Assembly: GCF_023115465.1 (NCBI RefSeq)
Contig: NZ_CP096034.1
Coordinates: 992,001 to 1,056,000 of the forward strand
Origin: Gottfriedia acidiceleris
GTDB lineage: Bacteria; Bacillota; Bacilli; Bacillales; Bacillaceae_G
Length of the DNA stretch: 64,000 bases
Direction: 5' to 3'
Below are positions 1-64,000 of the stretch, in pieces. The notes beneath the pieces are model-generated. The model ran no database searches, was not told the origin of the DNA, and saw only the letters and a list, made by a program, of their open reading frames with translations. Every line of letters starts with the position of its first letter. The stretch's first letter is position 1. Position numbers and translations under genes: made by a program.

Positions 1-1
1 T

Positions 2-679
2 GCAAGGGCACTTACAAGTGACACGGATATTTTATTAATGGATGAAGCATTTAGCGCGCTCGATCCATTAATTCGTAAAGATATGCAGGACGAATTATTA
101 GAACTGCAAGAGACGATGAAAAAAACGATTATATTTATAACACATGACCTGGATGAGGCCCTGCGAATAGGAGACAGAATTGCTCTTATGAAAGATGGTA
201 ACATAATGCAAATTGGTTCACCTGAGGAGATCATGGTAAATCCAGCCAATGAATATGTTGAACGATTTGTAGAAGATGTAGACCTATCAAAAGTATTAAC
301 GGCGGCTCATGTACAGAAGCGTGCTGAAAGAATTACGCCTGACCGTGGACCACGTGTAGCTTTACAAGTTATGAGAGACCAAGGATATTCAAGCATTTTT
401 GTGGTTGATCGCAGACAAAAGCTACTTGGAGCAATTACTGCTGATGATGCTTCAAATGCTCTTATTAAAAATAAATCGGTAGAAGAAGCTATGCAGAAAG
501 AAATTGTGTCTGTTTATGAAGAAACTTTATTAACTGATGTAATTGGAGCACTGGCAACTTCTGTACTACCATTAGCAGTTATAGATAAAAATGAACGATT
601 AAAAGGTGTCATTATCCGTGGAGCAGTAATTGGTGCATTAGCGGGTAAAACGGACGATTTAAATATAAAGGGAGGTTAA
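2..679 (+). CDS. opuAA: Glycine betaine ABC transporter ATP-binding subunit (OpuAA-like), 5' truncated
   Basis: The gene enters from the left edge. The first complete codons read ARALTSDTDILLMDEAFSALDP, so a Walker B motif and D-loop are visible, followed by the switch histidine in IFITHDLDEALRIGD. The Walker A and signature motifs lie outside the window. The C-terminal ~120 residues form two CBS-like segments (VALQVMRDQGYSSIFVVD and VIGALATSVLPLAVIDKN), the ionic-strength sensor known from OpuA-type importers. The stop lies 4 bases before a fused permease/binding protein, so the two genes form an osmoprotectant uptake operon. The ATP-binding subunit acts on the inner face of the membrane. 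An ATG at 38 is internal and is not the real start. Confidence 0.93.
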   Translation, partial: ARALTSDTDILLMDEAFSALDPLIRKDMQDELLELQETMKKTIIFITHDLDEALRIGDRIALMKDGNIMQIGSPEEIMVNPANEYVERFVEDVDLSKVLTAAHVQKRAERITPDRGPRVALQVMRDQGYSSIFVVDRRQKLLGAITADDASNALIKNKSVEEAMQKEIVSVYEETLLTDVIGALATSVLPLAVIDKNERLKGVIIRGAVIGALAGKTDDLNIKGG

Positions 680-683
680 ATAT

Positions 684-2423
684 ATGGGTATTCCAAAAAT
701 TCCGTTAGCAGAATGGATTGATAAAATTGTCGATATAATTATTAAAACTTTCCATCCTCTATTTGGCGCAATAACCAACATCACAGAAACCCTTTTAAAT
801 AACCTTGTTAAAGTTTTAGGACTTGGCCCATCTATTATTCTAATCATATTAATTTCATTACTTGCTTTTTATACAAGTAGGTGGACAGTTGGTCTGTTTA
901 CGTTACTTGGCTTGTTATTAATCGATAATCTTGGACTTTGGGGTGCTACAGTTGATTCGTTAGCATTGATCTTATCATCAATTGTTATTACGGTTGTAAT
1001 TGGAATTCCTTTAGGGATTTGGACGTCGCAAAACGATCGAGTAAAACAAGTAATTACACCAATACTAGACTTTATGCAAACAATGCCAGCATTTGTTTAT
1101 TTAATTCCAGCAATTCTCTTTTTCGGAATTGGTGTAGTTCCTGGTATTTTAGCTTCTGTCATTTTTGCAATTCCACCAACAATCCGATTAACGAATTTAG
1201 GTATACGAGAGGTTCCAAGTGATTTAATAGAGGCATCTAATGCTTTTGGATCAACAACGTGGCAAAGACTATTTAAAGTACAGCTACCTTTAGCAGCACC
1301 TACAATTTTAGCTGGTATAAATCAAAGTATTATGCTTGCATTATCGATGGTAGTTATTTCATCACTAGTTGGTGCTCCAGGATTAGGTGCAGAGGTTTAT
1401 CGTGCTGTAACGCAGATTAAGGTAGGGGAAGGATTCGAGGCAGGAATATCAATAGTTATCGTTGCAATTATTCTTGATCGAATTTCTCAAAACCTTCGTC
1501 AACCTGCATATGGGAAAAGAGTTGCTAAGAAATATGTTTATGGATTTACTGTATTAATCTTCTGTATTTCGGCCATTTCAGTTGCCTTTGCAGGTGGCAA
1601 GGATCAAAAAACAGTTACAAATAAAATAGGTGCCGGGGTTAATTATGAGATTACCGGAATTGATCCAGGAGCTGGGTTAATGAAAGCTACTGAAAAAGCA
1701 ATGAAGGATTACGACTTAAAGGATTGGACATTAAAAGAGGGTTCTTCTGCTGCTATGACAGCCGAATTGAAAAAAGTATATGAAAATAAAGAACCCATTA
1801 TCGTTACAGGATGGACGCCACACTGGATGTTTTCGAAATATAAGTTAAAGTATTTAGAAGATCCAAAAGGGTCATTTGGTAAGGATGAATCAATTCATAC
1901 AGTAGTGAGAAAAGGATTAAAAGAAGACATTCCTGGTGCGTATAGTATATTAGATAACTTTACTTGGAAACCATCTGATATGGAAGAAGTGATGAGTGAT
2001 ATTCAAGATGGTATGAAACCAGATAAAGCAGCAGAGAAATGGATCAAAAAGCATCAAGATCAAGTAAATAATTGGACGAAAGAAGCTTCAAAAGGAAATG
2101 GTGAAAAAATTAGTCTTGTTTATGTTTCATGGGAATCTGAAGTTGCCAGCACAAATGTCATTGGAAAAGTACTTGAAAACCAAGGCTATGACGTAACATT
2201 AAAACAAATTGAGGCAGGACCGATGTTTGCAGGTATTGCAGATGGAAGTGCAGATGCAATGGTCGCAGCTTGGCTTCCGACAACTCACAAAGATTATATG
2301 AATGAATACAAAAAACAATTGGTGGATCTTGGACCAAATTTAAAAGGGACAAAATTAGGCTTAGTCGTACCAGAATATATGAAAATCAATTCAATCGATG
2401 ATTTAAAAGATAAAACGAAATAA
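684..2423 (+). CDS. opuAB-AC: Glycine betaine ABC transporter, fused permease and substrate-binding protein (OpuABC type)
   Basis: A 579-residue fusion. Residues ~1-295 are a multi-spanning permease with the EAA-type loop (SDLIEASNAFGSTTWQRLFKVQLPLA). A further hydrophobic segment (~285-305) leads into the extracytoplasmic betaine-binding domain. That domain carries ITGIDPGAGLM, the tryptophan-rich IVTGWTPHWMF motif and SWESEVASTNVIG, in the order seen in B. subtilis OpuAC. B. subtilis keeps opuAB and opuAC separate; the fused form resembles Lactococcus OpuABC. The ribosome binding site GGGAGG lies about 8 bases before the ATG. The gene follows the ATPase by 4 bases and ends before a terminator. 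Expected role: uptake of glycine betaine under osmotic stress. Confidence 0.94.
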   Translation: MGIPKIPLAEWIDKIVDIIIKTFHPLFGAITNITETLLNNLVKVLGLGPSIILIILISLLAFYTSRWTVGLFTLLGLLLIDNLGLWGATVDSLALILSSIVITVVIGIPLGIWTSQNDRVKQVITPILDFMQTMPAFVYLIPAILFFGIGVVPGILASVIFAIPPTIRLTNLGIREVPSDLIEASNAFGSTTWQRLFKVQLPLAAPTILAGINQSIMLALSMVVISSLVGAPGLGAEVYRAVTQIKVGEGFEAGISIVIVAIILDRISQNLRQPAYGKRVAKKYVYGFTVLIFCISAISVAFAGGKDQKTVTNKIGAGVNYEITGIDPGAGLMKATEKAMKDYDLKDWTLKEGSSAAMTAELKKVYENKEPIIVTGWTPHWMFSKYKLKYLEDPKGSFGKDESIHTVVRKGLKEDIPGAYSILDNFTWKPSDMEEVMSDIQDGMKPDKAAEKWIKKHQDQVNNWTKEASKGNGEKISLVYVSWESEVASTNVIGKVLENQGYDVTLKQIEAGPMFAGIADGSADAMVAAWLPTTHKDYMNEYKKQLVDLGPNLKGTKLGLVVPEYMKINSIDDLKDKTK

Positions 2424-2430
2424 CCAAAAT

Positions 2431-2475
2431 AAAAGGACTAACGAAAAGCTAATAACTTTAGTTAGTCCTTTTTAT
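2431..2475 (+). terminator. Rho-independent terminator of the opuA operon
   Basis: Stem AAAGGACTAAC / GTTAGTCCTTT with an 18-base loop and a following T-rich stretch, directly after the binding-protein stop. Confidence 0.85.
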
Positions 2476-2492
2476 GTTTTTAACAGATTAGT

Positions 2493-2702
2493 TTACTGAC
2501 TTACTCCATTTTCTAAAACTGTAAGTAGTTCATGCTTTTGATTTTCTGAAGCGTGATTCCAAAAAACTTCGAGAAGTACACCTAAACCTGGTAATACTTT
2601 TTCTTCGCCACTTTGAATAGCATCTACAATTGTTGCTTCTAATTGATCACTTTTATTACCTGAAATATTGTGAAGAACTGCTCCGCGAATATTAAAATTC
2701 AT
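2493..2702 (-). CDS. sspI: Small acid-soluble spore protein SspI
   Basis: A 69-residue protein that matches SspI along its whole length: N-terminal [14 protein letters not shown], central [20 protein letters not shown], and C-terminal [16 protein letters not shown]. SspI is a minor spore-core protein made in the forespore, and it sits next to ysgA-pheS in B. subtilis as it does here. The ribosome binding site AAAGGAG precedes the ATG by about 7 bases. It is transcribed away from ysgA, so the two share the intergenic region 2703-2804. No forespore promoter could be assigned with confidence. Confidence 0.95.
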
Positions 2703-2804
2703 TTGGATTCTCCTTTCATATTAAGCTTTATGTAGTATTTGTAAACGGAAACGATTTTATGTATGATAAACGATATGAGATACGATGAAAGGTAAAGGAA
2801 ACTT

Positions 2805-3554
2805 ATGAAACAAATTGATTCCATACAAAATAATTCTGTTAAGGCTTGGAAAAAGCTACATACAAAAAAAGGAAGAGATAAAGCTAAACAATATATCGTA
2901 GAAGGTTTTCATTTAGTCGAGGAGGCAATTAAGCATGATGCACCGATTCTTCATTTATTAATTAGTGAAGATATTGACTTACCTTCTAATTTTTCAACAG
3001 GGTCATTCGAAATTACGTATATATCTAAAGAGGTTAGCAAGGAATTAAGCGAAACAGAAACATCTCAAGGTGTTTTTGCAATTATTGAATTTTCTTTTGT
3101 AAGAATTGATTTTGAGAAAGTGTCAAAATTATTACTAATTGATGAAGTTCAAGATCCAGGGAATGTTGGAACAATGATTCGAACAGCGGATGCTGCTGGT
3201 TTTGATGGGGTTATTTTAGGTTCAGGAACAAGTGATCTATATAATGCTAAAACAATTCGATCGACCCAAGGATCATTATATCATTTACCAATATTACGTG
3301 GTGATTTAGTTGAAGCAGTTTCTAATTTAAAAGATAAAGGAATAACTGTTTACGGAACGTCTCTTCAAAATGCAAAACCGTTTAATGAAGTAAATGTTAC
3401 AAATCGTTTTGCCATTATTGTAGGAAATGAAGGTAAAGGTGTGAATTCAACATTACTTTCATTAACTGATGAAAATCTATATATACCTATTTATGGTAAA
3501 GCTGAATCATTAAACGTTGGTATTGCAGCAGGGATTCTAATGTATAGCCTTTGA
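2805..3554 (+). CDS. ysgA: TrmH/SpoU-family 23S rRNA 2'-O-ribose methyltransferase (YsgA/RlmP)
   Basis: A 249-residue SPOUT methyltransferase. The N-terminal ~100 residues are the substrate-binding domain (QYIVEGFHLVEEAI). The SpoU catalytic domain shows motif 1 (LLIDEVQDPGNVGTMIRTAD), motif 2 (IIVGNEGKGV) and motif 3 (IPIYGKAESLNVGIAAGIL), which form the knotted SAM-binding site. In B. subtilis the gene between sspI and pheS is ysgA (rlmP), described as a 23S rRNA ribose methyltransferase; position and length agree here. AAAGGTAAAGG precedes the ATG. The product should act on the large ribosomal subunit in the cytoplasm. Confidence 0.9.
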   Translation: MKQIDSIQNNSVKAWKKLHTKKGRDKAKQYIVEGFHLVEEAIKHDAPILHLLISEDIDLPSNFSTGSFEITYISKEVSKELSETETSQGVFAIIEFSFVRIDFEKVSKLLLIDEVQDPGNVGTMIRTADAAGFDGVILGSGTSDLYNAKTIRSTQGSLYHLPILRGDLVEAVSNLKDKGITVYGTSLQNAKPFNEVNVTNRFAIIVGNEGKGVNSTLLSLTDENLYIPIYGKAESLNVGIAAGILMYSL

Positions 3555-3684
3555 GGTATGGAAAATAATTGATCTTTCGAGGTCAGTAAAAATGATTCAA
3601 ATCATTTAGTAAATAATTATGTTGAGCAGTTGCATTAATTGAAAAAAATCAATATAATTAATTAAGAAAATTTAATACATAAAA

Positions 3685-3945
3685 AGCTTTGACAGAGAAT
3701 AGTAAATTTGAATCTCTATTTAGGGAGAAAGTGCCGTAGACTGTAAGCACTTTTATAGTAGACCAAATTGAATTCACCTCTTGAGCTAGCGCCGGGACCA
3801 TTTTTGAATGTAAAGGCGACTCGGTCTATCTAAGTAGATCGTTATATGAATGAAGTGAGCAGTTGTTTCTGTAATATAATAACTGTTAATTAGGGTGGTA
3901 CCGCGATCAATCCTCGTCCCTTTTTTGGGAGCGAGGTTTTTTTAT
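3685..3945 (+). promoter_or_regulatory. T-box riboswitch of the pheST operon
   Basis: The leader contains the conserved T-box AGGGTGGTACCGCG (3892-3905), whose bases pair with the acceptor end of uncharged tRNA. It ends in a terminator hairpin CCTCG-TCCC / GGGA-GCGAGG (3912-3936) followed by seven T residues. A candidate phenylalanine specifier codon TTC lies in the context GAATTCACC at 3773-3775. Uncharged tRNA-Phe would favour the antiterminator and read-through into pheS and pheT. The leader's upstream limit is approximate. Confidence 0.93.
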
Positions 3946-3980
3946 GTTTAAATTTATGAATTTGAATAGGAGGATTATTC

Positions 3981-5015
3981 ATGCAAGAGCGTTTAGTTTC
4001 TTTACAAGCAGAAGCGATTAAGCAAATAGAAGAAGCAACAGATTTAAAAGCATTAAATGACATTAGAATTGCCTATCTAGGAAAAAAAGGTCCGATTACT
4101 GAGGCAATGAAAGCAATGAAGGATTTAACTCCTGAAGAACGCCCAAAAATGGGAGCTGTTGCTAATGAAGTACGTGCGGCAATCCAAGAAAAACTTGAAG
4201 CAAAGCAAGTTGTATTAGAACAAAATGCGATAAATGAAAAATTAGAAAGTGAATCAATTGACGTAACACTTCCAGGAAGACCAGTTCATGCAGGTGGAGC
4301 TCATCCATTAAGAGCGGTTATTCAAGAAATTGAAGATTTATTTATTGGAATGGGATATGAAATCGCAGAAGGTCCAGAAGTAGAAAAGGACTATTATAAT
4401 TTCGAAGCATTAAATTTACCAAAAGGTCATCCAGCTCGTGATATGCAGGATTCATTCTATATTTCTGAAGAAACATTAATGAGAACTCATACTTCACCTG
4501 TTCAAGCTAGAACAATGGAAGCAAATGTGGAAAAAGGACCAATTAAAATAATTTGCCCAGGTAAAGTTTATCGCCGTGATGACGATGATGCTACACATTC
4601 TCATCAATTTATGCAAATCGAAGGTCTAGTAATTGGTAAAAACATTTCAATGAGTGACTTAAAAGGTACTTTACAACTTTTTGCGAAAAAAATGTTTGGT
4701 GAAGAGCGTGAAATTCGCTTACGTCCAAGCTTCTTCCCATTTACTGAGCCTTCAGTAGAAATGGATATTTCTTGTATGAAATGTGGAGGAAAAGGCTGTA
4801 ACATGTGTAAACACACTGGATGGATTGAAATTTTAGGTGCGGGTATGGTTCATCCTAACGTACTTGAGATGGCTGGGTATAATCCAAAAGAAGTTCAAGG
4901 ATTTGCTTTCGGTATGGGTCCAGAACGTATTGCATTATTAAAATATGGTATTGATGATATTCGTCATTTCTATACGAACGATATAAGATTCTTAAAACAA
5001 TTCCAACAAATGTAA
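3981..5015 (+). CDS. pheS: Phenylalanyl-tRNA synthetase alpha subunit
   Basis: A 344-residue class II synthetase subunit. The N-terminal coiled coil (~1-90) binds tRNA. The catalytic core shows the class II motifs: [32 protein letters not shown] and the motif 3 region [19 protein letters not shown] four-cysteine insert ([13 protein letters not shown], ~265) is the usual Bacillus form. The enzyme is an alpha2-beta2 heterotetramer with PheT, encoded 19 bases downstream, and attaches phenylalanine to tRNA-Phe in the cytoplasm. AGGAGG precedes the ATG. Expression should depend on the upstream T-box. Confidence 0.97.
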
Positions 5016-5034
5016 GGTAGGAGGGGACTAAAAC

Positions 5035-7449
5035 ATGTTTGTATCAACAAAATGGTTACAAGAATACGTTGATTTAAGTGGTGTTACACCAGACGAGCTT
5101 GCAAAATTAATAACAAAAGCAGGTATTGAAGTTGAAGGTGTTAATCATCTTTCAGAAGGAATTAAAAATGTTGTTGTTGGTTATGTAATGGAACGTGAAC
5201 AACATCCAGAGGCAGATAAATTATCAAAATGTACTGTCGATGTTGGAGAAGAACAACCAGTACAAATTATTTGTGGCGCACCGAATGTTGCTAAGGGCCA
5301 AAAAGTGATCGTGGCAAAGGTAGGCGCAGTTTTACCGGGGAATTTCAAAATTAAAAAAGCGAAATTACGTGGAGAAGTTTCTGAAGGAATGATTTGCTCA
5401 CTACAAGAACTAGGAATTGAAGGCAAAGTAGTTGCAAAAGAATTCTCAAATGGCATTTTTGTTTTACCAAGTGATGCTGAAGTAGGAGCAGATGCATTAG
5501 ACGTACTATATCGTGATGATGCAGTATTAGAACTTGGATTAACACCAAACCGTGCTGATTGCTTAAATATGATTGGTGTTGCCTATGAAGTAGCTGCAAT
5601 TTTAGATCGTGACGTTAAACTTCCAGCGATTAACGCTCAATCAGCTACAACTGCTGATTATGTTTCAGTTTCTATTGAATCAAAAGAAGATGCACCATAT
5701 TATAGTGCTAAATTAGTCAAAGGTGTAAAAATTGGTCCTTCACCATTATGGATGCAAGCTCGTTTGATGAGTGCTGGTATTCGTCCGATTAATAATGTGG
5801 TTGATATTACGAACTATATTTTAATTGAATATGGTCAACCATTACACGCGTTCGATTTTAATAAATTAAATAGTAATCAAATGATCATTCGTCATGCGAA
5901 AGAAAACGAAAAGATCGTTACGCTTGATGGTGAAGAGCGCACATTACAGCCACATAATTTAGTAATTGCAACAGAGAAAGAAGCAGTAGCAGTTGCAGGT
6001 GTAATGGGTGGTCAAAGTACTGAGGTTGATGTTGAAACTGTAGACGTTTTAATTGAATCAGCTGTTTTCAGAGGTCAAAGTGTTCGCCAGACTTCAAAAG
6101 ACTTAGGATTACGTAGCGATTCAAGTGCTCGTTTTGAAAAGGGTATTGATGCTTCTCGTACGTTGCCTGCTTCTGAACGTGCTGCTCAGTTAATGGCTGA
6201 ACTAGCTGGTGGAACAATTGTAGAAGGTACTGTAATTGTCGACAATTTAGTTGAAGATGCTAAAAAAGTATCAGTTTCTGTAAGTAAGATTAATGGCGTA
6301 CTTGGTACATCAATTGATGCTGAGACAGTAAAAGATATTTTCCGTCGCTTAAGATTAGAAGCTACGGCGGATGGTGAAGTATTTACAGTTACTGTTCCAA
6401 GTCGTCGTGGTGATCTTTCAATAGAAGAAGATTTAGTTGAAGAAGTAGGAAGACTATATGGCTATGATCATATTCCTGCTACTTTACCAACGGGTGTTGC
6501 TAGTCGTGGACAATTAACACCTTATCAAGCAAAGCGTAGAAAAATTCGTCAATATTTACAGCATGCAGGTCTTTATGAAGCTGTAACTTACTCTCTAACA
6601 AGCAATAATAAAGTTAAACGTTTTGCACTAGAAACAGTAGATGCAGAACCTGTACGTTTAGCGCTACCTATGAGTGAAGAACGCAGTGAGTTACGTTTCA
6701 GTTTAGTACCACATTTATTAGATGCTATCGCCTATAATGTTGCACGTAAAGAAGAAAATGTTCAACTATTCGAAACTGGTTCTGTCTTCTTAACAAAGGA
6801 AAAGAACGAGCTTCCTCATGAAGAAGAATATTTAGCAGGAGCGTTAACTGGTTTATGGTTGCAACATGCATGGCAAGGCGAGAAAAAAGCTGTGGATTTC
6901 TATGTTGTAAAAGGTATTTTAGACGGTTTATTTACTGAATTAGGTTTATCAAATAAAATAACATATCTTGCTGCTAAGAAAGAAGAATTACACCCAGGAC
7001 GTACAGCAAGTTTATTATTAAACGGTGAAGAAATTGGTTTTATCGGTCAAGTTCATCCTGTTACTCAAAAAGAGTGGGATCTTAAAGAAACATATGTATT
7101 CCAATTATCTCTTGAAAAGCTATTAAATACTGAATTTGATGATATTTTGTACAATGCAATTCCTCGTTTCCCATCAATGAACCGAGATATGGCATTAGTA
7201 GTTGATTCGAAAGTATTTGCTGGTGATATTCTATCTACAATTCGTTCAACTGGAGGAAGACTTCTAAAGGATGCTACAATCTTTGATTTATACGAAGGTG
7301 ATAAGATGGAAGCTGGTAAAAAATCAGTTGCCTTCTCTTTAACATATTTCGATCCAGAACGCACATTAACGGATGAAGAAGTAACTAAAGCTCATTCAAA
7401 AGTTTTAAAAGCAGTAGAAGAAACACATAATGCTCAATTACGTGGGTAA
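5035..7449 (+). CDS. pheT: Phenylalanyl-tRNA synthetase beta subunit
   Basis: An 804-residue protein, the usual length for the family. Domains in order: N-terminal OB-fold tRNA-binding domain (~40-150, with [15 protein letters not shown]), B3/B4 editing domain (~210-390, [14 protein letters not shown] nearby), B5 domain (~410-475, [21 protein letters not shown]), the inactive synthetase-like core, and a C-terminal ferredoxin-fold anticodon-binding domain ([14 protein letters not shown] onward). It partners PheS and edits tyrosine mischarged on tRNA-Phe. AGGAGGGG precedes the ATG. It is the last gene of the operon, ending before a strong terminator. In B. subtilis rnhC follows directly; here a 15.7-kb block intervenes. 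Confidence 0.97.
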
Positions 7450-7483
7450 ATATTTATAAATAATCGATAGTATAATTGTATTG

Positions 7484-7522
7484 AAAAAACCAAGTTCTTT
7501 TTTAGAGAATTTGGTTTTTTTG
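7484..7522 (+). terminator. Rho-independent terminator of pheST
   Basis: Stem AAAAAACCAAGTTCT / AGAATTTGGTTTTTT with a short T-rich loop and trailing T residues, 35 bases after the pheT stop. Confidence 0.88.
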
Positions 7523-7995
7523 TTTGTTTCGCTACTGGTGCAGCAATACCTGGATTTGCCAATTTGTATAAATTTAGATTCGGGTGAAGAGTAAGATTAT
7601 TTTCAAATAATACAAAATAAAAACCCCTTCAAAGTTGACTGGTATCGCTTTTTACTGTCTACGATTGAAGGGCTTTTAATTAGATAATTAATTTAATAAT
7701 CAATAATATCTCTCTTATTGAGTCACTAAATATCTAGTATTCTTATTATTTTATGAGACAAGCTTTTAAGACGTTTGGGCAAATATAAATGATGTTTGAA
7801 AAATATTGCATAAATTTCATTTACACTGACTTGATATTAGAGTAGTGGTAGATGCTCATTGTTTTGTTTAATTAGCTATTTATTCTTTTTATTAGTAAAC
7901 CAATACGAATAAAAAAGTATTAAACGTTAGATATATTATATTAAAATAATGATTAATTTGTACATGTTTTTTGACTCATTTTTTTGATAATAATG
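7523..7995. other. Intergenic stretch before the collagen-like locus
   Basis: About 470 bases without a supported gene. It holds one further hairpin (CCCCTTCAA / TTGAAGGG, about 7624-7672), which resembles a weak terminator, and otherwise AT-rich sequence. No RNA gene or recognisable gene remnant could be supported. Confidence 0.5.
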
Positions 7996-8023
7996 AACCA
8001 ATTTGTCCTTTTTTTATACAATA
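7996..8023 (+). promoter_or_regulatory. Candidate sigma-K promoter of the first collagen-like gene
   Basis: The sequence AACC (7996-7999) followed after 15 bases by TATACAATA fits the mother-cell sigma-K pattern (ACC-type -35, CATANNNTA -10) apart from the first -10 base. The same layout occurs before the second collagen-like gene, with extra shared bases (ACCAA, TTGTCC and GTACG), which strengthens the call. Confidence 0.5.
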
Positions 8024-8061
8024 AATTGTACGATTAAAATTTTTTTGAGAGGTGTATTTTT

Positions 8062-9381
8062 TTGCCACTACCACCAATTCCACCACTACCACAACAACCA
8101 TCAGAAGAACCAAATCAACCAGATACTACACAAAGCACAGATCAATCAGAATTATTACAACAAATTTCTTCATTCCTTCCAAAACCAGTAATGGGTCCAA
8201 CAGGAGCAACAGGAGCAACAGGTCCATGCGGTCCTGAAGGTAAACAAGGTCCTCGTGGAGAAAGAGGTAAACGAGGAAAAGAAGGGGAAGATGGAGACAG
8301 AGGTCCAAGGGGGCCAATGGGTCCGATGGGTCCAATGGGACCAGCAGGAATACCGGGTACTGCAGGAGCAACAGGAGCAACAGGACCAGCGGGAGCAACA
8401 GGTCCAGCAGGAGGCCCAGCAGGCCCAGCAGGAGCAACAGGGGCACCAGGAGCGACAGGCCCAGCAGGAGCAACAGGTCCAGCGGGAACACCAGGGGCAC
8501 CAGGAGCGACAGGCCCAGCAGGAGCAACAGGTCCAGCGGGAACACCGGGGGCACCAGGAGCGACAGGCCCAGCAGGAGCAACAGGGGCACCAGGAGCGAC
8601 AGGCCCAGCAGGAGCAACAGGTCCAGCGGGAACACCAGGGGCACCAGGAGCGACAGGCCCAGCAGGAGCAACAGGTCCAGCAGGAGCAACAGGCCCAGCA
8701 GGAACACCAGGCCCAGCGGGAGCAACAGGCCCAGCGGGAGCAACAGGCCCAGCAGGAACACCAGGCCCAGCAGGAGCAACAGGTCCAGCAGGTCCAGCAG
8801 GAACACCGGGCGCAGCAGGAGCAACAGGCCCAGCAGGAGCGACTGGTATAGCAGGTACAGGTGCAATCATTCCGTTTGCATCAGGTGCACCAGTAGTAAT
8901 GTCAACAGTTGCAGGTGGATTAGCAGGAACAGTAGGTCTTGTAGGATTTGGAAGTTCATTACCGAATGTTGCATTACTTCCTGGACCAGCGATTGATTTA
9001 ACTGGAACTGGTTTACCAACTGAAATTCTTGATTTTGCATTCTCAATGCCTAGAGCTGGTACAATTACAGCTATTTCAGCATCCTATAGTAATGTAGTTG
9101 CTTTGTCTCTTTTAGGAACAAATATAGTGGTCACTGCACAATTATATAGTGCACCAATAAATAGTAATAACTTTACTCCAGTTGTAGGTGCAAGTGTTAC
9201 TTTACCGGCTCTAGCAGGTCCGCTTACATTAGGCCAAATCACTAGCGGTATTTCTACACCTTTAGCAGTACCGATTGCAGCACAAACTCGTTTAATGATG
9301 GTATTTACTGCAACTGCAAACGGTGTTAGCCTTCTCAATACTGTTACTGGATATGCTAGCGCAGGAGTAGTTATAAACTAA
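8062..9381 (+). CDS. Exosporium collagen-like protein with BclB-type C-terminal domain
   Basis: A 439-residue protein starting at TTG, chosen because GAGAGGTG lies 8 bases upstream and no ATG is available. The N-terminus [10 protein letters not shown] resembles the LPPIPP exosporium-targeting leader of BclA-type proteins. Residues ~45-266 are uninterrupted Gly-X-Y triplets, mostly GATGPA, with a charged entry segment ([20 protein letters not shown]). Residues ~267-439 match the BclB-type C-terminal domain ([17 protein letters not shown] near its start, TARLMMVF-like [15 protein letters not shown], and the end [10 protein letters not shown]). The expected role is a trimeric filament on the spore surface, with triplet threonines as glycosylation sites. 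A sigma-K-like promoter precedes it. Confidence 0.88.
8194..8858 (+). repeat. Collagen triplet repeat array, first gene
   Basis: Tandem 9- and 18-base units such as GGAGCAACAGGTCCA encode Gly-X-Y triplets. The units are nearly identical in DNA, including synonymous positions, which indicates recent expansion by slippage or unequal recombination. Triplet number is likely to vary between strains. Confidence 0.9.
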
Positions 9382-9418
9382 TTAATAAATAGAAGTAAGA
9401 AAAATATATTTTAACAAT

Positions 9419-9487
9419 GACTCTACTAAACTAGATCGCTTTTGACTATCAATGATAGTTTTGAATCTAGTAAGTAGAGTTTTTTTG
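9419..9487 (+). terminator. Terminator of the first collagen-like gene
   Basis: Arms ACTCTACT-AAA-CTAGAT and ATCTAG-TAA-GTAGAGT form an imperfect long stem followed by seven T residues. The loop contains its own small hairpin (ACTATC / GATAGT). Confidence 0.85.
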
Positions 9488-9520
9488 CGGATTTTTAATA
9501 GAAATGGTAAAAATATCCAA

Positions 9521-9548
9521 ACCAAACTTGTCCATCAAAAATAGTATA
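9521..9548 (+). promoter_or_regulatory. Candidate sigma-K promoter of the second collagen-like gene
   Basis: ACC at 9521-9523 and AATAGTATA at 9540-9548, spaced by 16 bases, fit the sigma-K pattern. The surrounding bases align with the region before the first collagen-like gene, suggesting a duplicated and co-regulated promoter active late in the mother cell. Confidence 0.5.
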
Positions 9549-9584
9549 AGGTGTACGTCAAAATATTTTTGGAGGTGTATCTAT

Positions 9585-11153
9585 TTGCCAATACCACCAG
9601 GCCCAACAAGTTCACCATTATTTCCATTTCCGCCTAGTCCAACAGGTCCAACTGGAGCAGCATTACCACCAGGACCAGCAGTACCTCCAGGTCCATCAGG
9701 CCCAGTAGTTCCAACAGGTCCAACAGGTCCAGTAGGTCCAACAGGTCCAGTAGGTCCGACAGGTCCACAAGGCCCAGCAGGAGCAACAGGTCCAGCAGGA
9801 GCAACAGGTCCAGCGGGAGCAACAGGTCCAGCGGGAGCAACAGGTCCAGCGGGAGCAACAGGTCCAGCAGGAGCAACAGGTCCAGCGGGAGCAACAGGTC
9901 CAGCGGGAGCAACAGGTCCAGCGGGAGCAACAGGTCCAGCAGGAGCAACAGGTCCAACAGGAGCAACAGGTCCAGCGGGAGCAACAGGAGCAGACGGAGC
10001 AACAGGCCCAACAGGAGCAACAGGTCCAGCGGGAGCAACAGGAGCAGACGGAGCAACAGGCCCAGCAGGAGCAACAGGTCCAGCGGGAGCAACAGGAGCA
10101 GATGGAGCGACAGGTCCAGCGGGAGCAACAGGTCCAGCGGGAGCAACAGGAGCAGACGGAGCGACAGGCCCAGCGGGAGCAACAGGCCCACAAGGTCCAA
10201 CAGGAGCAACAGGCCCAGCAGGAGCAACAGGTCCAGCGGGAGCAACAGGAGCAGACGGAGCGACAGGTCCAGCAGGAGCAACAGGCCCAGCGGGAGCAAC
10301 AGGTCCAGCGGGAGCAACAGGAGCAGATGGAGCGACAGGCCCAGCAGGAGCAACAGGAGCAGACGGAGCGACAGGCCCAGCGGGAGCAACAGGTCCAGCG
10401 GGAGCAACAGGAGCAGACGGAGCGACAGGTCCAGCAGGAGCAACAGGCCCAGCGGGAGCAACAGGTCCAGCGGGAGCAACAGGAGCAGACGGAGCGACAG
10501 GTCCAGCAGGAGCAACAGGCCCAGCGGGAGCAACAGGTCCAGCGGGAGCAACAGGAGCAGATGGAGCGACAGGCCCAGCAGGAGCAACAGGAGCAGACGG
10601 AGCGACAGGCCCAGCGGGAGCGACAGGCCCAGCGGGAGCAACAGGTCCAGCGGGAGCAACAGGAGCAGACGGAGCGACAGGCCCAGCAGGAGCAACAGGT
10701 CCAGCGGGAACAACAGGCACAATTGCAGCATTTGCTCATATCTTTAATGTAGGCGCTCAAACAATAGCAACAGGTAATCCAGTTTCTTTTGATACGAATG
10801 GAACTATTTCAGGAACGGACATTGCTCATGTAGCAGGTTCACCAGATATTTCACTCGCTCAAAATCACAATTATCAGGTTCTTTATACTTTTGTTGGTGA
10901 TGCATCTGTTTCAGATGTTTCAGTTCATTTTACTTTAGCAGGTACAGATATTCCTGGAAGTGGATTTACTGATCCAAGTTCCGCAGGCTTAGTCACTGCT
11001 TCTCAAGGTTCAGGTGAATTTATTATTAGTACTGTTGGACAAATTGCGCCAACTGATTTAAATATGGTTGTCGACAGTACTACAGACATCACTTTCCCAG
11101 CTCAGGATGCTAATCATCCAAATATTAGTATCGTTATAATTGAGCTGAGCTAA
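9585..11153 (+). CDS. Exosporium collagen-like protein with long GAT(G/D) repeat stalk
   Basis: A 522-residue protein from TTG at 9585, chosen over an in-frame ATG at 9504 because GGAGGTG lies 8 bases upstream of the TTG. The start also mirrors the first collagen-like gene (TTG CCA). The proline-rich N-terminus ([17 protein letters not shown]) is followed by about 355 residues of Gly-X-Y repeats, GATGPA interspersed with GATGAD blocks. The C-terminal ~145 residues ([18 protein letters not shown] to the end) look like the beta-rich trimerising domain of BclA/C1q-like spore proteins ([13 protein letters not shown]). Likely an exosporium filament protein. Asp-bearing triplets every 27-54 bases set this stalk apart from that of its neighbour. 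Confidence 0.85.
9645..10714 (+). repeat. Collagen triplet repeat array with higher-order units, second gene
   Basis: More than 1 kb of tandem 9-base triplet units. Blocks of GATGAD recur among GATGPA at regular distances, and a longer arrangement (two GAD blocks separated by one GPA unit, then a run of GPA) appears at least twice around 10320-10640. This points to segmental duplication inside the array. Confidence 0.9.
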
Positions 11154-11165
11154 TTTAAGACTTGG

Positions 11166-11198
11166 AATCCGTTGTAAATACAACGGATTTTTTTTTTA
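11166..11198 (+). terminator. Terminator of the second collagen-like gene
   Basis: Perfect stem AATCCGTTG / CAACGGATT with a 6-base loop and nine T residues, just after the stop. Confidence 0.92.
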
Positions 11199-11483
11199 GA
11201 AAGATTAGGAGGAAATATTTATTACAAAACATTTAGTAATAACAAAATATTCCAAGTTTGAATATGTTAATTAAGGTGATTGACAAAAATAAAATAATTT
11301 TTATGGATATGTTCTTTGTAATAAGAATATTAAAATTGCTGTTTGAAAATGAAACAGACTTTATTATTTTAGAAAACACATAATAGATAGACTATATTAC
11401 TCTCTATAAAAGTTATAATGAAATTTTTATAAAGAAAAGGATGTCTACTTTTAAAGCGATTCTAAGAAGGTGTTTAATGAAGA
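11199..11483. other. AT-rich intergenic region before the glycosyltransferase
   Basis: No gene is supported here. A TTGACA at 11279-11284 could be a -35 box, but a convincing -10 is not seen at the right distance. A five-codon ORF (ATG at 11477, MKNEN) overlaps the next gene's start; its AAGAAGG ribosome binding site lies closer to it than to the glycosyltransferase ATG. Confidence 0.4.
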
Positions 11484-12860
11484 ATGAAAACTAGTATTAT
11501 TATTTTGACTTATAATCAGCTCGAGGTATCGAAAAAATGCTTTGAAAGTCTTGCGAAATATACAAAGGAAGATGAAGTAGAAATTATTGTTATTGATAAT
11601 GGCTCGACTGATGGAACTCGAGAATATTTAAAAAGTAATCCTTCCTTTATTACAATCTTTAATGAAATAAATATGGGGTTTGCTAAAGGTTGTAATCAAG
11701 GAATTGAAGTCGCTACAGGTGATAATTTGTTATTTTTAAATAATGATACAATTGTTACAGAAAATTGGTTAGATGCAATGCTGACTCTTTTATATAGTAA
11801 TGATAAAATTGGCATGGTTGGGCCAGTAAGTAATTATGTGAGTGGATTGCAGCGAATTAATGTTGATTATCAAAATGATCAAGAAATTAATGAATTTTCA
11901 TTAAGGTATTGTGCAAGTGTAAAAGGAATGTCTAAGCAAGTATTAAGATTAGTAGGATTTTGTTTATTAGTTAGACGTGAATTAATTGATCGATTAGTAG
12001 GATTTGATGAAAGATTTAAACTAGGTTCATTTGAAGATGATGATATTTGTTTAAGAGCTATTTTAGAAGGATATGAATTGCATATTGCATTAGATTCATT
12101 TGTTCATCATTATGGGCACATGACGTTCAACGGAAATAGTGATATTAATATAAATCACTTATATATTGAAAATAGAATGAAGTATATTGAAAAGTGGGGA
12201 AATAATTTAATCGATATTGGGTATCCGAAGACGGAAATTATTGAAATTGTACCACGTAACATAAATAATGTTTTAGAAGTTGGTTGTTTAGCTGGCGCAA
12301 CAGGTCTAGAAATTAAAAATCTATACAAATGTGAATTATATGGAACAGAAAGTGATTCAGAATTATCCTCAATTGCATCACAATTTTATAAGAGGGTTGA
12401 GACAATCAGTATTGACGAAGTATCCCGCAGTTATCCTGAGGCGTTTTTTGATTTAATCATAATTGATAATATTGTTAACCATCTTATAGATCCTTGGAGT
12501 TTCGTAAAAGAAATCACTCATCTATTAAAACCATCTGGCTCAATTATTTGTAGAGTTCCAAATGTTTCCCATGGTGAAGTTCTCTTTCAATTATTACAAG
12601 GTCAATGGAATTATATTCACGCAGGAATATTGAAAAAAGAAAATATTAGATTTTTCACGCCTCAAACAATTGATACACTATTTCCAACTGATCAATTTGA
12701 AGTGACAACAAAAAAGAATGAAAATATAAATGTAGGTTTAAATATTAAGTTGTTTTTTGAAGAAGTAGTTCATTTAGCTCATAGTTTTGGAATTAATCTT
12801 GATCAACTATCTTCAAATCTTGAAATTTATAATATGCTCTTATTAATAAGGAAAAAATGA
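11484..12860 (+). CDS. Bifunctional family 2 glycosyltransferase / SAM-dependent methyltransferase
   Basis: A 458-residue fusion. Residues 1-~225 are a GT-A family 2 glycosyltransferase: SIIILTYNQLEVSKKCFES, the nucleotide-binding VIDNGSTDGT, a DxD-like LFLNNDT and the acceptor-site region LGSFEDDDICLRA. Residues ~250-400 are a class I methyltransferase (NVLEVGCLAGATGLEIK, LIIIDNIVNHLIDPWSF, LKPSGSIICRVPN). Such fusions build methylated sugars on surface glycoproteins or polymers. Directly downstream of two threonine-rich collagen-like proteins, the likeliest job is decorating the exosporium stalk; this is inferred from position. The ATG lies 13 bases from the nearest AAGAAGG, a wide spacing. 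Confidence 0.85.
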   Translation: MKTSIIILTYNQLEVSKKCFESLAKYTKEDEVEIIVIDNGSTDGTREYLKSNPSFITIFNEINMGFAKGCNQGIEVATGDNLLFLNNDTIVTENWLDAMLTLLYSNDKIGMVGPVSNYVSGLQRINVDYQNDQEINEFSLRYCASVKGMSKQVLRLVGFCLLVRRELIDRLVGFDERFKLGSFEDDDICLRAILEGYELHIALDSFVHHYGHMTFNGNSDININHLYIENRMKYIEKWGNNLIDIGYPKTEIIEIVPRNINNVLEVGCLAGATGLEIKNLYKCELYGTESDSELSSIASQFYKRVETISIDEVSRSYPEAFFDLIIIDNIVNHLIDPWSFVKEITHLLKPSGSIICRVPNVSHGEVLFQLLQGQWNYIHAGILKKENIRFFTPQTIDTLFPTDQFEVTTKKNENINVGLNIKLFFEEVVHLAHSFGINLDQLSSNLEIYNMLLLIRKK

Positions 12861-12882
12861 TTAAAAGGCAGTTGAGGGGTCC

Positions 12883-13941
12883 TCATCTGCCTTCGTTATT
12901 TAATCTATTTGAAAAATATTCTCTATTTGAGAGAATACTAGGATGTGTTGGGTAAAAATAATAAGCTAATTCATTGTGCTCATTTGCAAGGCGAAATTCA
13001 CCTATTCTGTCATAGCAAACCGCCAGCTGTAAATGTGGTAGCCAAGTAGTACATGATGGGTTATGAAGAATCAAACGATTGTTAACCTTATTTAAGGTTG
13101 CTTCTTTATACCAATAAATAGCTGAATCAAAATTATTTTTCTCAAAAAATGTATAAGCCAATCTACAACATGTTTCTGGATGAGTATTACCATATTTAAG
13201 AGCTCTTAATAACCAAGTAGTTTCTAAGTCTGTTAGATTAAGCTCATGATAGCTATTAGCAATATAATGACAAGCAAGGATATTATGTTCTTCAAATGGC
13301 TGATTTAATCGCAAAAATTTTAAAAAATACTTTATTGATTGGTCATGTTGATAATCTGAACTTAACTCTTTTGCATAATAAAAAAAATCCATTGTTGAAA
13401 GATTTAGGTTGTTACTTAACATTTCTTCATATATTCGAATATTTTCTTTTGTATTTTGTGTGAGAGGAAGATCTGTTATAACAAGATTAGTAGAAAATGA
13501 TTTAGAGGTTTGTTCATTTTTCATATTCAGTGAATGACTATTTGAACTTAATTTTTTAAATAATCGTCTGATTTTTTGTTTACTTTTTACATTCCAACCG
13601 ATTTGATAATCGAAAGCTACATTATAAACTTCGTTGTTTATTGACTGTTTTAGCTTAGAAAATTTTAAACTGTCATTTTCTAGTAAAACTTCACTGTGGT
13701 TTAGTAAAAGTATAAAGTCTTTTGTTGCCAATGATTTTGAAAAATTTAATGCAGCTATTTCATCGACACCATCAAAAACATGGATTTGCTCTGTAAACTG
13801 TCTTGCTAGCTCAATCGTTCGATCGTGGGAATTCATATCAACGATGATAATTTCATCAACTAGGCTACTCACTGAACTAAGACATCGTTCAATTGTGGCT
13901 TCATTATTTTGTACAACCATGCATAAACTGACTGTGATCAA
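12883..13941 (-). CDS. Family 2 glycosyltransferase-like protein with TPR-type C-terminus, catalytic motifs degenerate
   Basis: A 352-residue protein from a TTG start (AAGGGTG upstream). The N-terminal ~110 residues are clearly homologous to the paralogue at 14094-15179 (SLCMVVQNNEATIERCLSSV). Where the paralogue has IDTGSTDKT this protein has VDMNSHDRT, and the metal-binding DADD of the paralogue is replaced by NHSE. AARN is also changed to AALN. The C-terminal ~170 residues are helical repeats (YYAKELSSDYQHDQSIKYF, ACHYIANSYHELN), as in the paralogue. It is probably a non-catalytic partner or a diverging duplicate. It is convergent with the bifunctional glycosyltransferase. Confidence 0.8.
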   Translation of the reverse strand: MITVSLCMVVQNNEATIERCLSSVSSLVDEIIIVDMNSHDRTIELARQFTEQIHVFDGVDEIAALNFSKSLATKDFILLLNHSEVLLENDSLKFSKLKQSINNEVYNVAFDYQIGWNVKSKQKIRRLFKKLSSNSHSLNMKNEQTSKSFSTNLVITDLPLTQNTKENIRIYEEMLSNNLNLSTMDFFYYAKELSSDYQHDQSIKYFLKFLRLNQPFEEHNILACHYIANSYHELNLTDLETTWLLRALKYGNTHPETCCRLAYTFFEKNNFDSAIYWYKEATLNKVNNRLILHNPSCTTWLPHLQLAVCYDRIGEFRLANEHNELAYYFYPTHPSILSNREYFSNRLNNEGR

Positions 13942-14093
13942 GCTATCACCCTTTTCTATAATTTTGATTTAGTATTAAATGATTGATGATATCTTAATGT
14001 TGATTTACTTAATTAGTAGTTTCAAAATCATCTTTTGTGCCTACTAAACAGATAGGATCCAGGAAATACATCGTTAGAAGGTAGTAAGGGTAG

Positions 14094-15179
14094 TTATTGT
14101 TCTTTAAAATAAGAGCGGAAATACTCTTGGTTGTGTAGAACAGATGGATTATTGGGAACATAACTTGCAGCTATCTCATTATATTTTCTAGCAGTTAGTT
14201 GATCACCTAATCGACTATAGCAAAGACATAACTGTAGATTAGGTAACCAAGTGTAACAAGCTTGATTTATAAAAGGACTACTTTTAGGAACATCAACAAG
14301 AGTAGCGAGTTTATACCACGAAATTGCACGTGTGTAATCACCTTGTTGAAGATAAACAAATCCTAATCGACAGCAGTTTTCTCCACGTGGTCCATCATAA
14401 TAAAATGATCTTAGGCAACTACTAATTGCTTTTTCCCATTCGTTTATATTTAAATAGCAGTCTGCCATTTTTCCGCAAGCTTGAATATTATCCTCGTACC
14501 AGCCTTTTCCTTCATCAAGAAACAATTCATACCATTCAATTGCCTTTTCAAATAGCTGATGATCTACGCATTCATTTGCATAATAGTATTTGTCACGTGG
14601 ACTTAATTCGTTTCCTGAAGAAATCGCATTTTCATAAATTTTTAAATTGCGATCAGAATACTCTTTGTCTTTTTGATGAATAATTGCGGCATCCGATTGA
14701 ATAATTTCGCCATAAACCTCTAAATATTCATGAACGAAACCAATCCATTTAAAGTTTCTTTCTCGCTTAACGATTCGATTCCGTACAGAACTAAAGCTCG
14801 GATTACCATTTTCATCGAAAGCTAGATGATATTTCATTCCGACAGCGTCGACGTTTTTAGTTAATGTCTTTTTTAATTTAAGTAATTTTTTCGCATTTTC
14901 ATCAGTGATAATATCATCAGCATCTAGCCACATAATATAATCCTTCGTTGCCTTAGAAAAGGAAAAATTTCTTGCCGCTGAAAAATCATTGATCCAAGTA
15001 AAATCATATATTGAATTTGTAAACTTTTTAGCTATTTCCTTTGTTTTGTCTGTTGAACCAGTATCAATAATGACAATTTCGTCTACTATATTAGATACAG
15101 ATGATAAACATCTGGAAAGTACAGCTTCTTCATTTTTTACAATCATACAAAGGCTTAAAGTTATTGGTTTTTTTTTCAT
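14094..15179 (-). CDS. Family 2 glycosyltransferase with TPR-like C-terminal domain
   Basis: A 361-residue protein. ATG at 15179 is preferred over GTG at 15188 because GAGGTGG sits 5-6 bases upstream of the ATG. The GT2 domain is intact: SLCMIVKNEEAVLSRCLSSV, VIIDTGSTDKT, NDFSAARNFSFSKA and the metal-binding MWLDADD. The C-terminal half holds tetratricopeptide-like helical pairs (YYANECVDHQLFEKAIEWYE, CGKMADCYLNINEWEKAI). This architecture is common in Firmicute enzymes that glycosylate proteins or peptides in the cytoplasm. Its position beside collagen-like spore genes suggests the same targets, by inference. The gene is the upstream member of a tandem pair with the degenerate copy. Confidence 0.87.
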   Translation of the reverse strand: MKKKPITLSLCMIVKNEEAVLSRCLSSVSNIVDEIVIIDTGSTDKTKEIAKKFTNSIYDFTWINDFSAARNFSFSKATKDYIMWLDADDIITDENAKKLLKLKKTLTKNVDAVGMKYHLAFDENGNPSFSSVRNRIVKRERNFKWIGFVHEYLEVYGEIIQSDAAIIHQKDKEYSDRNLKIYENAISSGNELSPRDKYYYANECVDHQLFEKAIEWYELFLDEGKGWYEDNIQACGKMADCYLNINEWEKAISSCLRSFYYDGPRGENCCRLGFVYLQQGDYTRAISWYKLATLVDVPKSSPFINQACYTWLPNLQLCLCYSRLGDQLTARKYNEIAASYVPNNPSVLHNQEYFRSYFKEQ

Positions 15180-15334
15180 GAATTCCACCTCAATTTCTAT
15201 GTTATTAAGGTTGTCAACAAATGGTGCAATTCATAAAGTTCAAAAAAAGATTAATGTTGAATTTCTACAGTAGATATGATTAAATGGAAAAAATGAATAT
15301 TGAAAATTTTTAGATGAAGAGAGTAATCTTATTT

Positions 15335-15543
15335 TGATTCTAGTAGAGAGTTGGGGATGGTGGAAGCCTAACAGAACGAATAAGATGAAGCGCACTTCGG
15401 AGAAGCAGTCTGAATTAATAGTAGGACTTTGCCGGGGAAGACCTCGTTAACAAATTTTAAAGTTGGTTCAATATATTTGAACAATTAGAGTGGTACCGCG
15501 GATTAGTTAAACCCGTCTCTTATGATAGAGACGGGTTTTTTAT
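15335..15543 (+). promoter_or_regulatory. T-box riboswitch of argS
   Basis: The conserved T-box AGAGTGGTACCGCGG lies at 15487-15501 and the terminator stem ACCCGTCTCT / AGAGACGGGT at 15511-15536 is followed by T residues. A candidate specifier CGA (Arg) occurs in the context GAACGAATA at 15377-15379, after a GGTGGAAGCC distal-loop motif. Uncharged tRNA-Arg should switch on the downstream synthetase. Confidence 0.92.
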
Positions 15544-15565
15544 ATTTTGGAGAGGATTGATCATA

Positions 15566-17254
15566 ATGAATTATGTAAACATGTATAGCGAACAAATTGA
15601 AAAAGCTTTAAATGGATCACTAACTTTAACTGAAATTAACTCACTTATCGAAAAACCGAATTATGCAGATCAAGGTGATTTAGCATTTCCTTGTTTCCAA
15701 TTAGCAAAAGCATTAAAAAAATCGCCAATCATGATTGCAATGGAAATTGCACCACAGATTAATCATGATTTAATTGAAAAAGTAGAAGCGAACGGCCCGT
15801 ACGTAAACTGCTTTTTGAATAAAAAGCTAGTAAGTAAGCAAGTAATTGAATTAGTTCTTGGTCAAGGGAAGGAATATGGAAATCAAGTAATTGGTGAAGA
15901 CAAAACAGTTGCGATTGATTGTTCCTCTCCAAATATTGCAAAGCCATTTTCGATGGGGCACTTGCGTTCTACAATGATTGGAAATTCAATTGCTAAAATA
16001 GCTGAAAAAAATGGGTATAAAGCAATAAAAATTAATCACCTGGGAGACTGGGGAACTCAGTTTGGTAAATTAATTGTTGCTTATAAACTTTGGGGTAATC
16101 AAGACGCAGTAAAAGAAAATCCAATCAAAGAACTTTTAAAATTATATGTTAAATTTCATGAAGAAGTTGAAAAAGAGCCTCAACTAGAGGAAGAAGCTAG
16201 AAGCTGGTTTAAGCAATTAGAGGAAAAAAATGAAGAAGCCCTGCACTTATGGAAGTGGTTCCGTGACGAGTCTCTTAAAGAATTCATGTTAGTTTATGAT
16301 TTATTAGGTGTTAATTTTGATAGTTTTAATGGAGAAGCGTTTTACAATGATAAAATGGAACGAATTATTGAACTTCTTGAGCAAAAAAATCTTTTAGTAG
16401 AATCTGAAGGTGCTGATGTAGTTGAATTAACTGAAAAGGAATTACCACCATGCTTAATTAGAAAATCTGATGGAGCTACACTGTATGCAACAAGAGATTT
16501 AGCAGCTGCACTTTATCGTAAAGAAACTTATGATTTTGATAAAGCAGTGTATGTTGTAGGTGGAGAACAAGCATTGCATTTTGAGCAAGTATTTACAGTT
16601 TTGAAGAAAATGGGTTACGAATGGGCGAATGAAATGGTACATGTTCCATTCGGCTTAATCTTACAAAATGGTAAAAAAATGTCTACGCGAAAAGGGAAAA
16701 TTGTTCTTTTAGAAGAGGTAATTGAGGAAGCGATTAGTTTAGCTAGTCAAAATATTGCAGAAAAAAATCCAACATTAAAAAATAAAGAAGAAGTTGCTAA
16801 TATGGTTGGAGTCGGTGCGATCATTTTCCAAGATTTAAAAAATGACCGTATGAATAACATCGAATTTTCACTTGAGCAGATGCTTAAATTTGAAGGTGAA
16901 ACCGGACCATATGTACAATACTCAATTGCGAGAACAAATTCAATTTTAGATAAAGCTACATCATCGGATTTAAATAATCAAGATGGACTGGATGATTCAT
17001 ATAGTTGGGACATCATAAAACATATACTCGAGTTCCCTAACAAAGTAGCGCGTAGTTTTGAACAATTTGAACCATCTGTCATTGCTAAATATACAATAGA
17101 CTTGGCACAAAGCTTCAATAAATATTATGGAAATACTCATATTCTAACAAATGATGATCAATTAGAGAGTAGATTAGCATTAATTAAAGTTGTTTCCATT
17201 GTTTTAGAAGAAGGACTAAGATTATTGGGAATTCGTGCACCAAAAGAAATGTAA
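15566..17254 (+). CDS. argS: Arginyl-tRNA synthetase, T-box regulated
   Basis: A 562-residue class I synthetase. ATG at 15566 is chosen over TTG at 15557 because GGAGAGG lies 10 bases before the ATG. An N-terminal Add-1 domain (~1-100) precedes the catalytic core. The HIGH-type motif appears as SMGHLRST and the KMSKS-type motif as KMSTRKGK. The C-terminal DALR-type anticodon domain begins near ARSFEQFEPS. It attaches arginine to tRNA-Arg. Some Bacillus species carry two argS genes, one of them T-box controlled; whether a second exists here cannot be seen from this window. It is a single-gene unit with its own leader and terminator. Confidence 0.95.
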   Translation: MNYVNMYSEQIEKALNGSLTLTEINSLIEKPNYADQGDLAFPCFQLAKALKKSPIMIAMEIAPQINHDLIEKVEANGPYVNCFLNKKLVSKQVIELVLGQGKEYGNQVIGEDKTVAIDCSSPNIAKPFSMGHLRSTMIGNSIAKIAEKNGYKAIKINHLGDWGTQFGKLIVAYKLWGNQDAVKENPIKELLKLYVKFHEEVEKEPQLEEEARSWFKQLEEKNEEALHLWKWFRDESLKEFMLVYDLLGVNFDSFNGEAFYNDKMERIIELLEQKNLLVESEGADVVELTEKELPPCLIRKSDGATLYATRDLAAALYRKETYDFDKAVYVVGGEQALHFEQVFTVLKKMGYEWANEMVHVPFGLILQNGKKMSTRKGKIVLLEEVIEEAISLASQNIAEKNPTLKNKEEVANMVGVGAIIFQDLKNDRMNNIEFSLEQMLKFEGETGPYVQYSIARTNSILDKATSSDLNNQDGLDDSYSWDIIKHILEFPNKVARSFEQFEPSVIAKYTIDLAQSFNKYYGNTHILTNDDQLESRLALIKVVSIVLEEGLRLLGIRAPKEM

Positions 17255-17257
17255 AAT

Positions 17258-17302
17258 AACAGGTATTGAAGAAATTTTTATCTTCAATACCTGTTTTCTT
17301 TT
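17258..17302 (+). terminator. Terminator of argS
   Basis: Perfect 15-base arms AACAGGTATTGAAGA / TCTTCAATACCTGTT around an 8-base loop, then a T-rich tail. Confidence 0.9.
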
Positions 17303-17446
17303 TTGATTTGATCGTAGAACGCAGGAAGACAGTCTTTCTAATTTTTATTACATATAAATAGTTATGTAAGGGTTTTGATTAACAATGTATCCAAATGAAA
17401 AAGGTTTAACGTAGTCTAAGAAAACAATTAAAATTTAAAAGTTTTA

Positions 17447-17476
17447 TTGAAAATGATTATCATTTACATTTATAAT
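17447..17476 (+). promoter_or_regulatory. Promoter with Fur box before the nitroreductase gene
   Basis: TTGAAA (17447-17452) and TATAAT (17471-17476) are spaced by 18 bases. Between them lies GAAAATGATTATCATTTAC (17449-17467), which matches 15 of 19 positions of the Fur consensus. Iron-loaded Fur binding here would block RNA polymerase, so the gene should be induced by iron starvation. Confidence 0.75.
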
Positions 17477-17512
17477 GAATTTAAAATATTTAGAGAATAA
17501 GGGGAATGTTCA

Positions 17513-18109
17513 ATGTCGATATTAAATTTTATTAAAGCTAGAAGAACGATTAGAGATACAAAAAAGGATCCAATTAATATGAAAGATTTAATGGAGCTAC
17601 TTGAAGCAGCATCTTATGCTCCTTTCCACAGTAAAGAAGAGCCTTGGCACTTCATTATGGTTTCAGAAGAAAAAGAAAAAGAATATTATGCTTCAAAAAT
17701 TGTAGATAGCTACGAAAGAATGGAATTAACTGAAACATATACAGTTGAGAAAATTAAAAAATCAACGGAATTCTTTAAAACATATATCATCGACACACCA
17801 ATGCATTTAATTATAACGACAGACCACTCTGAACATGAAAAGAAAAATTTAGAAGCGATTGGCGCAACCTGTGCATTTGTTCAAAATTTACAATTAGCAG
17901 CTTGGGAAAAAAATATTGGAATGGTATGGCGAACAAATCCTTATATTTTTGATAAACAATTTTACAAAGAGATGGGTATTCCTGAAACGCGAAAAATTTT
18001 AGGAGCTCTTCATATCGGTTATATTAATTCAATGCCAAAAGGAACAAAGAAGAGAAAACATCCAAGTGAATGGACTTCGAAGTTAAGTCAAAATATTACA
18101 CTTTCTTAA
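17513..18109 (+). CDS. Nitroreductase-family flavoprotein, probably Fur regulated
   Basis: A 198-residue member of the nitroreductase fold. It has the N-terminal FMN-binding start IKARRTIRDTK, the second helix SYAPFHSKEEPWHF, and the C-terminal LGALHIGYIN. Members use NAD(P)H and FMN to reduce nitro compounds, quinones or other acceptors in the cytoplasm; the substrate cannot be predicted. The ribosome binding site AAGGGGAA precedes the ATG. A Fur box in the promoter suggests a role in iron metabolism, such as flavin-dependent ferric reduction, but that is inference. The gene is monocistronic and followed by a terminator. Confidence 0.85.
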   Translation: MSILNFIKARRTIRDTKKDPINMKDLMELLEAASYAPFHSKEEPWHFIMVSEEKEKEYYASKIVDSYERMELTETYTVEKIKKSTEFFKTYIIDTPMHLIITTDHSEHEKKNLEAIGATCAFVQNLQLAAWEKNIGMVWRTNPYIFDKQFYKEMGIPETRKILGALHIGYINSMPKGTKKRKHPSEWTSKLSQNITLS

Positions 18110-18127
18110 ACAAATAATATGACATTT

Positions 18128-18164
18128 AGAGTGATGTATAAAATAGATGCATTACTCTTTTTTT
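18128..18164 (+). terminator. Terminator of the nitroreductase gene
   Basis: AGAGTGATGTAT / ATGCATTACTCT pairs with wobble pairs and is followed by seven T residues. Confidence 0.85.
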
Positions 18165-18271
18165 AATTACCTAATATTTACCAAAAATTAAGTAGCTTAA
18201 TTCGACACATTTTTTAAAATTTTTTAATTATAATCCATTTTGAAAGGCATTATTTTAGGGAGGAATTAATA

Positions 18272-19009
18272 ATGAAAAAATTATTAACTACAATTTCTGC
18301 TTTAACTTTAACAAGTACTATGTTTTCAACCGCTGCTATGGCACAGAGTGAAAATGCAAAGAAATCACTTGTAGCTTTAGGAGATTCGATTACGTTTGGT
18401 TACAATTTAGGTGTAAATAATGATCATCCTTCTAAGGTTGCTTTTCCATATATTATTGGACAAGATGCTAATCTAAGAGTTCGTGACTTAGGTGTCCCAG
18501 GCTGGAGAACTGATCAATTATTGTTCTCAATCAAGAATGAAGATACATATCGAGATGCAGTTAGACATGCTGATTATATAACATTAGATATTGGAAACAA
18601 CGACCTTCTTCAAGCTCTCAAAGCGAGTAATGGAGATTCTACTAAACTACAGCAATCAGTTGGTGCGATGCTACCAGTGCTGTTAAAAAATTTATCCGAT
18701 ACTATTTTGGAAATTAGATCTCTTACTGATGCACCGATTGTAGTATATAACATATATAATCCATTCCAAACTACAGATTCTATGTATGGACAAGGCAATT
18801 TCCTATTGAGTAACATTATTAACAAAAATATTAACAATTCAGTGAATGCTCTCAAAGCAAATGGGGTCTCTAATATAGTAATAGCAGACGCTTTTTCAAC
18901 TTTCTATAATCGTCAAAGTACATATGTTAGACAGAATGATATTCATCCCACAATAGAAGGGCAAAAAAAGTTAGCTGAAATTGGTGAAGCAGCATTAAAT
19001 TTAAATTGA
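18272..19009 (+). CDS. Secreted GDSL/SGNH-family lipase or esterase
   Basis: A 245-residue protein. A signal peptide spans ~1-24 (two lysines, a hydrophobic stretch, and cleavage after AAMA). The SGNH blocks are intact: LVALGDSITFG (nucleophile Ser), the Gly in GVPGWRTDQL, DIGNNDLLQAL (Asn), and NDIHPTIEGQKKLAEIG (catalytic Asp and His). The product should be exported and hydrolyse an ester, such as a lipid or acetylated polymer; the substrate is unknown. GGGAGG precedes the ATG. It is monocistronic and convergent with the ABC-F gene, sharing a bidirectional terminator. Confidence 0.9.
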   Translation: MKKLLTTISALTLTSTMFSTAAMAQSENAKKSLVALGDSITFGYNLGVNNDHPSKVAFPYIIGQDANLRVRDLGVPGWRTDQLLFSIKNEDTYRDAVRHADYITLDIGNNDLLQALKASNGDSTKLQQSVGAMLPVLLKNLSDTILEIRSLTDAPIVVYNIYNPFQTTDSMYGQGNFLLSNIINKNINNSVNALKANGVSNIVIADAFSTFYNRQSTYVRQNDIHPTIEGQKKLAEIGEAALNLN

Positions 19010-19020
19010 TATTGTAAAAA

Positions 19021-19060
19021 AGAGAGTGTCAAAAAGGATTTCTTTTGACACTCTCTTTTA
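19021..19060. terminator. Bidirectional terminator between the GDSL gene and yfmM
   Basis: AGAGAGTGTCAAAA / TTTTGACACTCTCT stem, with A residues upstream and T residues downstream, so it can serve both converging genes. Confidence 0.87.
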
Positions 19061-19069
19061 AATATCATT

Positions 19070-20626
19070 TTAAAACACCTTAGTAGTCCAGTTTTCGCCA
19101 TTCCATACATCTGTAACTAACCCTTCGTAGAATTCAGGTTCGTGACAGATAATTAAAAGACTTCCTTTGTACTCTTTTAGTGCGCGTTTTAGTTCTTCTT
19201 TAGCATCTACATCTAAATGGTTTGTAGGCTCATCGAGAACAAGTAAGTTTGTTTCTTGATTAATTAACTTACATAAACGAACTTTCGCCTTTTCTCCACC
19301 ACTTAAAACTGCAACTTTACTCTCAATATGCTTAGTCGTTAAACCACATTTTGCAAGTGCAGAACGAACTTCATATTGTGTAAACGATGGGAATTCATCC
19401 CAAACTTCATCGATACATGTTTTATTATTGTCACTTTTTACTTCTTGTTCGAAGTAACCAATTTGAAGGAATTCACCGCGCTCAACTTCACCAGAAATTG
19501 GTTTAATATCACCAAGTAAACTACGCATTAACGTCGTTTTACCGATACCGTTCGCACCAACCAAAGCAATTTTCTGTCCACGTTCCATACGTAGATTTAA
19601 AGGTTTTGATAGAGGCTCATCGTAACCAATCACTAAATCTTTTGCTTCAAATATTAATTTACCTGAAGTACGCGCTGGTTTGAAGTTAAATTCTGGTTTT
19701 GGCTTTTCACGTGCAAGCTCGATTACATCCATTTTATCAAGTTTCTTTTGGCGAGACATAGCCATATTACGAGTAGAAACACGAGCTTTATTACGAGCAA
19801 CGAAATCTTTTAGTTCAGAGATTTCTTGTTGTTGACGTTTATATGCTGATTCTAATTGTGATTTTTTCATTTCATAAATTCCTTTGAAATTATCATAATC
19901 TCCAACATAACGATTTAATTCTTGGTTTTCCATATGATAAATCAAGTTAATAACACTATTTAAAAACGGAATATCATGTGAAATTAAAATAAATGCATTT
20001 TCATACTCCTGTAAATAGCGCTTTAACCATTCAATATGTTGCTCATCTAAATAGTTAGTAGGCTCATCGAGTAATAAGATATCTGGTTTTTCTAAAAGAA
20101 GTTTTGATAGAAGAACCTTTGAACGTTGACCACCAGAAAGTTCTGTTACATCACGATCAAGTCCGATATCTTCTAAGCCTAAACCACGGCCAATTTCTTC
20201 AACTTTAGCATCAATAATATAGAAATCATTATTTGTTAAAGTATCTTGAAGAACACCTACATCTTCAAGCATTTTCTCCATTTCTTCCGGAGTTGCTTCA
20301 GCCATTTTTACATATAAATCATTAATTTCATTTTCCATATCAAACATATATTGGAAAGCACTTTTTAGTACGTCACGAATTGTCATACCTGGTTGTAATA
20401 CAGCATGCTGATCTAAATAACCTACACGTACTTTTTTTGACCATTCAACTTTACCTTCATCAGGCTGTAATTTTCCAGTAACGATATTCATGAAAGTTGA
20501 TTTACCTTCACCATTTGCACCAATAAGACCGATATGTTCACCTTTTAATAGACGGAATGATACATCATTAAAAATTGCACGATCACCGAATCCATGGCTT
20601 AAGTTTTTTACAGTTAAAATACTCAT
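19070..20626 (-). CDS. yfmM: ABC-F family ATP-binding protein (YfmM-like)
   Basis: A 518-residue protein with two ABC ATPase domains and no membrane segment. Domain 1 has Walker A GANGEGKST, signature LSGGQRSKV and Walker B ILLLDEPTNYLD. Domain 2 has GANGIGKTT, LSGGEKAKV and LLVLDEPTNHLD. A charged linker (~240-320) includes SAYKRQQQEISELKDFVARN. Length and sequence fit B. subtilis YfmM. ABC-F proteins act on ribosomes, relieving stalled translation or protecting against antibiotics; which applies here is unknown. A small hairpin (GTTCTTT / AAAGAAC, 20663-20680) lies in its leader. Confidence 0.88.
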   Translation of the reverse strand: MSILTVKNLSHGFGDRAIFNDVSFRLLKGEHIGLIGANGEGKSTFMNIVTGKLQPDEGKVEWSKKVRVGYLDQHAVLQPGMTIRDVLKSAFQYMFDMENEINDLYVKMAEATPEEMEKMLEDVGVLQDTLTNNDFYIIDAKVEEIGRGLGLEDIGLDRDVTELSGGQRSKVLLSKLLLEKPDILLLDEPTNYLDEQHIEWLKRYLQEYENAFILISHDIPFLNSVINLIYHMENQELNRYVGDYDNFKGIYEMKKSQLESAYKRQQQEISELKDFVARNKARVSTRNMAMSRQKKLDKMDVIELAREKPKPEFNFKPARTSGKLIFEAKDLVIGYDEPLSKPLNLRMERGQKIALVGANGIGKTTLMRSLLGDIKPISGEVERGEFLQIGYFEQEVKSDNNKTCIDEVWDEFPSFTQYEVRSALAKCGLTTKHIESKVAVLSGGEKAKVRLCKLINQETNLLVLDEPTNHLDVDAKEELKRALKEYKGSLLIICHEPEFYEGLVTDVWNGENWTTKVF

Positions 20627-20936
20627 AGCTCGACACCTTTTCTTTATTTTTCATATAATAATGTTCTTTTGTGAAAGAACGTAATTTAAACAGTCACCAT
20701 CTAATTATAGTCTGCAACAGGGTATGTGTTCAACAGTAAATTAAGCTATAACTTAAGGGGGGCGTGTTAGAACCGAGGGGACTTTTTAAAAAAGGAAAAA
20801 AAATCCATATACCCCTACTATTCCTATCCCTATATTTTTGTATTTAATGTATAATTCAGAAGTGTAGTCAAAAAGTGGGTTTTGAAGGCGTATAATATAA
20901 AATTAGCCATACCTACTATTCGGAGGAGGAAGTTTA
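20627..20936. other. Divergent promoter region between yfmM and yvbH
   Basis: 310 bases containing the yfmM leader hairpin, an A/T-rich stretch and the region before yvbH. GGAGGAGGAAG (20922-20932) is the yvbH ribosome binding site. No promoter could be assigned with confidence and no further gene is seen. Confidence 0.4.
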
Positions 20937-21551
20937 ATGTTTGGTAAAGTTGCTGCAGATATGCTTGGTTTAAGTGATGTAGGTAGTGTTATTGAACCGA
21001 AAAATTATGACAAAGTTGATTCTGACGATTATGTAATGCATGAAGATAATGAAAAAATTTATTTCTTAATCAAATCAAAATCAGATGAGTATTGCTTTAC
21101 GAATAAGGCTTTAATTCATTTAGACGGTACAAGTGCAATAAGTAAAAAGCGTACACTTCATCGTTATAATTATCACACTCATAAAATCACACATGTTTTA
21201 CTTGAAACAGCTGGTACAATTGATTTAGATGTTGAAATTAAGTTCAACATTGGTGGTAGAGAGTTTTCGATTGATGTTCATAAAAAACATATTGAACAAG
21301 TTAAGGATCTATATAAAGCTTTACTAATGATTGCTGAAATTAGTCATGAAAACGAAAAAGCATTAGGGTATGCGAAAGAAAGCATTGAAATTGCTTCTAC
21401 AACATTAGGCCGCGTAACTTCAAATGAAAATAATTTAGTGAACAGTTTTAAAGAAATTAATGAAGCTGCTTTTGAATGGTTAATGAAATCTAGAGAGCAA
21501 TACAAAGTTAAAGATTTCGGATCGGTATTTGAGAAATATATTAATAATTAA
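20937..21551 (+). CDS. yvbH: YvbH-like bacterial PH-domain protein
   Basis: A 204-residue protein. Residues ~10-125 form a bacterial pleckstrin-homology-like domain (VIEPKNYDKVDSDDYVMHED, IYFLIKSKSDEYCFTNKALI). The helical C-terminus matches the YvbH extension (GYAKESIEIASTTLGRVTSN). Length equals that of B. subtilis YvbH. The biochemical role is unknown; PH-like domains usually bind proteins or membranes. No signal peptide or membrane segment is visible. A very strong ribosome binding site suggests good translation, and a terminator follows. Confidence 0.87.
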   Translation: MFGKVAADMLGLSDVGSVIEPKNYDKVDSDDYVMHEDNEKIYFLIKSKSDEYCFTNKALIHLDGTSAISKKRTLHRYNYHTHKITHVLLETAGTIDLDVEIKFNIGGREFSIDVHKKHIEQVKDLYKALLMIAEISHENEKALGYAKESIEIASTTLGRVTSNENNLVNSFKEINEAAFEWLMKSREQYKVKDFGSVFEKYINN

Positions 21552-21565
21552 TTATGTAGAGTAAG

Positions 21566-21601
21566 GTCTCGTAAGTCAAAGTGCTTATGAGACTTTTTTT
21601 G
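21566..21601 (+). terminator. Terminator of yvbH
   Basis: Stem GTCTCGTAAG / CTTATGAGAC (one wobble pair) with an 8-base loop and a run of seven T residues. Confidence 0.88.
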
Positions 21602-21750
21602 TGCCGGTGAACCTCTCAGATTAGAGAAATAAGAATATAAGGGTTGATGAGTAAGTAAATATAGTAGAAAGATGGAATATAGTGACTCATAAAGGGTAAA
21701 TGAATGAAATCTCCTATTATTTTTGGGGAAATCAAACTAAAAATCAATAA

Positions 21751-21789
21751 AAAAAACACGCAAGGAACATAATACCTTGCGTGTTTTTT
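21751..21789. terminator. Strong terminator at the end of the PH-domain/DinB pair
   Basis: Perfect 15-base arms AAAAAACACGCAAGG / CCTTGCGTGTTTTTT. The hairpin has T runs on both strands. It ends the minus-strand pair that stops at 21806 and may also stop read-through from yvbH. Confidence 0.88.
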
Positions 21790-21805
21790 GTAGGAACTTT
21801 ATAAA

Positions 21806-22264
21806 CTAATTAATTAAAACTTCTGCTTTTTGACGATTTAAAATTGTAGCATTTGGACAGCGTTTTTTTATTTCTTGTAAAAAAAATTCTTCGTCTTTAG
21901 GAAGTGAAAGTAAGGCAAATCCGTACTTTTTGTATTCGATTTTTAAACGTTTGAAGGTCCATGCAGGTGATGAAACTGGATTATTGGAGAAATTAACTGC
22001 TCTGATTTCACTATATGGAATTAAAATTGTTATGAATCCAAATTTTGATTTGAATTCAGTTTCGGTTAATTCATGGTATGTGTGAAATATTGCCCAAACA
22101 AGAACTATCAATATTGGTAATAAGAAGACTAAGAATACTAAAGTTATGATGATTCCTGAGCTATTAACCTCAATAAAGCTGATGATGGGTATTGAAATAA
22201 TGATGGGAGTTAAGCTCAGAATTAGGAAGACTAGTAGAGGATTTTTCTTCACTTTAAATTTCAT
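21806..22264 (-). CDS. Membrane-anchored PH-domain protein
   Basis: A 152-residue protein with two adjacent transmembrane helices (~9-30 and ~35-60), followed by a small beta-rich domain. The pattern YHELTETEFKSKFGFITILIPYSEIRAV and LKIEYKKYGFALLSLP is typical of short bacterial PH-like (YyaB/bPH_4) proteins. The role is unknown. It lies 15 bases downstream of the DinB-like gene and is probably co-transcribed with it. Confidence 0.75.
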   Translation of the reverse strand: MKFKVKKNPLLVFLILSLTPIIISIPIISFIEVNSSGIIITLVFLVFLLPILIVLVWAIFHTYHELTETEFKSKFGFITILIPYSEIRAVNFSNNPVSSPAWTFKRLKIEYKKYGFALLSLPKDEEFFLQEIKKRCPNATILNRQKAEVLIN

Positions 22265-22279
22265 GACGACACCTTGAAC

Positions 22280-22720
22280 CTATCCTAAAATTTGATTTAA
22301 ATGATGCTTCATATGGTCAATGTAGTCAGTAAATAACCAGCTTAGTGTAACAGATTCTTCATTTTGACTACTATATTGGAGTTTCCATTGGTCTTCTGAA
22401 ATGTTAGCAAGCACATTCATGAAACGTGAATTTAGAGCAGACCATACCGCAAGAATTTCTTCTATTGAATAGCAATTTTGGTAATCATTTAATTCCACCC
22501 ATGAATTTTGTTTATAAAGCTCCAAAACTAGTTCATCATTAGAGGATAATCTATCTATAAATCTTTTATGATTCATAGTTGCAGAATCGCAAAGATGTCC
22601 AAGGATTTCTTTTTTAGACCATTTTGTAGGACTTGGTTTATAATCTGTATTCGATAAGGCTCTGATGATTTTTGGAACGGATTGGATTAGACTACTAAAT
22701 TCGTTTATTAAATTATTCAT
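22280..22720 (-). CDS. DinB-like superfamily protein
   Basis: A 146-residue four-helix protein. The DinB/YfiT pattern is seen in the first-helix region, in TKWSKKEILGHLCDSATMNHKRF (divided by a loop), and in the C-terminal YIDHMKHHLNQIL. The histidines of GHLCDS and the HMKHH motif are candidate metal ligands. Many members are thiol- or metal-dependent transferases or stress-induced proteins. The specific reaction is unknown. A GGAGG-type ribosome binding site precedes the ATG. Confidence 0.8.
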   Translation of the reverse strand: MNNLINEFSSLIQSVPKIIRALSNTDYKPSPTKWSKKEILGHLCDSATMNHKRFIDRLSSNDELVLELYKQNSWVELNDYQNCYSIEEILAVWSALNSRFMNVLANISEDQWKLQYSSQNEESVTLSWLFTDYIDHMKHHLNQILG

Positions 22721-22839
22721 CTAAATATTCCTCCTTCGTTTCTACATGTTATGAATATGTTTAAACATTTTTCTTTATGAGTCTTTAGACAAGCCATAGG
22801 TGAATAGGTTATTAGTAGGACAATCTTGGAGGTGGCTTG

Positions 22840-23112
22840 ATGTTAATCTTTTTGCTTTATGTCGGATTGTTAATTGGAGTGTTAGCAGTTTATAAAGATG
22901 CCATTAAGCGGGATGTTAGTAATCTTGGGTTTCAAATGATCGGTTATTATGTACTAGCTTCTTTACCATTTAGGTTATTTTGGTTACCAATCCCTTTTGG
23001 ATTTTTGATTTGTTTATTTTTATTATCTAAACCGATGCTTCGTTATAAAAAGCAAAAACAAGTTGCTAGCCTATTAGGTTTCATATTATTTATAGTAGAT
23101 GCTGTATTCTAA
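22840..23112 (+). CDS. Small membrane protein of unknown function
   Basis: A 90-residue protein with three hydrophobic segments (~2-20, ~35-55, ~70-88) and short basic loops. ATG at 22840 is preferred to TTG at 22837 by its distance from GGAGGTGG. No family is recognised. The stop codon lies inside the left arm of the terminator. The gene is convergent with rnhC. Confidence 0.65.
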   Translation: MLIFLLYVGLLIGVLAVYKDAIKRDVSNLGFQMIGYYVLASLPFRLFWLPIPFGFLICLFLLSKPMLRYKKQKQVASLLGFILFIVDAVF

Positions 23113-23138
23113 ATGAATGTTTAGAATACAGCTTTTTT
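23101..23138 (+). terminator. Terminator overlapping the stop of the small membrane gene
   Basis: Perfect arms GCTGTATTCTA / TAGAATACAGC with six T residues. The first arm includes the stop codon. Confidence 0.88.
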
Positions 23139-23150
23139 ATGTGTTGAATA

Positions 23151-24083
23151 TCATTTTTTAGCAATCTTTAATGCCTTTTCGGTATTAGCAAAATGTAATT
23201 TCGTTAAACTTCGTAAAGCTTCAAAACCTACTGATTTAATTAGTTTTGCAGCGGCTTGATCAACTTTTGCTCCAGCACCTTTTGGTAAGGTCATGCCCGC
23301 TTTTTCACTTAATTGATCCATTTGTTGTAGGAAAGCATAGCGGGCTAAGATAGAAGAAACTGCAACTGAGAGATGCAAACCTTCTGCTTTTGTAGCAAAT
23401 TGAACTTTATCGCGAATAACTTCTTTTGTTCCTTTTAAATATCCGTAGTACAGATTAGGAGGAGTAAATTGATCAATTAAAATGGCATCATATTTTTTAT
23501 CTTCCAATTTTGAAATAGTATTTCGAATTGCTTGGTTATGTAAAAGAGCCTTTAGTTTATTCATGTTATAGCCTTTTTCTTGCATAGCATTGTATTTCTC
23601 ATTGTTTAGTACTAAGAGGCTGTAGGTTACGACATGAACAATTTTTTTTGCTATGCTGCATATGGCATCGTCTGTTAGTTCTTTGGAATCTTTTACGCCT
23701 AATTCTTTTAATAATTCGAATTGACTTGGTTCTACAAAGGAAGCTACTACTGTCATTGGGCCAAAGTAGTCGCCTGTACCAACTTCATCACTACCTATTA
23801 CTGCAAGACTTGAAAAGTTTTTTGGTAAAGTTGAATTCGTATTTGTAGGGTTGACCTTTTTAGTCGTTTGGCTAGCTGATTTACCTTGCCACTTACTTAC
23901 TTCAGCATCACAATTTGATCCTTGAAACATTACTTTACCAGATTTATATGCAGTGATTGTACAGCCACTTGGTTTGGCCATAAATACCCCACCTTGTGGT
24001 ACTTTTGACTGAAGAGTACTTTGGTAGTGTGCTTTCATCTTTAAGAGAGTATCCTCAGAAACTGTTAATACAGTGTTTGACAT
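23151..24083 (-). CDS. rnhC: Ribonuclease HIII
   Basis: A 310-residue protein. The start at 24083 is set by AAGGAG 7 bases upstream and by family length (about 313 in B. subtilis); a longer in-frame ORF would overlap the zapA promoter. The N-terminal TBP-like substrate-binding domain (~1-85) is followed by the RNase H catalytic domain with the RNase HIII signature GSDEVGTGDYFGPM and a second acidic site (KYDAILIDQF). It removes RNA from RNA-DNA hybrids. It is divergent from zapA, as in B. subtilis, but is separated from pheT here by a 15.7-kb block. Confidence 0.95.
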   Translation of the reverse strand: MSNTVLTVSEDTLLKMKAHYQSTLQSKVPQGGVFMAKPSGCTITAYKSGKVMFQGSNCDAEVSKWQGKSASQTTKKVNPTNTNSTLPKNFSSLAVIGSDEVGTGDYFGPMTVVASFVEPSQFELLKELGVKDSKELTDDAICSIAKKIVHVVTYSLLVLNNEKYNAMQEKGYNMNKLKALLHNQAIRNTISKLEDKKYDAILIDQFTPPNLYYGYLKGTKEVIRDKVQFATKAEGLHLSVAVSSILARYAFLQQMDQLSEKAGMTLPKGAGAKVDQAAAKLIKSVGFEALRSLTKLHFANTEKALKIAKK

Positions 24084-24187
24084 AAATTTCTCCTTTATAA
24101 ATGGATATTTTCCAATACTTTTGATTGTATTGAATTTCATGTTATAGTTAAGGTTAGAATGTTTAAGAGCTGAATGGAGGTATGAAG

Positions 24188-24472
24188 TTGTCCAATTCTT
24201 CATCGAAACAAAAACTAAATGTAACTATTTATGGGCAACATTATGCAATTACTGGTGACGAGTCAACAGATCACATTCGCCATGTTGCCTCAATTGTAGA
24301 TGATAAAATGAAAGAAATAAATAAAAAGAATCCATTATTAGATACTAATAAATTAGCTGTATTGACAGCAATAAATATTGTAAGTGATTATGTAAAATTA
24401 AAAGAAAGAGCTGAAATGCTCGAAAAATTATTAGAAAAACATACGAAAAGCGAGCAGAAAAACAATGATTGA
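24188..24472 (+). CDS. zapA: Cell division protein ZapA
   Basis: A 94-residue protein from TTG at 24188. An ATG at 24182 is only one base from GGAGG, whereas the TTG has 7-base spacing and gives the family's MSN...K N-terminus. The body matches Zap[17 protein letters not shown], then the coiled coil [16 protein letters not shown] and [16 protein letters not shown]. ZapA bundles FtsZ filaments at the division ring. It overlaps cvpA by 8 bases, so the two are translationally coupled. Confidence 0.92.
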
Positions 24473-24992
24473 TTTAATTATACTGATTATTTTTATTTTA
24501 GGAATTTTAACAGGATGGAAAAGAGGATTTATTAGCAGCCTTGTACGATTACTAGGTTTTTTACTTTCCTTATACCTAGCTTATCATTATTATGAGCAGA
24601 CCGCTACTTCACTTAAAAAAATATTTCCAATTCATATAAGTGGTGGCCAGGTCGTAAATGCAGAGCAGTTTGTATATGAAATTATAGCTTTTGCTTTACT
24701 ATTTATTGGGACAAGGTTAGTTATTTCATTTATTGGTTCATTATTAAATGGAGTTTTCCAGTTACCTGTTTTAAAGCAGATGAACTCCTTCTTAGGTGGT
24801 ATTTTTGGTTTTATAGAGGTTTATTTATTTTCGGTTTTGGCGCTTTTTATAGCTTTAATCATACCAATCGATCCGCTTCATGTATTATTACATAAATCAA
24901 ATATTGCGTATTTTATGGTTCAACATACACCATTTATATCAAATCAATTAATGGAATTATGGAACGGAATTTCTAGTTCTGAAATACTTTAA
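24465..24992 (+). CDS. cvpA: CvpA family membrane protein (YshB)
   Basis: A 175-residue protein with four hydrophobic helices (~1-22, 28-45, ~75-95, ~115-140). It has the CvpA N-terminal pattern [21 protein letters not shown]. Named for colicin V production in E. coli, the family's function in Bacillus is not settled. The gene overlaps zapA and precedes polX, the conserved order. Confidence 0.9.
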
Positions 24993-25043
24993 TCGAGTTT
25001 TTAGTGAAAAAAAACAATTTCTATGTTAAGTAGGTGACTTAAA

Positions 25044-26768
25044 ATGCACAAAAAAGAGTTAATAAAACTGTTAGAACAAATTGCTACTTATTTAGAACTA
25101 AAAGGTGAGAATGCTTTTAAAATATCAGCATTTCGTAAAGCGGCAAATGCATTAGAAACGGATGAAAGAAGTCTTGAGCAAATCGACGACTTTACTGCAA
25201 TAAAAGGGATCGGAAAAGGGACTTCTGCAGTAATTTTAGAATATATCGAAACTGGTAAAAGTACGGTATTGGAAGAACTACAAGATTCATTGCCTAGAAC
25301 TTTACTTCCTTTACTTAGACTACCAGGATTAGGTGGCAAAAAAGTAGCTAAGCTTTATCAGGCATTACAAATTGAGAGTATGGAGCAGTTAAAAGAAGCA
25401 TGCTTAAATGGTAAATTACAAGGGTTAGCTGGATTCGGTAAAAAGACAGAAAAAAATATTTTAGAATCAATCGAGGAATTTGGTAAGCAGCCTGAACGCT
25501 TGCCACTAGCAGATGTATTACCGATTGCAGATAAAATTGAAGCTTATTTAGCAGGAATGAAGGATGTTGAAAAGTATTCAAGAGCAGGAAGCCTGCGAAG
25601 AGTACGTGAAACAGTTAAAGATTTAGACTTCATTGTTGCGTCAAATAAACCGGAAAGCATTAAAGAACAATTACTTTCGATGCCGGAAATCGTTCGAATA
25701 ATAGCACAAGGGGATACAAAAGTTTCTCTTGTTTTAAAAGGTGTTGAATATGAGATTTCAGTTGACTTCCGAATTATTCAACCTAAGGAGTTTGCTACAA
25801 CGCTACATCATTTTACTGGTTCTAAAGATCATAATGTAGCTATGCGTCAATTGGCTAAAGAACGTGATGAAAAAATTAGTGAGTACGGTGTTGAAAACGT
25901 TAATACTGGTGAAGTTTTAACATTTGAAAATGAAGAAGATTTTTATGCTCACTTTAATTTACCTTGTTTTCCACCTGAAATTCGAGAGGATGGAAAGGAA
26001 GTTTCAACTTTTACAAACGACTACCCATTAATTCGTTTAGAAGATATGATATCTGATTTACATATGCACTCTACGTGGAGTGATGGTGGCCATTCTATCG
26101 AAGAAATGGCAGATGCATGTCGTGCTAAGGGGTATAAATATATTGTCATCACAGACCATTCACAATATTTAAAGGTTGCGAACGGTTTAACTCCAGAGCG
26201 TTTATGGAAACAAAAAGAAGAAATTCAGCGAGTTAATGAAAAATACACTGATTTTACAATTCTACATGGGGTAGAAATGGATATTTTACCTGATGGATCG
26301 TTAGATTATGAAGATGATGTTTTACGTTCACTTGATTTTGTTATTGCATCAATTCATTCTAGTTTTAGTCAAGATGAAGAGACAATCATGATGCGTTTAA
26401 AAAATGCAATGAGAAATCCTTATGTTAGCATGATTGGGCATCCAACAGGGCGCAAAATTGGCAGAAGAGCTGGGTACAAAGTAAATGCTGAAGAATTAAT
26501 TTCTGTAGCAAAAGAAACAGGTACAATTTTAGAATTAAATGCAAATCCAAATCGATTAGATTTAAATAAAGAAATGTTAATGATGGCTGCGGAAGCTGGT
26601 GTGATGCTATCAATTAATACTGATGCACATAATATTGATATGCTAGAGCATATGACTGTTGGGGTTAGTGCGGCCAAGAAGGCTTGGTTAAAAAGAGAAA
26701 ATATTGTAAATACATTTGAATTACACGAACTTTTAAGTTTGATTGAAAGGAAACGTAATCGAGTGTAA
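25044..26768 (+). CDS. polX: DNA polymerase X family protein with PHP domain
   Basis: A 574-residue protein of the usual length. The N-terminal 8-kDa helix-hairpin-helix domain ([28 protein letters not shown]) is followed by the polymerase X palm ([18 protein letters not shown] with catalytic aspartates, [14 protein letters not shown]). The C-terminal PHP domain shows metal ligands in [25 protein letters not shown] and [10 protein letters not shown]. It carries gap-filling polymerase and 3'-5' exonuclease functions in base excision repair. It is the middle gene of zapA-cvpA-polX-mutS2. Confidence 0.95.
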
Positions 26769-26785
26769 GGAGGGTACGACGGGGC

Positions 26786-29140
26786 ATGCAACGTACGTTA
26801 AGAGTTTTAGAGTACGATAAAATAAAAGAACAATTACTTAAACACGCTTCATCTTCACTAGGTAAGGAACGTATAAAAAACCTTTTACCAAGTACTAGCT
26901 ATGATGAAGTTGTAGAATTACATGAATCAACCGACGAAGCTGTGAAAGTTATTCGTCTACGAGGAAATGTACCTCTTGGCGGATTATCAGATATAAGAAT
27001 GCAAGTAAAAAGGGCAGATATTGGCGGAATGCTATCTCCTTCTGAGCTAATTGCGATTTCAGGTGTTACATATGCCGGACGTCAAATGATTCGATTTATT
27101 GAGGGCTTAATTGAGAGTGAAGTAGAAATTCCTTACTTAGAATCATTAAGTGAGCAAATCATTCCTTTATTAGAGCTAGATAAAAATATAAAGGCTGCTA
27201 TTGGTGATAACGGAGAAGTTTTAGACGATGCTAGTGTGACACTTCGAACGATTCGTGGACAAGTTCGAACAGCTGAAGCTCGAATTCGTGAAAAATTGGA
27301 GAGTCTAACTAGAGGAACAAATGCACAAAAAATGTTATCAGATTCAATCGTAACGATTCGTAATGATCGTTTCGTTATCCCAGTAAAACAAGAATATCGA
27401 CATGTTTATGGTGGTATTGTTCATGATCAATCTTCTTCTGGTCAAACATTATTTATTGAGCCACAAGCTGTCGTTACATTAAACAATAGTTTACAAGAAG
27501 CTAAAGTTAAAGAAGAGCAAGAAATTGAGAAAATTTTAATCGCACTAACAGGTCAAGTAGCTGAGGCTTCAGCGGATTTATTGCAAAATGTTGAAATTTT
27601 AGCTGAAATGGATTTCTTATTTGCAAAAGCTAACTACTCGCATGCTATTAAGGCGAGTAAACCAATTTTAAATAACGATCGATATTTTAAATTAAAAAAA
27701 GCACGTCACCCACTAATTCCAAGGGATATAGTAGTAGCTAATGATATTGAATTAGGTAAAGATTTTACTACGATTGTCATTACTGGTCCAAATACAGGTG
27801 GTAAGACTGTTACTTTAAAAACGATTGGTATTTGTGTTTTAATGGCACAATCTGGTCTACAAATTCCTGCACTAGACGGCTCAGAAATCTGTGTGTTTGA
27901 GCAAATTTTCGCCGATATTGGTGATGAACAATCAATCGAACAGAGCTTAAGTACATTCTCTTCTCATATGGTGAATATTGTCGATATTTTAAAACATGTT
28001 AATCATAGTAGTCTTGTATTATTTGATGAATTAGGAGCTGGAACTGACCCTCAGGAAGGTGCGGCTTTAGCAATCTCAATTTTAGATGAGGTCAGTGAAT
28101 ACGGTGCAAGAGTAGTAGCGACTACGCATTATCCTGAATTAAAAGCATATAGTTACAATCGAGAGCACGTTATGAATGCCAGTGTTGAATTTGATGTAGA
28201 AACATTAAGTCCGACTTATCGACTATTAATTGGTGTTCCAGGTAGAAGTAATGCATTTGAGATTTCTAGAAGACTTGGACTTTCAACTCGTGTAATTGAA
28301 AAAGCAAGAAATCATGTAAGTGAAGAAAGTAATGAAGTTGAAAATATGATTGCATCTTTAGAAACGAGTAGAAAAGGTGCAGAAACAGAATGGAAAGAAG
28401 CAGAAGATTTCCGTAAAGAATCAGAGCGTGTATTCAAAGACTTACAAAAGCAAATGATGGAATTTTATGAGCACCGTGATGAATTATATCGTGGAGCACA
28501 GGAAGAAGCGAAAAAGCGTGTCAGAGTAGCACAACAAGAAGCTGAGGAAATTATTAAAGAGCTAAGAGCGTTAAAGAATAGCCAATTAGCTTCGATTAAA
28601 GATCATGAATTAATTGAGGCAAGAACTCGTTTGGAAGGGGCAATTCCTTATGCTCCAAAGAAAACAATTCCTCAGGCCACTCCGAAGAAACAAAGAAAGC
28701 TTCGTGAAGGTGACGAAGTAAAAGTGATTAGCTTTAACCAAAAAGGGACACTACTTGATCAAGTTAGTGAAGGAGAATGGCAAGTTCAGCTCGGTATTAT
28801 TAAGATGAAAGTTAAAGAAAAAGATATCGAATATATTAGTTCACCTAAAGAAGTAAAAGAACGAACTGTTACTTCTGTAAAAGGTAAGGATTTTCATGTT
28901 AATCTTGAGCTAGATCTTCGAGGTGAAAGATATGAAGATGCGCTTATTCGTGTTGAAAAATATATCGATGATGCATTATTAGCTGGATATCCAAGAATTA
29001 ATATCATTCATGGAAAAGGAACTGGCGCACTGAGACAAGGGGTACAGGAATACTTAAAAAAACACAGATCAGTTAAATCATATCGATATGGAGCAGCCTC
29101 CGAGGGCGGAATAGGTGTTACTGTTGTCGATTTAAAATAA
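26786..29140 (+). CDS. mutS2: Endonuclease/ATPase MutS2
   Basis: A 784-residue protein. N-terminal MutS core and lever domains precede the ATPase with Walker A GPNTGGKT (~residue 335) and Walker [18 protein letters not shown] long coiled coil (~510-610) follows. The C-terminal Smr nuclease domain has [12 protein letters not shown] and [18 protein letters not shown]. MutS2 lacks mismatch-recognition domains. It limits recombination and also rescues collided ribosomes in B. subtilis. The start ATG follows GGAGGG by 11 bases, with the polX stop 17 bases upstream. Confidence 0.96.
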
Positions 29141-29158
29141 GGTAATAGGGGTTCTAAG

Positions 29159-29242
29159 ATGGAAAAGTTGGCAAAAATATTATTTGCGGTTTGTGCAGTA
29201 TTTTTAATTTGGGGAATTTTGTATGTAACAGTTATTAAATAA
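29159..29242 (+). CDS. Tiny single-pass membrane protein, 27 residues
   Basis: An ORF of 27 codons just after mutS2: MEKLAKILFAVCAVFLIW then GILYVTVIK. It has one hydrophobic helix with basic ends and a tryptophan at the interface. The ribosome binding site GGTAATAGGGG is weak. The short distance to mutS2 suggests co-transcription. No family is recognised. Conservation in relatives would decide whether it is real. Confidence 0.5.
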   Translation: MEKLAKILFAVCAVFLIWGILYVTVIK

Positions 29243-29247
29243 AGTAA

Positions 29248-29349
29248 TTGAGACTAGCATCATTAGTGTATTTCTATTAATTTATGTAGACGTTCAATCT
29301 TACATAAAAATGAACTTAGAAGACATAACCTGGGTTAGTCTCTTTTTTA
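29248..29349 (+). terminator. Terminator with long structured loop after the mutS2 operon
   Basis: The arms GAGACTAGC (29250-29258) and GGTTAGTCTC (29333-29342) pair, with six T residues following. The ~74-base loop includes an internal hairpin (TTTATGTAGA / TCTTACATAAA, 29281-29307). The loop is unusually long for an ordinary terminator. Confidence 0.6.
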
Positions 29350-29367
29350 TTAGAAAGGTGAATTGGC

Positions 29368-30237
29368 TTGAAGAAAATCATTTTAGCATTAGTCATCTTT
29401 GTTATTGTCTTTGTTGGATTTAATGGTTTTCAACATAAACACCAAAAGAAGATAAATGATGTAAGTAAAGATATTATTGTGCAAAGAGATGTACGTTACA
29501 CAAATCCTGCCCAAGTTCCACAAACCTTTGATGTATACCGATCTAAAAATTCTCATGGTCCATCACCAACATTGATATTTGTTCATGGTGGTTCTTGGAG
29601 ATATGGAAGTAAAGCGTTAAATAAACGTTGGAGTACGATTTTTAATGAAATAGTAAAAGATGGATATACAGCAATTAGTATAGACTACACACTTTATTCA
29701 AAAGAAAATTATTCTTATAACTTTCCAGTTCGAGACGTGAAAACAGCAATTGACTTTATTTACACAAATTCAACTGAATTAGGAATTGATCGCAATCGAA
29801 TTGGGATAGCTGGAGCTTCTGCTGGTGGACATTTAGCCTTATTAACTGGTCTTCAGCCCGATATACAAAATAAAATAAAATATATTATTGCTTGGTATCC
29901 AATTTCAGACTTAACGACCATGAATCAATCTCCTTCATCAAGAAGTTCAGAAATCGTAGATAAATATATGAATAGTACTGTAGATCAAATGACAGATGAG
30001 TATAATCGGATGAGTCCTATTCAATATGTAGAAAAAACAAAAGTCCCAATCTTTATCGTACATGGCACAGGGGATAAACTTGTACCGTTCAGTCAATCTA
30101 AGCGATTTGCTAAAAAAAATCCAAAAATGGTTACGTTGATTGCACTTAAAAATGGAAACCATGGATTTACAAATATTTCGGTACAAAAATCCACCAATGA
30201 TACGATAAATTATTTAAAGGCAAGATTAAAAAAGTAA
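29368..30237 (+). CDS. Alpha/beta hydrolase (esterase), membrane-anchored or exported
   Basis: A 289-residue protein from TTG, with AAAGGTG 8 bases upstream. An N-terminal hydrophobic helix (~4-20) anchors or exports it. The esterase features are the oxyanion motif FVHGGSWRYG, the nucleophile elbow GIAGASAGGHLAL, the acid in HGTGDKLVP and the histidine in NGNHGFT. The fold resembles carboxylesterases of the BD-FAE/lipase type. The substrate is unknown. A GNAT acetyltransferase gene follows 9 bases downstream and is probably co-transcribed. Confidence 0.88.
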   Translation: MKKIILALVIFVIVFVGFNGFQHKHQKKINDVSKDIIVQRDVRYTNPAQVPQTFDVYRSKNSHGPSPTLIFVHGGSWRYGSKALNKRWSTIFNEIVKDGYTAISIDYTLYSKENYSYNFPVRDVKTAIDFIYTNSTELGIDRNRIGIAGASAGGHLALLTGLQPDIQNKIKYIIAWYPISDLTTMNQSPSSRSSEIVDKYMNSTVDQMTDEYNRMSPIQYVEKTKVPIFIVHGTGDKLVPFSQSKRFAKKNPKMVTLIALKNGNHGFTNISVQKSTNDTINYLKARLKK

Positions 30238-30246
30238 GGAGTATCA

Positions 30247-30702
30247 ATGAATCATATTAATAAAATTCAATTTCTAACGAAAGAGCATTGGAATCTATTG
30301 TTACTAGCTGACCCCTCAAAAGAAATGATAGATAAATATATTCAAAAGAGTAATATTTATGAAGTACTAGACCAAAATTTACTCGTCGGTGTATTAGTAT
30401 TAATGGAGAATTCAAGTGAAGAGGTTGAAATTAAAAATATTGCAATTGATCCACCCTTCCAAGGACAAGGATTTGGAAAGAATTTAATCCACTTTGGAAT
30501 TATTGAATCTAAAAAACTTGGTTATTCTAAAATTTCAATCTGTACAGGAAACTCAAGTATATACCAATTAGCATTATATAAAAATAGCGGATTTCAAATC
30601 AGTACTGTTTTTCACAATTTCTTTATTGATAATTATGATGAAGAAATTTGGGAAAATGGCATACAGTGTAAGGATTTAATCAAGCTAGAACAATATTTAT
30701 AA
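30247..30702 (+). CDS. GNAT family N-acetyltransferase
   Basis: A 151-residue protein with the GNAT core. Strands precede the acetyl-CoA pyrophosphate loop PFQGQGFGKNLIHFGI. The C-terminal ALYKNSGFQI is typical of the family. The acceptor is unknown. It is co-directional with the hydrolase and ends before a bidirectional terminator. Confidence 0.87.
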   Translation: MNHINKIQFLTKEHWNLLLLADPSKEMIDKYIQKSNIYEVLDQNLLVGVLVLMENSSEEVEIKNIAIDPPFQGQGFGKNLIHFGIIESKKLGYSKISICTGNSSIYQLALYKNSGFQISTVFHNFFIDNYDEEIWENGIQCKDLIKLEQYL

Positions 30703-30703
30703 A

Positions 30704-30736
30704 ATAAGCTACCTAAGAGCCCTTAGGTAGCTTATT
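30704..30736. terminator. Bidirectional terminator
   Basis: Perfect arms AATAAGCTACCTAAG / CTTAGGTAGCTTATT with a 3-base loop between the converging acetyltransferase and hypothetical genes. Confidence 0.85.
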
Positions 30737-30738
30737 GT

Positions 30739-31179
30739 TTATTCAATATACCGTTTGACATACATCACGTAAGTATTACGGTCTTGATCAACTTCATTAG
30801 AAGTTTGCTCGTAAATTTGATGATTTATTGTTAAATAAGTTGATTGAAGCCAAGAAAGTAGATCCAATTCATCTCCGCTTTCATAAAAATGAATTTCATC
30901 AAAAGAATCCACATCTCTAATTTCAATGCCTAACGGTCTGTTTAAATGGTAAAAAGGAGTATTTTCCATATCTGATTCAATTACTTCAATTACATATCGA
31001 TCTTCTTCGATATAAGAACCTCTATTCTCGTAAACGAAACCATTTAAAATAAAGTAATCGCAATATCTTCTTGTATAGATTTGGACCTTTGATAAAAATG
31101 GAAAATGGTAAATTGGTCGTGTAAATTCTCCATCAAGTAATCGATATTCAAGAACAAAGATGTTGTCAGTATTAAACAT
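30739..31179 (-). CDS. Hypothetical cytoplasmic protein
   Basis: A 146-residue acidic, aromatic-rich protein (VLEYRLLDGEFTRPIYHF, EEDRYVIEVIESD, FDEIHFYESGDELDLLSWLQ). No signal peptide or membrane helix is visible. No family is recognised. A GGAG-type site precedes the ATG. It faces away from the lipoprotein cluster. Confidence 0.6.
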   Translation of the reverse strand: MFNTDNIFVLEYRLLDGEFTRPIYHFPFLSKVQIYTRRYCDYFILNGFVYENRGSYIEEDRYVIEVIESDMENTPFYHLNRPLGIEIRDVDSFDEIHFYESGDELDLLSWLQSTYLTINHQIYEQTSNEVDQDRNTYVMYVKRYIE

Positions 31180-31274
31180 TGTTCAAACTCCTTTAATAAT
31201 TGTATATACATTAGTATATAACACAGTTTAGGATAGAAATGTATGTATTTATATATTGAATTAGGGAGAATACA

Positions 31275-31790
31275 ATGTCAAAAACATCAAAATTAATGAA
31301 AAAAGTGAGTATTGCCTTAACAAGTGGTATTGTAGTTAGTTCATTAACCGGGTGTGGATCTGAACCAGAGTCGATTGAGACAACTGATAATTCTCAAGAA
31401 TATTATGAATCAAGTCAACCAGTCTATGAAAATACAAAGCAAGGAAATGAGGTTGATGAGGGGACGACGGCTGAAGATCGTTTAGATGAGTCTGATTATA
31501 TCGATAGTGACGAAACAGAGTTTGCGTATACAGATACGGAAATGCCTGATGAAGAAAATTGTAGTGATTGGGAATTTGACTATGAAGATAATATTTGGAT
31601 TTGTGATGATAGTTCAAGCTCATTTTACAGAAATTACTTCTTTTTAGGTTCATTCTTTGCAACAAAAAATATGTTATATAGCAACAATGATTTTAATCAA
31701 TACAAATCCTCAGGCATGATGAAAAGTAAAAATTCCTCAGCTAAAAAAAGTGGTTTTGGTAGTGGAGTTTCTGGAGGATTTGGAGGTTAG
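31275..31790 (+). CDS. DUF1190-like lipoprotein with acidic insert and Gly-Gly tail
   Basis: A 171-residue lipoprotein. The N-terminal export signal ends in the lipobox SLTGC (Cys ~27). An acidic, low-complexity segment (~30-90) follows. The core CSDWEFDYEDNIWICDDSSS carries two cysteines, and the C-terminus is Ser/Gly-rich, ending GFGSGVSGGFGG. The core and tail match the next gene, so the two are tandem duplicates. Together with the ATP-grasp gene and DUF350 gene downstream, the arrangement resembles the E. coli yjfL-yjfM-yjfC and ygiB-ygiC loci, where YjfM/YgiB are DUF1190 lipoproteins. The family assignment is by context and tail similarity. GGGAG precedes the ATG. Confidence 0.78.
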   Translation: MSKTSKLMKKVSIALTSGIVVSSLTGCGSEPESIETTDNSQEYYESSQPVYENTKQGNEVDEGTTAEDRLDESDYIDSDETEFAYTDTEMPDEENCSDWEFDYEDNIWICDDSSSSFYRNYFFLGSFFATKNMLYSNNDFNQYKSSGMMKSKNSSAKKSGFGSGVSGGFGG

Positions 31791-31902
31791 TTTAAAAGAT
31801 AACGAGAGTAAGAGGGATAGATAATACTAATTTCTATATACTTTAATAGAAGGATTAGTTTAGTATAGATTAGAATAATTTAATACTCGAAAGGAGATCC
31901 CA

Positions 31903-32259
31903 ATGTCAAAAACATCAAAATTAATGAAAAAAGTTAGTATCGCATTAACGAGCGGATTAGCAGTAAGTACATTAGCTGGCTGTGGTTCTCAAAATGCTGA
32001 TAGACCAGACAAACCGAAAAATGACGATTGCCGTGATTGGGAGTTTGATGATGACGAAGGTGTTTGGGTTTGTGATGATAGCAGTAGTCATTACTACCAT
32101 AGTTATTATCATGGCGGAATATTTTATCCTACAAGAACGGCACTTCATGCAAGTAGTTCTTATAAAAGTTATAAATCTTCTAGTAAATATGCAGGGCATA
32201 CTTCGTCTTCAAGTAAAAGTGGTTTTGGAAAAGGTTCATCTGGAGGATTTGGTGGTTAA
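31903..32259 (+). CDS. DUF1190-like lipoprotein with Gly-Gly tail, short paralogue
   Basis: A 118-residue lipoprotein with lipobox TLAGC. It lacks the acidic insert of its upstream paralogue. The core CRDWEFDDDEGVWVCDDSSS is followed by HYYHSYYHGG, a Ser/Lys-rich stretch and the end GFGKGSSGGFGG. The first 32 bases of the two genes are identical, which indicates a recent duplication or conversion. AAAGGAG precedes the ATG. It ends 2 bases before the ATP-grasp gene, so translational coupling is likely. Predicted location: outer face of the cytoplasmic membrane. Confidence 0.8.
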   Translation: MSKTSKLMKKVSIALTSGLAVSTLAGCGSQNADRPDKPKNDDCRDWEFDDDEGVWVCDDSSSHYYHSYYHGGIFYPTRTALHASSSYKSYKSSSKYAGHTSSSSKSGFGKGSSGGFGG

Positions 32260-32261
32260 TA

Positions 32262-33509
32262 ATGGATAATGCAAATTTACAGAATCACAGACGAAAACGT
32301 AAAGAAGTATATCAAAAGCTTCCAGATTTTTGGGCGGATTTACAAGATTCTTATTATGCTTTATTAGACTATTATCCATTGACTGAAATTGAAGTTGGTG
32401 AAATTCATTCAATTACGGAACTAATTGGAACAATCTATGATAAGACTGCTCGGTTAATGAGACAGTTACCAGATGATATTTTTTATATGCTCGGTTATTC
32501 AAAGGAAATCGTCCCATTTTTACGTCATAAAACGATTGAAAGTGAAGGAATCATTAGAAGAATTGACCTTGTTCGTACAGTAGATGGTTGGAAACATTAT
32601 GAATGCAATAGTGACACCCCAACTTTTATTATGGAGACCCATCATGTCAATGGTTACATTACGGATTATTTTAACTTGAAGAATCCTAATGCTGATAGTG
32701 AAATGAAACTTTCGAATGTCATAAATCATGTTGTCAACAAAAGCACAAAAGGGTTAGATAAACCAATTATTGTTTTTACAGCACATGGTGATCATGAAGA
32801 AGATTGGAAGACAGCTAAATATATCCAATCCTTATACAATGGTAAGAGTCAATTAATATCGCTAGAAGATTTACATATTATTGAAAACGATGGACTTTAT
32901 ACATCTAAAGGGGAAAGAATACACATTCTTTACCGACAAACCTATCCAATTGAACATCTAGAGCTTGATCAATCTTCAGATGGAACAAAAATTGGCCTGG
33001 CACTATTAGAACTTGTAAAAGACGGTAAATTGATTATTTTCAATCCATTATCTTCATTCTTACTACAGTCCAAGGCTATTCAAGCATTAATTTGGAATTT
33101 ACATATAGAGCAATCAGATGTTTTTACTGTAGAAGAACATGGTGTAATTCGAAAACATTTTCTACCAACATTTCTAGAGCCGGATTTCTTTATAGAAAAC
33201 AATCTCCCATATGTTGAGAAACCTGCATTTGGCCGTGAAGGAGATTCCATTAAGATTATTAACGGAGAAAACGGTCAACAAAGTAAACAAAATAACTATC
33301 ATGATCAAGTTATGGTGTTTCAACAATATTCACCTTTACCTATGAGAAAGGTTATGACACCAGATGGAATGCTAGATTTACATGTATTAATAGGTAGTTT
33401 TTTAATTAAAGAAGAATACGGTGCAATTGGAGTACGTGCCGGGAATATTATTACCGGAAACGAAAGTTGTTTTTTACCAGTAGGAATCGTTGAAGAAAAC
33501 ATAAATTAA
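32262..33509 (+). CDS. Glutathionylspermidine synthase-like ATP-grasp amidoligase (YjfC/YgiC type)
   Basis: A 415-residue protein with the ATP-grasp signature of the glutathionylspermidine synthase C-terminal family. Visible motifs are HYECNSDTPTFIMETHH, NPLSSFLLQSKAIQALIW, VEKPAFGREGDSIKI, VFQQYSPLP and IGVRAGNIITGNESCFLP. There is no amidase domain, as in E. coli YjfC and YgiC. The family joins a carboxylate to an amine using ATP; the physiological substrate of this branch is unknown. The start overlaps the lipoprotein stop region, and a DUF350 gene follows 19 bases downstream. No signal peptide is seen, so the enzyme should be cytoplasmic. Confidence 0.88.
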   Translation: MDNANLQNHRRKRKEVYQKLPDFWADLQDSYYALLDYYPLTEIEVGEIHSITELIGTIYDKTARLMRQLPDDIFYMLGYSKEIVPFLRHKTIESEGIIRRIDLVRTVDGWKHYECNSDTPTFIMETHHVNGYITDYFNLKNPNADSEMKLSNVINHVVNKSTKGLDKPIIVFTAHGDHEEDWKTAKYIQSLYNGKSQLISLEDLHIIENDGLYTSKGERIHILYRQTYPIEHLELDQSSDGTKIGLALLELVKDGKLIIFNPLSSFLLQSKAIQALIWNLHIEQSDVFTVEEHGVIRKHFLPTFLEPDFFIENNLPYVEKPAFGREGDSIKIINGENGQQSKQNNYHDQVMVFQQYSPLPMRKVMTPDGMLDLHVLIGSFLIKEEYGAIGVRAGNIITGNESCFLPVGIVEENIN

Positions 33510-33528
33510 TGAGGGGATGAGAAGATAA

Positions 33529-33930
33529 ATGGATAGTATTGTTAGTACTTTAATGTATTTAGGATCAGGACTTATTCTGTTATTTATTGGATTTTTAGCA
33601 TTTACTTTTACCACTAAGATGAGTGAACAAAAATTAATTTTAGAGGACGGTAATATTGCCGTTGCACTGAAATTAGCGGGAAAATTAGTAGGTTTAGCCA
33701 TTGTTATTATGTCAGCAGCAAAGTATTCAGTTAACTATGGTGATTTCATTATTTGGAGCTTAGTTGGTATTATAGCTCAAATGGTAACTTATTGGATTGC
33801 AGAATTTGTATTATTTCCAAAAATTTCATTTGCTAAAAAGGTTGAAGAAGGAAATATAGCAGTAGCTGCTTTATTGTTTACTTTAAGTGTAACAGTAGGT
33901 TTATTAATTTCAGGTAGTATTTCATATTAA
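33529..33930 (+). CDS. yshE: DUF350 membrane protein (YshE/YjfL-like)
   Basis: A 133-residue protein with four transmembrane helices (~8-28, ~45-65, ~72-92, ~108-130). It has the repeated DUF350 motif EDGNIAVALKLAGKLVGLAI and EEGNIAVAALLFTLSVTVGL. In B. subtilis yshE lies between mutS2 and lcfA, as this gene does. In E. coli the relative YjfL is linked with YjfM and YjfC, which matches the cluster here. The function is unknown; a channel or scaffold for the lipoproteins has been suggested from context. GAGGGGATGAG precedes the ATG. Confidence 0.87.
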   Translation: MDSIVSTLMYLGSGLILLFIGFLAFTFTTKMSEQKLILEDGNIAVALKLAGKLVGLAIVIMSAAKYSVNYGDFIIWSLVGIIAQMVTYWIAEFVLFPKISFAKKVEEGNIAVAALLFTLSVTVGLLISGSISY

Positions 33931-33937
33931 AGTATAA

Positions 33938-33970
33938 ATGAGAATGCTAGAATGGTATTCTCATTTTTTC
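33938..33970 (+). terminator. Terminator of the lipoprotein/ATP-grasp/DUF350 cluster
   Basis: ATGAGAATGC / GTATTCTCAT hairpin with a T-rich tail, closing the four-gene unit. Confidence 0.8.
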
Positions 33971-34101
33971 ATTTCTGTCTTTAGTCTAATCAAGTTAGAT
34001 AAACTGACAAACTAATTATGATTTTTACCTTTTATTAAAATTCTTTTAAATGTATGCTTAATGTAATTCATTTATTTAAACTTCAAGAAGGGGGAAGAGC
34101 G

Positions 34102-34986
34102 TTGACTTTAAACATAAAACAGCTTTCTAAAAATTTTGGAGAAACTATTGCCGTTAACGAATTGTCATTGACTTTGCCTACAGGAAGAGTATTAGGTTTA
34201 TTAGGTAGAAATGGAGCAGGTAAAACGACCACTATTAAAATGTTATTAGGTCTTCTTACACCTACAAAAGGAGAAATAACTTGGAAAGGGAGTCCATTTA
34301 AATCCGATAAAGTTAAGATAGGGTATTTACCAGAAGAAAGAGGATTATTTACCAAAAGCAAGGTTGTTGATCAGCTTAAATATTTCGGGAAATTAGAAGG
34401 TATGTCTAATAAAGAGGTTGATGTAGCAATAACATATTGGCTAGACCGTCTAGAAATACCGCATTATCGAAATAAAAAGGCTGGGGAGCTTTCAAAAGGT
34501 AACCAGCAAAAAATTCAACTAATTGTAACTTTATTACATAACCCTGAGTTAATTATTTTAGATGAGCCATTTAGTGGACTAGATCCAGTTAATGCAGAGT
34601 TAATGGCTTCAATTATTATCGAACAAATTCAGAAAGGGAAAACGGTCATATTATCAAGCCACCGTATGGATCAAGTGGAGGCTTTTTGTGAGCATGTTTG
34701 TATACTTAAGAACGGTAATGTAGTCGCTGAAGGCAGTTTAAATAGCTTAAAAGAAGACTATGGGTATAGAAATTTAATTTTAGAAGATCTAACATCGATT
34801 AAACAAATACTAGATTCCAATAATGTAAGTTATGAACAAAAGCAATTAGGAATTTACGTAAAGGTAAAAAGTGATGAGGAGGCTTTTACGATTTTAAATC
34901 GTATTAAGTCAAACTTGGGTTCTATAAAGAAGTTCCAATTATTAGAACCTACACTAAATGATATCTTTATAGAGAGGGCGAAATAA
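34102..34986 (+). CDS. ABC transporter ATP-binding protein (YhaQ/NatA-like)
   Basis: A 294-residue ATPase from TTG at 34102, with GGGGG 7 bases upstream; the longer ATG form at 34054 has no good site. The single ABC domain shows Walker A GRNGAGKTT, signature LSKGNQQKI (a variant of LSGGQ), Walker B LIILDEPFSGLD and switch SSHRMDQVE. The C-terminal ~80 residues form a regulatory domain. It pairs with the permease starting on the next base. Sequence and arrangement resemble B. subtilis YhaQP and sodium exporter NatAB. The exported substrate is unknown. Confidence 0.88.
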   Translation: MTLNIKQLSKNFGETIAVNELSLTLPTGRVLGLLGRNGAGKTTTIKMLLGLLTPTKGEITWKGSPFKSDKVKIGYLPEERGLFTKSKVVDQLKYFGKLEGMSNKEVDVAITYWLDRLEIPHYRNKKAGELSKGNQQKIQLIVTLLHNPELIILDEPFSGLDPVNAELMASIIIEQIQKGKTVILSSHRMDQVEAFCEHVCILKNGNVVAEGSLNSLKEDYGYRNLILEDLTSIKQILDSNNVSYEQKQLGIYVKVKSDEEAFTILNRIKSNLGSIKKFQLLEPTLNDIFIERAK

Positions 34987-36216
34987 ATGAAGAAGTTTAG
35001 TACGGTCTTTTTATTTCATTTACGTGAAGGTCTTCTGGCAAGAGCAACGATGATAATGAGTGTTATTTTATTTGTATTAGTCGTTGGAATATTTGGAGTA
35101 CAAAAATATTTTGCTGGTACAGAAAAGAGTAATAAGGATAAAGATAAAATTGTATTAATCGATAACTCGAAAAATTATTCAGTAGATATTGCTAGTTTAA
35201 ACAAAACGATTAAATCTGCAAAAATCGAGCAAAGCGATGCATCGAAAGAAAAAGATTTAAAAAATCAAATTGAAGATGGTTCAAAAGATGGACTGCTTAT
35301 TCTTACCGAAACGAACAATATCCCGTCAATTCAATATACGTATAAAAAGTTTTCAAATAGTGAAGTGCTTTCAGTCGTAAATATGACTTTGCAGCAAAAT
35401 TACATAAATAAAACTGCCCAAGATTTGAAGCTGTCGCCTGAATCTGCAACAAAGTTATTGCAAAAAGTCGAAGTAAATGAAATTGTTCTAAAAAATCCAA
35501 TGGCTACATTCGGAATTGCTTACTTTTTCGGTTTCTTATTATATATGTTTCTTTTAATCTATGGAAACTCAATTGCAACAGGAATTGTTGCTGAGAAGTC
35601 TTCTAGGGTAATGGAAGTACTATTACCAAAAGTAAGTCCTGTTGTGACTTTATACGGAAGAGTCATTGCGGTATTTTTTGTAGCTTGTGCACAATTAATT
35701 GTATTAGGAATAGGATTTCTGTTTGCCAATTTATTAGGCTGGGTTAATACGAATGCGATCTCTTTTTTCGGAATGAAAATAGATTTAGAGGCATTAGATA
35801 CTACAACCATCATTGCATTTGTAGTTTATTTCTTATTAGGCTATTTACTTTATGGACTACTTTACGCAGCAATTGGATCAGTTGTTTCAAGAACAGAAGA
35901 GCTGCAAATGGTTCTGATGCCAATTACTATTTTAGTTGTAGCGGCTTTCTTTATTAGTATTAATGCATTAGTAAATCCAGGTGGTACATTTGTTCAAATT
36001 AGCTCATATATTCCATTTTTTGCTCCACTTGTAGCATTTTCTAGATTTGTAAGTGGAGAAATGAATTTTATAGAAATAAGTGCTAGTATATTAATTTTAA
36101 TCGTTTCTATAATGATTTTAACTCGTGTTGCTAGCCGTATATATGTTAATGGGGTAATGTATTACAGTGAAAAAGTAAAGTGGAAAGATGTAGCTAGATT
36201 ATTAAAAAGACAATAA
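34987..36216 (+). CDS. ABC transporter permease (YhaP/NatB-like)
   Basis: A 409-residue ABC-2 type permease. There is one N-terminal helix (~20-42), then a large extracytoplasmic domain (~45-170), and five to six further helices (~175-390). The stretch GIVAEKSSRVMEVLLPKVSP is the conserved cytosolic coupling segment of this family. The start codon directly follows the ATPase stop, so the two are one operon. The pair probably exports ions, peptides or toxic compounds. Confidence 0.88.
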   Translation: MKKFSTVFLFHLREGLLARATMIMSVILFVLVVGIFGVQKYFAGTEKSNKDKDKIVLIDNSKNYSVDIASLNKTIKSAKIEQSDASKEKDLKNQIEDGSKDGLLILTETNNIPSIQYTYKKFSNSEVLSVVNMTLQQNYINKTAQDLKLSPESATKLLQKVEVNEIVLKNPMATFGIAYFFGFLLYMFLLIYGNSIATGIVAEKSSRVMEVLLPKVSPVVTLYGRVIAVFFVACAQLIVLGIGFLFANLLGWVNTNAISFFGMKIDLEALDTTTIIAFVVYFLLGYLLYGLLYAAIGSVVSRTEELQMVLMPITILVVAAFFISINALVNPGGTFVQISSYIPFFAPLVAFSRFVSGEMNFIEISASILILIVSIMILTRVASRIYVNGVMYYSEKVKWKDVARLLKRQ

Positions 36217-36265
36217 AAAAAGATCTCATAGGTCAAATTGCTGACTCTTGAGATCTATTTTTTTA
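36214..36265. terminator. Terminator between the ABC permease and the GDSL gene
   Basis: AGATCTCA (36222-36229) pairs with TGAGATCT (36249-36256), flanked by A residues on one side and seven T residues on the other. It can act in both directions. Confidence 0.8.
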
Positions 36266-36287
36266 TTGTCTAATTTTCTGTTGTATG

Positions 36288-37106
36288 CTAATTATCCTCT
36301 TCTTCTACACTACTTTTATCATCCTGCTGTAGAACTTCTAACACTCCAATTACAATCTCCGAAACACGTTTATATCCTCTTGTTTTATTTGGATGCATAC
36401 TATCAATTAAATAATATGCACCGTTCATTCTATTCCACCCAACATTAGAGTATAGGTCGATGCATGGCAATGCGTAAAATGTAGCTACTTCTTTTACAGC
36501 TCTAGCATAATCAGATGTTAAATAACCTGCTTTATTTTTATCTTCATATTTTCCGTTGTGATATCTAGGTACAGGCGTCATAAGAATAATCCTACAATTT
36601 GGTAACCTTGTTTGTATTTTTTCAATCATTGAACACAAAGCTCCGATAAATGTAGATTCGTCTAAATTTGGTCGTTCATTTGTTGGGAACCCTTTTCCTA
36701 AAGGAATACCTCTACCAAAGTCATTTGTTCCACCCATTATTGTTAAAAGTTGAGTATTAAGTGGAATCGTAGCATTGATCCTTTGACTGTTACACATACT
36801 TGATAAAATTTCTGTCGTTCCATTTGGCTGTTGTTTAGGTGGTTGACCTTTGTAATTTCCGTTCTTATCAATCCAAGCAATCGAACCGTTTTCAGCTATA
36901 GTTGTTCCACCAATCCCTCTATTCACATGAGTCAAGCCTAACTTTTCCGCAACAGCAGGCTGCCATCCGTTAGACGAAGTGATACTATCTCCGTAACTAA
37001 TCCATATTTTTGATTTGTAACCGGTTATTTTTTTTCCTTTTGCCTCGGCTATATTTGTAAATAATGAATTAAAAATACGTTTTACATACGATGTTAATCT
37101 TGCCAT
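36288..37106 (-). CDS. SGNH/GDSL-family hydrolase
   Basis: A 272-residue protein from ATG at 37106; a GTG at 37115 overlaps the AAAGGG ribosome binding site. The SGNH blocks are WISYGDSITSSNGWQP, RGIGGTTIAE, IMGGTNDFGRG and the catalytic LIDSMHPNKTRGYKR. Unlike the GDSL protein at 18272 it has no clear signal peptide, and its acidic end is SSVEEEDN. It probably hydrolyses an ester in a surface polymer or small molecule; the substrate is unknown. Confidence 0.83.
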   Translation of the reverse strand: MARLTSYVKRIFNSLFTNIAEAKGKKITGYKSKIWISYGDSITSSNGWQPAVAEKLGLTHVNRGIGGTTIAENGSIAWIDKNGNYKGQPPKQQPNGTTEILSSMCNSQRINATIPLNTQLLTIMGGTNDFGRGIPLGKGFPTNERPNLDESTFIGALCSMIEKIQTRLPNCRIILMTPVPRYHNGKYEDKNKAGYLTSDYARAVKEVATFYALPCIDLYSNVGWNRMNGAYYLIDSMHPNKTRGYKRVSEIVIGVLEVLQQDDKSSVEEEDN

Positions 37107-37282
37107 AGCAATCACCCTTTTTACATAGACATGTTAAGCCTATTTTCCAAAATGAAATTATAGGATTTTTTAACATGTAACATTTTATATATATAAATTA
37201 TTCTATATTACATTTATTCAAATAAAATCAACTTAACAAAACTTTAATCGATTTTTAAAACTGCACTTCCAAAACAACAAAA

Positions 37283-37319
37283 AGCCTGTATCTTATAATT
37301 CTAGTCTAAGATACAGGCT
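37283..37319 (-). terminator. Minus-strand terminator downstream of a decayed gene
   Basis: AGCCTGTATCTTA / TAAGATACAGGCT hairpin. Only the minus-strand reading has a T run (from the A-rich bases 37271-37282). It would end transcripts from the pseudogene at 37399-37610 or from the aminotransferase gene. Confidence 0.7.
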
Positions 37320-37398
37320 ATTCTTGGCTATACTTTTAGGTATCTAATTTGTAAATGTTTTTATTAGAGCTTTTTTTCATGAAGAGCCCTTTAATTAA

Positions 37399-37610
37399 CT
37401 AAATGAGACCAATAGCAAATGTGATTGGATACAATACCCACATCAACATCCCTGCCTAGCCATTTCCTTTGATAATAACGTACGTAATTCCAATGGCTAC
37501 CATATTCGCGATCAAATGATGTATTTTCGTTTTATAGGTTGCCATTTAGTAAAAATGTGAGCAAGAACTGCGCCAATGAAGGTGATCAAAATTGCTATAA
37601 CAATAGCCAA
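37399..37610 (-). pseudogene. Decayed small membrane-protein gene
   Basis: Read on the minus strand, a TTG at 37610 lies 8 bases after AGGAG and opens a hydrophobic ORF (AIVIAILITFIGAVLAHIF, then TKWQPIKRKY). It stops at 37512. Another frame continues in the same style (NMVAIGITYVIIKGNG, stop, AGMLMWVLYPITFAIGLI, stop at 37399). One frameshift and one nonsense codon would restore a protein of about 70 residues with two or three helices. Family unknown. The terminator at 37283 fits as its original end. Confidence 0.55.
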
Positions 37611-37679
37611 ATCAAGTTACTCCTCACAAAGGTAAACCAATATATTTTAATGCGGTTTTATAATGCTATTAAGTGTAGT

Positions 37680-38564
37680 TTAATTAGTTGACTGATCCTG
37701 CGGAATTTTATCAATTAAATTAGTATATGAATCTTGAATTCTCTTTGTTATGTCTCCACGCTTTCCTAAACCGATAGAATAGGATTTTTCATCAATTAAA
37801 ACTGAAGTAACAGGTAGGATGTCAGAAACGGATGCTGTTGTAAAAGCTTCATCTGCATTTAAAAGTTCATCAATTGAAAATGGAATTTCTTTTACTTCGA
37901 GTCTTTCCTTTTTTGCAATTTCAAGTACCACTTTTCGAGTAATGCCATTTAGAATTAAGTGATTGGCAGGATGAGTGTATAGAGTAGAGTTTTTTACGAT
38001 AAAAACGTTTGTTGCTGATCCTTCTGTAATGATCCCATCCCTATGCAAAATTGCTTCTTTTGCTCCTTTAGCGTAAGCCTCATTTTTTACTAAAACACTA
38101 CCTAATAAGTTTAAACTTTTTATATCACAGCGAAGCCATCGAATATCATTCGTTATATAAGCAGTTATTCCTTTTTCCATAAGCTGTAATGGTCTATGAT
38201 CTTCTCTTACTGTATATGCAATCAGTTGTGGCTTTAAATTAGCTTCGTCCTGGTAAATATGATTGCGATTCATTACACCTCTACTAATTTGGATATAAAC
38301 ATATCCGTTATCATAATCGCAAGTATTCATTAAATAAACTAAATCACTTTCAAGCTTTTTTAGATGCATTTTAAAAGGTATTAATATTTTTTCACAGCTT
38401 TCCTTCAAGCGAATTAAATGTGCATCGAGTTCAAAATATGACTTATTGAAAAAACGAATAACCTCATAAACACCATCTCCAAATTGATAACCTCGATCTA
38501 AAATATTTACATTAGCAGATTTTAAATCGACTATACGGTTGTTTAAAAGAACCTTTGTTTTCAT
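37680..38564 (-). CDS. dat: Class IV aminotransferase (D-amino acid transaminase-like)
   Basis: A 294-residue PLP enzyme of fold type IV. ATG at 38564 is preferred to the upstream in-frame start because AGGGAGTGGGG precedes it and family members begin near there. Visible features: DRGYQFGDGVYEVIRFF, the PLP-lysine region DIKSLNLLGSVL, ITEGSATNVFIV and TTASVSDILPVTSV. These fit D-amino acid transaminase, which makes D-glutamate and D-alanine for the wall. A branched-chain aminotransferase or aminodeoxychorismate lyase is less likely. It is divergent from the reductase gene. Confidence 0.82.
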   Translation of the reverse strand: MKTKVLLNNRIVDLKSANVNILDRGYQFGDGVYEVIRFFNKSYFELDAHLIRLKESCEKILIPFKMHLKKLESDLVYLMNTCDYDNGYVYIQISRGVMNRNHIYQDEANLKPQLIAYTVREDHRPLQLMEKGITAYITNDIRWLRCDIKSLNLLGSVLVKNEAYAKGAKEAILHRDGIITEGSATNVFIVKNSTLYTHPANHLILNGITRKVVLEIAKKERLEVKEIPFSIDELLNADEAFTTASVSDILPVTSVLIDEKSYSIGLGKRGDITKRIQDSYTNLIDKIPQDQSTN

Positions 38565-38717
38565 ACAAACCCCACTCCCTATTATCATTTAAGTTTGTTT
38601 GATTAAAAGCTTTCAAATAGTCTGGACTCAAATTTATAACCTTTGTTAACACTGTTTATTATGGTACATTCAATATATCACAAGTTTATTAAATATTTTG
38701 TAAAAAGGAGAGAGACA

Positions 38718-39527
38718 ATGAAATTATTAATTTTAGGTGCTAGTGGGCTAGTTGGGAAGGCTTTAATAAAAGAATTTTCTCCTGATTGTGACGTTTTTGG
38801 AACGTTTAATCAAACAAAATTAGATTTGAAAAATGATCATCAATTACAATGGGATATTAATGATTCAGGGAAAATATTGACTTGGATTGACCGTATTTGC
38901 CCAGATGTAATTGTTTCTTGTTTACGTGGTGATTTTAATGTTCAATTTGAGGCGCATGCTAGAATAGTAGAAAAAGTAAAATCAACTTCAACGAAATTTT
39001 TATTTTGTTCTACAACAAATGTTTTTGATGGAGAAGTTTCAAAGCATCACGCTGAAAACGATCTTCCTGTTGCCGAATCAGATTATGGACAATTTAAAAT
39101 AAGATGTGAGAAATTAATTCAGAATGAGATTGGCGATAATGGGATCGTATTAAGACTGCCAATGGTTTGGGGAAAACAATCACCAAGATTAAATGAAATA
39201 AAAGCTAAAATAGAAATGGATCAAGAAATTGATGCATATGATAATATTTTTTTAAATCATGCAATTGATACAGGAATTGCTAAGCAAGTAAGACAAATTA
39301 TTGAAAATGATTTAAAAGGTATATTTCACCTAGCAACAACTACTATTGACTCGCAATACTCATTTATTATTAAACTTGTAAAAAGATTATCCAATGAGGG
39401 GAAAGTCAAATCTCTCACTTTAGAAAACTTTGATGAATACAATTTTGGATTATTGACTAATCGCACCGATCTGTCACCCAATTTTTACTATGATAGCGAT
39501 GAAGTAATTGATCAATTAGTCCATTAA
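38718..39527 (+). CDS. RmlD-like NAD(P)-dependent sugar epimerase/reductase
   Basis: A 269-residue extended short-chain dehydrogenase. ATG at 38718 is chosen because AAAAGGAGAGA precedes it and because it begins with the dinucleotide-binding motif LLILGASGLVGKAL. Other features: VIVSCLRGDF, FCSTTNVFDGEVS, the active-site tyrosine and lysine in ESDYGQFKIRCEKLI, and VLRLPMVWGK. This resembles dTDP-4-dehydrorhamnose reductase (RmlD). It is not next to other rml genes, so the substrate is uncertain. A link with the exosporium sugar genes is only a possibility. Confidence 0.8.
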   Translation: MKLLILGASGLVGKALIKEFSPDCDVFGTFNQTKLDLKNDHQLQWDINDSGKILTWIDRICPDVIVSCLRGDFNVQFEAHARIVEKVKSTSTKFLFCSTTNVFDGEVSKHHAENDLPVAESDYGQFKIRCEKLIQNEIGDNGIVLRLPMVWGKQSPRLNEIKAKIEMDQEIDAYDNIFLNHAIDTGIAKQVRQIIENDLKGIFHLATTTIDSQYSFIIKLVKRLSNEGKVKSLTLENFDEYNFGLLTNRTDLSPNFYYDSDEVIDQLVH

Positions 39528-39580
39528 ATTCCAAAACAAATTCAAAATCCACTAGTGATTAAATATTCTTAATATTTTGA

Positions 39581-39629
39581 TTGTATAGCTGAAATTTGTA
39601 ACATATACTAATTTTAGTATGAACATACT
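39581..39629 (+). promoter_or_regulatory. lcfA promoter with a palindrome over the start site
   Basis: TTGTAT (39581-39586), a 17-base spacer and TATACT (39604-39609) form a good sigma-A promoter. AGTATG-AA-CATACT (39616-39629) sits at the expected start of transcription and looks like an operator. It does not match the FadR consensus. Confidence 0.6.
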
Positions 39630-39653
39630 TTTAAAATACTGGTGGTGAATGGT

Positions 39654-41360
39654 ATGGAGGAACCAAGATCAAGGCCTTGGGTGAGTCAGTATCCAGAGCA
39701 AATACCAGCTACATTAGACGAACAGTTCGATTTATTACCAACATATTTAAAGCAAACAGCTTCAAAATATCCAACTAAGAAAGCGCTTAATTTCCTTGGA
39801 AAATCGATGACCTTTAATGAAATTTATATTCAATCTTTAAGATTCGCCAATTTCTTAAGGAATTTAGGAATTAAAAAAGGCGATCGAGTTGCTATTATGC
39901 TTCCTAATTGCCCTCAAGCAGTGATTGCTTATTATGGGATTCTTTTTGCAGAAGCAATTATCGTCCAAACAAATCCGCTATATACAGAGCGTGAACTTGA
40001 ATATCAAATGAATGATAGTGGTGCAACAGCTATTATTTGTTTAGATTTATTAATTAATAGAGTGTACGAAGTAAAAAAATCTACTAATCTACAACATATT
40101 TTTGTTACTGGGATTAAAGACTATTTACCATTTTTTAAAAAGCTGTTATATCCTTATTCAAAGCAGCCAAAGGCACCAGAGATTCCTAATGATCACTCGA
40201 TCCATCAATTTAGTTTTATAATGCAAATATCTGCACCGATTGAACAGGATCTATCAAGCAGTAGTGTAGAAGATGTAGCAATCCTTCAATATACTGGAGG
40301 AACTACTGGATTTCCAAAAGGTGTCATGCTTACACATAAAAATTTAACATCAAATACGTTAATGGCAGAGAAATGGTTATATAAAAGTAAGAAGGGCCAA
40401 GAAAAGATTTTGACTGTCTTACCATTTTTTCATGTTTATGGGATGACGACATGTATGAATTTATCAATTATGTGTGCGTATGAAATGATTATTGTACCCA
40501 GATTTGATGCAACCCAAATGCTTGAGGCGATCAATAAATATCGACCTACATTGTTTCCAGGTGCACCAACAATGTATATTGCATTATTAAATCATCCGGA
40601 TTTAAAGAATAACGATATATCATGTATTCATGCTTGTTTAAGTGGATCTGCAGCATTACCTGTTGAAGTTCAAGATCAATTTGAAAAGGTGACAGGTGGA
40701 AAATTAGTAGAGGGCTATGGTTTATCAGAAGCTTCTCCAGTTACACATAGTAATTTCCTGTGGGATAAGCGAGTAACGGGTAGCATTGGAGTTCCTTGGC
40801 CAAGTACAGATGCTAAAATAGTATCTCTAGAAACTGACGAAGAGTTACCTTATCGTGAAATTGGGGAATTAATCGTTTCAGGACCACAAGTAATGAAGGG
40901 ATATTGGAATCGACCAGAGGAAACCGCTACGACGTTAAAAAATGGCTGGTTATATACAGGTGATTTAGGCTATATGGATGAAGAAGGCTTCTTTTATATC
41001 GTTGACCGTAAGAAAGATATGATTAATGCAGGAGGATTTAACGTTTATCCTAGAGATATTGAGGAAGTATTATATGAACACGAGGCTATTAAAGAAGCAG
41101 TTATAGTTGGTATTCCTGATGCATATCGTGGAGAAACAGTTAAAGCTTACATTGTATTAAAAGAAGGAAAATCGGTGACTGAGGCTGAATTAGATGATTT
41201 TTGTCGGAAATATTTAGCAGCCTATAAAGTTCCGAGAGTTTATGAATTTAGGAATGAATTACCAAAAACAATGATTGGTAAAATCCTAAGAAGAACATTA
41301 CTAGAAGAAGAAAAACAAAAAAATACGAAACCTGAGGATTCAGATGAAAATTTAATATAA
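39654..41360 (+). CDS. lcfA: Long-chain fatty acid-CoA ligase
   Basis: A 568-residue adenylate-forming enzyme. ATG at 39654 gives the best spacing from GGTGG; a GTG at 39642 is also open. Motifs: LQYTGGTTGFPKGVMLTHKN (ATP-binding P-loop), LVEGYGLSEASPVTH, YTGDLGYMDEEGFFYI and the catalytic lysine region PKTMIGKILRRTL. It activates long-chain fatty acids to acyl-CoA for beta-oxidation at the membrane. It heads the B. subtilis-like order lcfA-fadR-fadB-etfB-etfA. A putative own promoter lies upstream, and the FadR box lies before fadR instead. Confidence 0.95.
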   Translation: MEEPRSRPWVSQYPEQIPATLDEQFDLLPTYLKQTASKYPTKKALNFLGKSMTFNEIYIQSLRFANFLRNLGIKKGDRVAIMLPNCPQAVIAYYGILFAEAIIVQTNPLYTERELEYQMNDSGATAIICLDLLINRVYEVKKSTNLQHIFVTGIKDYLPFFKKLLYPYSKQPKAPEIPNDHSIHQFSFIMQISAPIEQDLSSSSVEDVAILQYTGGTTGFPKGVMLTHKNLTSNTLMAEKWLYKSKKGQEKILTVLPFFHVYGMTTCMNLSIMCAYEMIIVPRFDATQMLEAINKYRPTLFPGAPTMYIALLNHPDLKNNDISCIHACLSGSAALPVEVQDQFEKVTGGKLVEGYGLSEASPVTHSNFLWDKRVTGSIGVPWPSTDAKIVSLETDEELPYREIGELIVSGPQVMKGYWNRPEETATTLKNGWLYTGDLGYMDEEGFFYIVDRKKDMINAGGFNVYPRDIEEVLYEHEAIKEAVIVGIPDAYRGETVKAYIVLKEGKSVTEAELDDFCRKYLAAYKVPRVYEFRNELPKTMIGKILRRTLLEEEKQKNTKPEDSDENLI

Positions 41361-41551
41361 TAATATATGGGGGATGATCACATAAGCATCCCTCTTTATT
41401 TTACGCACTGTTATAAAAATACTATGCTAAAATAAAATTTAAAGACTGATTAGAAAAGAAGCCTGATAAAATTAAATGAAAGTACAAAGATTAAATAGAA
41501 GATAAAAAACTTATGTAAAGAAACTTTATACAAGAAAATATTACAGGACAA

Positions 41552-41605
41552 TTGACAATTTTCTGATAAATTTGTATTATGAGAATATGAATGATTATTC
41601 ATTCA
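41552..41605 (+). promoter_or_regulatory. fadR promoter with FadR operator
   Basis: TTGACA (41552-41557), 17 bases and TATTAT (41575-41580) make a strong sigma-A promoter. TGAATGATTATTCATTCA (41588-41605) is a perfect match to the Bacillus FadR box and covers the transcription start. FadR should repress fadR-fadB-etfBA and be released by long-chain acyl-CoA. Confidence 0.9.
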
Positions 41606-41628
41606 CTGTAAGAAGGGGTTAATAAAAA

Positions 41629-42216
41629 ATGAAAAGAGATAAGCCAAAATATAAACAAATAATTGATGCTGCAGTTGTTGTAATTGCTGAAAATGGCTAC
41701 CATCAGGCGCAGGTTTCTAAAATTGCAAAACAGGCTGGTGTAGCTGACGGAACAATCTATTTGTATTTTAAAAATAAAGAATCTATCTTAATTTCACTGT
41801 TTGAAGAGAAGATGGGAAATTTTACTGAAAAAATTCGTGAAAAAATTGAAGGTAAACCGGATGCGATATCGAAATTATTAATGTTGGTAAAAACTCACTT
41901 TTATGAAATGTCTAAAGATTCGCATTTAGCAATCGTTATGCAATTGGAAGTGAGACAAACTAATATTGACCTGAGATTAAGAATAAATGAGGTACTAAAA
42001 GAGTATCTACATATCATTGATTCAATTTTAAATGAAGGAATCAATAGTGGTTTGTTCGACAAACAATTGGATATTCGTACAGCTAGACAAATGATCTTCG
42101 GCACGATTGATGAAGTGATGACCCATTGGGTAATGACCGGTCAAAAACAAGATTTAGAGTCCAAAGCCGATAAAGTTCACCAACTATTAATAAGAGGATG
42201 CGGGTACCAAAATTAA
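41629..42216 (+). CDS. fadR: TetR-family fatty acid degradation repressor FadR
   Basis: A 195-residue TetR regulator, close to the 194 of B. subtilis FadR. The helix-turn-helix is at ~25-50 (VSKIAKQAGVADGTIYLYF) and the helical C-terminal half binds long-chain acyl-CoA (ARQMIFGTIDEVMTHWV). In B. subtilis FadR represses beta-oxidation genes until acyl-CoA accumulates. The perfect operator over its promoter indicates autoregulation. AAGGGGTT precedes the ATG. Confidence 0.95.
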   Translation: MKRDKPKYKQIIDAAVVVIAENGYHQAQVSKIAKQAGVADGTIYLYFKNKESILISLFEEKMGNFTEKIREKIEGKPDAISKLLMLVKTHFYEMSKDSHLAIVMQLEVRQTNIDLRLRINEVLKEYLHIIDSILNEGINSGLFDKQLDIRTARQMIFGTIDEVMTHWVMTGQKQDLESKADKVHQLLIRGCGYQN

Positions 42217-42253
42217 CGTTCTAGTACATTTTGAAAAATAGGGAGGAATAGTT

Positions 42254-43024
42254 GTGAGTTTAATTCAATGTAACATATCCGATGGTATTGCATTATTAAC
42301 AATTCAAAATCCACCAGCAAATGCAATGTCTTCGGTTGTATTTGCTGATTTAGTTAAGCGTTTAGATGAATTAGAAAATAACAATGATGTAAGCGTTTTA
42401 GTTGTTCATGGAGAAGGTAGATTTTTCTCTGCAGGTGCAGATATTAAAGAATTTACTTCTTTCAAAAATGCTGAAGATGCAGCAGCTGTTGCAAGAAGAG
42501 GTCAACTAGTTTTTGATCGTGTTGAAAATTATTCTAAGCCGATCATCGCAGCAATTCACGGTGCTGCATTAGGTGGGGGACTAGAATTTGCAATGAGCTG
42601 TCATATTCGAGTTGTTGCAGAAAACGCAAAACTTGGTTTACCTGAATTAAACTTAGGAATTATTCCTGGGTTTGCTGGGACACAACGATTACCACGTTAT
42701 GTAGGTAAAGATAAAGCGTTAGTTATGCTTGCAACTTCTGAACCAATTTCTGGTGTTGAAGCTGGGAAAATTGGATTAGCTACAATTGTAGTCCCTGAAG
42801 AAACTTTATTAGATGAAGCAAATGCATTAGCAGCTAAAATTGCTAATAAAAGTATGCAATCAATTCAATATATTCTACAACTACTATCTTCTACAAGAAC
42901 TACTTCATATCATGAAGCGGTGGAAGAAGAGTCTAAATTATTTGGAGAAATTTTTACAACTGAAAATGCAAAAGAGGGTATTTCGGCATTTTTAGAAAAA
43001 AGAAAACCAGTGTTTAATAAATAA
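42254..43024 (+). CDS. fadB: Enoyl-CoA hydratase
   Basis: A 256-residue crotonase. It starts at GTG, with GGAGG 7 bases upstream. The oxyanion-hole motifs are FFSAGADIKEF and HGAALGGGLEFAMSCHIRV; the catalytic glutamates fall in LPELNLGIIPGFAGTQRLPR. It hydrates trans-2-enoyl-CoA in beta-oxidation. It lies 37 bases after fadR and before etfB, the conserved fad operon. Confidence 0.94.
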   Translation: MSLIQCNISDGIALLTIQNPPANAMSSVVFADLVKRLDELENNNDVSVLVVHGEGRFFSAGADIKEFTSFKNAEDAAAVARRGQLVFDRVENYSKPIIAAIHGAALGGGLEFAMSCHIRVVAENAKLGLPELNLGIIPGFAGTQRLPRYVGKDKALVMLATSEPISGVEAGKIGLATIVVPEETLLDEANALAAKIANKSMQSIQYILQLLSSTRTTSYHEAVEEESKLFGEIFTTENAKEGISAFLEKRKPVFNK

Positions 43025-43080
43025 GTAGTTTAATATTTTAAAAAAATAGATGTAGTTACATTTCCTGGGAGGGTATAACA

Positions 43081-43854
43081 ATGAACATTTATGTACTATT
43101 AAAAAGAACATTTGACACTGAAGAGAAAATTACAATTTCAAATGGTGCAATCCAAGAGGATGGCGCTGAATTTATTATAAATCCATACGATGAGTATGCA
43201 GTTGAAGAAGCGATTCAAATTCGTGACGCTCATGGTGGCGAAGTAACTGTCATAACAATTGGTAACGAGGATAGTGAAAAAGAACTTCGTACAGCACTAG
43301 CTATGGGTGCTGATAAAGCGGTGTTAATTAACGTTGAAGATGACGTTACAAATGCTGACCAATATACAACTTCTAAACTTATTGCTAAATACTTAGAAGA
43401 TAAAGATCCTTCAATTATTTTAGCAGGTAATGTTGCAATTGATGGAGGTACTGGTCAAGTAGGTCCACGAGTTGCTGAATTATTAAATATTCCTTACGTG
43501 ACAACAATTACTAAAATTGACATTAATGGTACGACAGCTACAATCGAACGTGATGTAGAGGGTGATACAGAAATCATCGAAACATCTTTACCATTATTAA
43601 TCACTGCTCAACAAGGCTTAAATGAACCAAGATATCCATCTTTACCTGGTATTATGAAAGCTAAGAAAAAACCTTTAGATGAATTAGAATTAGATGATCT
43701 AGATTTAGAAGAAGATGAAGTTCAAGCAAAAACGAAAACAATTGAAATTTACCTACCTGCGAAGAAAGAAGCAGGCAAAGTTTTAACTGGTGAATTAAAG
43801 GATCAAGTAAAAGAATTAGTTTCGTTACTACGTTCTGAAGCAAAAGTAATCTAA
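43081..43854 (+). CDS. etfB: Electron transfer flavoprotein beta subunit
   Basis: A 257-residue EtfB. Features: the N-terminal VLLKRTFDTEEK, AMGADKAVLINVED and the AMP-binding region GNVAIDGGTGQVGPRVAELL. It forms a heterodimer with EtfA and passes electrons from acyl-CoA dehydrogenase to the membrane quinone pool. A GGGAGGG site precedes the ATG. It is located in the fatty acid operon. Confidence 0.95.
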   Translation: MNIYVLLKRTFDTEEKITISNGAIQEDGAEFIINPYDEYAVEEAIQIRDAHGGEVTVITIGNEDSEKELRTALAMGADKAVLINVEDDVTNADQYTTSKLIAKYLEDKDPSIILAGNVAIDGGTGQVGPRVAELLNIPYVTTITKIDINGTTATIERDVEGDTEIIETSLPLLITAQQGLNEPRYPSLPGIMKAKKKPLDELELDDLDLEEDEVQAKTKTIEIYLPAKKEAGKVLTGELKDQVKELVSLLRSEAKVI

Positions 43855-43920
43855 TTTTATTGAATAGTAGAACAGAATAATAGATTAATATTGTAATAGA
43901 AAATTTTGGAGGGAAATAAC

Positions 43921-44898
43921 ATGTCACGTAAAGTATTAGTATTAGGCGAAGTTCGTGAAGGATTACTACGAAATGTTTCATTTGAGGCAGTAAGTACGGC
44001 TAAAACAGTTGCTGAGGGCGGAGAAGTAGTTGCTGTATTAGTAGGTAAATCAGTTAGTGCATTAGCTACTGAAATGATTCAATACGGTGCAGATCGTGCA
44101 ATCGTTGTTGAAGATGAAAAATTAGCATCATATACTTCTGATGGATATTCTCAAGCACTTTTAGCAGTTATTGACCAAGAAAAACCAGAAGGTCTAGTAA
44201 TCGGTCACACAGCTTTAGGTAAGGATTTATCTCCTAAACTTGCTGCTCGTATGCAAAGTGGTCTTATTTCGGATGTTACAGCAATCGAAGTAGCTGGTGG
44301 AAATATTGTTTTCACTCGTCCGATTTACTCAGGAAAAGCATTCGAGAAAAAAGTTATGGTGGATCCATTTATTTTTGCGACAATCCGTCCAAATAACATT
44401 TCAGCATTAGAAAAAGATGCTACTCGCACTGGTGATGTAGCAACTCTTTCAGTTGAAATTAAAGACTTGCGTTCAATCGTTAAAGATGTGGTGCGTAAAG
44501 CGAGTGAAGGTGTAGACCTTTCTGAAGCGAAAGTTGTCGTTGCTGGAGGACGTGGAGTTAAGAGTGAAGAAGGCTTTAATCCATTAAAAGAATTAGCTTC
44601 AGTACTTGGTGCTGCTGTAGGTGCATCTCGTGGTGCATGTGATGCTAACTATTGTGACTACTCTTTACAAATTGGTCAAACTGGTAAAGTTGTAACACCT
44701 GATTTATATATTGCATGTGGTATTTCAGGAGCTATTCAACATTTAGCTGGTATGTCAAACTCTAAAGTAATCGTTGCAATTAACAAAGATCCAGAAGCTA
44801 ATATCTTCAAAGTAGCTGACTATGGAATCGTTGGTGACTTATTCGAAGTATTACCTTTATTAACAGAAGAATTTAAAGCTGTATTAGTTAACTCTTAA
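43921..44898 (+). CDS. etfA: Electron transfer flavoprotein alpha subunit
   Basis: A 325-residue EtfA. ATG at 43921 is preferred to TTG at 43906, which lies inside the GGAGGG ribosome binding site. The C-terminal FAD domain is intact: VVAGGRGVKSEEGFNPL, VGASRGACDANYC, QIGQTGKVVTPDLYIACGIS, and GAIQHLAGM. It is the last gene of the fad/etf operon. Its terminator hairpin is split by a small IS relic. Confidence 0.95.
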   Translation: MSRKVLVLGEVREGLLRNVSFEAVSTAKTVAEGGEVVAVLVGKSVSALATEMIQYGADRAIVVEDEKLASYTSDGYSQALLAVIDQEKPEGLVIGHTALGKDLSPKLAARMQSGLISDVTAIEVAGGNIVFTRPIYSGKAFEKKVMVDPFIFATIRPNNISALEKDATRTGDVATLSVEIKDLRSIVKDVVRKASEGVDLSEAKVVVAGGRGVKSEEGFNPLKELASVLGAAVGASRGACDANYCDYSLQIGQTGKVVTPDLYIACGISGAIQHLAGMSNSKVIVAINKDPEANIFKVADYGIVGDLFEVLPLLTEEFKAVLVNS

Positions 44899-44918
44899 TA
44901 TAGAAGCTATTAATGATA

Positions 44919-45007
44919 GCCCACAAGAGCTTATGTAGTGACCTATAAAGTTAGTCTGTGTCTAACATTTGGGGTGCACTTCACTTAATATCTTGTGGGT
45001 TTTTTGT
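44919..45007 (+). terminator. etfA terminator with an IS relic in its loop
   Basis: Left arm GCCCACAAGA (44919-44928) and right arm TCTTGTGGGT (44991-45000) pair, followed by T residues to 45005. The loop contains a 50-bp IS-derived insert bordered by CTTA on both sides. Without it the loop would be eight bases (GCTTAATA). Confidence 0.85.
44934..44983 (-). mobile_element. 50-bp relic of the IS3-family element (both ends, no transposase)
   Basis: Bases 44934-44955 match the reverse complement of the right end of the element at 49374-50813 (TGTAGTGACC, then ATAAAGTTAG). Bases ~44957-44983 match the reverse complement of its left end (TGTCTAACATTTGGGGTGCA and on). The join lies at the shared GTTAG, as expected for deletion between short repeats. 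A perfect 4-bp target duplication CTTA (44930-44933, 44984-44987) flanks it. The orientation is opposite to that of the intact copy. Confidence 0.85.
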
Positions 45008-45116
45008 GTTTTTCAAGTGTACGTTATGAAAAAAATAAAAAAGAAGGGTTCAAAAGTACTTTAACTTTTGTGACACCTCCTTTATAGTTTTTCTATTCGT
45101 TTATAAGCCATTGTCC

Positions 45117-45356
45117 TTACATCCTAACAATGACTGATCCACCGCCACTTGTTACGACTTGATTTTGTTTTTGTTCAAGTTGTCTAAGTAATTCATTATT
45201 TGCTTCGATTGCTTTTACAAGGTTTGTAATTTGATTTTCAAGATTCATGAACATTTGCATGATTGATTGATGATCAGTTTGCACATGACCTTGAACACCG
45301 TTTCTCATAGGATGTTGGGGATGATGCGGATGGGAATACCAAAATGGATGATGCAT
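45117..45356 (-). CDS. Small His-rich coiled-coil protein
   Basis: A 79-residue protein. The N-terminus is rich in histidine and proline (MHHPFWYSHPHHPQHP), the middle is a helical/coiled-coil segment (NLENQITNLVKAIEANNELL), and it ends GGGSVIVRM. GGAGGTAAAGG precedes the ATG. No family is recognised with certainty; small proteins of this kind in spore formers are often coat-associated, but no direct evidence supports that here. A palindrome (45384-45397) lies upstream. Confidence 0.65.
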   Translation of the reverse strand: MHHPFWYSHPHHPQHPMRNGVQGHVQTDHQSIMQMFMNLENQITNLVKAIEANNELLRQLEQKQNQVVTSGGGSVIVRM

Positions 45357-45383
45357 ACCTTTACCTCCAATTTCTAGACTAAT

Positions 45384-45397
45384 GTACTATATAGTAC
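45384..45397. promoter_or_regulatory. Perfect 14-bp palindrome upstream of the His-rich gene
   Basis: GTACTATATAGTAC reads the same on both strands and lies about 28 bases before the start codon. It could be an operator; the cognate regulator is unknown. Confidence 0.35.
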
Positions 45398-45594
45398 GTC
45401 TTATTATTATAAGAGTTCGCCTATTTTAGTTGAATCAATCATTATTGCCACTTATATATATAGAATTTTTGTGAAGACCGTTGCCCTGTATAGATAAGAA
45501 AGAAGTGATTTTTTACACCTGATGTTTGCCTATATGGAGGAACTAAAAAATAAGGTAGTTTCAAGGGAAAGGATTAAATCTTTTTAGAATAACA

Positions 45595-45625
45595 CAAAAA
45601 AAGTAATCCCTCTATAGGATTACTT
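45595..45625 (-). terminator. Terminator of the FbpB-like gene
   Basis: AAGTAATCC / GGATTACTT hairpin. The minus-strand reading ends in seven T residues, a few bases after the fbpB-like stop. Confidence 0.85.
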
Positions 45626-45630
45626 AAAAC

Positions 45631-45789
45631 TTAAGATATAGCTTTGTTTAGTTTGTTTTTTTCAGATAATAAATCGTGGCGCTTTTCAATTTTTCTTTCA
45701 ATTTTTTCGATTTCTTCTTTGTTTCGTAATAAAGATTGTTTATTCTCATGAACTAATTGATTAAACGATTTACGTAAAGATTTTCTCAT
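45631..45789 (-). CDS. fbpB: FbpB-family small basic protein
   Basis: A 52-residue basic protein from ATG at 45789, with GGAG 7 bases upstream; the longer ORF reaches into the promoter. MRKSLRKSFNQLVHENKQSL, then a charged coiled coil (NKEEIEKIERKIEKRHDLL), matches the FbpB/Fur-regulated basic protein family. In B. subtilis FbpB helps the small RNA FsrA in the iron-sparing response. An AT-rich inverted repeat (TTGAATAT / ATATTCAA, 45818-45840) precedes the gene; its match to a Fur box is only partial. Confidence 0.72.
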   Translation of the reverse strand: MRKSLRKSFNQLVHENKQSLLRNKEEIEKIERKIEKRHDLLSEKNKLNKAIS

Positions 45790-45995
45790 AAATGCCACTC
45801 CTATCGTGTTAAATTTTTTGAATATTATTATTATATTCAAAAATATATTAACATAAAAATCTGACAATAATTCGAGTAAGATTTTACGAATTTGTGACAA
45901 AAGTAGCGGATTGAATCGGTACTCATGACCTAGACCGATAATCTTGACGTCTCATGAAGCAGACAACAATAAAGTAAATTTAAATATGAAATATA

Positions 45996-46466
45996 TTATG
46001 AATAAATCTTTTCATAAACCTCTACTTCCATACCATCTGCATTCGTTTTATTTTCTCTATATTTAAAACCCTGAGATTTCCAAAAAGATTTTGCTTTTTG
46101 GTTATTAATTAACACACCTAATCGTAAACCGTGAATATTTCTTTTTATAAGTAGTTCTTCAAATAATATAAATGCGTTTGTTCCAAATCCATAACCATGG
46201 TAATCATGATGGATCATTAAAAGACCTAGCCATGGGAAACCATCATTAGGATTTAGCGCTAAAAAATCAATTAATCCTATATAAGTATCATCTAATTTAA
46301 TAAAATAAGTTTCCGTTTGATGTGAGGAAAAAAAATATTCCTTCATTAGTTCTTCTTTTGTTCGTGTTAAACGACCATTCTCCATTAAATTGTAATTTTG
46401 ATTTGAATTTGTGATTTCTTCAATTACTTCAATTAATTCTGTTGTAATTCTTTCAAATGTTATCAC
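45996..46466 (-). CDS. GNAT family N-acetyltransferase
   Basis: A 156-residue protein with the GNAT acetyl-CoA loop HHDYHGYGFGTNAFILF and the C-terminal NQKAKSFWKSQGFKYREN. The substrate is unknown. It is unrelated to the GNAT protein at 30247 beyond the fold. It is divergent from trxA. Confidence 0.85.
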   Translation of the reverse strand: MITFERITTELIEVIEEITNSNQNYNLMENGRLTRTKEELMKEYFFSSHQTETYFIKLDDTYIGLIDFLALNPNDGFPWLGLLMIHHDYHGYGFGTNAFILFEELLIKRNIHGLRLGVLINNQKAKSFWKSQGFKYRENKTNADGMEVEVYEKIYS

Positions 46467-46636
46467 TTTTTTAGTCCTTTCATTAGTATATCAACTATTT
46501 GTTTGGAAATAGTAAGTTTGAGCAAATAAATAGAAAATGCTAATTCTCATATGGTATACTTTCTTTAAAATTATAACAAATTATGTCAATCTACATAATT
46601 TACTTATGTAGCTTGCGCAGGTAGGAGGAAAAATAA

Positions 46637-46954
46637 ATGGCAATTGTTAATGCAACAAACGCAACGTTTGCAGAAGAAACAAAAGAAGGTGTAGTATTAG
46701 TTGATTTTTGGGCAACTTGGTGTGGTCCTTGTAAAATGATTGCTCCTGTATTAGAAGAATTAGCTTCTGAATACGGAGAAAAAGTTAAAATTGTTAAAGT
46801 TGATGTTGATGAAAACCAAGAAACAGCAGCTAAATTTGAAGTTATGAGCATTCCATCATTATTCGTTCTTAAAGACGGTGAAGTAGTTGAAAAAACTTTA
46901 GGTTTCAAACCTAAAGAAGCTTTAGAAGAATTAATTACTCCACATATTGGTTAA
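46637..46954 (+). CDS. trxA: Thioredoxin
   Basis: A 105-residue thioredoxin with the active site [10 protein letters not shown] and the cis-proline motif [12 protein letters not shown]. It reduces protein disulfides and serves ribonucleotide reductase. AGGAGG precedes the ATG. Between etfA and uvrC, as in B. subtilis, but with extra genes on both sides. A terminator follows. Confidence 0.97.
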
Positions 46955-46967
46955 TTATAATTTGTAA

Positions 46968-47005
46968 GAAATGCACTCATAATATGAGTGCATTTCTTTT
47001 TTTTG
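46968..47005 (+). terminator. Terminator of trxA
   Basis: Perfect arms GAAATGCACTCAT / ATGAGTGCATTTC with a 3-base loop and eight T residues. Confidence 0.92.
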
Positions 47006-47132
47006 GTATTTTTAACTATAAAAACAATTTTTCATTAGAATTAGCAATTTTATTAATTAGAGTAATGTTAAAAATTTCTAATGTAAATAAGATTGACTAT
47101 TTTTTTGTCACGTTTTATATTTAATAAGCATT

Positions 47133-47156
47133 AATATTTAACAGACATTAAATATT
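47133..47156 (+). promoter_or_regulatory. Candidate MarR operator
   Basis: Inverted repeat AATATTTA-N8-TAAATATT lies 35 bases before the MarR gene start, the usual place for autoregulatory MarR binding. Confidence 0.5.
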
Positions 47157-47190
47157 TATTTGGATTAATTTTTAAAGGAGGTTAAATTTC

Positions 47191-47628
47191 TTGGGTAACA
47201 AAAATGAGTACATTGAACGGATTCAGATTGCACTTCAAAGCACTATTCATAAAATGCAACCAAAAGTGACAGAAAGTATGAATAGTCATGGTGTAACAGC
47301 TACTCAATTTTTTGTTTTAATGTACTTACGAAAAAAAGAAAGCTGTAAAATATCTGAAATAGCAGAGATGATGGGTGTAAAACCAAGTGCTGTATCATTT
47401 ATGATTGATCGACTTGAACATAATGACTTTGTATATAGAGAACATGATAAAAAGGACCGAAGAGTTGTAAATATTATGTTAACTGAGGAAGGTATTAAAA
47501 AATTAGAATCAGTGATAAAAGATCGAAAAGAAATTTTTGAAAGTTTCTTGTTTAACCTTTCTGATGATGAGTTATTACAATTTGCAAAGATTACAGAAAA
47601 GCTTGCAAATGCTGCAGCAGATAGATAG
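47191..47628 (+). CDS. MarR-family transcriptional regulator
   Basis: A 145-residue winged-helix regulator from TTG, with AAAGGAGG upstream. The DNA-binding domain (~40-105) includes SEIAEMMGVKPSAVSFMIDR and the wing EHDKKDRRVVNIMLTEEG. It is directly upstream of a DHA2 multidrug transporter gene, the classic layout in which MarR represses both until a drug or stress ligand binds. Confidence 0.9.
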   Translation: MGNKNEYIERIQIALQSTIHKMQPKVTESMNSHGVTATQFFVLMYLRKKESCKISEIAEMMGVKPSAVSFMIDRLEHNDFVYREHDKKDRRVVNIMLTEEGIKKLESVIKDRKEIFESFLFNLSDDELLQFAKITEKLANAAADR

Positions 47629-47667
47629 AAATTTTTACAAAATACTTTTTTGTATTAGTAATTATAA

Positions 47668-49332
<1,665 letters not shown>

Positions 49333-49425
49333 TTTCTCAAGCTGTAATACTAAAAGTAAAAACCATCCAGAAATGAAGTGCACCCCAAATGTTAGACACG
49401 ACTAACATTTGGAGGTGCATTTTTT

Positions 49426-49932
49426 ATGACTAAATTTACTACTGAACATAAATTAGCGGTAGTTATGCGTTATTTAGAAGGTAAGGAAAGTTTTCGTTCT
49501 ATTGGTAAGTTATTTGGAACGTCCCATGCTGAAGTGAGAAACTGGGTAGCTCAATATAAGGAAAATGGGATTAATGGCTTGCTTAAAAAGTCATATACAA
49601 GTTATTCGGTACAGTTTAAACTAAACGTATTAAAGTATATGAATGACCACGGGACGTCACCGAATGAAGCAGCTGCAATTTTCAATATTCCTTCCCCTAG
49701 AACGATTCGAAAGTGGAGGACTCAATTTGAAACACAAGGACAAGACGCCCTAGAATCAAAGAAAAAGGGGCGACTTTCCATGAAAAAAGAAACAAAGAAA
49801 ACTACACCCGTTGAAGGATCAATTGAAGAACTTCAAGCTGAAATAGAACGTTTACGCATGGAAAATGCATATCTAAAAAAGTTGAACGCCTTAGTTCAAA
49901 ACAAGGAAAAATCACGAAACAAGACAAAGTAA
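49426..49932 (+). CDS. IS3-family transposase OrfA
   Basis: A 168-residue protein with two helix-turn-helix units (SFRSIGKLFGTSHAEVRNWV and a second around SPNEAAAIFNIPSPRTIRKW), then a leucine-zipper-like helix (IEELQAEIERLRMENAYLKK). It binds the element's ends. A slippery A AAA AAG at codons CTA AAA AAG allows -1 slip into orfB. GGAGG precedes the ATG. Confidence 0.93.
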   Translation: MTKFTTEHKLAVVMRYLEGKESFRSIGKLFGTSHAEVRNWVAQYKENGINGLLKKSYTSYSVQFKLNVLKYMNDHGTSPNEAAAIFNIPSPRTIRKWRTQFETQGQDALESKKKGRLSMKKETKKTTPVEGSIEELQAEIERLRMENAYLKKLNALVQNKEKSRNKTK

Positions 49933-50777
49933 AAGTTGTCTATGAATTAAGGCATGAGTTTTCGTTAAAAGAACTTTTACTGTTAGCCAGTTTTCCGCGT
50001 AGTACGTTTTATTATTGGATGAAAAATCTAGAACGTCCTGATCCAGATGCAGAGTTAAAAGTGCTGATAAAAGAAATTTATGAGGAACACGAATGTCGTT
50101 ATGGCTATCGTAAAATTCGAGACGAGCTTACGAATCGTGGTTATAAAGTAAATCATAAAAAAGTTCAACGACCTATGAAAGAACTAGGGATAAAATCACT
50201 TGTGAAGGTAAAGAAATATCGCTTTTACAAAGGTGAAGTAGGTAAGATTGCCCCCAATATTTTAAATCGAAATTTTCAAGCTGAAAAACCAAATGAGAAA
50301 TGGGTTACAGATATAACTGAATTTAAATTATTTGGAGAAAAGCTATACTTTTCACCTATGTTGGACTTATATAATGGTGAAATAATTGCTTATACAATTG
50401 GTTCACGTCCAACTTTTTCACTTGTATCAAATATGTTAGAACAATCTCTTGAACGATTAACAGATTCCGATACACTACTAATTCATTCAGACCAAGGGTG
50501 GCACTATCAAATGAAAAAATATCGTAGTGCTCTTATTAAACGTGGAATCACTCAGAGTATGTCACGAAAAGGAAACTGTTACGATAACGCAGTAATTGAA
50601 AGTTTCTTTAGTATCATGAAATCTGAACTACTCTATCTTAAAGAATTTAACAGTGTCGAACACTTTAAACAAGAACTAGCTAAATATATAGATTACTACA
50701 ATAACAAACGAATTAAGGCAAAATTAAAAGGCATGAGCCCAGTAAAATACCGAGTTCATGCCCAACAGGCTGCCTAA
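49881..50777 (+). CDS. IS3-family transposase OrfB (DDE integrase domain), read by -1 frameshift
   Basis: The -1 frame is open from the slippery site at 49881 through an ATG at 50019 to 50777, so the product is an OrfAB fusion of about 450 residues. The HTH_21 region (HECRYGYRKIRDEL) precedes the rve domain with catalytic residues in VTDITEF (D), IHSDQGWHYQ (D) and DNAVIESFFSIMKSE (E). All three catalytic residues are present. It cuts and joins the element's ends. Confidence 0.92.
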   Translation, partial: VERLSSKQGKITKQDKVKVVYELRHEFSLKELLLLASFPRSTFYYWMKNLERPDPDAELKVLIKEIYEEHECRYGYRKIRDELTNRGYKVNHKKVQRPMKELGIKSLVKVKKYRFYKGEVGKIAPNILNRNFQAEKPNEKWVTDITEFKLFGEKLYFSPMLDLYNGEIIAYTIGSRPTFSLVSNMLEQSLERLTDSDTLLIHSDQGWHYQMKKYRSALIKRGITQSMSRKGNCYDNAVIESFFSIMKSELLYLKEFNSVEHFKQELAKYIDYYNNKRIKAKLKGMSPVKYRVHAQQAA

Positions 50778-50961
50778 TTGAAGTAACCAGTCTAACTTTA
50801 TGGGGTCACTACAAATTTTGGATGGTTTTTATTTTAAGCATTTTGAGAACGGTACCTATGAATTGTTCTCTAATTTGTGAATCAATGTGGTGGCCTATTT
50901 ACAATCTGAAGAAAAAAGAGAGGTCCCATAAAAGATTTACTTTTCAGAGACACCCTCTTTG

Positions 50962-51393
50962 TTAAATAGCCATGGATACTTTTTCTTTTCTTTTTTCCAT
51001 TTTTCGTTTATTATTCCACAAGATCCAAGATAAAGCTAATCCTGTGCCAGTAAGTATAAAAAGACCAATACCACTAATTAAACCAATTATGCCGGTATGT
51101 AAGCTTTTTACTGAAAATGCAGACTGCTCAGGTCTTTTTCCAAAATTTTGAAATGGGGTTTGAGCACTATCACCACTTTGTCCATTTTTGGGAGCTGTAT
51201 TTTGATCGCTATTTTGAGATTGTTGGTTTCCATTAAACTGTCCACCCGATGGAAGCTGACCTTGCATAGAAAATCTTCCTTTTGCTTCGCCACCTTTATT
51301 GAAATACAGGATAATTCCTGTAGTAGATTCGATTAGTAGGAAAACCGAAACAATTACACCTATCCAAAAATGAACTACTCTGACTTTTTTCAT
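50962..51393 (-). CDS. PepSY-associated two-helix membrane protein
   Basis: A 143-residue protein with helices at ~7-30 (HFWIGVIVSVFLLIESTTGI) and ~100-125 (LHTGIIGLISGIGLFILTGT). They are joined by a Gln/Gly/Ser-rich extracytoplasmic loop. The His-containing helices resemble PepSY-associated TM proteins, which often accompany ferric or copper redox systems. Function unknown. AAAGGAG precedes the ATG. Confidence 0.7.
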   Translation of the reverse strand: MKKVRVVHFWIGVIVSVFLLIESTTGIILYFNKGGEAKGRFSMQGQLPSGGQFNGNQQSQNSDQNTAPKNGQSGDSAQTPFQNFGKRPEQSAFSVKSLHTGIIGLISGIGLFILTGTGLALSWILWNNKRKMEKRKEKVSMAI

Positions 51394-51539
51394 CTTAACA
51401 TTTCTCCTTTTCTTCTCTTGATGGATTAAAGTTACAATAGAAAACTTAATTTTTACTTAATATCATTAAAGTATTTTCAGTTTTTAAATATGGAGATTAT
51501 AATATTAAGTGTACAGTTGCACGAAAGAGGTGAGAGGAA

Positions 51540-53315
51540 ATGGACAATCACTTAAAAGAAAAATTAGCGCTACTACCAGATCAGCCTGGTTGCTATTTGA
51601 TGAAAGATATTCAAGGCACGATCATTTACGTGGGAAAAGCTAAAGTTTTAAAAAATAGAGTTAGATCTTATTTTACGGGATCCCATGATGGTAAGACATA
51701 TCGATTAGTTCAAGAGATAACTGATTTTGAATATATTGTTACTTCTTCAAATATGGAAGCTTTAATTCTTGAGATGAATTTAATTAAGAAATATGATCCG
51801 AAATATAACATCATGTTGAAGGATGATAAATCATACCCCTTTATTAAAATAACTGCTGAAAAACATCCTCGCTTATTAATTACGCGAAATGTAAAAAAAG
51901 ATAAAGGAAAATATTTTGGACCATTCCCTAATGCTACAGCCGCGAATGAAACAAAAAAATTATTAGATCGTCTATATCCACTACGAAAATGTTCTTCATT
52001 ACCAGATAAAGTTTGTTTATATTATCATATTGGTCAGTGTCTTGCGCCTTGTGTAAAAGAAGTAACTGATCAACAAAATCAAGAAATAGTTAATGAAATT
52101 GCCCGTTTTCTAAACGGTGGGGAAGACCAAATACGAAAAGAATTAGAGGCAAAAATGCTTGCTGCATCTGAACAATTAGATTTCGAGCGAGCGAAAGAGT
52201 ATCGAGACCAAATTGTATCGATTAAAGCGACTATGGAAAAGCAGAAAATGATGAGTAGTGATTTAGTTGATCGAGATGTATTTGGATATGCGGTTGATAA
52301 GGGATGGATGTGTGTTCAAGTTTTCTTTGTTCGAAGAGGAAAATTAATTGAAAGAGATGTTTCATATTTTCCAATTTACGATGAACCAGAAGAAGAATTC
52401 CTATCATTTATTGGGCAATTTTATGAAAAACCACACAATATAAAACCAAAAGAAATTTTTGTACCAGATAAAGTTGATACTGAAATTTTAAAAAATTTAC
52501 TAAAAATTCCTGTATTCCAACCAAAAAGAGGCCAAAAAAAGGAACTTGTAGTATTAGCAAATAAAAATGCTAAAATTGGACTCGGTGAGAAATTTAAATT
52601 AATTGAGCGAGATGAAGAAAGAACAGTTAAAGCAATAGAAAAACTAGGGGATAGTTTAAATATTGAAACTCCTTATCGAATTGAAGCATTCGATAATTCA
52701 AATATTCAAGGAACAAATCCTGTTTCAGCTATGGTTGTCTTTATAGACGGAAAACCTTCAAAAAAAGATTACCGCAAATATAAAATCAAAACTGTAGTAG
52801 GACCTGATGATTACGATTCAATGCGTGAGGTAGTACGTAGAAGATATTCGAGAGCACTAAAAGAGAATTTACCTTTACCAAATTTAATAATTGTGGATGG
52901 TGGGAAAGGCCATCTAGCTGTAGTTGAAGATGTACTCCAAAATGAGTTAGGCCTATTCATTCCAACAGCTGGACTTGTTAAAGATGAAAAGCACCGTACT
53001 TCAGAGTTATTAATAGGACAACCACCTCAAATTGTCCAACTTGGAAGACAAAGCCAAGAATTCTTTTTATTACAAAGAATTCAAGACGAGGTACACAGAT
53101 TTGCGATTGAATTCTATCGTCAGCTTCATAGTAAATCAATGGTTCAATCTGCTTTAGATGGCATAGCGGGTGTTGGTGGAACAAGAAAGAAAGCTCTTCT
53201 TAAACATTTTGGATCAGTCAAAAAAATAAAAGAGGCATCAATCGATGAGTTAATAGCAGCTAAAATGCCAAAAAATGTTGCAGAAGAAATTTATCAGCAT
53301 TTCCATAAAGAATAA
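51540..53315 (+). CDS. uvrC: Excinuclease ABC subunit C
   Basis: A 591-residue nuclease. GIY-YIG domain at the N-terminus ([29 protein letters not shown]), a cysteine cluster ([21 protein letters not shown]), the UVR motif ([14 protein letters not shown]), the RNase H-like 5' nuclease ([20 protein letters not shown]) and terminal helix-hairpin-helix motifs ([20 protein letters not shown]). It makes both incisions in nucleotide excision repair with UvrAB. The gene lies between trxA and lysC as in B. subtilis. AGAGGTGAGAGG precedes the ATG. Confidence 0.96.
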
Positions 53316-53396
53316 CATAGTTACCAAAATTTATATCTTGACACTATTTTCAAAATAATTTATATTTTAGTTAAAATTAAATGATTTTCTCTCGTA

Positions 53397-53637
53397 ATAG
53401 AGGTGCAAAACTTAAAAGTATACTGTCATAGACGTGTGGCGTTGTGATGGACAGTTGAAAGGAAGTTTTGCCGAAATGAAATGAATCCACTATTCATTTT
53501 GTTGGGACTGCATTTAAGAAATGTAGTACTGTCGCATAATAGTTATGCGGGGAGCTATTGAAGAGATGTTGATGATTGGTCTATTTTATTTTATTTGTAA
53601 ATTAGGCGCGTGAACATTGCTTCACGCGCTTTTTTGT
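53397..53637 (+). promoter_or_regulatory. Lysine riboswitch (L-box) of lysC with terminator
   Basis: The conserved L-box core is seen in AGAGGTGCAAAAC, GGAAGTTTTGCCGAAATG, GTTGGGACTGCAT and CTGTCGCAT...GCGGGGAGCTATT (53400-53562). A terminator GCGCGTGAA / TTCACGCGC (53606-53629) with six T residues ends the leader. Lysine should stabilise the aptamer and end transcription before lysC. Confidence 0.94.
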
Positions 53638-53671
53638 ATTCTTTTTTAAGTAAAAAGTGAGGATGAGAAAA

Positions 53672-54913
53672 ATGGGAATTATTGTTCAGAAATTCGGTGG
53701 TACTTCAGTAGGCTCAATTGAACGAATTCAGCATGTTGCTGAAACAGTAACCAAGTCATATAAAGAAGGAAACCAAGTAGTTACAGTTGTCTCTGCGATG
53801 GGACATCATACAGACGAACTAGTTAGTTTAGCAGCTCAAATTAGTCCGCAAAACAGTAAACGTGAATTAGATATGTTACTTACTACAGGGGAACAAGTAT
53901 CAATTTCGTTACTAGCCATGGCAATCCAAGCAAAAGGTTTTAAAGCTATTTCACTAACTGGTTGGCAAGCTGGAATTCAAACTGAATCTGTCCATGGAAA
54001 TGCGCGTATAGAAACCATTCAAACTGATCGAATTCAACAATTACTTAATGAAGGATATATCGTAATTGTTGCTGGTTTCCAAGGGTTAAGTGAAAACAAT
54101 GAAATTACGACTTTAGGCCGTGGTGGTTCAGATACAACAGCCGTTGCATTGGCAGCAGCTTTAAAGGCAGAACGTTGTGATATTTATACGGACGTATTAG
54201 GTGTTTATACTACGGATCCAAGAGTTGAACCAAATGCATCTAAATTAAGCCATGTCTCTTATGATGAAATGCTAGAGCTAGCAGCTTTAGGCGCAGCGGT
54301 TTTACATCCAAGAGCAGTAGAATTCGCAAAAAATTATAATTTAATTATTCAAGTTCGTTCAAGTCAACATGATGAAATCGGTACATTTATTGGGGAGGAA
54401 ACACAAATGGAACAACAATCAGTCGTAAGAGGAATCGCATTCGAATCTAATGTAACAAGGATGACGTTAAATGGTTTAAATAACCATGTAGATTTATTAC
54501 CTAAAATCTTTACTTTATTAGCAAGTGAGGGGATTGATGTTGATATTATTATCCAAAGCGTAACTTCAGATAACTTAGTAAATCTTTCATTCTCGATCAA
54601 ATCTGAAAATATGTTGGAAGCAATAACGGTTCTAGAATCAAAGAAAGAATTTTTAGGTTACCGCTCATTTGATTTTGAAAGTGAACTTGCTAAAGTTTCA
54701 ATTGTAGGCAGTGGAATGGTTTCAAACCCAGGTGTTGCTGCAAAAATGTTTAAATTTTTAGCTGAAAGTGAAATCCCTGTAAAAATGGTAAGTACTTCTG
54801 AAATTAAAGTATCAACTGTTGTACCAAAATCAAAATTACAAGAAGCAGTTCATGCTCTACATAAAGGGTATGAATTAGATCGTATTAATGAAGAAGTAGT
54901 AGTAGAAAACTAA
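53672..54913 (+). CDS. lysC: Lysine-sensitive aspartokinase (alpha subunit)
   Basis: A 413-residue kinase. ATG at 53672 gives the family start MGIIVQKFGGTSVGS; GTG 53657 and ATG 53663 lie in or before the GTGAGG ribosome binding site. The kinase domain has VVTVVSAMGHHTDEL, TTGEQVSISLLAM, TLGRGGSDTTAVALAAALKA and DVLGVYTTDPR. Two ACT domains in the C-terminal 150 residues sense lysine. It makes aspartyl phosphate for lysine, methionine and threonine. An internal start probably also gives a beta subunit. Controlled by the lysine riboswitch. Confidence 0.95.
   Translation: MGIIVQKFGGTSVGSIERIQHVAETVTKSYKEGNQVVTVVSAMGHHTDELVSLAAQISPQNSKRELDMLLTTGEQVSISLLAMAIQAKGFKAISLTGWQAGIQTESVHGNARIETIQTDRIQQLLNEGYIVIVAGFQGLSENNEITTLGRGGSDTTAVALAAALKAERCDIYTDVLGVYTTDPRVEPNASKLSHVSYDEMLELAALGAAVLHPRAVEFAKNYNLIIQVRSSQHDEIGTFIGEETQMEQQSVVRGIAFESNVTRMTLNGLNNHVDLLPKIFTLLASEGIDVDIIIQSVTSDNLVNLSFSIKSENMLEAITVLESKKEFLGYRSFDFESELAKVSIVGSGMVSNPGVAAKMFKFLAESEIPVKMVSTSEIKVSTVVPKSKLQEAVHALHKGYELDRINEEVVVEN
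54407..54913 (+). CDS. lysC (beta): Probable aspartokinase beta subunit from an internal in-frame start
   Basis: An in-frame ATG at 54407 (MEQQSVVRGIAFESN) is preceded 8 bases upstream by GGGGAGG, an ideal ribosome binding site inside the coding sequence. The product would be 168 residues comprising the ACT domains. B. subtilis LysC is known to be an alpha2-beta2 enzyme whose beta subunit arises from the same kind of internal start (161 residues). Whether the site is used here is inferred. Confidence 0.7.
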   Translation: MEQQSVVRGIAFESNVTRMTLNGLNNHVDLLPKIFTLLASEGIDVDIIIQSVTSDNLVNLSFSIKSENMLEAITVLESKKEFLGYRSFDFESELAKVSIVGSGMVSNPGVAAKMFKFLAESEIPVKMVSTSEIKVSTVVPKSKLQEAVHALHKGYELDRINEEVVVEN

Positions 54914-54922
54914 ATAGTAAAA

Positions 54923-55043
54923 TAAACCCTTTTAGGCGTTCAAATTCTTATATAGGCTTTGAATTATTGATTTTATCAATATTCATCACGTTCAGGTATA
55001 CCGAGCCGTATAGTATAGAAATAGCGCTTAAAAGGGTTTTTTA
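54923..55043 (+). terminator. lysC terminator with an 86-base structured loop
   Basis: The 15-bp stem AAACCCTTTTAGGCG (54923-54937) / CGCTTAAAAGGGTTT (55024-55038) runs into T residues. The 86-base loop folds into three small hairpins: TTCAAA / TTTGAA, ATTGAT / ATCAAT and TATAC / GTATA. Together they could form a four-way junction. It ends lysC transcription, but the loop is far larger than usual. Confidence 0.75.
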
Positions 55044-55136
55044 TTCGTTAAGCGAATAAATTATATAAAGATTCTGTAAATTTAAAATAAGTAAGGCGAA
55101 CGGCTAAATGGTAAATAAAAGAAGGAGGTATTAATA

Positions 55137-55331
55137 ATGAGGCATAGTATACTTGCCTACGGATATGGAGAAATTGTACTACAGTTCGTTCTATTAATAC
55201 TCGCCATTTTGTTTTTTGTTTCTATTTGTTTATTCTTGTTAAATTCGATTATTAAGGGAGTTAAAAGAAACAAGAATCTTGAGGGAATTAGAAGGCAGGA
55301 TCAAAGTAAGGAAAGGAAAGAGAAAGGGTAA
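55137..55331 (+). CDS. Small single-pass membrane protein
   Basis: A 64-residue protein with one hydrophobic segment (~13-38, LQFVLLILAILFFVSICLFL) and a basic tail (KGVKRNKNLEGIRRQDQSKE). GAAGGAGG precedes the ATG. No family is recognised. It lies between lysC and yslB. Confidence 0.6.
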   Translation: MRHSILAYGYGEIVLQFVLLILAILFFVSICLFLLNSIIKGVKRNKNLEGIRRQDQSKERKEKG

Positions 55332-55402
55332 GGAAGTTAAATAATCATAAATTGAATTTGAACTTATATTTCAATTTTCAAAAAAAAAATCATTAAAAAA
55401 AG

Positions 55403-55443
55403 AAAACACCACAATGGAACTTAATTCCATGTGGTGTTTTTCA
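55403..55443. terminator. Bidirectional terminator between the small membrane gene and yslB
   Basis: AAAACACCAC / GTGGTGTTTT stem, extended by ATGGAA / TTCCAT after a one-base bulge, with A and T runs on either side. Confidence 0.88.
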
Positions 55444-55445
55444 TG

Positions 55446-55892
55446 TTATCTTCTAGTAATTGGATCCTTTAAATCCCATTTTACTTGGAACTTTACTTTG
55501 TCGCCTCTTTTGCTAAGCTCTTCATACGTTTCAGCTATAACATCGATTTGCTGTTGAATTTGCATCGCTAGAAATCCAGCTTCTAATTGGTATGATACGT
55601 TCTTTTTTTGTTGATTTCTGTATGTAATTAATTCAGAAGATAGTGTTAAATGAACTTCTTGCTTCTTTTCTTCTTCAACAGTAAGAGTACCCCAACCAGC
55701 TTGTTCAAAAAATTCTATAATTTCTTCAAAAGTTGCTAAAGGATATTTTCTGGCAATCATTTTACCCGCCCAATATAAAATATCATTTTGCTCTTTTCCT
55801 AATAAATCATTCAATAGATCGTTACGTATTAGCTCATAACCAAAACCAGAAATATTTCCCGGAATATTTAAATTTTCAATGCCGTTCGTCAT
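55446..55892 (-). CDS. yslB: YslB-like DUF2507 protein
   Basis: A 148-residue protein with the DUF2507 pattern: GYELIRNDLLNDLLGKEQ, ILYWAGKMIARKYPLATFEE, and EAGFLAMQIQQQ. Same length and position (before sdhC, opposite strand) as B. subtilis YslB. Predicted to be related to V4R/heme-binding-like folds; the function is unknown. Confidence 0.9.
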   Translation of the reverse strand: MTNGIENLNIPGNISGFGYELIRNDLLNDLLGKEQNDILYWAGKMIARKYPLATFEEIIEFFEQAGWGTLTVEEEKKQEVHLTLSSELITYRNQQKKNVSYQLEAGFLAMQIQQQIDVIAETYEELSKRGDKVKFQVKWDLKDPITRR

Positions 55893-56194
55893 GGTCGGAT
55901 AACTCTCCCTTTCCTAAAAAAACATGTTTTTATTATATACAATATTTAATAGTAAAAACAATAATTCGACACATGTAGATTACAAGGATTACCAATCTAA
56001 ATGAGAAGTTTTTTCAGTAAAGAAAAATGTACGCGTTTTCTTGACCTCCTATATTATCAGGAGTAAAATGAGTTGTAGATAAATGTCATAAAAATTTCGA
56101 CTTTTTATGCGTATTGCTTATTTATTCTATTTTTTTAGAATAATAGAGTAATTAAATTTTTCATGTGCACAAACTAAAGGGGGCAGGGGTTTAC
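55893..56194. other. Intergenic region carrying the sdh promoter
   Basis: 302 bases between divergent yslB and sdhC. The final part holds a G-rich ribosome binding region (GGGGGCAGGGG, 56179-56189). It resembles the site where the iron-sparing RNA FsrA pairs with sdhC mRNA in B. subtilis. Promoter boxes could not be placed firmly. Confidence 0.4.
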
Positions 56195-56830
56195 ATGAGC
56201 AACAAGAATGGAAGGGAGTTTTTCTTTAGAAAACTTCATTCATTGCTAGGAGTTATTCCGGTTGGGATCTTTTTAACACAGCACTTAGTTGTCAATCATT
56301 TTGCGACAAATGGAGCAACATCGTTCAACAAAGCTGCTGAATTTATGGCGAATTTACCATTCCGCTATTTTTTAGAAGTTTTTGTCATTTTCTTACCAAT
56401 TTTATACCATGCAATTTACGGACTATACATTGCGTTCACTGGAACTAGCAATGTTAAAAATTATGGATACTTACGTAACTGGTTATATTTATTCCAACGT
56501 ATTTCTGGTGTAGTTACTTTAATTTTTATTACTTGGCACGTATGGCAAACACGTATCGCTGCTCAACTAGGAGCAACGGTTGATTATAATATGATGGCTG
56601 ATATTTTCACTTCAAAATTTATGTTAGTTTTCTATATAGTAGGTGTAATTTCAACAATTTTCCACTTTGCTAATGGATTATGGTCATTCTTCGTATCTTG
56701 GGGAATTACTGTAACACCTAGATCACAACGTATTTCAACATATGTTACATTAGGTATATTCGTAGTATTATCATTCGTTGGATTAACTGCTATCTTTGCA
56801 TTCATTGATCCACAACTAGCGAATTTGTAA
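56195..56830 (+). CDS. sdhC: Succinate dehydrogenase cytochrome b558 subunit
   Basis: A 211-residue protein. ATG at 56195 is chosen by the family start (MSNKNGREFFFRKLHSLLG) and the G-rich site. Five helices span the membrane; the heme-ligand histidines fall in RKLHSLLG, FLTQHLVVNHF, PILYHAIYG, ITWHVWQT and STIFHFANGL. It anchors SdhAB and passes electrons to menaquinone. It is the first gene of sdhCAB. Translation may be controlled at the G-rich leader. Confidence 0.95.
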   Translation: MSNKNGREFFFRKLHSLLGVIPVGIFLTQHLVVNHFATNGATSFNKAAEFMANLPFRYFLEVFVIFLPILYHAIYGLYIAFTGTSNVKNYGYLRNWLYLFQRISGVVTLIFITWHVWQTRIAAQLGATVDYNMMADIFTSKFMLVFYIVGVISTIFHFANGLWSFFVSWGITVTPRSQRISTYVTLGIFVVLSFVGLTAIFAFIDPQLANL

Positions 56831-56842
56831 GGAGAGAGAGTC

Positions 56843-58609
56843 ATGAGTGGGAAAATAATTATCGTCGGTGGCGGTTTAGCTGGTCTTATGGCAACAATTA
56901 AAGCCGCTGAAGCTGGCACAAAAGTAGATTTATTTTCATTAGTTCCCGTAAAACGATCACATTCAGTATGTGCTCAAGGTGGAATTAATGGTGCGGTTAA
57001 TACAAAAGGTGAAGGTGACTCTCCTTGGGAGCACTTTGATGATACAATTTATGGTGGGGATTTCTTAGCAAACCAACCACCTGTAAAGGCAATGGCAGAA
57101 GCAGCACCTGGCATCATTCATATGATGGACCGTATGGGTGTAATGTTCAACCGTACGCCTGAAGGACTATTAGACTTCCGTCGTTTCGGTGGAACGCAAC
57201 ATCACCGTACAGCATTTGCGGGTGCTACGACTGGGCAACAATTATTATATGCATTAGATGAGCAAGTTCGTCGTTACGAATCTGAAGGTCTTGTTCAAAA
57301 GTATGAAGGTTGGGAATTTTTAAGAGTTATTGTTGATGATGAAGGAGTATGTCGTGGGATCGTTGGACAAAACTTAACATCAATGGAAATCGTAAGTTTC
57401 CCTGCGGATGCTGTAATTATGGCATCTGGTGGCCCTGGTATTATCTTTGGTAAAACTACAAATTCAATTATCAACACTGGTTCAGCTGCTGCAGCTGTAT
57501 ATCGTCAAGGTGCTGTTTATTCAAATGGTGAATTTATTCAAATCCATCCAACTGCAATTCCTGGAGATGATAAAAACCGTTTAATGAGTGAAAGTGCTCG
57601 TGGTGAAGGTGGACGAGTTTGGACTTATAAAGATGGAAAACCATGGTATTTCTTAGAAGAGAAATATCCTGCATATGGAAACCTTGTACCAAGGGATATT
57701 GCTACACGTGAGATTTTCTCTGTATGTGTTGACCACAAGCTTGGTATCAATGGTGAAAACATGGTTTATTTAGATCTGTCACATAAAGATCCACATGAAC
57801 TTGATGTAAAACTTGGTGGAATCATCGAGATTTATGAGAAATTCACAGGTGATGATCCGAAAAAAGTTCCTATGAAGATTTTCCCAGCAGTTCACTACTC
57901 AATGGGTGGATTATGGGTTGACTATGACCAAATGACTACAATTCCTGGTTTATTTGCTGCTGGTGAGTGTGATTACTCAATGCACGGAGCTAACCGTTTA
58001 GGAGCTAACTCATTACTTTCTGCTATTTATGGTGGAATGGTTGCTGGACCAAATGCTGTAAGATACGTAAATGGTTTAGCTAAATCTTCAGATGATGTTT
58101 CAACTTCTGTATTTGAATCAAGTGCTAATGAAGAAAAAGAAAAATTGAATCGTATTTATAAAATGGACGGTAAAGAAAATGCATACCTTCTTCATAAAGA
58201 GCTTGGAGAGTGGATGACAGACAACGTTACAGTAGTTCGATTCAATGATCGTTTATTAAAAACTGATGAAAAAATTCAAGAGCTTTATGAGCGCTATCAA
58301 AACATTAATATTAATGATACAGCTAAATGGAGTAACCAAGGTGCTTCATTTACTCGTCAGCTTGAAAACATGCTTCACTTATCACGTGTTATCACATTAG
58401 GTGCATATAACCGTAATGAAAGCCGTGGAGCTCACTATAAACCTGAATTCCCAGACCGTAATGATGAGGAATTCTTAAAAACTACAATGGCTAAATTTGA
58501 TGAGAAATCAAATTCACCATTATTCTATTACGAAGATGTTGATACATCATTAATCCAACCAAGAAAACGAGATTATTCTAAGAAGAAGGAGGACAAAGCA
58601 AATGCATAA
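56843..58609 (+). CDS. sdhA: Succinate dehydrogenase flavoprotein subunit
   Basis: A 588-residue flavoprotein. FAD-binding motif IIVGGGLAGLMATIKAAE, the covalent-FAD histidine region HSVCAQGGINGAV, substrate-binding GGTQHHRTAFAGATTG and HPTAIPGDDKN, catalytic RGEGGRVW and MHGANRLGANSLLSAIYGG. It oxidises succinate to fumarate. AAGGAGAGA precedes the ATG, 12 bases after sdhC. Confidence 0.97.
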   Translation: MSGKIIIVGGGLAGLMATIKAAEAGTKVDLFSLVPVKRSHSVCAQGGINGAVNTKGEGDSPWEHFDDTIYGGDFLANQPPVKAMAEAAPGIIHMMDRMGVMFNRTPEGLLDFRRFGGTQHHRTAFAGATTGQQLLYALDEQVRRYESEGLVQKYEGWEFLRVIVDDEGVCRGIVGQNLTSMEIVSFPADAVIMASGGPGIIFGKTTNSIINTGSAAAAVYRQGAVYSNGEFIQIHPTAIPGDDKNRLMSESARGEGGRVWTYKDGKPWYFLEEKYPAYGNLVPRDIATREIFSVCVDHKLGINGENMVYLDLSHKDPHELDVKLGGIIEIYEKFTGDDPKKVPMKIFPAVHYSMGGLWVDYDQMTTIPGLFAAGECDYSMHGANRLGANSLLSAIYGGMVAGPNAVRYVNGLAKSSDDVSTSVFESSANEEKEKLNRIYKMDGKENAYLLHKELGEWMTDNVTVVRFNDRLLKTDEKIQELYERYQNININDTAKWSNQGASFTRQLENMLHLSRVITLGAYNRNESRGAHYKPEFPDRNDEEFLKTTMAKFDEKSNSPLFYYEDVDTSLIQPRKRDYSKKKEDKANA

Positions 58610-59378
58610 TGGAACAATGACTGCTGAAAAGACAATTACTGTAATTGTTAAACGTCAAGATTCACCAAATACTGCGCCATATGAAGAAACATTTACTGTC
58701 CCTTATCGTCCGAATATGAACGTAATCTCGGCGTTAATGGAAATTCGTAAAAATCCAGTAAATTCAAATGGAAAAGAAACGACTGCAATTTCTTGGGACA
58801 TGAACTGTCTTGAAGAAGTTTGTGGAGCATGTTCTATGATTATCAATGGTAAACCAAGACAATCATGTTCTGCTCTTATTGACAAATTGGAACAACCAAT
58901 TCGTCTTGAGCCAATGAGCACATTCCCAGTAGTACGTGACTTACAAGTTGATCGTAGCCGTATGTTCGATTCTTTAAAACGCGTTAAAGCATGGATTCCA
59001 ATTGATGGAACACATGACTTAGGTCCTGGACCAAGAATGCCTGAAAGAAAACGTCAATGGGCTTATGAATTATCAAAATGTATGACTTGTGGTGTATGTT
59101 TAGAAGCTTGTCCAAACGTTAATAGTAAATCTAACTTTATTGGGCCTGCACCGCTTTCACAAGTACGTTTATTTAATGCTCATCCAACTGGAGAAATGAA
59201 TAAGGAAGAACGTCTACATGCAATTATGGGAGACGGTGGACTATCAAACTGTGGTAACTCACAAAACTGTGTACAATCTTGTCCAAAAGGTATTCCTTTA
59301 ACAACTTCAATTGCAGCGTTAAACCGTGCAACTACAATCCAATCTTTCAAAGACTTCTTTGGAAGCGACGAAATTTAA
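58602..59378 (+). CDS. sdhB: Succinate dehydrogenase iron-sulfur subunit
   Basis: A 258-residue iron-sulfur protein. It overlaps sdhA by 8 bases, with GGAGG before the ATG at 58602; an in-frame ATG at 58617 is also possible. The [2Fe-2S] ligands lie in CLEEVCGACSM and the following Cys (RQSCSAL). The [4Fe-4S]/[3Fe-4S] ligands lie in CMTCGVCLEACPN and CGNSQNCVQSCPKGIPL. It carries electrons from FAD to heme b. Confidence 0.97.
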   Translation: MHNGTMTAEKTITVIVKRQDSPNTAPYEETFTVPYRPNMNVISALMEIRKNPVNSNGKETTAISWDMNCLEEVCGACSMIINGKPRQSCSALIDKLEQPIRLEPMSTFPVVRDLQVDRSRMFDSLKRVKAWIPIDGTHDLGPGPRMPERKRQWAYELSKCMTCGVCLEACPNVNSKSNFIGPAPLSQVRLFNAHPTGEMNKEERLHAIMGDGGLSNCGNSQNCVQSCPKGIPLTTSIAALNRATTIQSFKDFFGSDEI

Positions 59379-59384
59379 TTAAAC

Positions 59385-59419
59385 AAAAAAGCATGTTCTT
59401 TCGGAACATGCTTTTTTTT
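59385..59419 (+). terminator. Terminator of sdhCAB
   Basis: AAAAAAGCATGTTC / GAACATGCTTTTTT around a TTTCG-type loop, with eight T residues. Confidence 0.92.
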
Positions 59420-59530
59420 GCGTTTTTAAATATATATGTTCTAATAAACTCCATTTTTAAATCATATCAATAGTAAAGGCAGCAAAGGGATATGCGGTGT
59501 CTTACCCCTTTCGAACGGAGGTTAACTTAA

Positions 59531-60238
59531 ATGCAACAGTTTGAAGTGACATTTGAGACGAAATGCTATGAAAAAGATTGGGAAATACTTTTAAAGACAG
59601 AGCGGATCGAAAAAATGATTGAGTTTAATCAATTTCAATTTAAAGAAAGAATTTTATATATTAATAACGTACAAGATGTAAGGGAAGTCAGTCGTCATGC
59701 AGATAAACTAATCGCAAGGGATGTTTTATCGTCATATGTCATAGTTGAAGAATATTCAAAGGAAGCCCTTAATTATTTTGAAGTTACTAAGGAAAGCTTC
59801 AAAGGTGGTTATTACTATTCAATCTCAGAACTTGTTAGTATTTATCTTTGCACTACAGAGTACTTACTTCATTTTTCAAGTGATTCCATTTTAGAAAAGC
59901 CTTTTAGTTGGATTGATTTATCAATATTAAAACTTCAAGATGATGAAAGAATTAAAGTAGCAAACCCAGTATGGAATGGAAATAATTTTGAGGCAAAACA
60001 AGAATCAATAGATGAAGATGAAAACTTTTATATTGGTTATGGATTTTCAGATCAATGTTACTTAATTAGGACAAATGATTTTAAAAATAAGATATATAAT
60101 GAAAAAAATCCTATATCTGAAAGGTACCCAATATATGGGGGAGAGCTTTTTGAAAAACGTGTAGATGCTTGGATGCGAAATAATCATTTCAAAAGAATCA
60201 CATTTAAACATGGAAATTATATTCATCAAAATTATTGA
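59531..60238 (+). CDS. Hypothetical protein with glycosyltransferase-accessory look
   Basis: A 235-residue soluble protein. No signal peptide or membrane segment is seen. Features include FEVTFETKCYEKDWEILL, the C-terminal YIGYGFSDQCYLIRTNDF, and YPIYGGELFEKRVDAWMRNN. The C-terminal third has a cadence seen in some cell-surface sugar synthesis proteins, but I cannot name a family. CGGAGGTTAAC precedes the ATG. It is flanked by sdhB and the thioesterase; nothing here points to a shared pathway. Confidence 0.6.
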   Translation: MQQFEVTFETKCYEKDWEILLKTERIEKMIEFNQFQFKERILYINNVQDVREVSRHADKLIARDVLSSYVIVEEYSKEALNYFEVTKESFKGGYYYSISELVSIYLCTTEYLLHFSSDSILEKPFSWIDLSILKLQDDERIKVANPVWNGNNFEAKQESIDEDENFYIGYGFSDQCYLIRTNDFKNKIYNEKNPISERYPIYGGELFEKRVDAWMRNNHFKRITFKHGNYIHQNY

Positions 60239-60389
60239 ATGTTAAAGATGATTTTTAATCACTAAACAGGGTTAGGTTAAAGAAATGGAGAGCAGTAGAT
60301 AAAAAGCTAATAGAGAAGATATTAAACAATTCTCTAATGACGCCTTTTACTATAAGTACCTTATTTCCTTACCCTGTCCCCTTTGAAAC

Positions 60390-60429
60390 TGAATGAATAT
60401 TCATTCTTTAATGAAATTAATGATATAAT
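60390..60429 (+). promoter_or_regulatory. FadR box and promoter of the thioesterase gene
   Basis: TGAATGAATATTCATTCT (60390-60407) matches 17 of 18 bases of the Bacillus FadR box. It overlaps the -35 position of a promoter with TATAAT at 60424-60429. FadR binding would block transcription of the thioesterase gene 25 bases downstream. Confidence 0.8.
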
Positions 60430-60453
60430 ATAGATAATAAGGGGGCAATTTCG

Positions 60454-60927
60454 ATGGGGAAAATGAATTATGTATCTAATATACAGGAGTGGCAATCTGA
60501 GTTTTCATTTAAGATTACGATTAAAGTTCGATTTAGTGAAACGGATATGTTTGGACATATGAATAATACAGTTCCATTCGTTTATTTTGAAGAAGCTCGA
60601 ATTGAGTATTTAAAATCTATAGGACTTATGCAAGAATGGACGACAAATCATAGTGAATTTATTCCAGTTGTTGCCGATTTACAATGTGATTACTTACGAC
60701 AAGTATTTTTTAATGAAATAATCGATGTGTACGTAAAAATTGCAAAAGTAGGAAATTCATCAATCGACATACACTATATGGGGATTAATCCTCAATGTGA
60801 AATTTGCTTTACCGGACGAAATTCCTTAGTAAATATAAATCGTCATACAGGGCGAAGTGAACAATGGAAAAAAGGATGGAAAGAAAAATTATTAAATGAA
60901 ATAAAGAATTCAGTAGTTAGTGTTTAA
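60454..60927 (+). CDS. ysmA: Hotdog-fold acyl-CoA thioesterase (YsmA-like)
   Basis: A 157-residue 4HBT-family protein with the catalytic region VRFSETDMFGHMNNTVPFVY, followed by YFEEARIEYLKSIG. It has the position of B. subtilis ysmA after sdhB. The family hydrolyses acyl-CoA thioesters in the cytoplasm. The FadR box in its promoter suggests a job in fatty acid turnover. GGGGGCAA precedes the ATG. Confidence 0.87.
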   Translation: MGKMNYVSNIQEWQSEFSFKITIKVRFSETDMFGHMNNTVPFVYFEEARIEYLKSIGLMQEWTTNHSEFIPVVADLQCDYLRQVFFNEIIDVYVKIAKVGNSSIDIHYMGINPQCEICFTGRNSLVNINRHTGRSEQWKKGWKEKLLNEIKNSVVSV

Positions 60928-61039
60928 AACAAGTAATGTTGTAACATACTGAATAAAGATTGAATAGAATGATAAAACAATTAAATTTATCTTAAGATGA
61001 GTACTTGAAGAATTCAATGACATTCTATATAATACTTTT

Positions 61040-61300
61040 ATACGAATAAGGAAAAGCAAAGATCAAGGACACGAGCGTTCAAGACGATAGTAAGAGAGGA
61101 ATTCATTTGGTGTGAGAATTCTCTATACGTTGAATGACTTACCACCTTGTAGCTATAGTGGGGAACGTAAATTTTTTTACAAGTAACTACTATCGGTGTA
61201 GACCGTTAAAACGTTGAGATTTTGTATACTTATTTTTTGTGTACATTAAATTAGGGTGGAACCACGAGCACATTCGTCCCTACGAGTGTGCTCTTTTTTT
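61040..61300 (+). promoter_or_regulatory. T-box riboswitch of thrS
   Basis: The T-box AGGGTGGAACCACGA occurs at 61253-61267. The terminator GAGCACATTCG / CGAGTGTGCTC (61266-61293) ends in seven T residues. A GGTG distal-loop motif precedes a candidate Thr specifier ACC (61141-61143), but ACT and ACG are also nearby, so the specifier is uncertain. The leader's upstream end is approximate. Confidence 0.9.
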
Positions 61301-61336
61301 ATTGTCAAAATTAATTTGAAAAAGGAGTGAACTTAA

Positions 61337-63253
61337 ATGATTTCAATTAAATTACCAGATGGATCAATTCGCGAGGTGGAACAAAATACAACAGTTGAAG
61401 ATTTCGCGGGTTCAATCTCCATTAGCTTAAAGAAAAAAGCGCTTGGTGGAAAAATTAATGGTAAATTAGTGGATTTAAATACACCTATTACTGAAGATTG
61501 TGAAGTTCAAATAATTACGCAAGATGATCAAGATGGATTAGAAATGATGCGACATAGTTCAGCGCATATTTTAGCTCAAGCAGTAAAACGTCTTTATAAA
61601 GGCGAAAAAGCTGCATTTGGGGTTGGACCAGTAACTGCTGACGGTTTCTATTATGATATTGATCTTCCAGTTTCAATTAAAGTAGAAGACCTACCTAAAA
61701 TTGAAAAAGAAATGGAAAAAATTATTAAAGAAAACTTACCGATTACTCGTTCAGAAGTTAGTCGTGAAGAGGCAATTAAATTCTTCACTGAATTAGACGA
61801 TGAGTTTAAACTAGAATTAATCCGTGATTTACCAGAAGATGCAGTTATTTCAATGTATACTCAAGGTGAATTCGTTGACCTTTGCCGTGGACCACATGTT
61901 CCTACAACTGGCCGTGTAAAAGCGATTAAATTATTATCAGTTGCTGGAGCTTATTGGAGAGGCGATGCGAATAATAAAATGCTTCAACGTGTTTATGGTA
62001 CGGCTTTCCCAAGTAAGAAGGAATTAGAAGAGCATTTATTCTTATTAGAAGAAGCTAAAAAACGTGATCACCGTAAATTAGGTAAAGAACTTGAATTATT
62101 CATGTTCTCTGAAGAAGCACCTGGTATGCCATTCTTCTTACCAAAAGGTACAATTATCCGTAATGAATTAGAACAATATGAGCGCGGATTACAAACTTCA
62201 AAAGATTACAAAGAAGTTCGTACACCATTCATTATGAATCAAAGATTATGGGAGCAATCAGGTCACTGGCATCACTACCATGAAAACATGTACTTTACTG
62301 AGGTTGATGAAACAAAATTCGCATTAAAACCGATGAACTGCCCAGGTCATATGTTAGTTTATAAAAATAAATTACATTCATACCGTGATCTACCGGTTCG
62401 TATGTGTGAAAATGGTCAAGTTCACCGTCATGAATATTCTGGTGCCTTAAATGGTATGATGCGTGTTCGTACTTTTACTCAAGATGATGCACATATCTTC
62501 TGTCGTCCAGACCAAATTGAAGGCGAAATTATTGAAGTAATTAACTTAATTAAAGAAATTTACGGCGTATTCGGATTCACTTATAAAGTAGAATTATCAA
62601 CTCGTCCAGAAGATTCAATGGGTTCAGAAGAGTTATGGAACTCAGCAGAGCAGGCTTTAGAGAATGTTCTAAAATCTGAGAACTTAGACTTTAAATTAAA
62701 CCCAGGCGATGGCGCATTCTATGGTCCGAAAATCGATTTCCATATTCAAGATGCATTAAAACGTAGCTGGCAATGTGCTACAATTCAATTAGATTTCCAA
62801 ATGCCTGAGAAATTTGATTTAACTTATGTTAATGAAGATAACCAAAAAGAACGTCCAGTTGTTATCCACCGTGCAATTTATGGTTCAATTGATCGTTTCT
62901 TAGGAATCTTAACTGAACATTTTGCTGGAGCATTCCCATTATGGTTAGCACCAGTTCAAGTAGCTGTATTACCAATTTCAAGTGTTCACAATGATTATGC
63001 TCAAAAACTTGCTGATCAATTAAAAGCTGCAGGAATCCGTGTTGAAGCTGATTTACGTGGCGAAAAAATTGGATATAAGATCCGTGAAGCACAACTTCAA
63101 AAATTACCTTATATGTTAGTAGTTGGTGATCAAGAGGTTGAAAATAATACTGTAGCTATTCGTAAACGTGGCGAAGGTGACATTGGTACTCAACCATTCG
63201 ATAGCTTCTTAGAAATGATTAAACAACAAAAATTAGAAAAAGTTCTATTTTAA
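61337..63253 (+). CDS. thrS: Threonyl-tRNA synthetase
   Basis: A 638-residue class II synthetase. An N-terminal TGS domain (~1-60), the editing domain with HSSAHILAQAV and YCRGPHV-like VDLCRGPHVPTTG, and the catalytic core with KPMNCPGHMLVYK (zinc cysteine), RMCENGQVHRHEYSGAL and GDGAFYGPKIDFHIQDAL follow. The C-terminal anticodon-binding domain starts near LAPVQVAVLPIS. It attaches threonine to tRNA-Thr. AAAGGAGTGA precedes the ATG. Controlled by the upstream T-box. Confidence 0.97.
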   Translation: MISIKLPDGSIREVEQNTTVEDFAGSISISLKKKALGGKINGKLVDLNTPITEDCEVQIITQDDQDGLEMMRHSSAHILAQAVKRLYKGEKAAFGVGPVTADGFYYDIDLPVSIKVEDLPKIEKEMEKIIKENLPITRSEVSREEAIKFFTELDDEFKLELIRDLPEDAVISMYTQGEFVDLCRGPHVPTTGRVKAIKLLSVAGAYWRGDANNKMLQRVYGTAFPSKKELEEHLFLLEEAKKRDHRKLGKELELFMFSEEAPGMPFFLPKGTIIRNELEQYERGLQTSKDYKEVRTPFIMNQRLWEQSGHWHHYHENMYFTEVDETKFALKPMNCPGHMLVYKNKLHSYRDLPVRMCENGQVHRHEYSGALNGMMRVRTFTQDDAHIFCRPDQIEGEIIEVINLIKEIYGVFGFTYKVELSTRPEDSMGSEELWNSAEQALENVLKSENLDFKLNPGDGAFYGPKIDFHIQDALKRSWQCATIQLDFQMPEKFDLTYVNEDNQKERPVVIHRAIYGSIDRFLGILTEHFAGAFPLWLAPVQVAVLPISSVHNDYAQKLADQLKAAGIRVEADLRGEKIGYKIREAQLQKLPYMLVVGDQEVENNTVAIRKRGEGDIGTQPFDSFLEMIKQQKLEKVLF

Positions 63254-63258
63254 TTTTA

Positions 63259-63294
63259 AAAATCCTCTATTTTTTATTATAGAGGATTTTTTTA
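63259..63294 (+). terminator. Terminator of thrS
   Basis: AAATCCTCTAT / ATAGAGGATTT stem with a short T-rich loop and trailing T residues. Confidence 0.9.
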
Positions 63295-63498
63295 TTTAAC
63301 CGATATAATTAAAAATGATTGTTTTCTAGTAGAACTGATTGACTTTATTTTCTGGGAAATATGACGAAATTTGCAAAAACATACTTCATAAACATTTTTT
63401 TATAGGATAAATCCAGGAAATAGCGAACTTATATGAAGGATGTCTTTTCAGTTATTTAGTCTTAATAAATTACATAGTTATGATAAGAGGTGATGCAG

Positions 63499-64000
63499 TT
63501 GGATAATCAGAATCAAGATCTTCAAATAAAGGTAGAAAAGCTTGAAGAAGAAGTCAGAGAAATGAAGAAACAAATTGAATTTCTCTTAATCACGAAAGAA
63601 ACTTCAAACGAGATTAAACAAATGACTCAAACGAAAGTAAATAATCCTAAACCACAAAAAACAGTTAGTCGACAGGTTAAAGTAACAGTTGAAAACGAAA
63701 AGGTTGACTATGAAGCGCTTATTTTCCAAAAGTGGTTACCTAGATTTTTTATATTTATTTTCATTCTTGGCGTAATGTGGGGATTTAAAGCGGCATCAGA
63801 TTATGGGGTATTAAACAAGTATGCAAAAGTAGGAATTGGATTTGTTATAGCATTTGCCTTATTCTGGTACGGTAATCGTCAAATGAAAGCTAAACGATCA
63901 ACACTTGGCCAATCATTAATTGGTGGCGTGTTACCTGTATTATTTTTAACTACCTTTGCCATGCATCATTTATATCACATGGCTGGGTCAACGATTGCAT
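63499..64000 (+). CDS. DUF2339 multi-spanning membrane protein, 3' truncated
   Basis: The gene runs off the right edge. TTG at 63499 is chosen because GAGGTG lies 7 bases upstream; ATG at 63493 is too close. The first ~65 residues are a charged coiled coil (VEKLEEEVREMKKQIEFLL). Then come membrane segments (WLPRFFIFIFILGVMWG, YAKVGIGFVIAFALFW). This layout is typical of the DUF2339 family of large membrane proteins of unknown function. At least 167 residues are visible. Confidence 0.75.
   Translation, partial: MDNQNQDLQIKVEKLEEEVREMKKQIEFLLITKETSNEIKQMTQTKVNNPKPQKTVSRQVKVTVENEKVDYEALIFQKWLPRFFIFIFILGVMWGFKAASDYGVLNKYAKVGIGFVIAFALFWYGNRQMKAKRSTLGQSLIGGVLPVLFLTTFAMHHLYHMAGSTIA

Follow-up and report, generated by a model that had tools for sequence, protein, structure and literature searches.

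The window, which is the whole stretch of 64,000 nucleotides of Gottfriedia acidiceleris DNA that was analysed in this study, carries a full-length insertion sequence (IS) behind an MFS transporter gene and a 50-bp miniature element behind another gene, each in the loop of a terminator hairpin (Table 1). The preliminary description of this locus had placed the IS between the arms AAAAACCATCC and GGATGGTTTTT of the terminator of the MFS gene. These coordinates were confirmed, and the terminator was found free of the IS in relatives.

Table 1. Features of the locus, with positions in the window
Feature	Position	Strand	Evidence or remark
MFS transporter gene with the targeted terminator	47704..49332	+	Product named in the preliminary description
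Interrupted terminator of the MFS gene, left arm; core AAAAACCATCC at 49358-49368	49346..49372	+	Site L001; empty orthologues
Full-length IS, IS3 family, IS150-like, 1440 bp; termini TG at 49374 and CA at 50813	49374..50813	+	Termini read from sequence; NCBIfam for OrfB
Terminator-like hairpin at the left end of the IS, which overlaps the Shine-Dalgarno sequence of orfA; T-run at 49420-49425	49375..49423	+	
orfA, helix-turn-helix part of the transposase	49426..49932	+	PF13518, PF01527
AAAAAAG, putative -1 frameshift site through which orfA and orfB would be fused	49875..49881	+	Sequence
orfB, rve-type integrase core	50019..50777	+	PF00665, E=3e-24
Right arm and T-run of the MFS-gene terminator, core GGATGGTTTTT at 50820-50830	50816..50842	+	Site L001; empty orthologues
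Left arm CCCACAAGA of the terminator that follows the gene at 43906-44898	44920..44928	+	
50-bp miniature element (left and right terminal repeats) in the loop of this terminator	44934..44983	-	
Right arm TCTTGTGGG of this terminator, then T-run	44991..44999	+	

The element belongs to the IS3 family by its transposase, which has an rve core (PF00665) and whose OrfB matches the IS3-family model NF033516 of NCBIfam with 317 bits (cut-off 160), and by its termini, TG and CA, which carry imperfect inverted repeats. Termini of this kind were present on both sides in most of 80 relatives. In the OrfB tree, the element falls into the IS150 group: the window lineage, groups g11 and g12, IS150 and plasmid relatives form one branch with 100/100 support, apart from the other groups, and the order within this branch was unresolved. 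The open frame of orfB reaches upstream to about 49842 and overlaps the frame of orfA at AAAAAAG, a slippery site of the kind known from IS150; a frameshift role for it here is presumed by analogy.

The element had been called active-looking. It is indeed full-length, but its activity is doubtful because conserved transposase residues are changed. OrfB position 116 is F in the window copy and S in 82/82 compared copies, position 99 is P in the window copy and I, L or V in the compared copies, and position 73, which is G in 79/82, is C in the window copy and F in the second copy of the genome (L002, 99% identical). The window copy lacks a clean 3-bp duplication, and only AA is common to both sides. 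Judging from its sequence, the window copy is a poor candidate for an active IS.

At the window site (L001), the hairpin has 25 pairs and its centre is 0.5 nt from the insertion. Relatives of the MFS gene were found in 13/13 genomes of the genus, and the terminators behind them were compared except in G011 (contig end), G003 and G007 (gene end not located). The terminator was uninterrupted in G001, G002, G008, G009 and G010; it was without the IS but had a different loop in G012, and another terminator stood at this position in G005. In the window genome and G006 it was occupied by a full IS, and in G004 by a 50-bp miniature. Empty counterparts were also found for three more sites of the window genome, namely L002 (duplication GGATT), L005 (duplication AAT; clean empty site in G006 only) and the miniature of the window. 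Because the orthologous terminators at these four loci are empty, the hairpins are older than the insertions. The idea that the arms are part of the element was rejected, as they differ from site to site and occur without the IS in relatives.

In two species, a full IS sits in the loop of the MFS terminator (49369-49373/50814-50819; also L272 and L271), and in a third species a 50-bp miniature does; the loop bases differ. It is possible that this loop is a hot spot, and whether there was one insertion or three remains undecided.

The second element had been described as a relic in the terminator loop. Its location stood; its nature did not, since it is no decayed fragment and instead a miniature with both terminal repeats, flanked by a CTTA duplication, and the orthologous sites are empty in relatives. 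Comparable miniatures of 48-51 bp lie in terminator-like loops of relatives, at L064 (the MFS site of G004), L074 and L076. Because the miniatures are roughly palindromic, we infer that they lengthen the stem on insertion instead of breaking it.

To score the sites, we used a strict test, namely a strong hairpin (score threshold 20) with its centre no more than 8 nt from the insertion; both limits were chosen after the sites had been seen. A plain rank of duplex energy was too blunt for this purpose and was replaced by the centred-hairpin score. By that rank, 41/60 sites reached p<=0.05 in one run; a later run gave 49/63 for the IS150-like group, against only 1/5, 3/7 and 2/5 in groups g5, g6 and g9, respectively. 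A first fuzzy search for ends gave mostly noise, and a search of Rfam gave no match. All sites are survivors in genomes, and none is a fresh insertion.

The window genome has 12 IS3-family transposase matches at E<=1e-15, and 11 copies (L001-L006 and L160-L164) were counted, leaving out the partial twelfth. A strict hairpin was present at 10 of these 11; the exception, L161, scored 17.3. Five of the 11 copies are only 37-40% identical in OrfB. Under this test, the earlier figure of two out of two copies in terminator loops changes to these 10 of 11.

For the relatives, the best 80 loci out of a larger number of matches on named genome contigs were taken, from Bacillaceae, Paenibacillaceae and others. 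Ends were located by the terminal motif; both ends and both flanks were obtained at 54 loci, and 26 were dropped because an end was not recognised or the flank on one side was missing. Together with six copies of the window genome and three from further genomes, these gave 63 IS150-like sites, which are not all independent, with several per genome and with L001 and L159 (G006) being the same MFS site. The check proposed in the preliminary description, that most empty sites across copies should be hairpin loops, bore out its expectation: a strict hairpin was found at 49/63 empty sites, compared with 47/2520 random positions at the same loci (binomial P 1.5e-71). The median energy of the joined flanks was -18.4 kcal/mol for 60 sites and -8.0 kcal/mol for 709 mismatched pairs, in which the two flanks come from different sites; flanks thus pair best with their own partner. 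Flank pairing as a mere by-product of A/T-rich flanks was rejected on the mismatched flanks and the random positions.

The target duplication in this lineage was 3 bp at 40/63 sites and 4 bp at 9/63, so that 49/63 have the length expected of the IS3 family. Most of the 14 sites that fail the strict test are real insertions, because 11 of them carry duplications of at least 3 bp. Some have weak or wide-looped hairpins, and L083, L113, L128 and L136 look ordinary. The hairpin preference is strong and not absolute.

More distant IS3 groups were examined in 91 further loci, oriented from regions picked by hand among the matches, mostly in multi-copy genomes, with the other matches left out. Ends were defined for 72 of them, and 69 were used after removal of one duplicate and two short flanks. 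Strict hairpins were found at 16/24 sites in g2, 2/2 in g3, 1/1 in g4, 2/5 in g5, 6/7 in g6, 3/3 in g7, 2/3 in g8, 3/5 in g9, 2/4 in g11 and 1/1 in g12, and at none in g10 (0/8) and g13 (0/3). With every Bacilli group counted, 87/129 sites pass, and in the hairpin-using groups 82/4720 random positions pass by chance. Copies lying in ordinary sequence at the chance rate had been named as the outcome that would refute hairpin targeting, and only g10 and g13 (0/11 together) behave in this way. These two groups, which were labelled negative after their flanks had been inspected, join at 100/100 in the OrfB tree, where the tool warned that long branches may mislead. Hairpin-loop target choice by the IS150-like lineage and by several more distant IS3 groups is supported.

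The insertions are also precise. In the hairpin-using groups, the centre of the best hairpin in 90 nt was no more than 3 nt from the insertion at 64/117 sites, compared with 18/468 random positions, and no more than 10 nt away at 89/117 sites, compared with 53/468; in g10 and g13 together, the 3-nt distance was reached at 1/11. The insertion lies within the loop at 77/82 strong-hairpin sites. The median stem is 15 bp, and the median empty loop of the 77 sites is 6 nt.

By a simple rule, an A-run, a T-run or both adjoin 72 of the 82 hairpins (both at 45, T-run only at 14, A-run only at 13), and 10 have neither. In some of these 10, the window site included, a run lies inside the extended stem, and five (L104, L177, L191, L211 and L217) are palindromes without any such run. 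Because 72 hairpins have runs and five have none, the targets are mostly, and not only, terminators. The counts of 14 and 13 mean that there is no orientation rule.

Several copies or relics (L103, L104, L111, L123, L151 and L067) lie, by eye, in or near GC-rich extragenic palindromes, some of which contain CAGCCTCCTC / GAGGAGGCTGA and resemble REP-type repeats of bacilli. The eight g10 copies at L237-L244 (G094) avoid hairpins, and several g10 flanks share, by eye, a spaced inverted motif like TAACGAA...ACGCTA, suggesting that g10 may use a fixed palindromic target sequence. L185, an element of a Klebsiella plasmid with an OrfB about 50% identical, lies in an apparent terminator (aaaccgcc / ggcggtttttt), and from this site the terminator-loop habit may reach Enterobacteria. 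At least short traces of the window IS occur in 13/13 genomes of the genus. PF01609 reached E<=1e-15 in 2/13 of the same genomes, and PF00872 reached E<=1e-30 in none; only these two were tried among other IS types, and our results lack a non-IS3 control set.

The left end of the IS has a hairpin of its own. In 48/53 distinct left ends, the stretch from base 2 to about base 50 has a folding energy of about -18 kcal/mol or below (median of all 53, -28.4); the hairpin is weak or absent in the other five, among them L110, which probably has a misplaced end. A T-run of at least 5 follows the hairpin before the orfA start in 42/53. In 24 left ends picked by hand, 15 pairs were predicted, 4 of them with compensatory changes. 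A generic terminator scan did not list this hairpin, which is probably due to the bulge in its stem. We infer that the left hairpin keeps the transposase silent when transcription reads through from the gene next to it, as would be expected because the element lives at gene ends. At tandem sites, the hairpin has no tendency to face the upstream gene (10 vs 18), and a role in restoring host termination was rejected on this orientation.

We are confident, short of certainty, that hairpin loops in DNA are the preferred target of the insertion machinery of this IS150-like element of the IS3 family, with hardly any restriction on the sequence of the hairpin. Most such palindromes in Bacilli are intrinsic transcription terminators. 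The placement in the loop, the length of the duplication, the empty sites, the varied stems, the absence of an orientation rule and the few insertions in reading frames were observed directly, and that the transposase itself reads the DNA structure is inferred. Elements of the IS3 family transpose through a circular intermediate, which we infer here as well. Probably, the transposase-bound circular IS DNA would capture a palindrome, possibly in the form of an extruded cruciform or single-strand hairpin; its loop would be cut in a stagger of 3-4 bp, and the element would be left between the arms, usually just past the stop codon of a gene. In this way such elements can spread through a genome and spare most of its genes, as the preliminary description had suggested.

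Several other explanations were considered. The IS might insert widely, with only harmless insertions past gene ends persisting. The gene setting agrees with such survivorship: among 62 classified IS150-like sites, 28 lie between convergent reading frames, 2 between divergent ones, 18 in tandem pairs of one sense and 10 of the other, 2 are undetermined, and only 2 are inside an open reading frame, although frames were called crudely, by length and without annotation. However, we see no evident selective reason why a loop should be preferred over positions 20 nt to either side, while 64/117 sites have a hairpin centre within 3 nt, and g10 and g13, whose hosts belong to the same class, show 0/11. 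We therefore regard survivorship as very improbable.

It is also conceivable that the A-run, the GC-rich block and the T-run of terminators are read as sequence and not as a fold. The runs at 72/82 hairpins, their presence inside the stem in several of the other 10, and the C-rich left arms would fit this. Against it, five of the 82 hairpins are free of runs, one of them a palindrome of 24 pairs, and the insertion tracks the symmetry centre whatever the loop, which makes sequence recognition rather improbable to us. RNA polymerase stalled at the terminator might instead expose the DNA or recruit the transposase. Terminators are indeed most of the targets, and the median distance from stop codon to insertion is 58 nt in the hairpin-using groups together (n=121). 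In the IS150-like group, however, the T-run points one way at 9 sites and the other way at 8, without preference; this test is weakened by the large number of bidirectional terminators, and we hold transcription-coupled targeting to be unlikely without dismissing it.

The closest well-known relative of the window element is IS150 of E. coli, whose OrfB is 52% identical and lies in the same supported clade. From 25 listed matches, out of 3429 matching records, 11 chromosomal stretches were sampled; the 13 sites scored consist of 12 of IS150 and one of ISKpn8, with two plasmid copies counted. Unlike the window lineage, these have a strict hairpin at only 1/13 sites and are otherwise suggestive by eye, with clear arms at L260 and L261 (GCCCCAGG/CCTGGGGC; GCCCC/GGGGC). 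One IS150 site lies inside envZ. According to a table in PMC1525189, one of two IS150 copies in E. coli CFT073 is at a REP sequence. An annotated hok gene adjoins IS150 in 8 of the 11 stretches (L257-L267), and these sites are partly identical, four being at hokA and two at hokE. PMC5419217 reports that IS150 newly inserted at hok and ldr loci of evolving lines, and interprets this as adaptive. We offer hairpin targeting as an alternative to this reading.

IS3 is described as one of the largest IS families (PMC6211511). We are evenly divided on whether structure-guided insertion is general to much of this family, explains both the Bacilli terminators and the hok/ldr hot spots, and was lost or replaced in the g10-g13 clade. 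If it is true, the recognition of hairpins or cruciforms makes intrinsic terminators a standard parking place for IS3 elements in Bacilli and explains why hok and ldr loci of E. coli are hot spots of IS150, which has so far been taken as adaptive inactivation. Scattered oddities such as IS1397 and IS1272 would become a testable rule of the IS3 family, that DNA shape is read on insertion. This would help to explain how such elements multiply without damage to genes. Whether terminators in living cells form cruciform or hairpin DNA could then be studied in a natural system. A gene-sparing insertion tool is a possible use.

IS1397 reportedly inserts in the loop of palindromic units. Palindromic REP sequences are described as insertion targets of IS3-family elements in PMC1525189, where the specificity is attributed to the transposase. 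IS1397 and ISKpn1, whose targets are palindromic units of enterobacteria, use extragenic palindromes as the window lineage does. Insertion in extragenic palindromes is shared by our hairpin-using groups. The target of IS1397 and ISKpn1, however, is one repeated sequence family, whereas the window lineage uses varied stems, mostly of terminators. Stems varied between the sites of this study, and a single repeated target family was not found among them.

Group IIC introns are mobile elements guided by terminator hairpins. Unlike the window lineage, they are retroelements, use another chemistry and go in next to the stem-loop. In literature titles and opening abstract lines, we found no report of terminator-loop insertion by the IS3 family; one of the main IS reviews and two papers on IS1397 were not covered, and an earlier mention is possible. 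According to PMC4923244, IS1272 inserts in hairpins, among which many are terminators; part of the stem is deleted and no duplication is made. Like the window lineage, IS1272 and TnSha1 (IS1182 family, staphylococci) use terminator hairpins in either orientation and with low sequence specificity, and in this use of terminator hairpins our sites agree with them. IS1272, however, has a transposase of another family and inserts in the stem (PMC4923244), whereas the window lineage inserts in the loop, keeps the arms and makes a 3-4 bp duplication; those of our sites that were compared with empty ones have loop bases duplicated and no stem deleted. We rate hairpin targeting itself as known from IS1397 and IS1272, and its broad form found here, insertion of IS3-family elements in terminator loops, as new.
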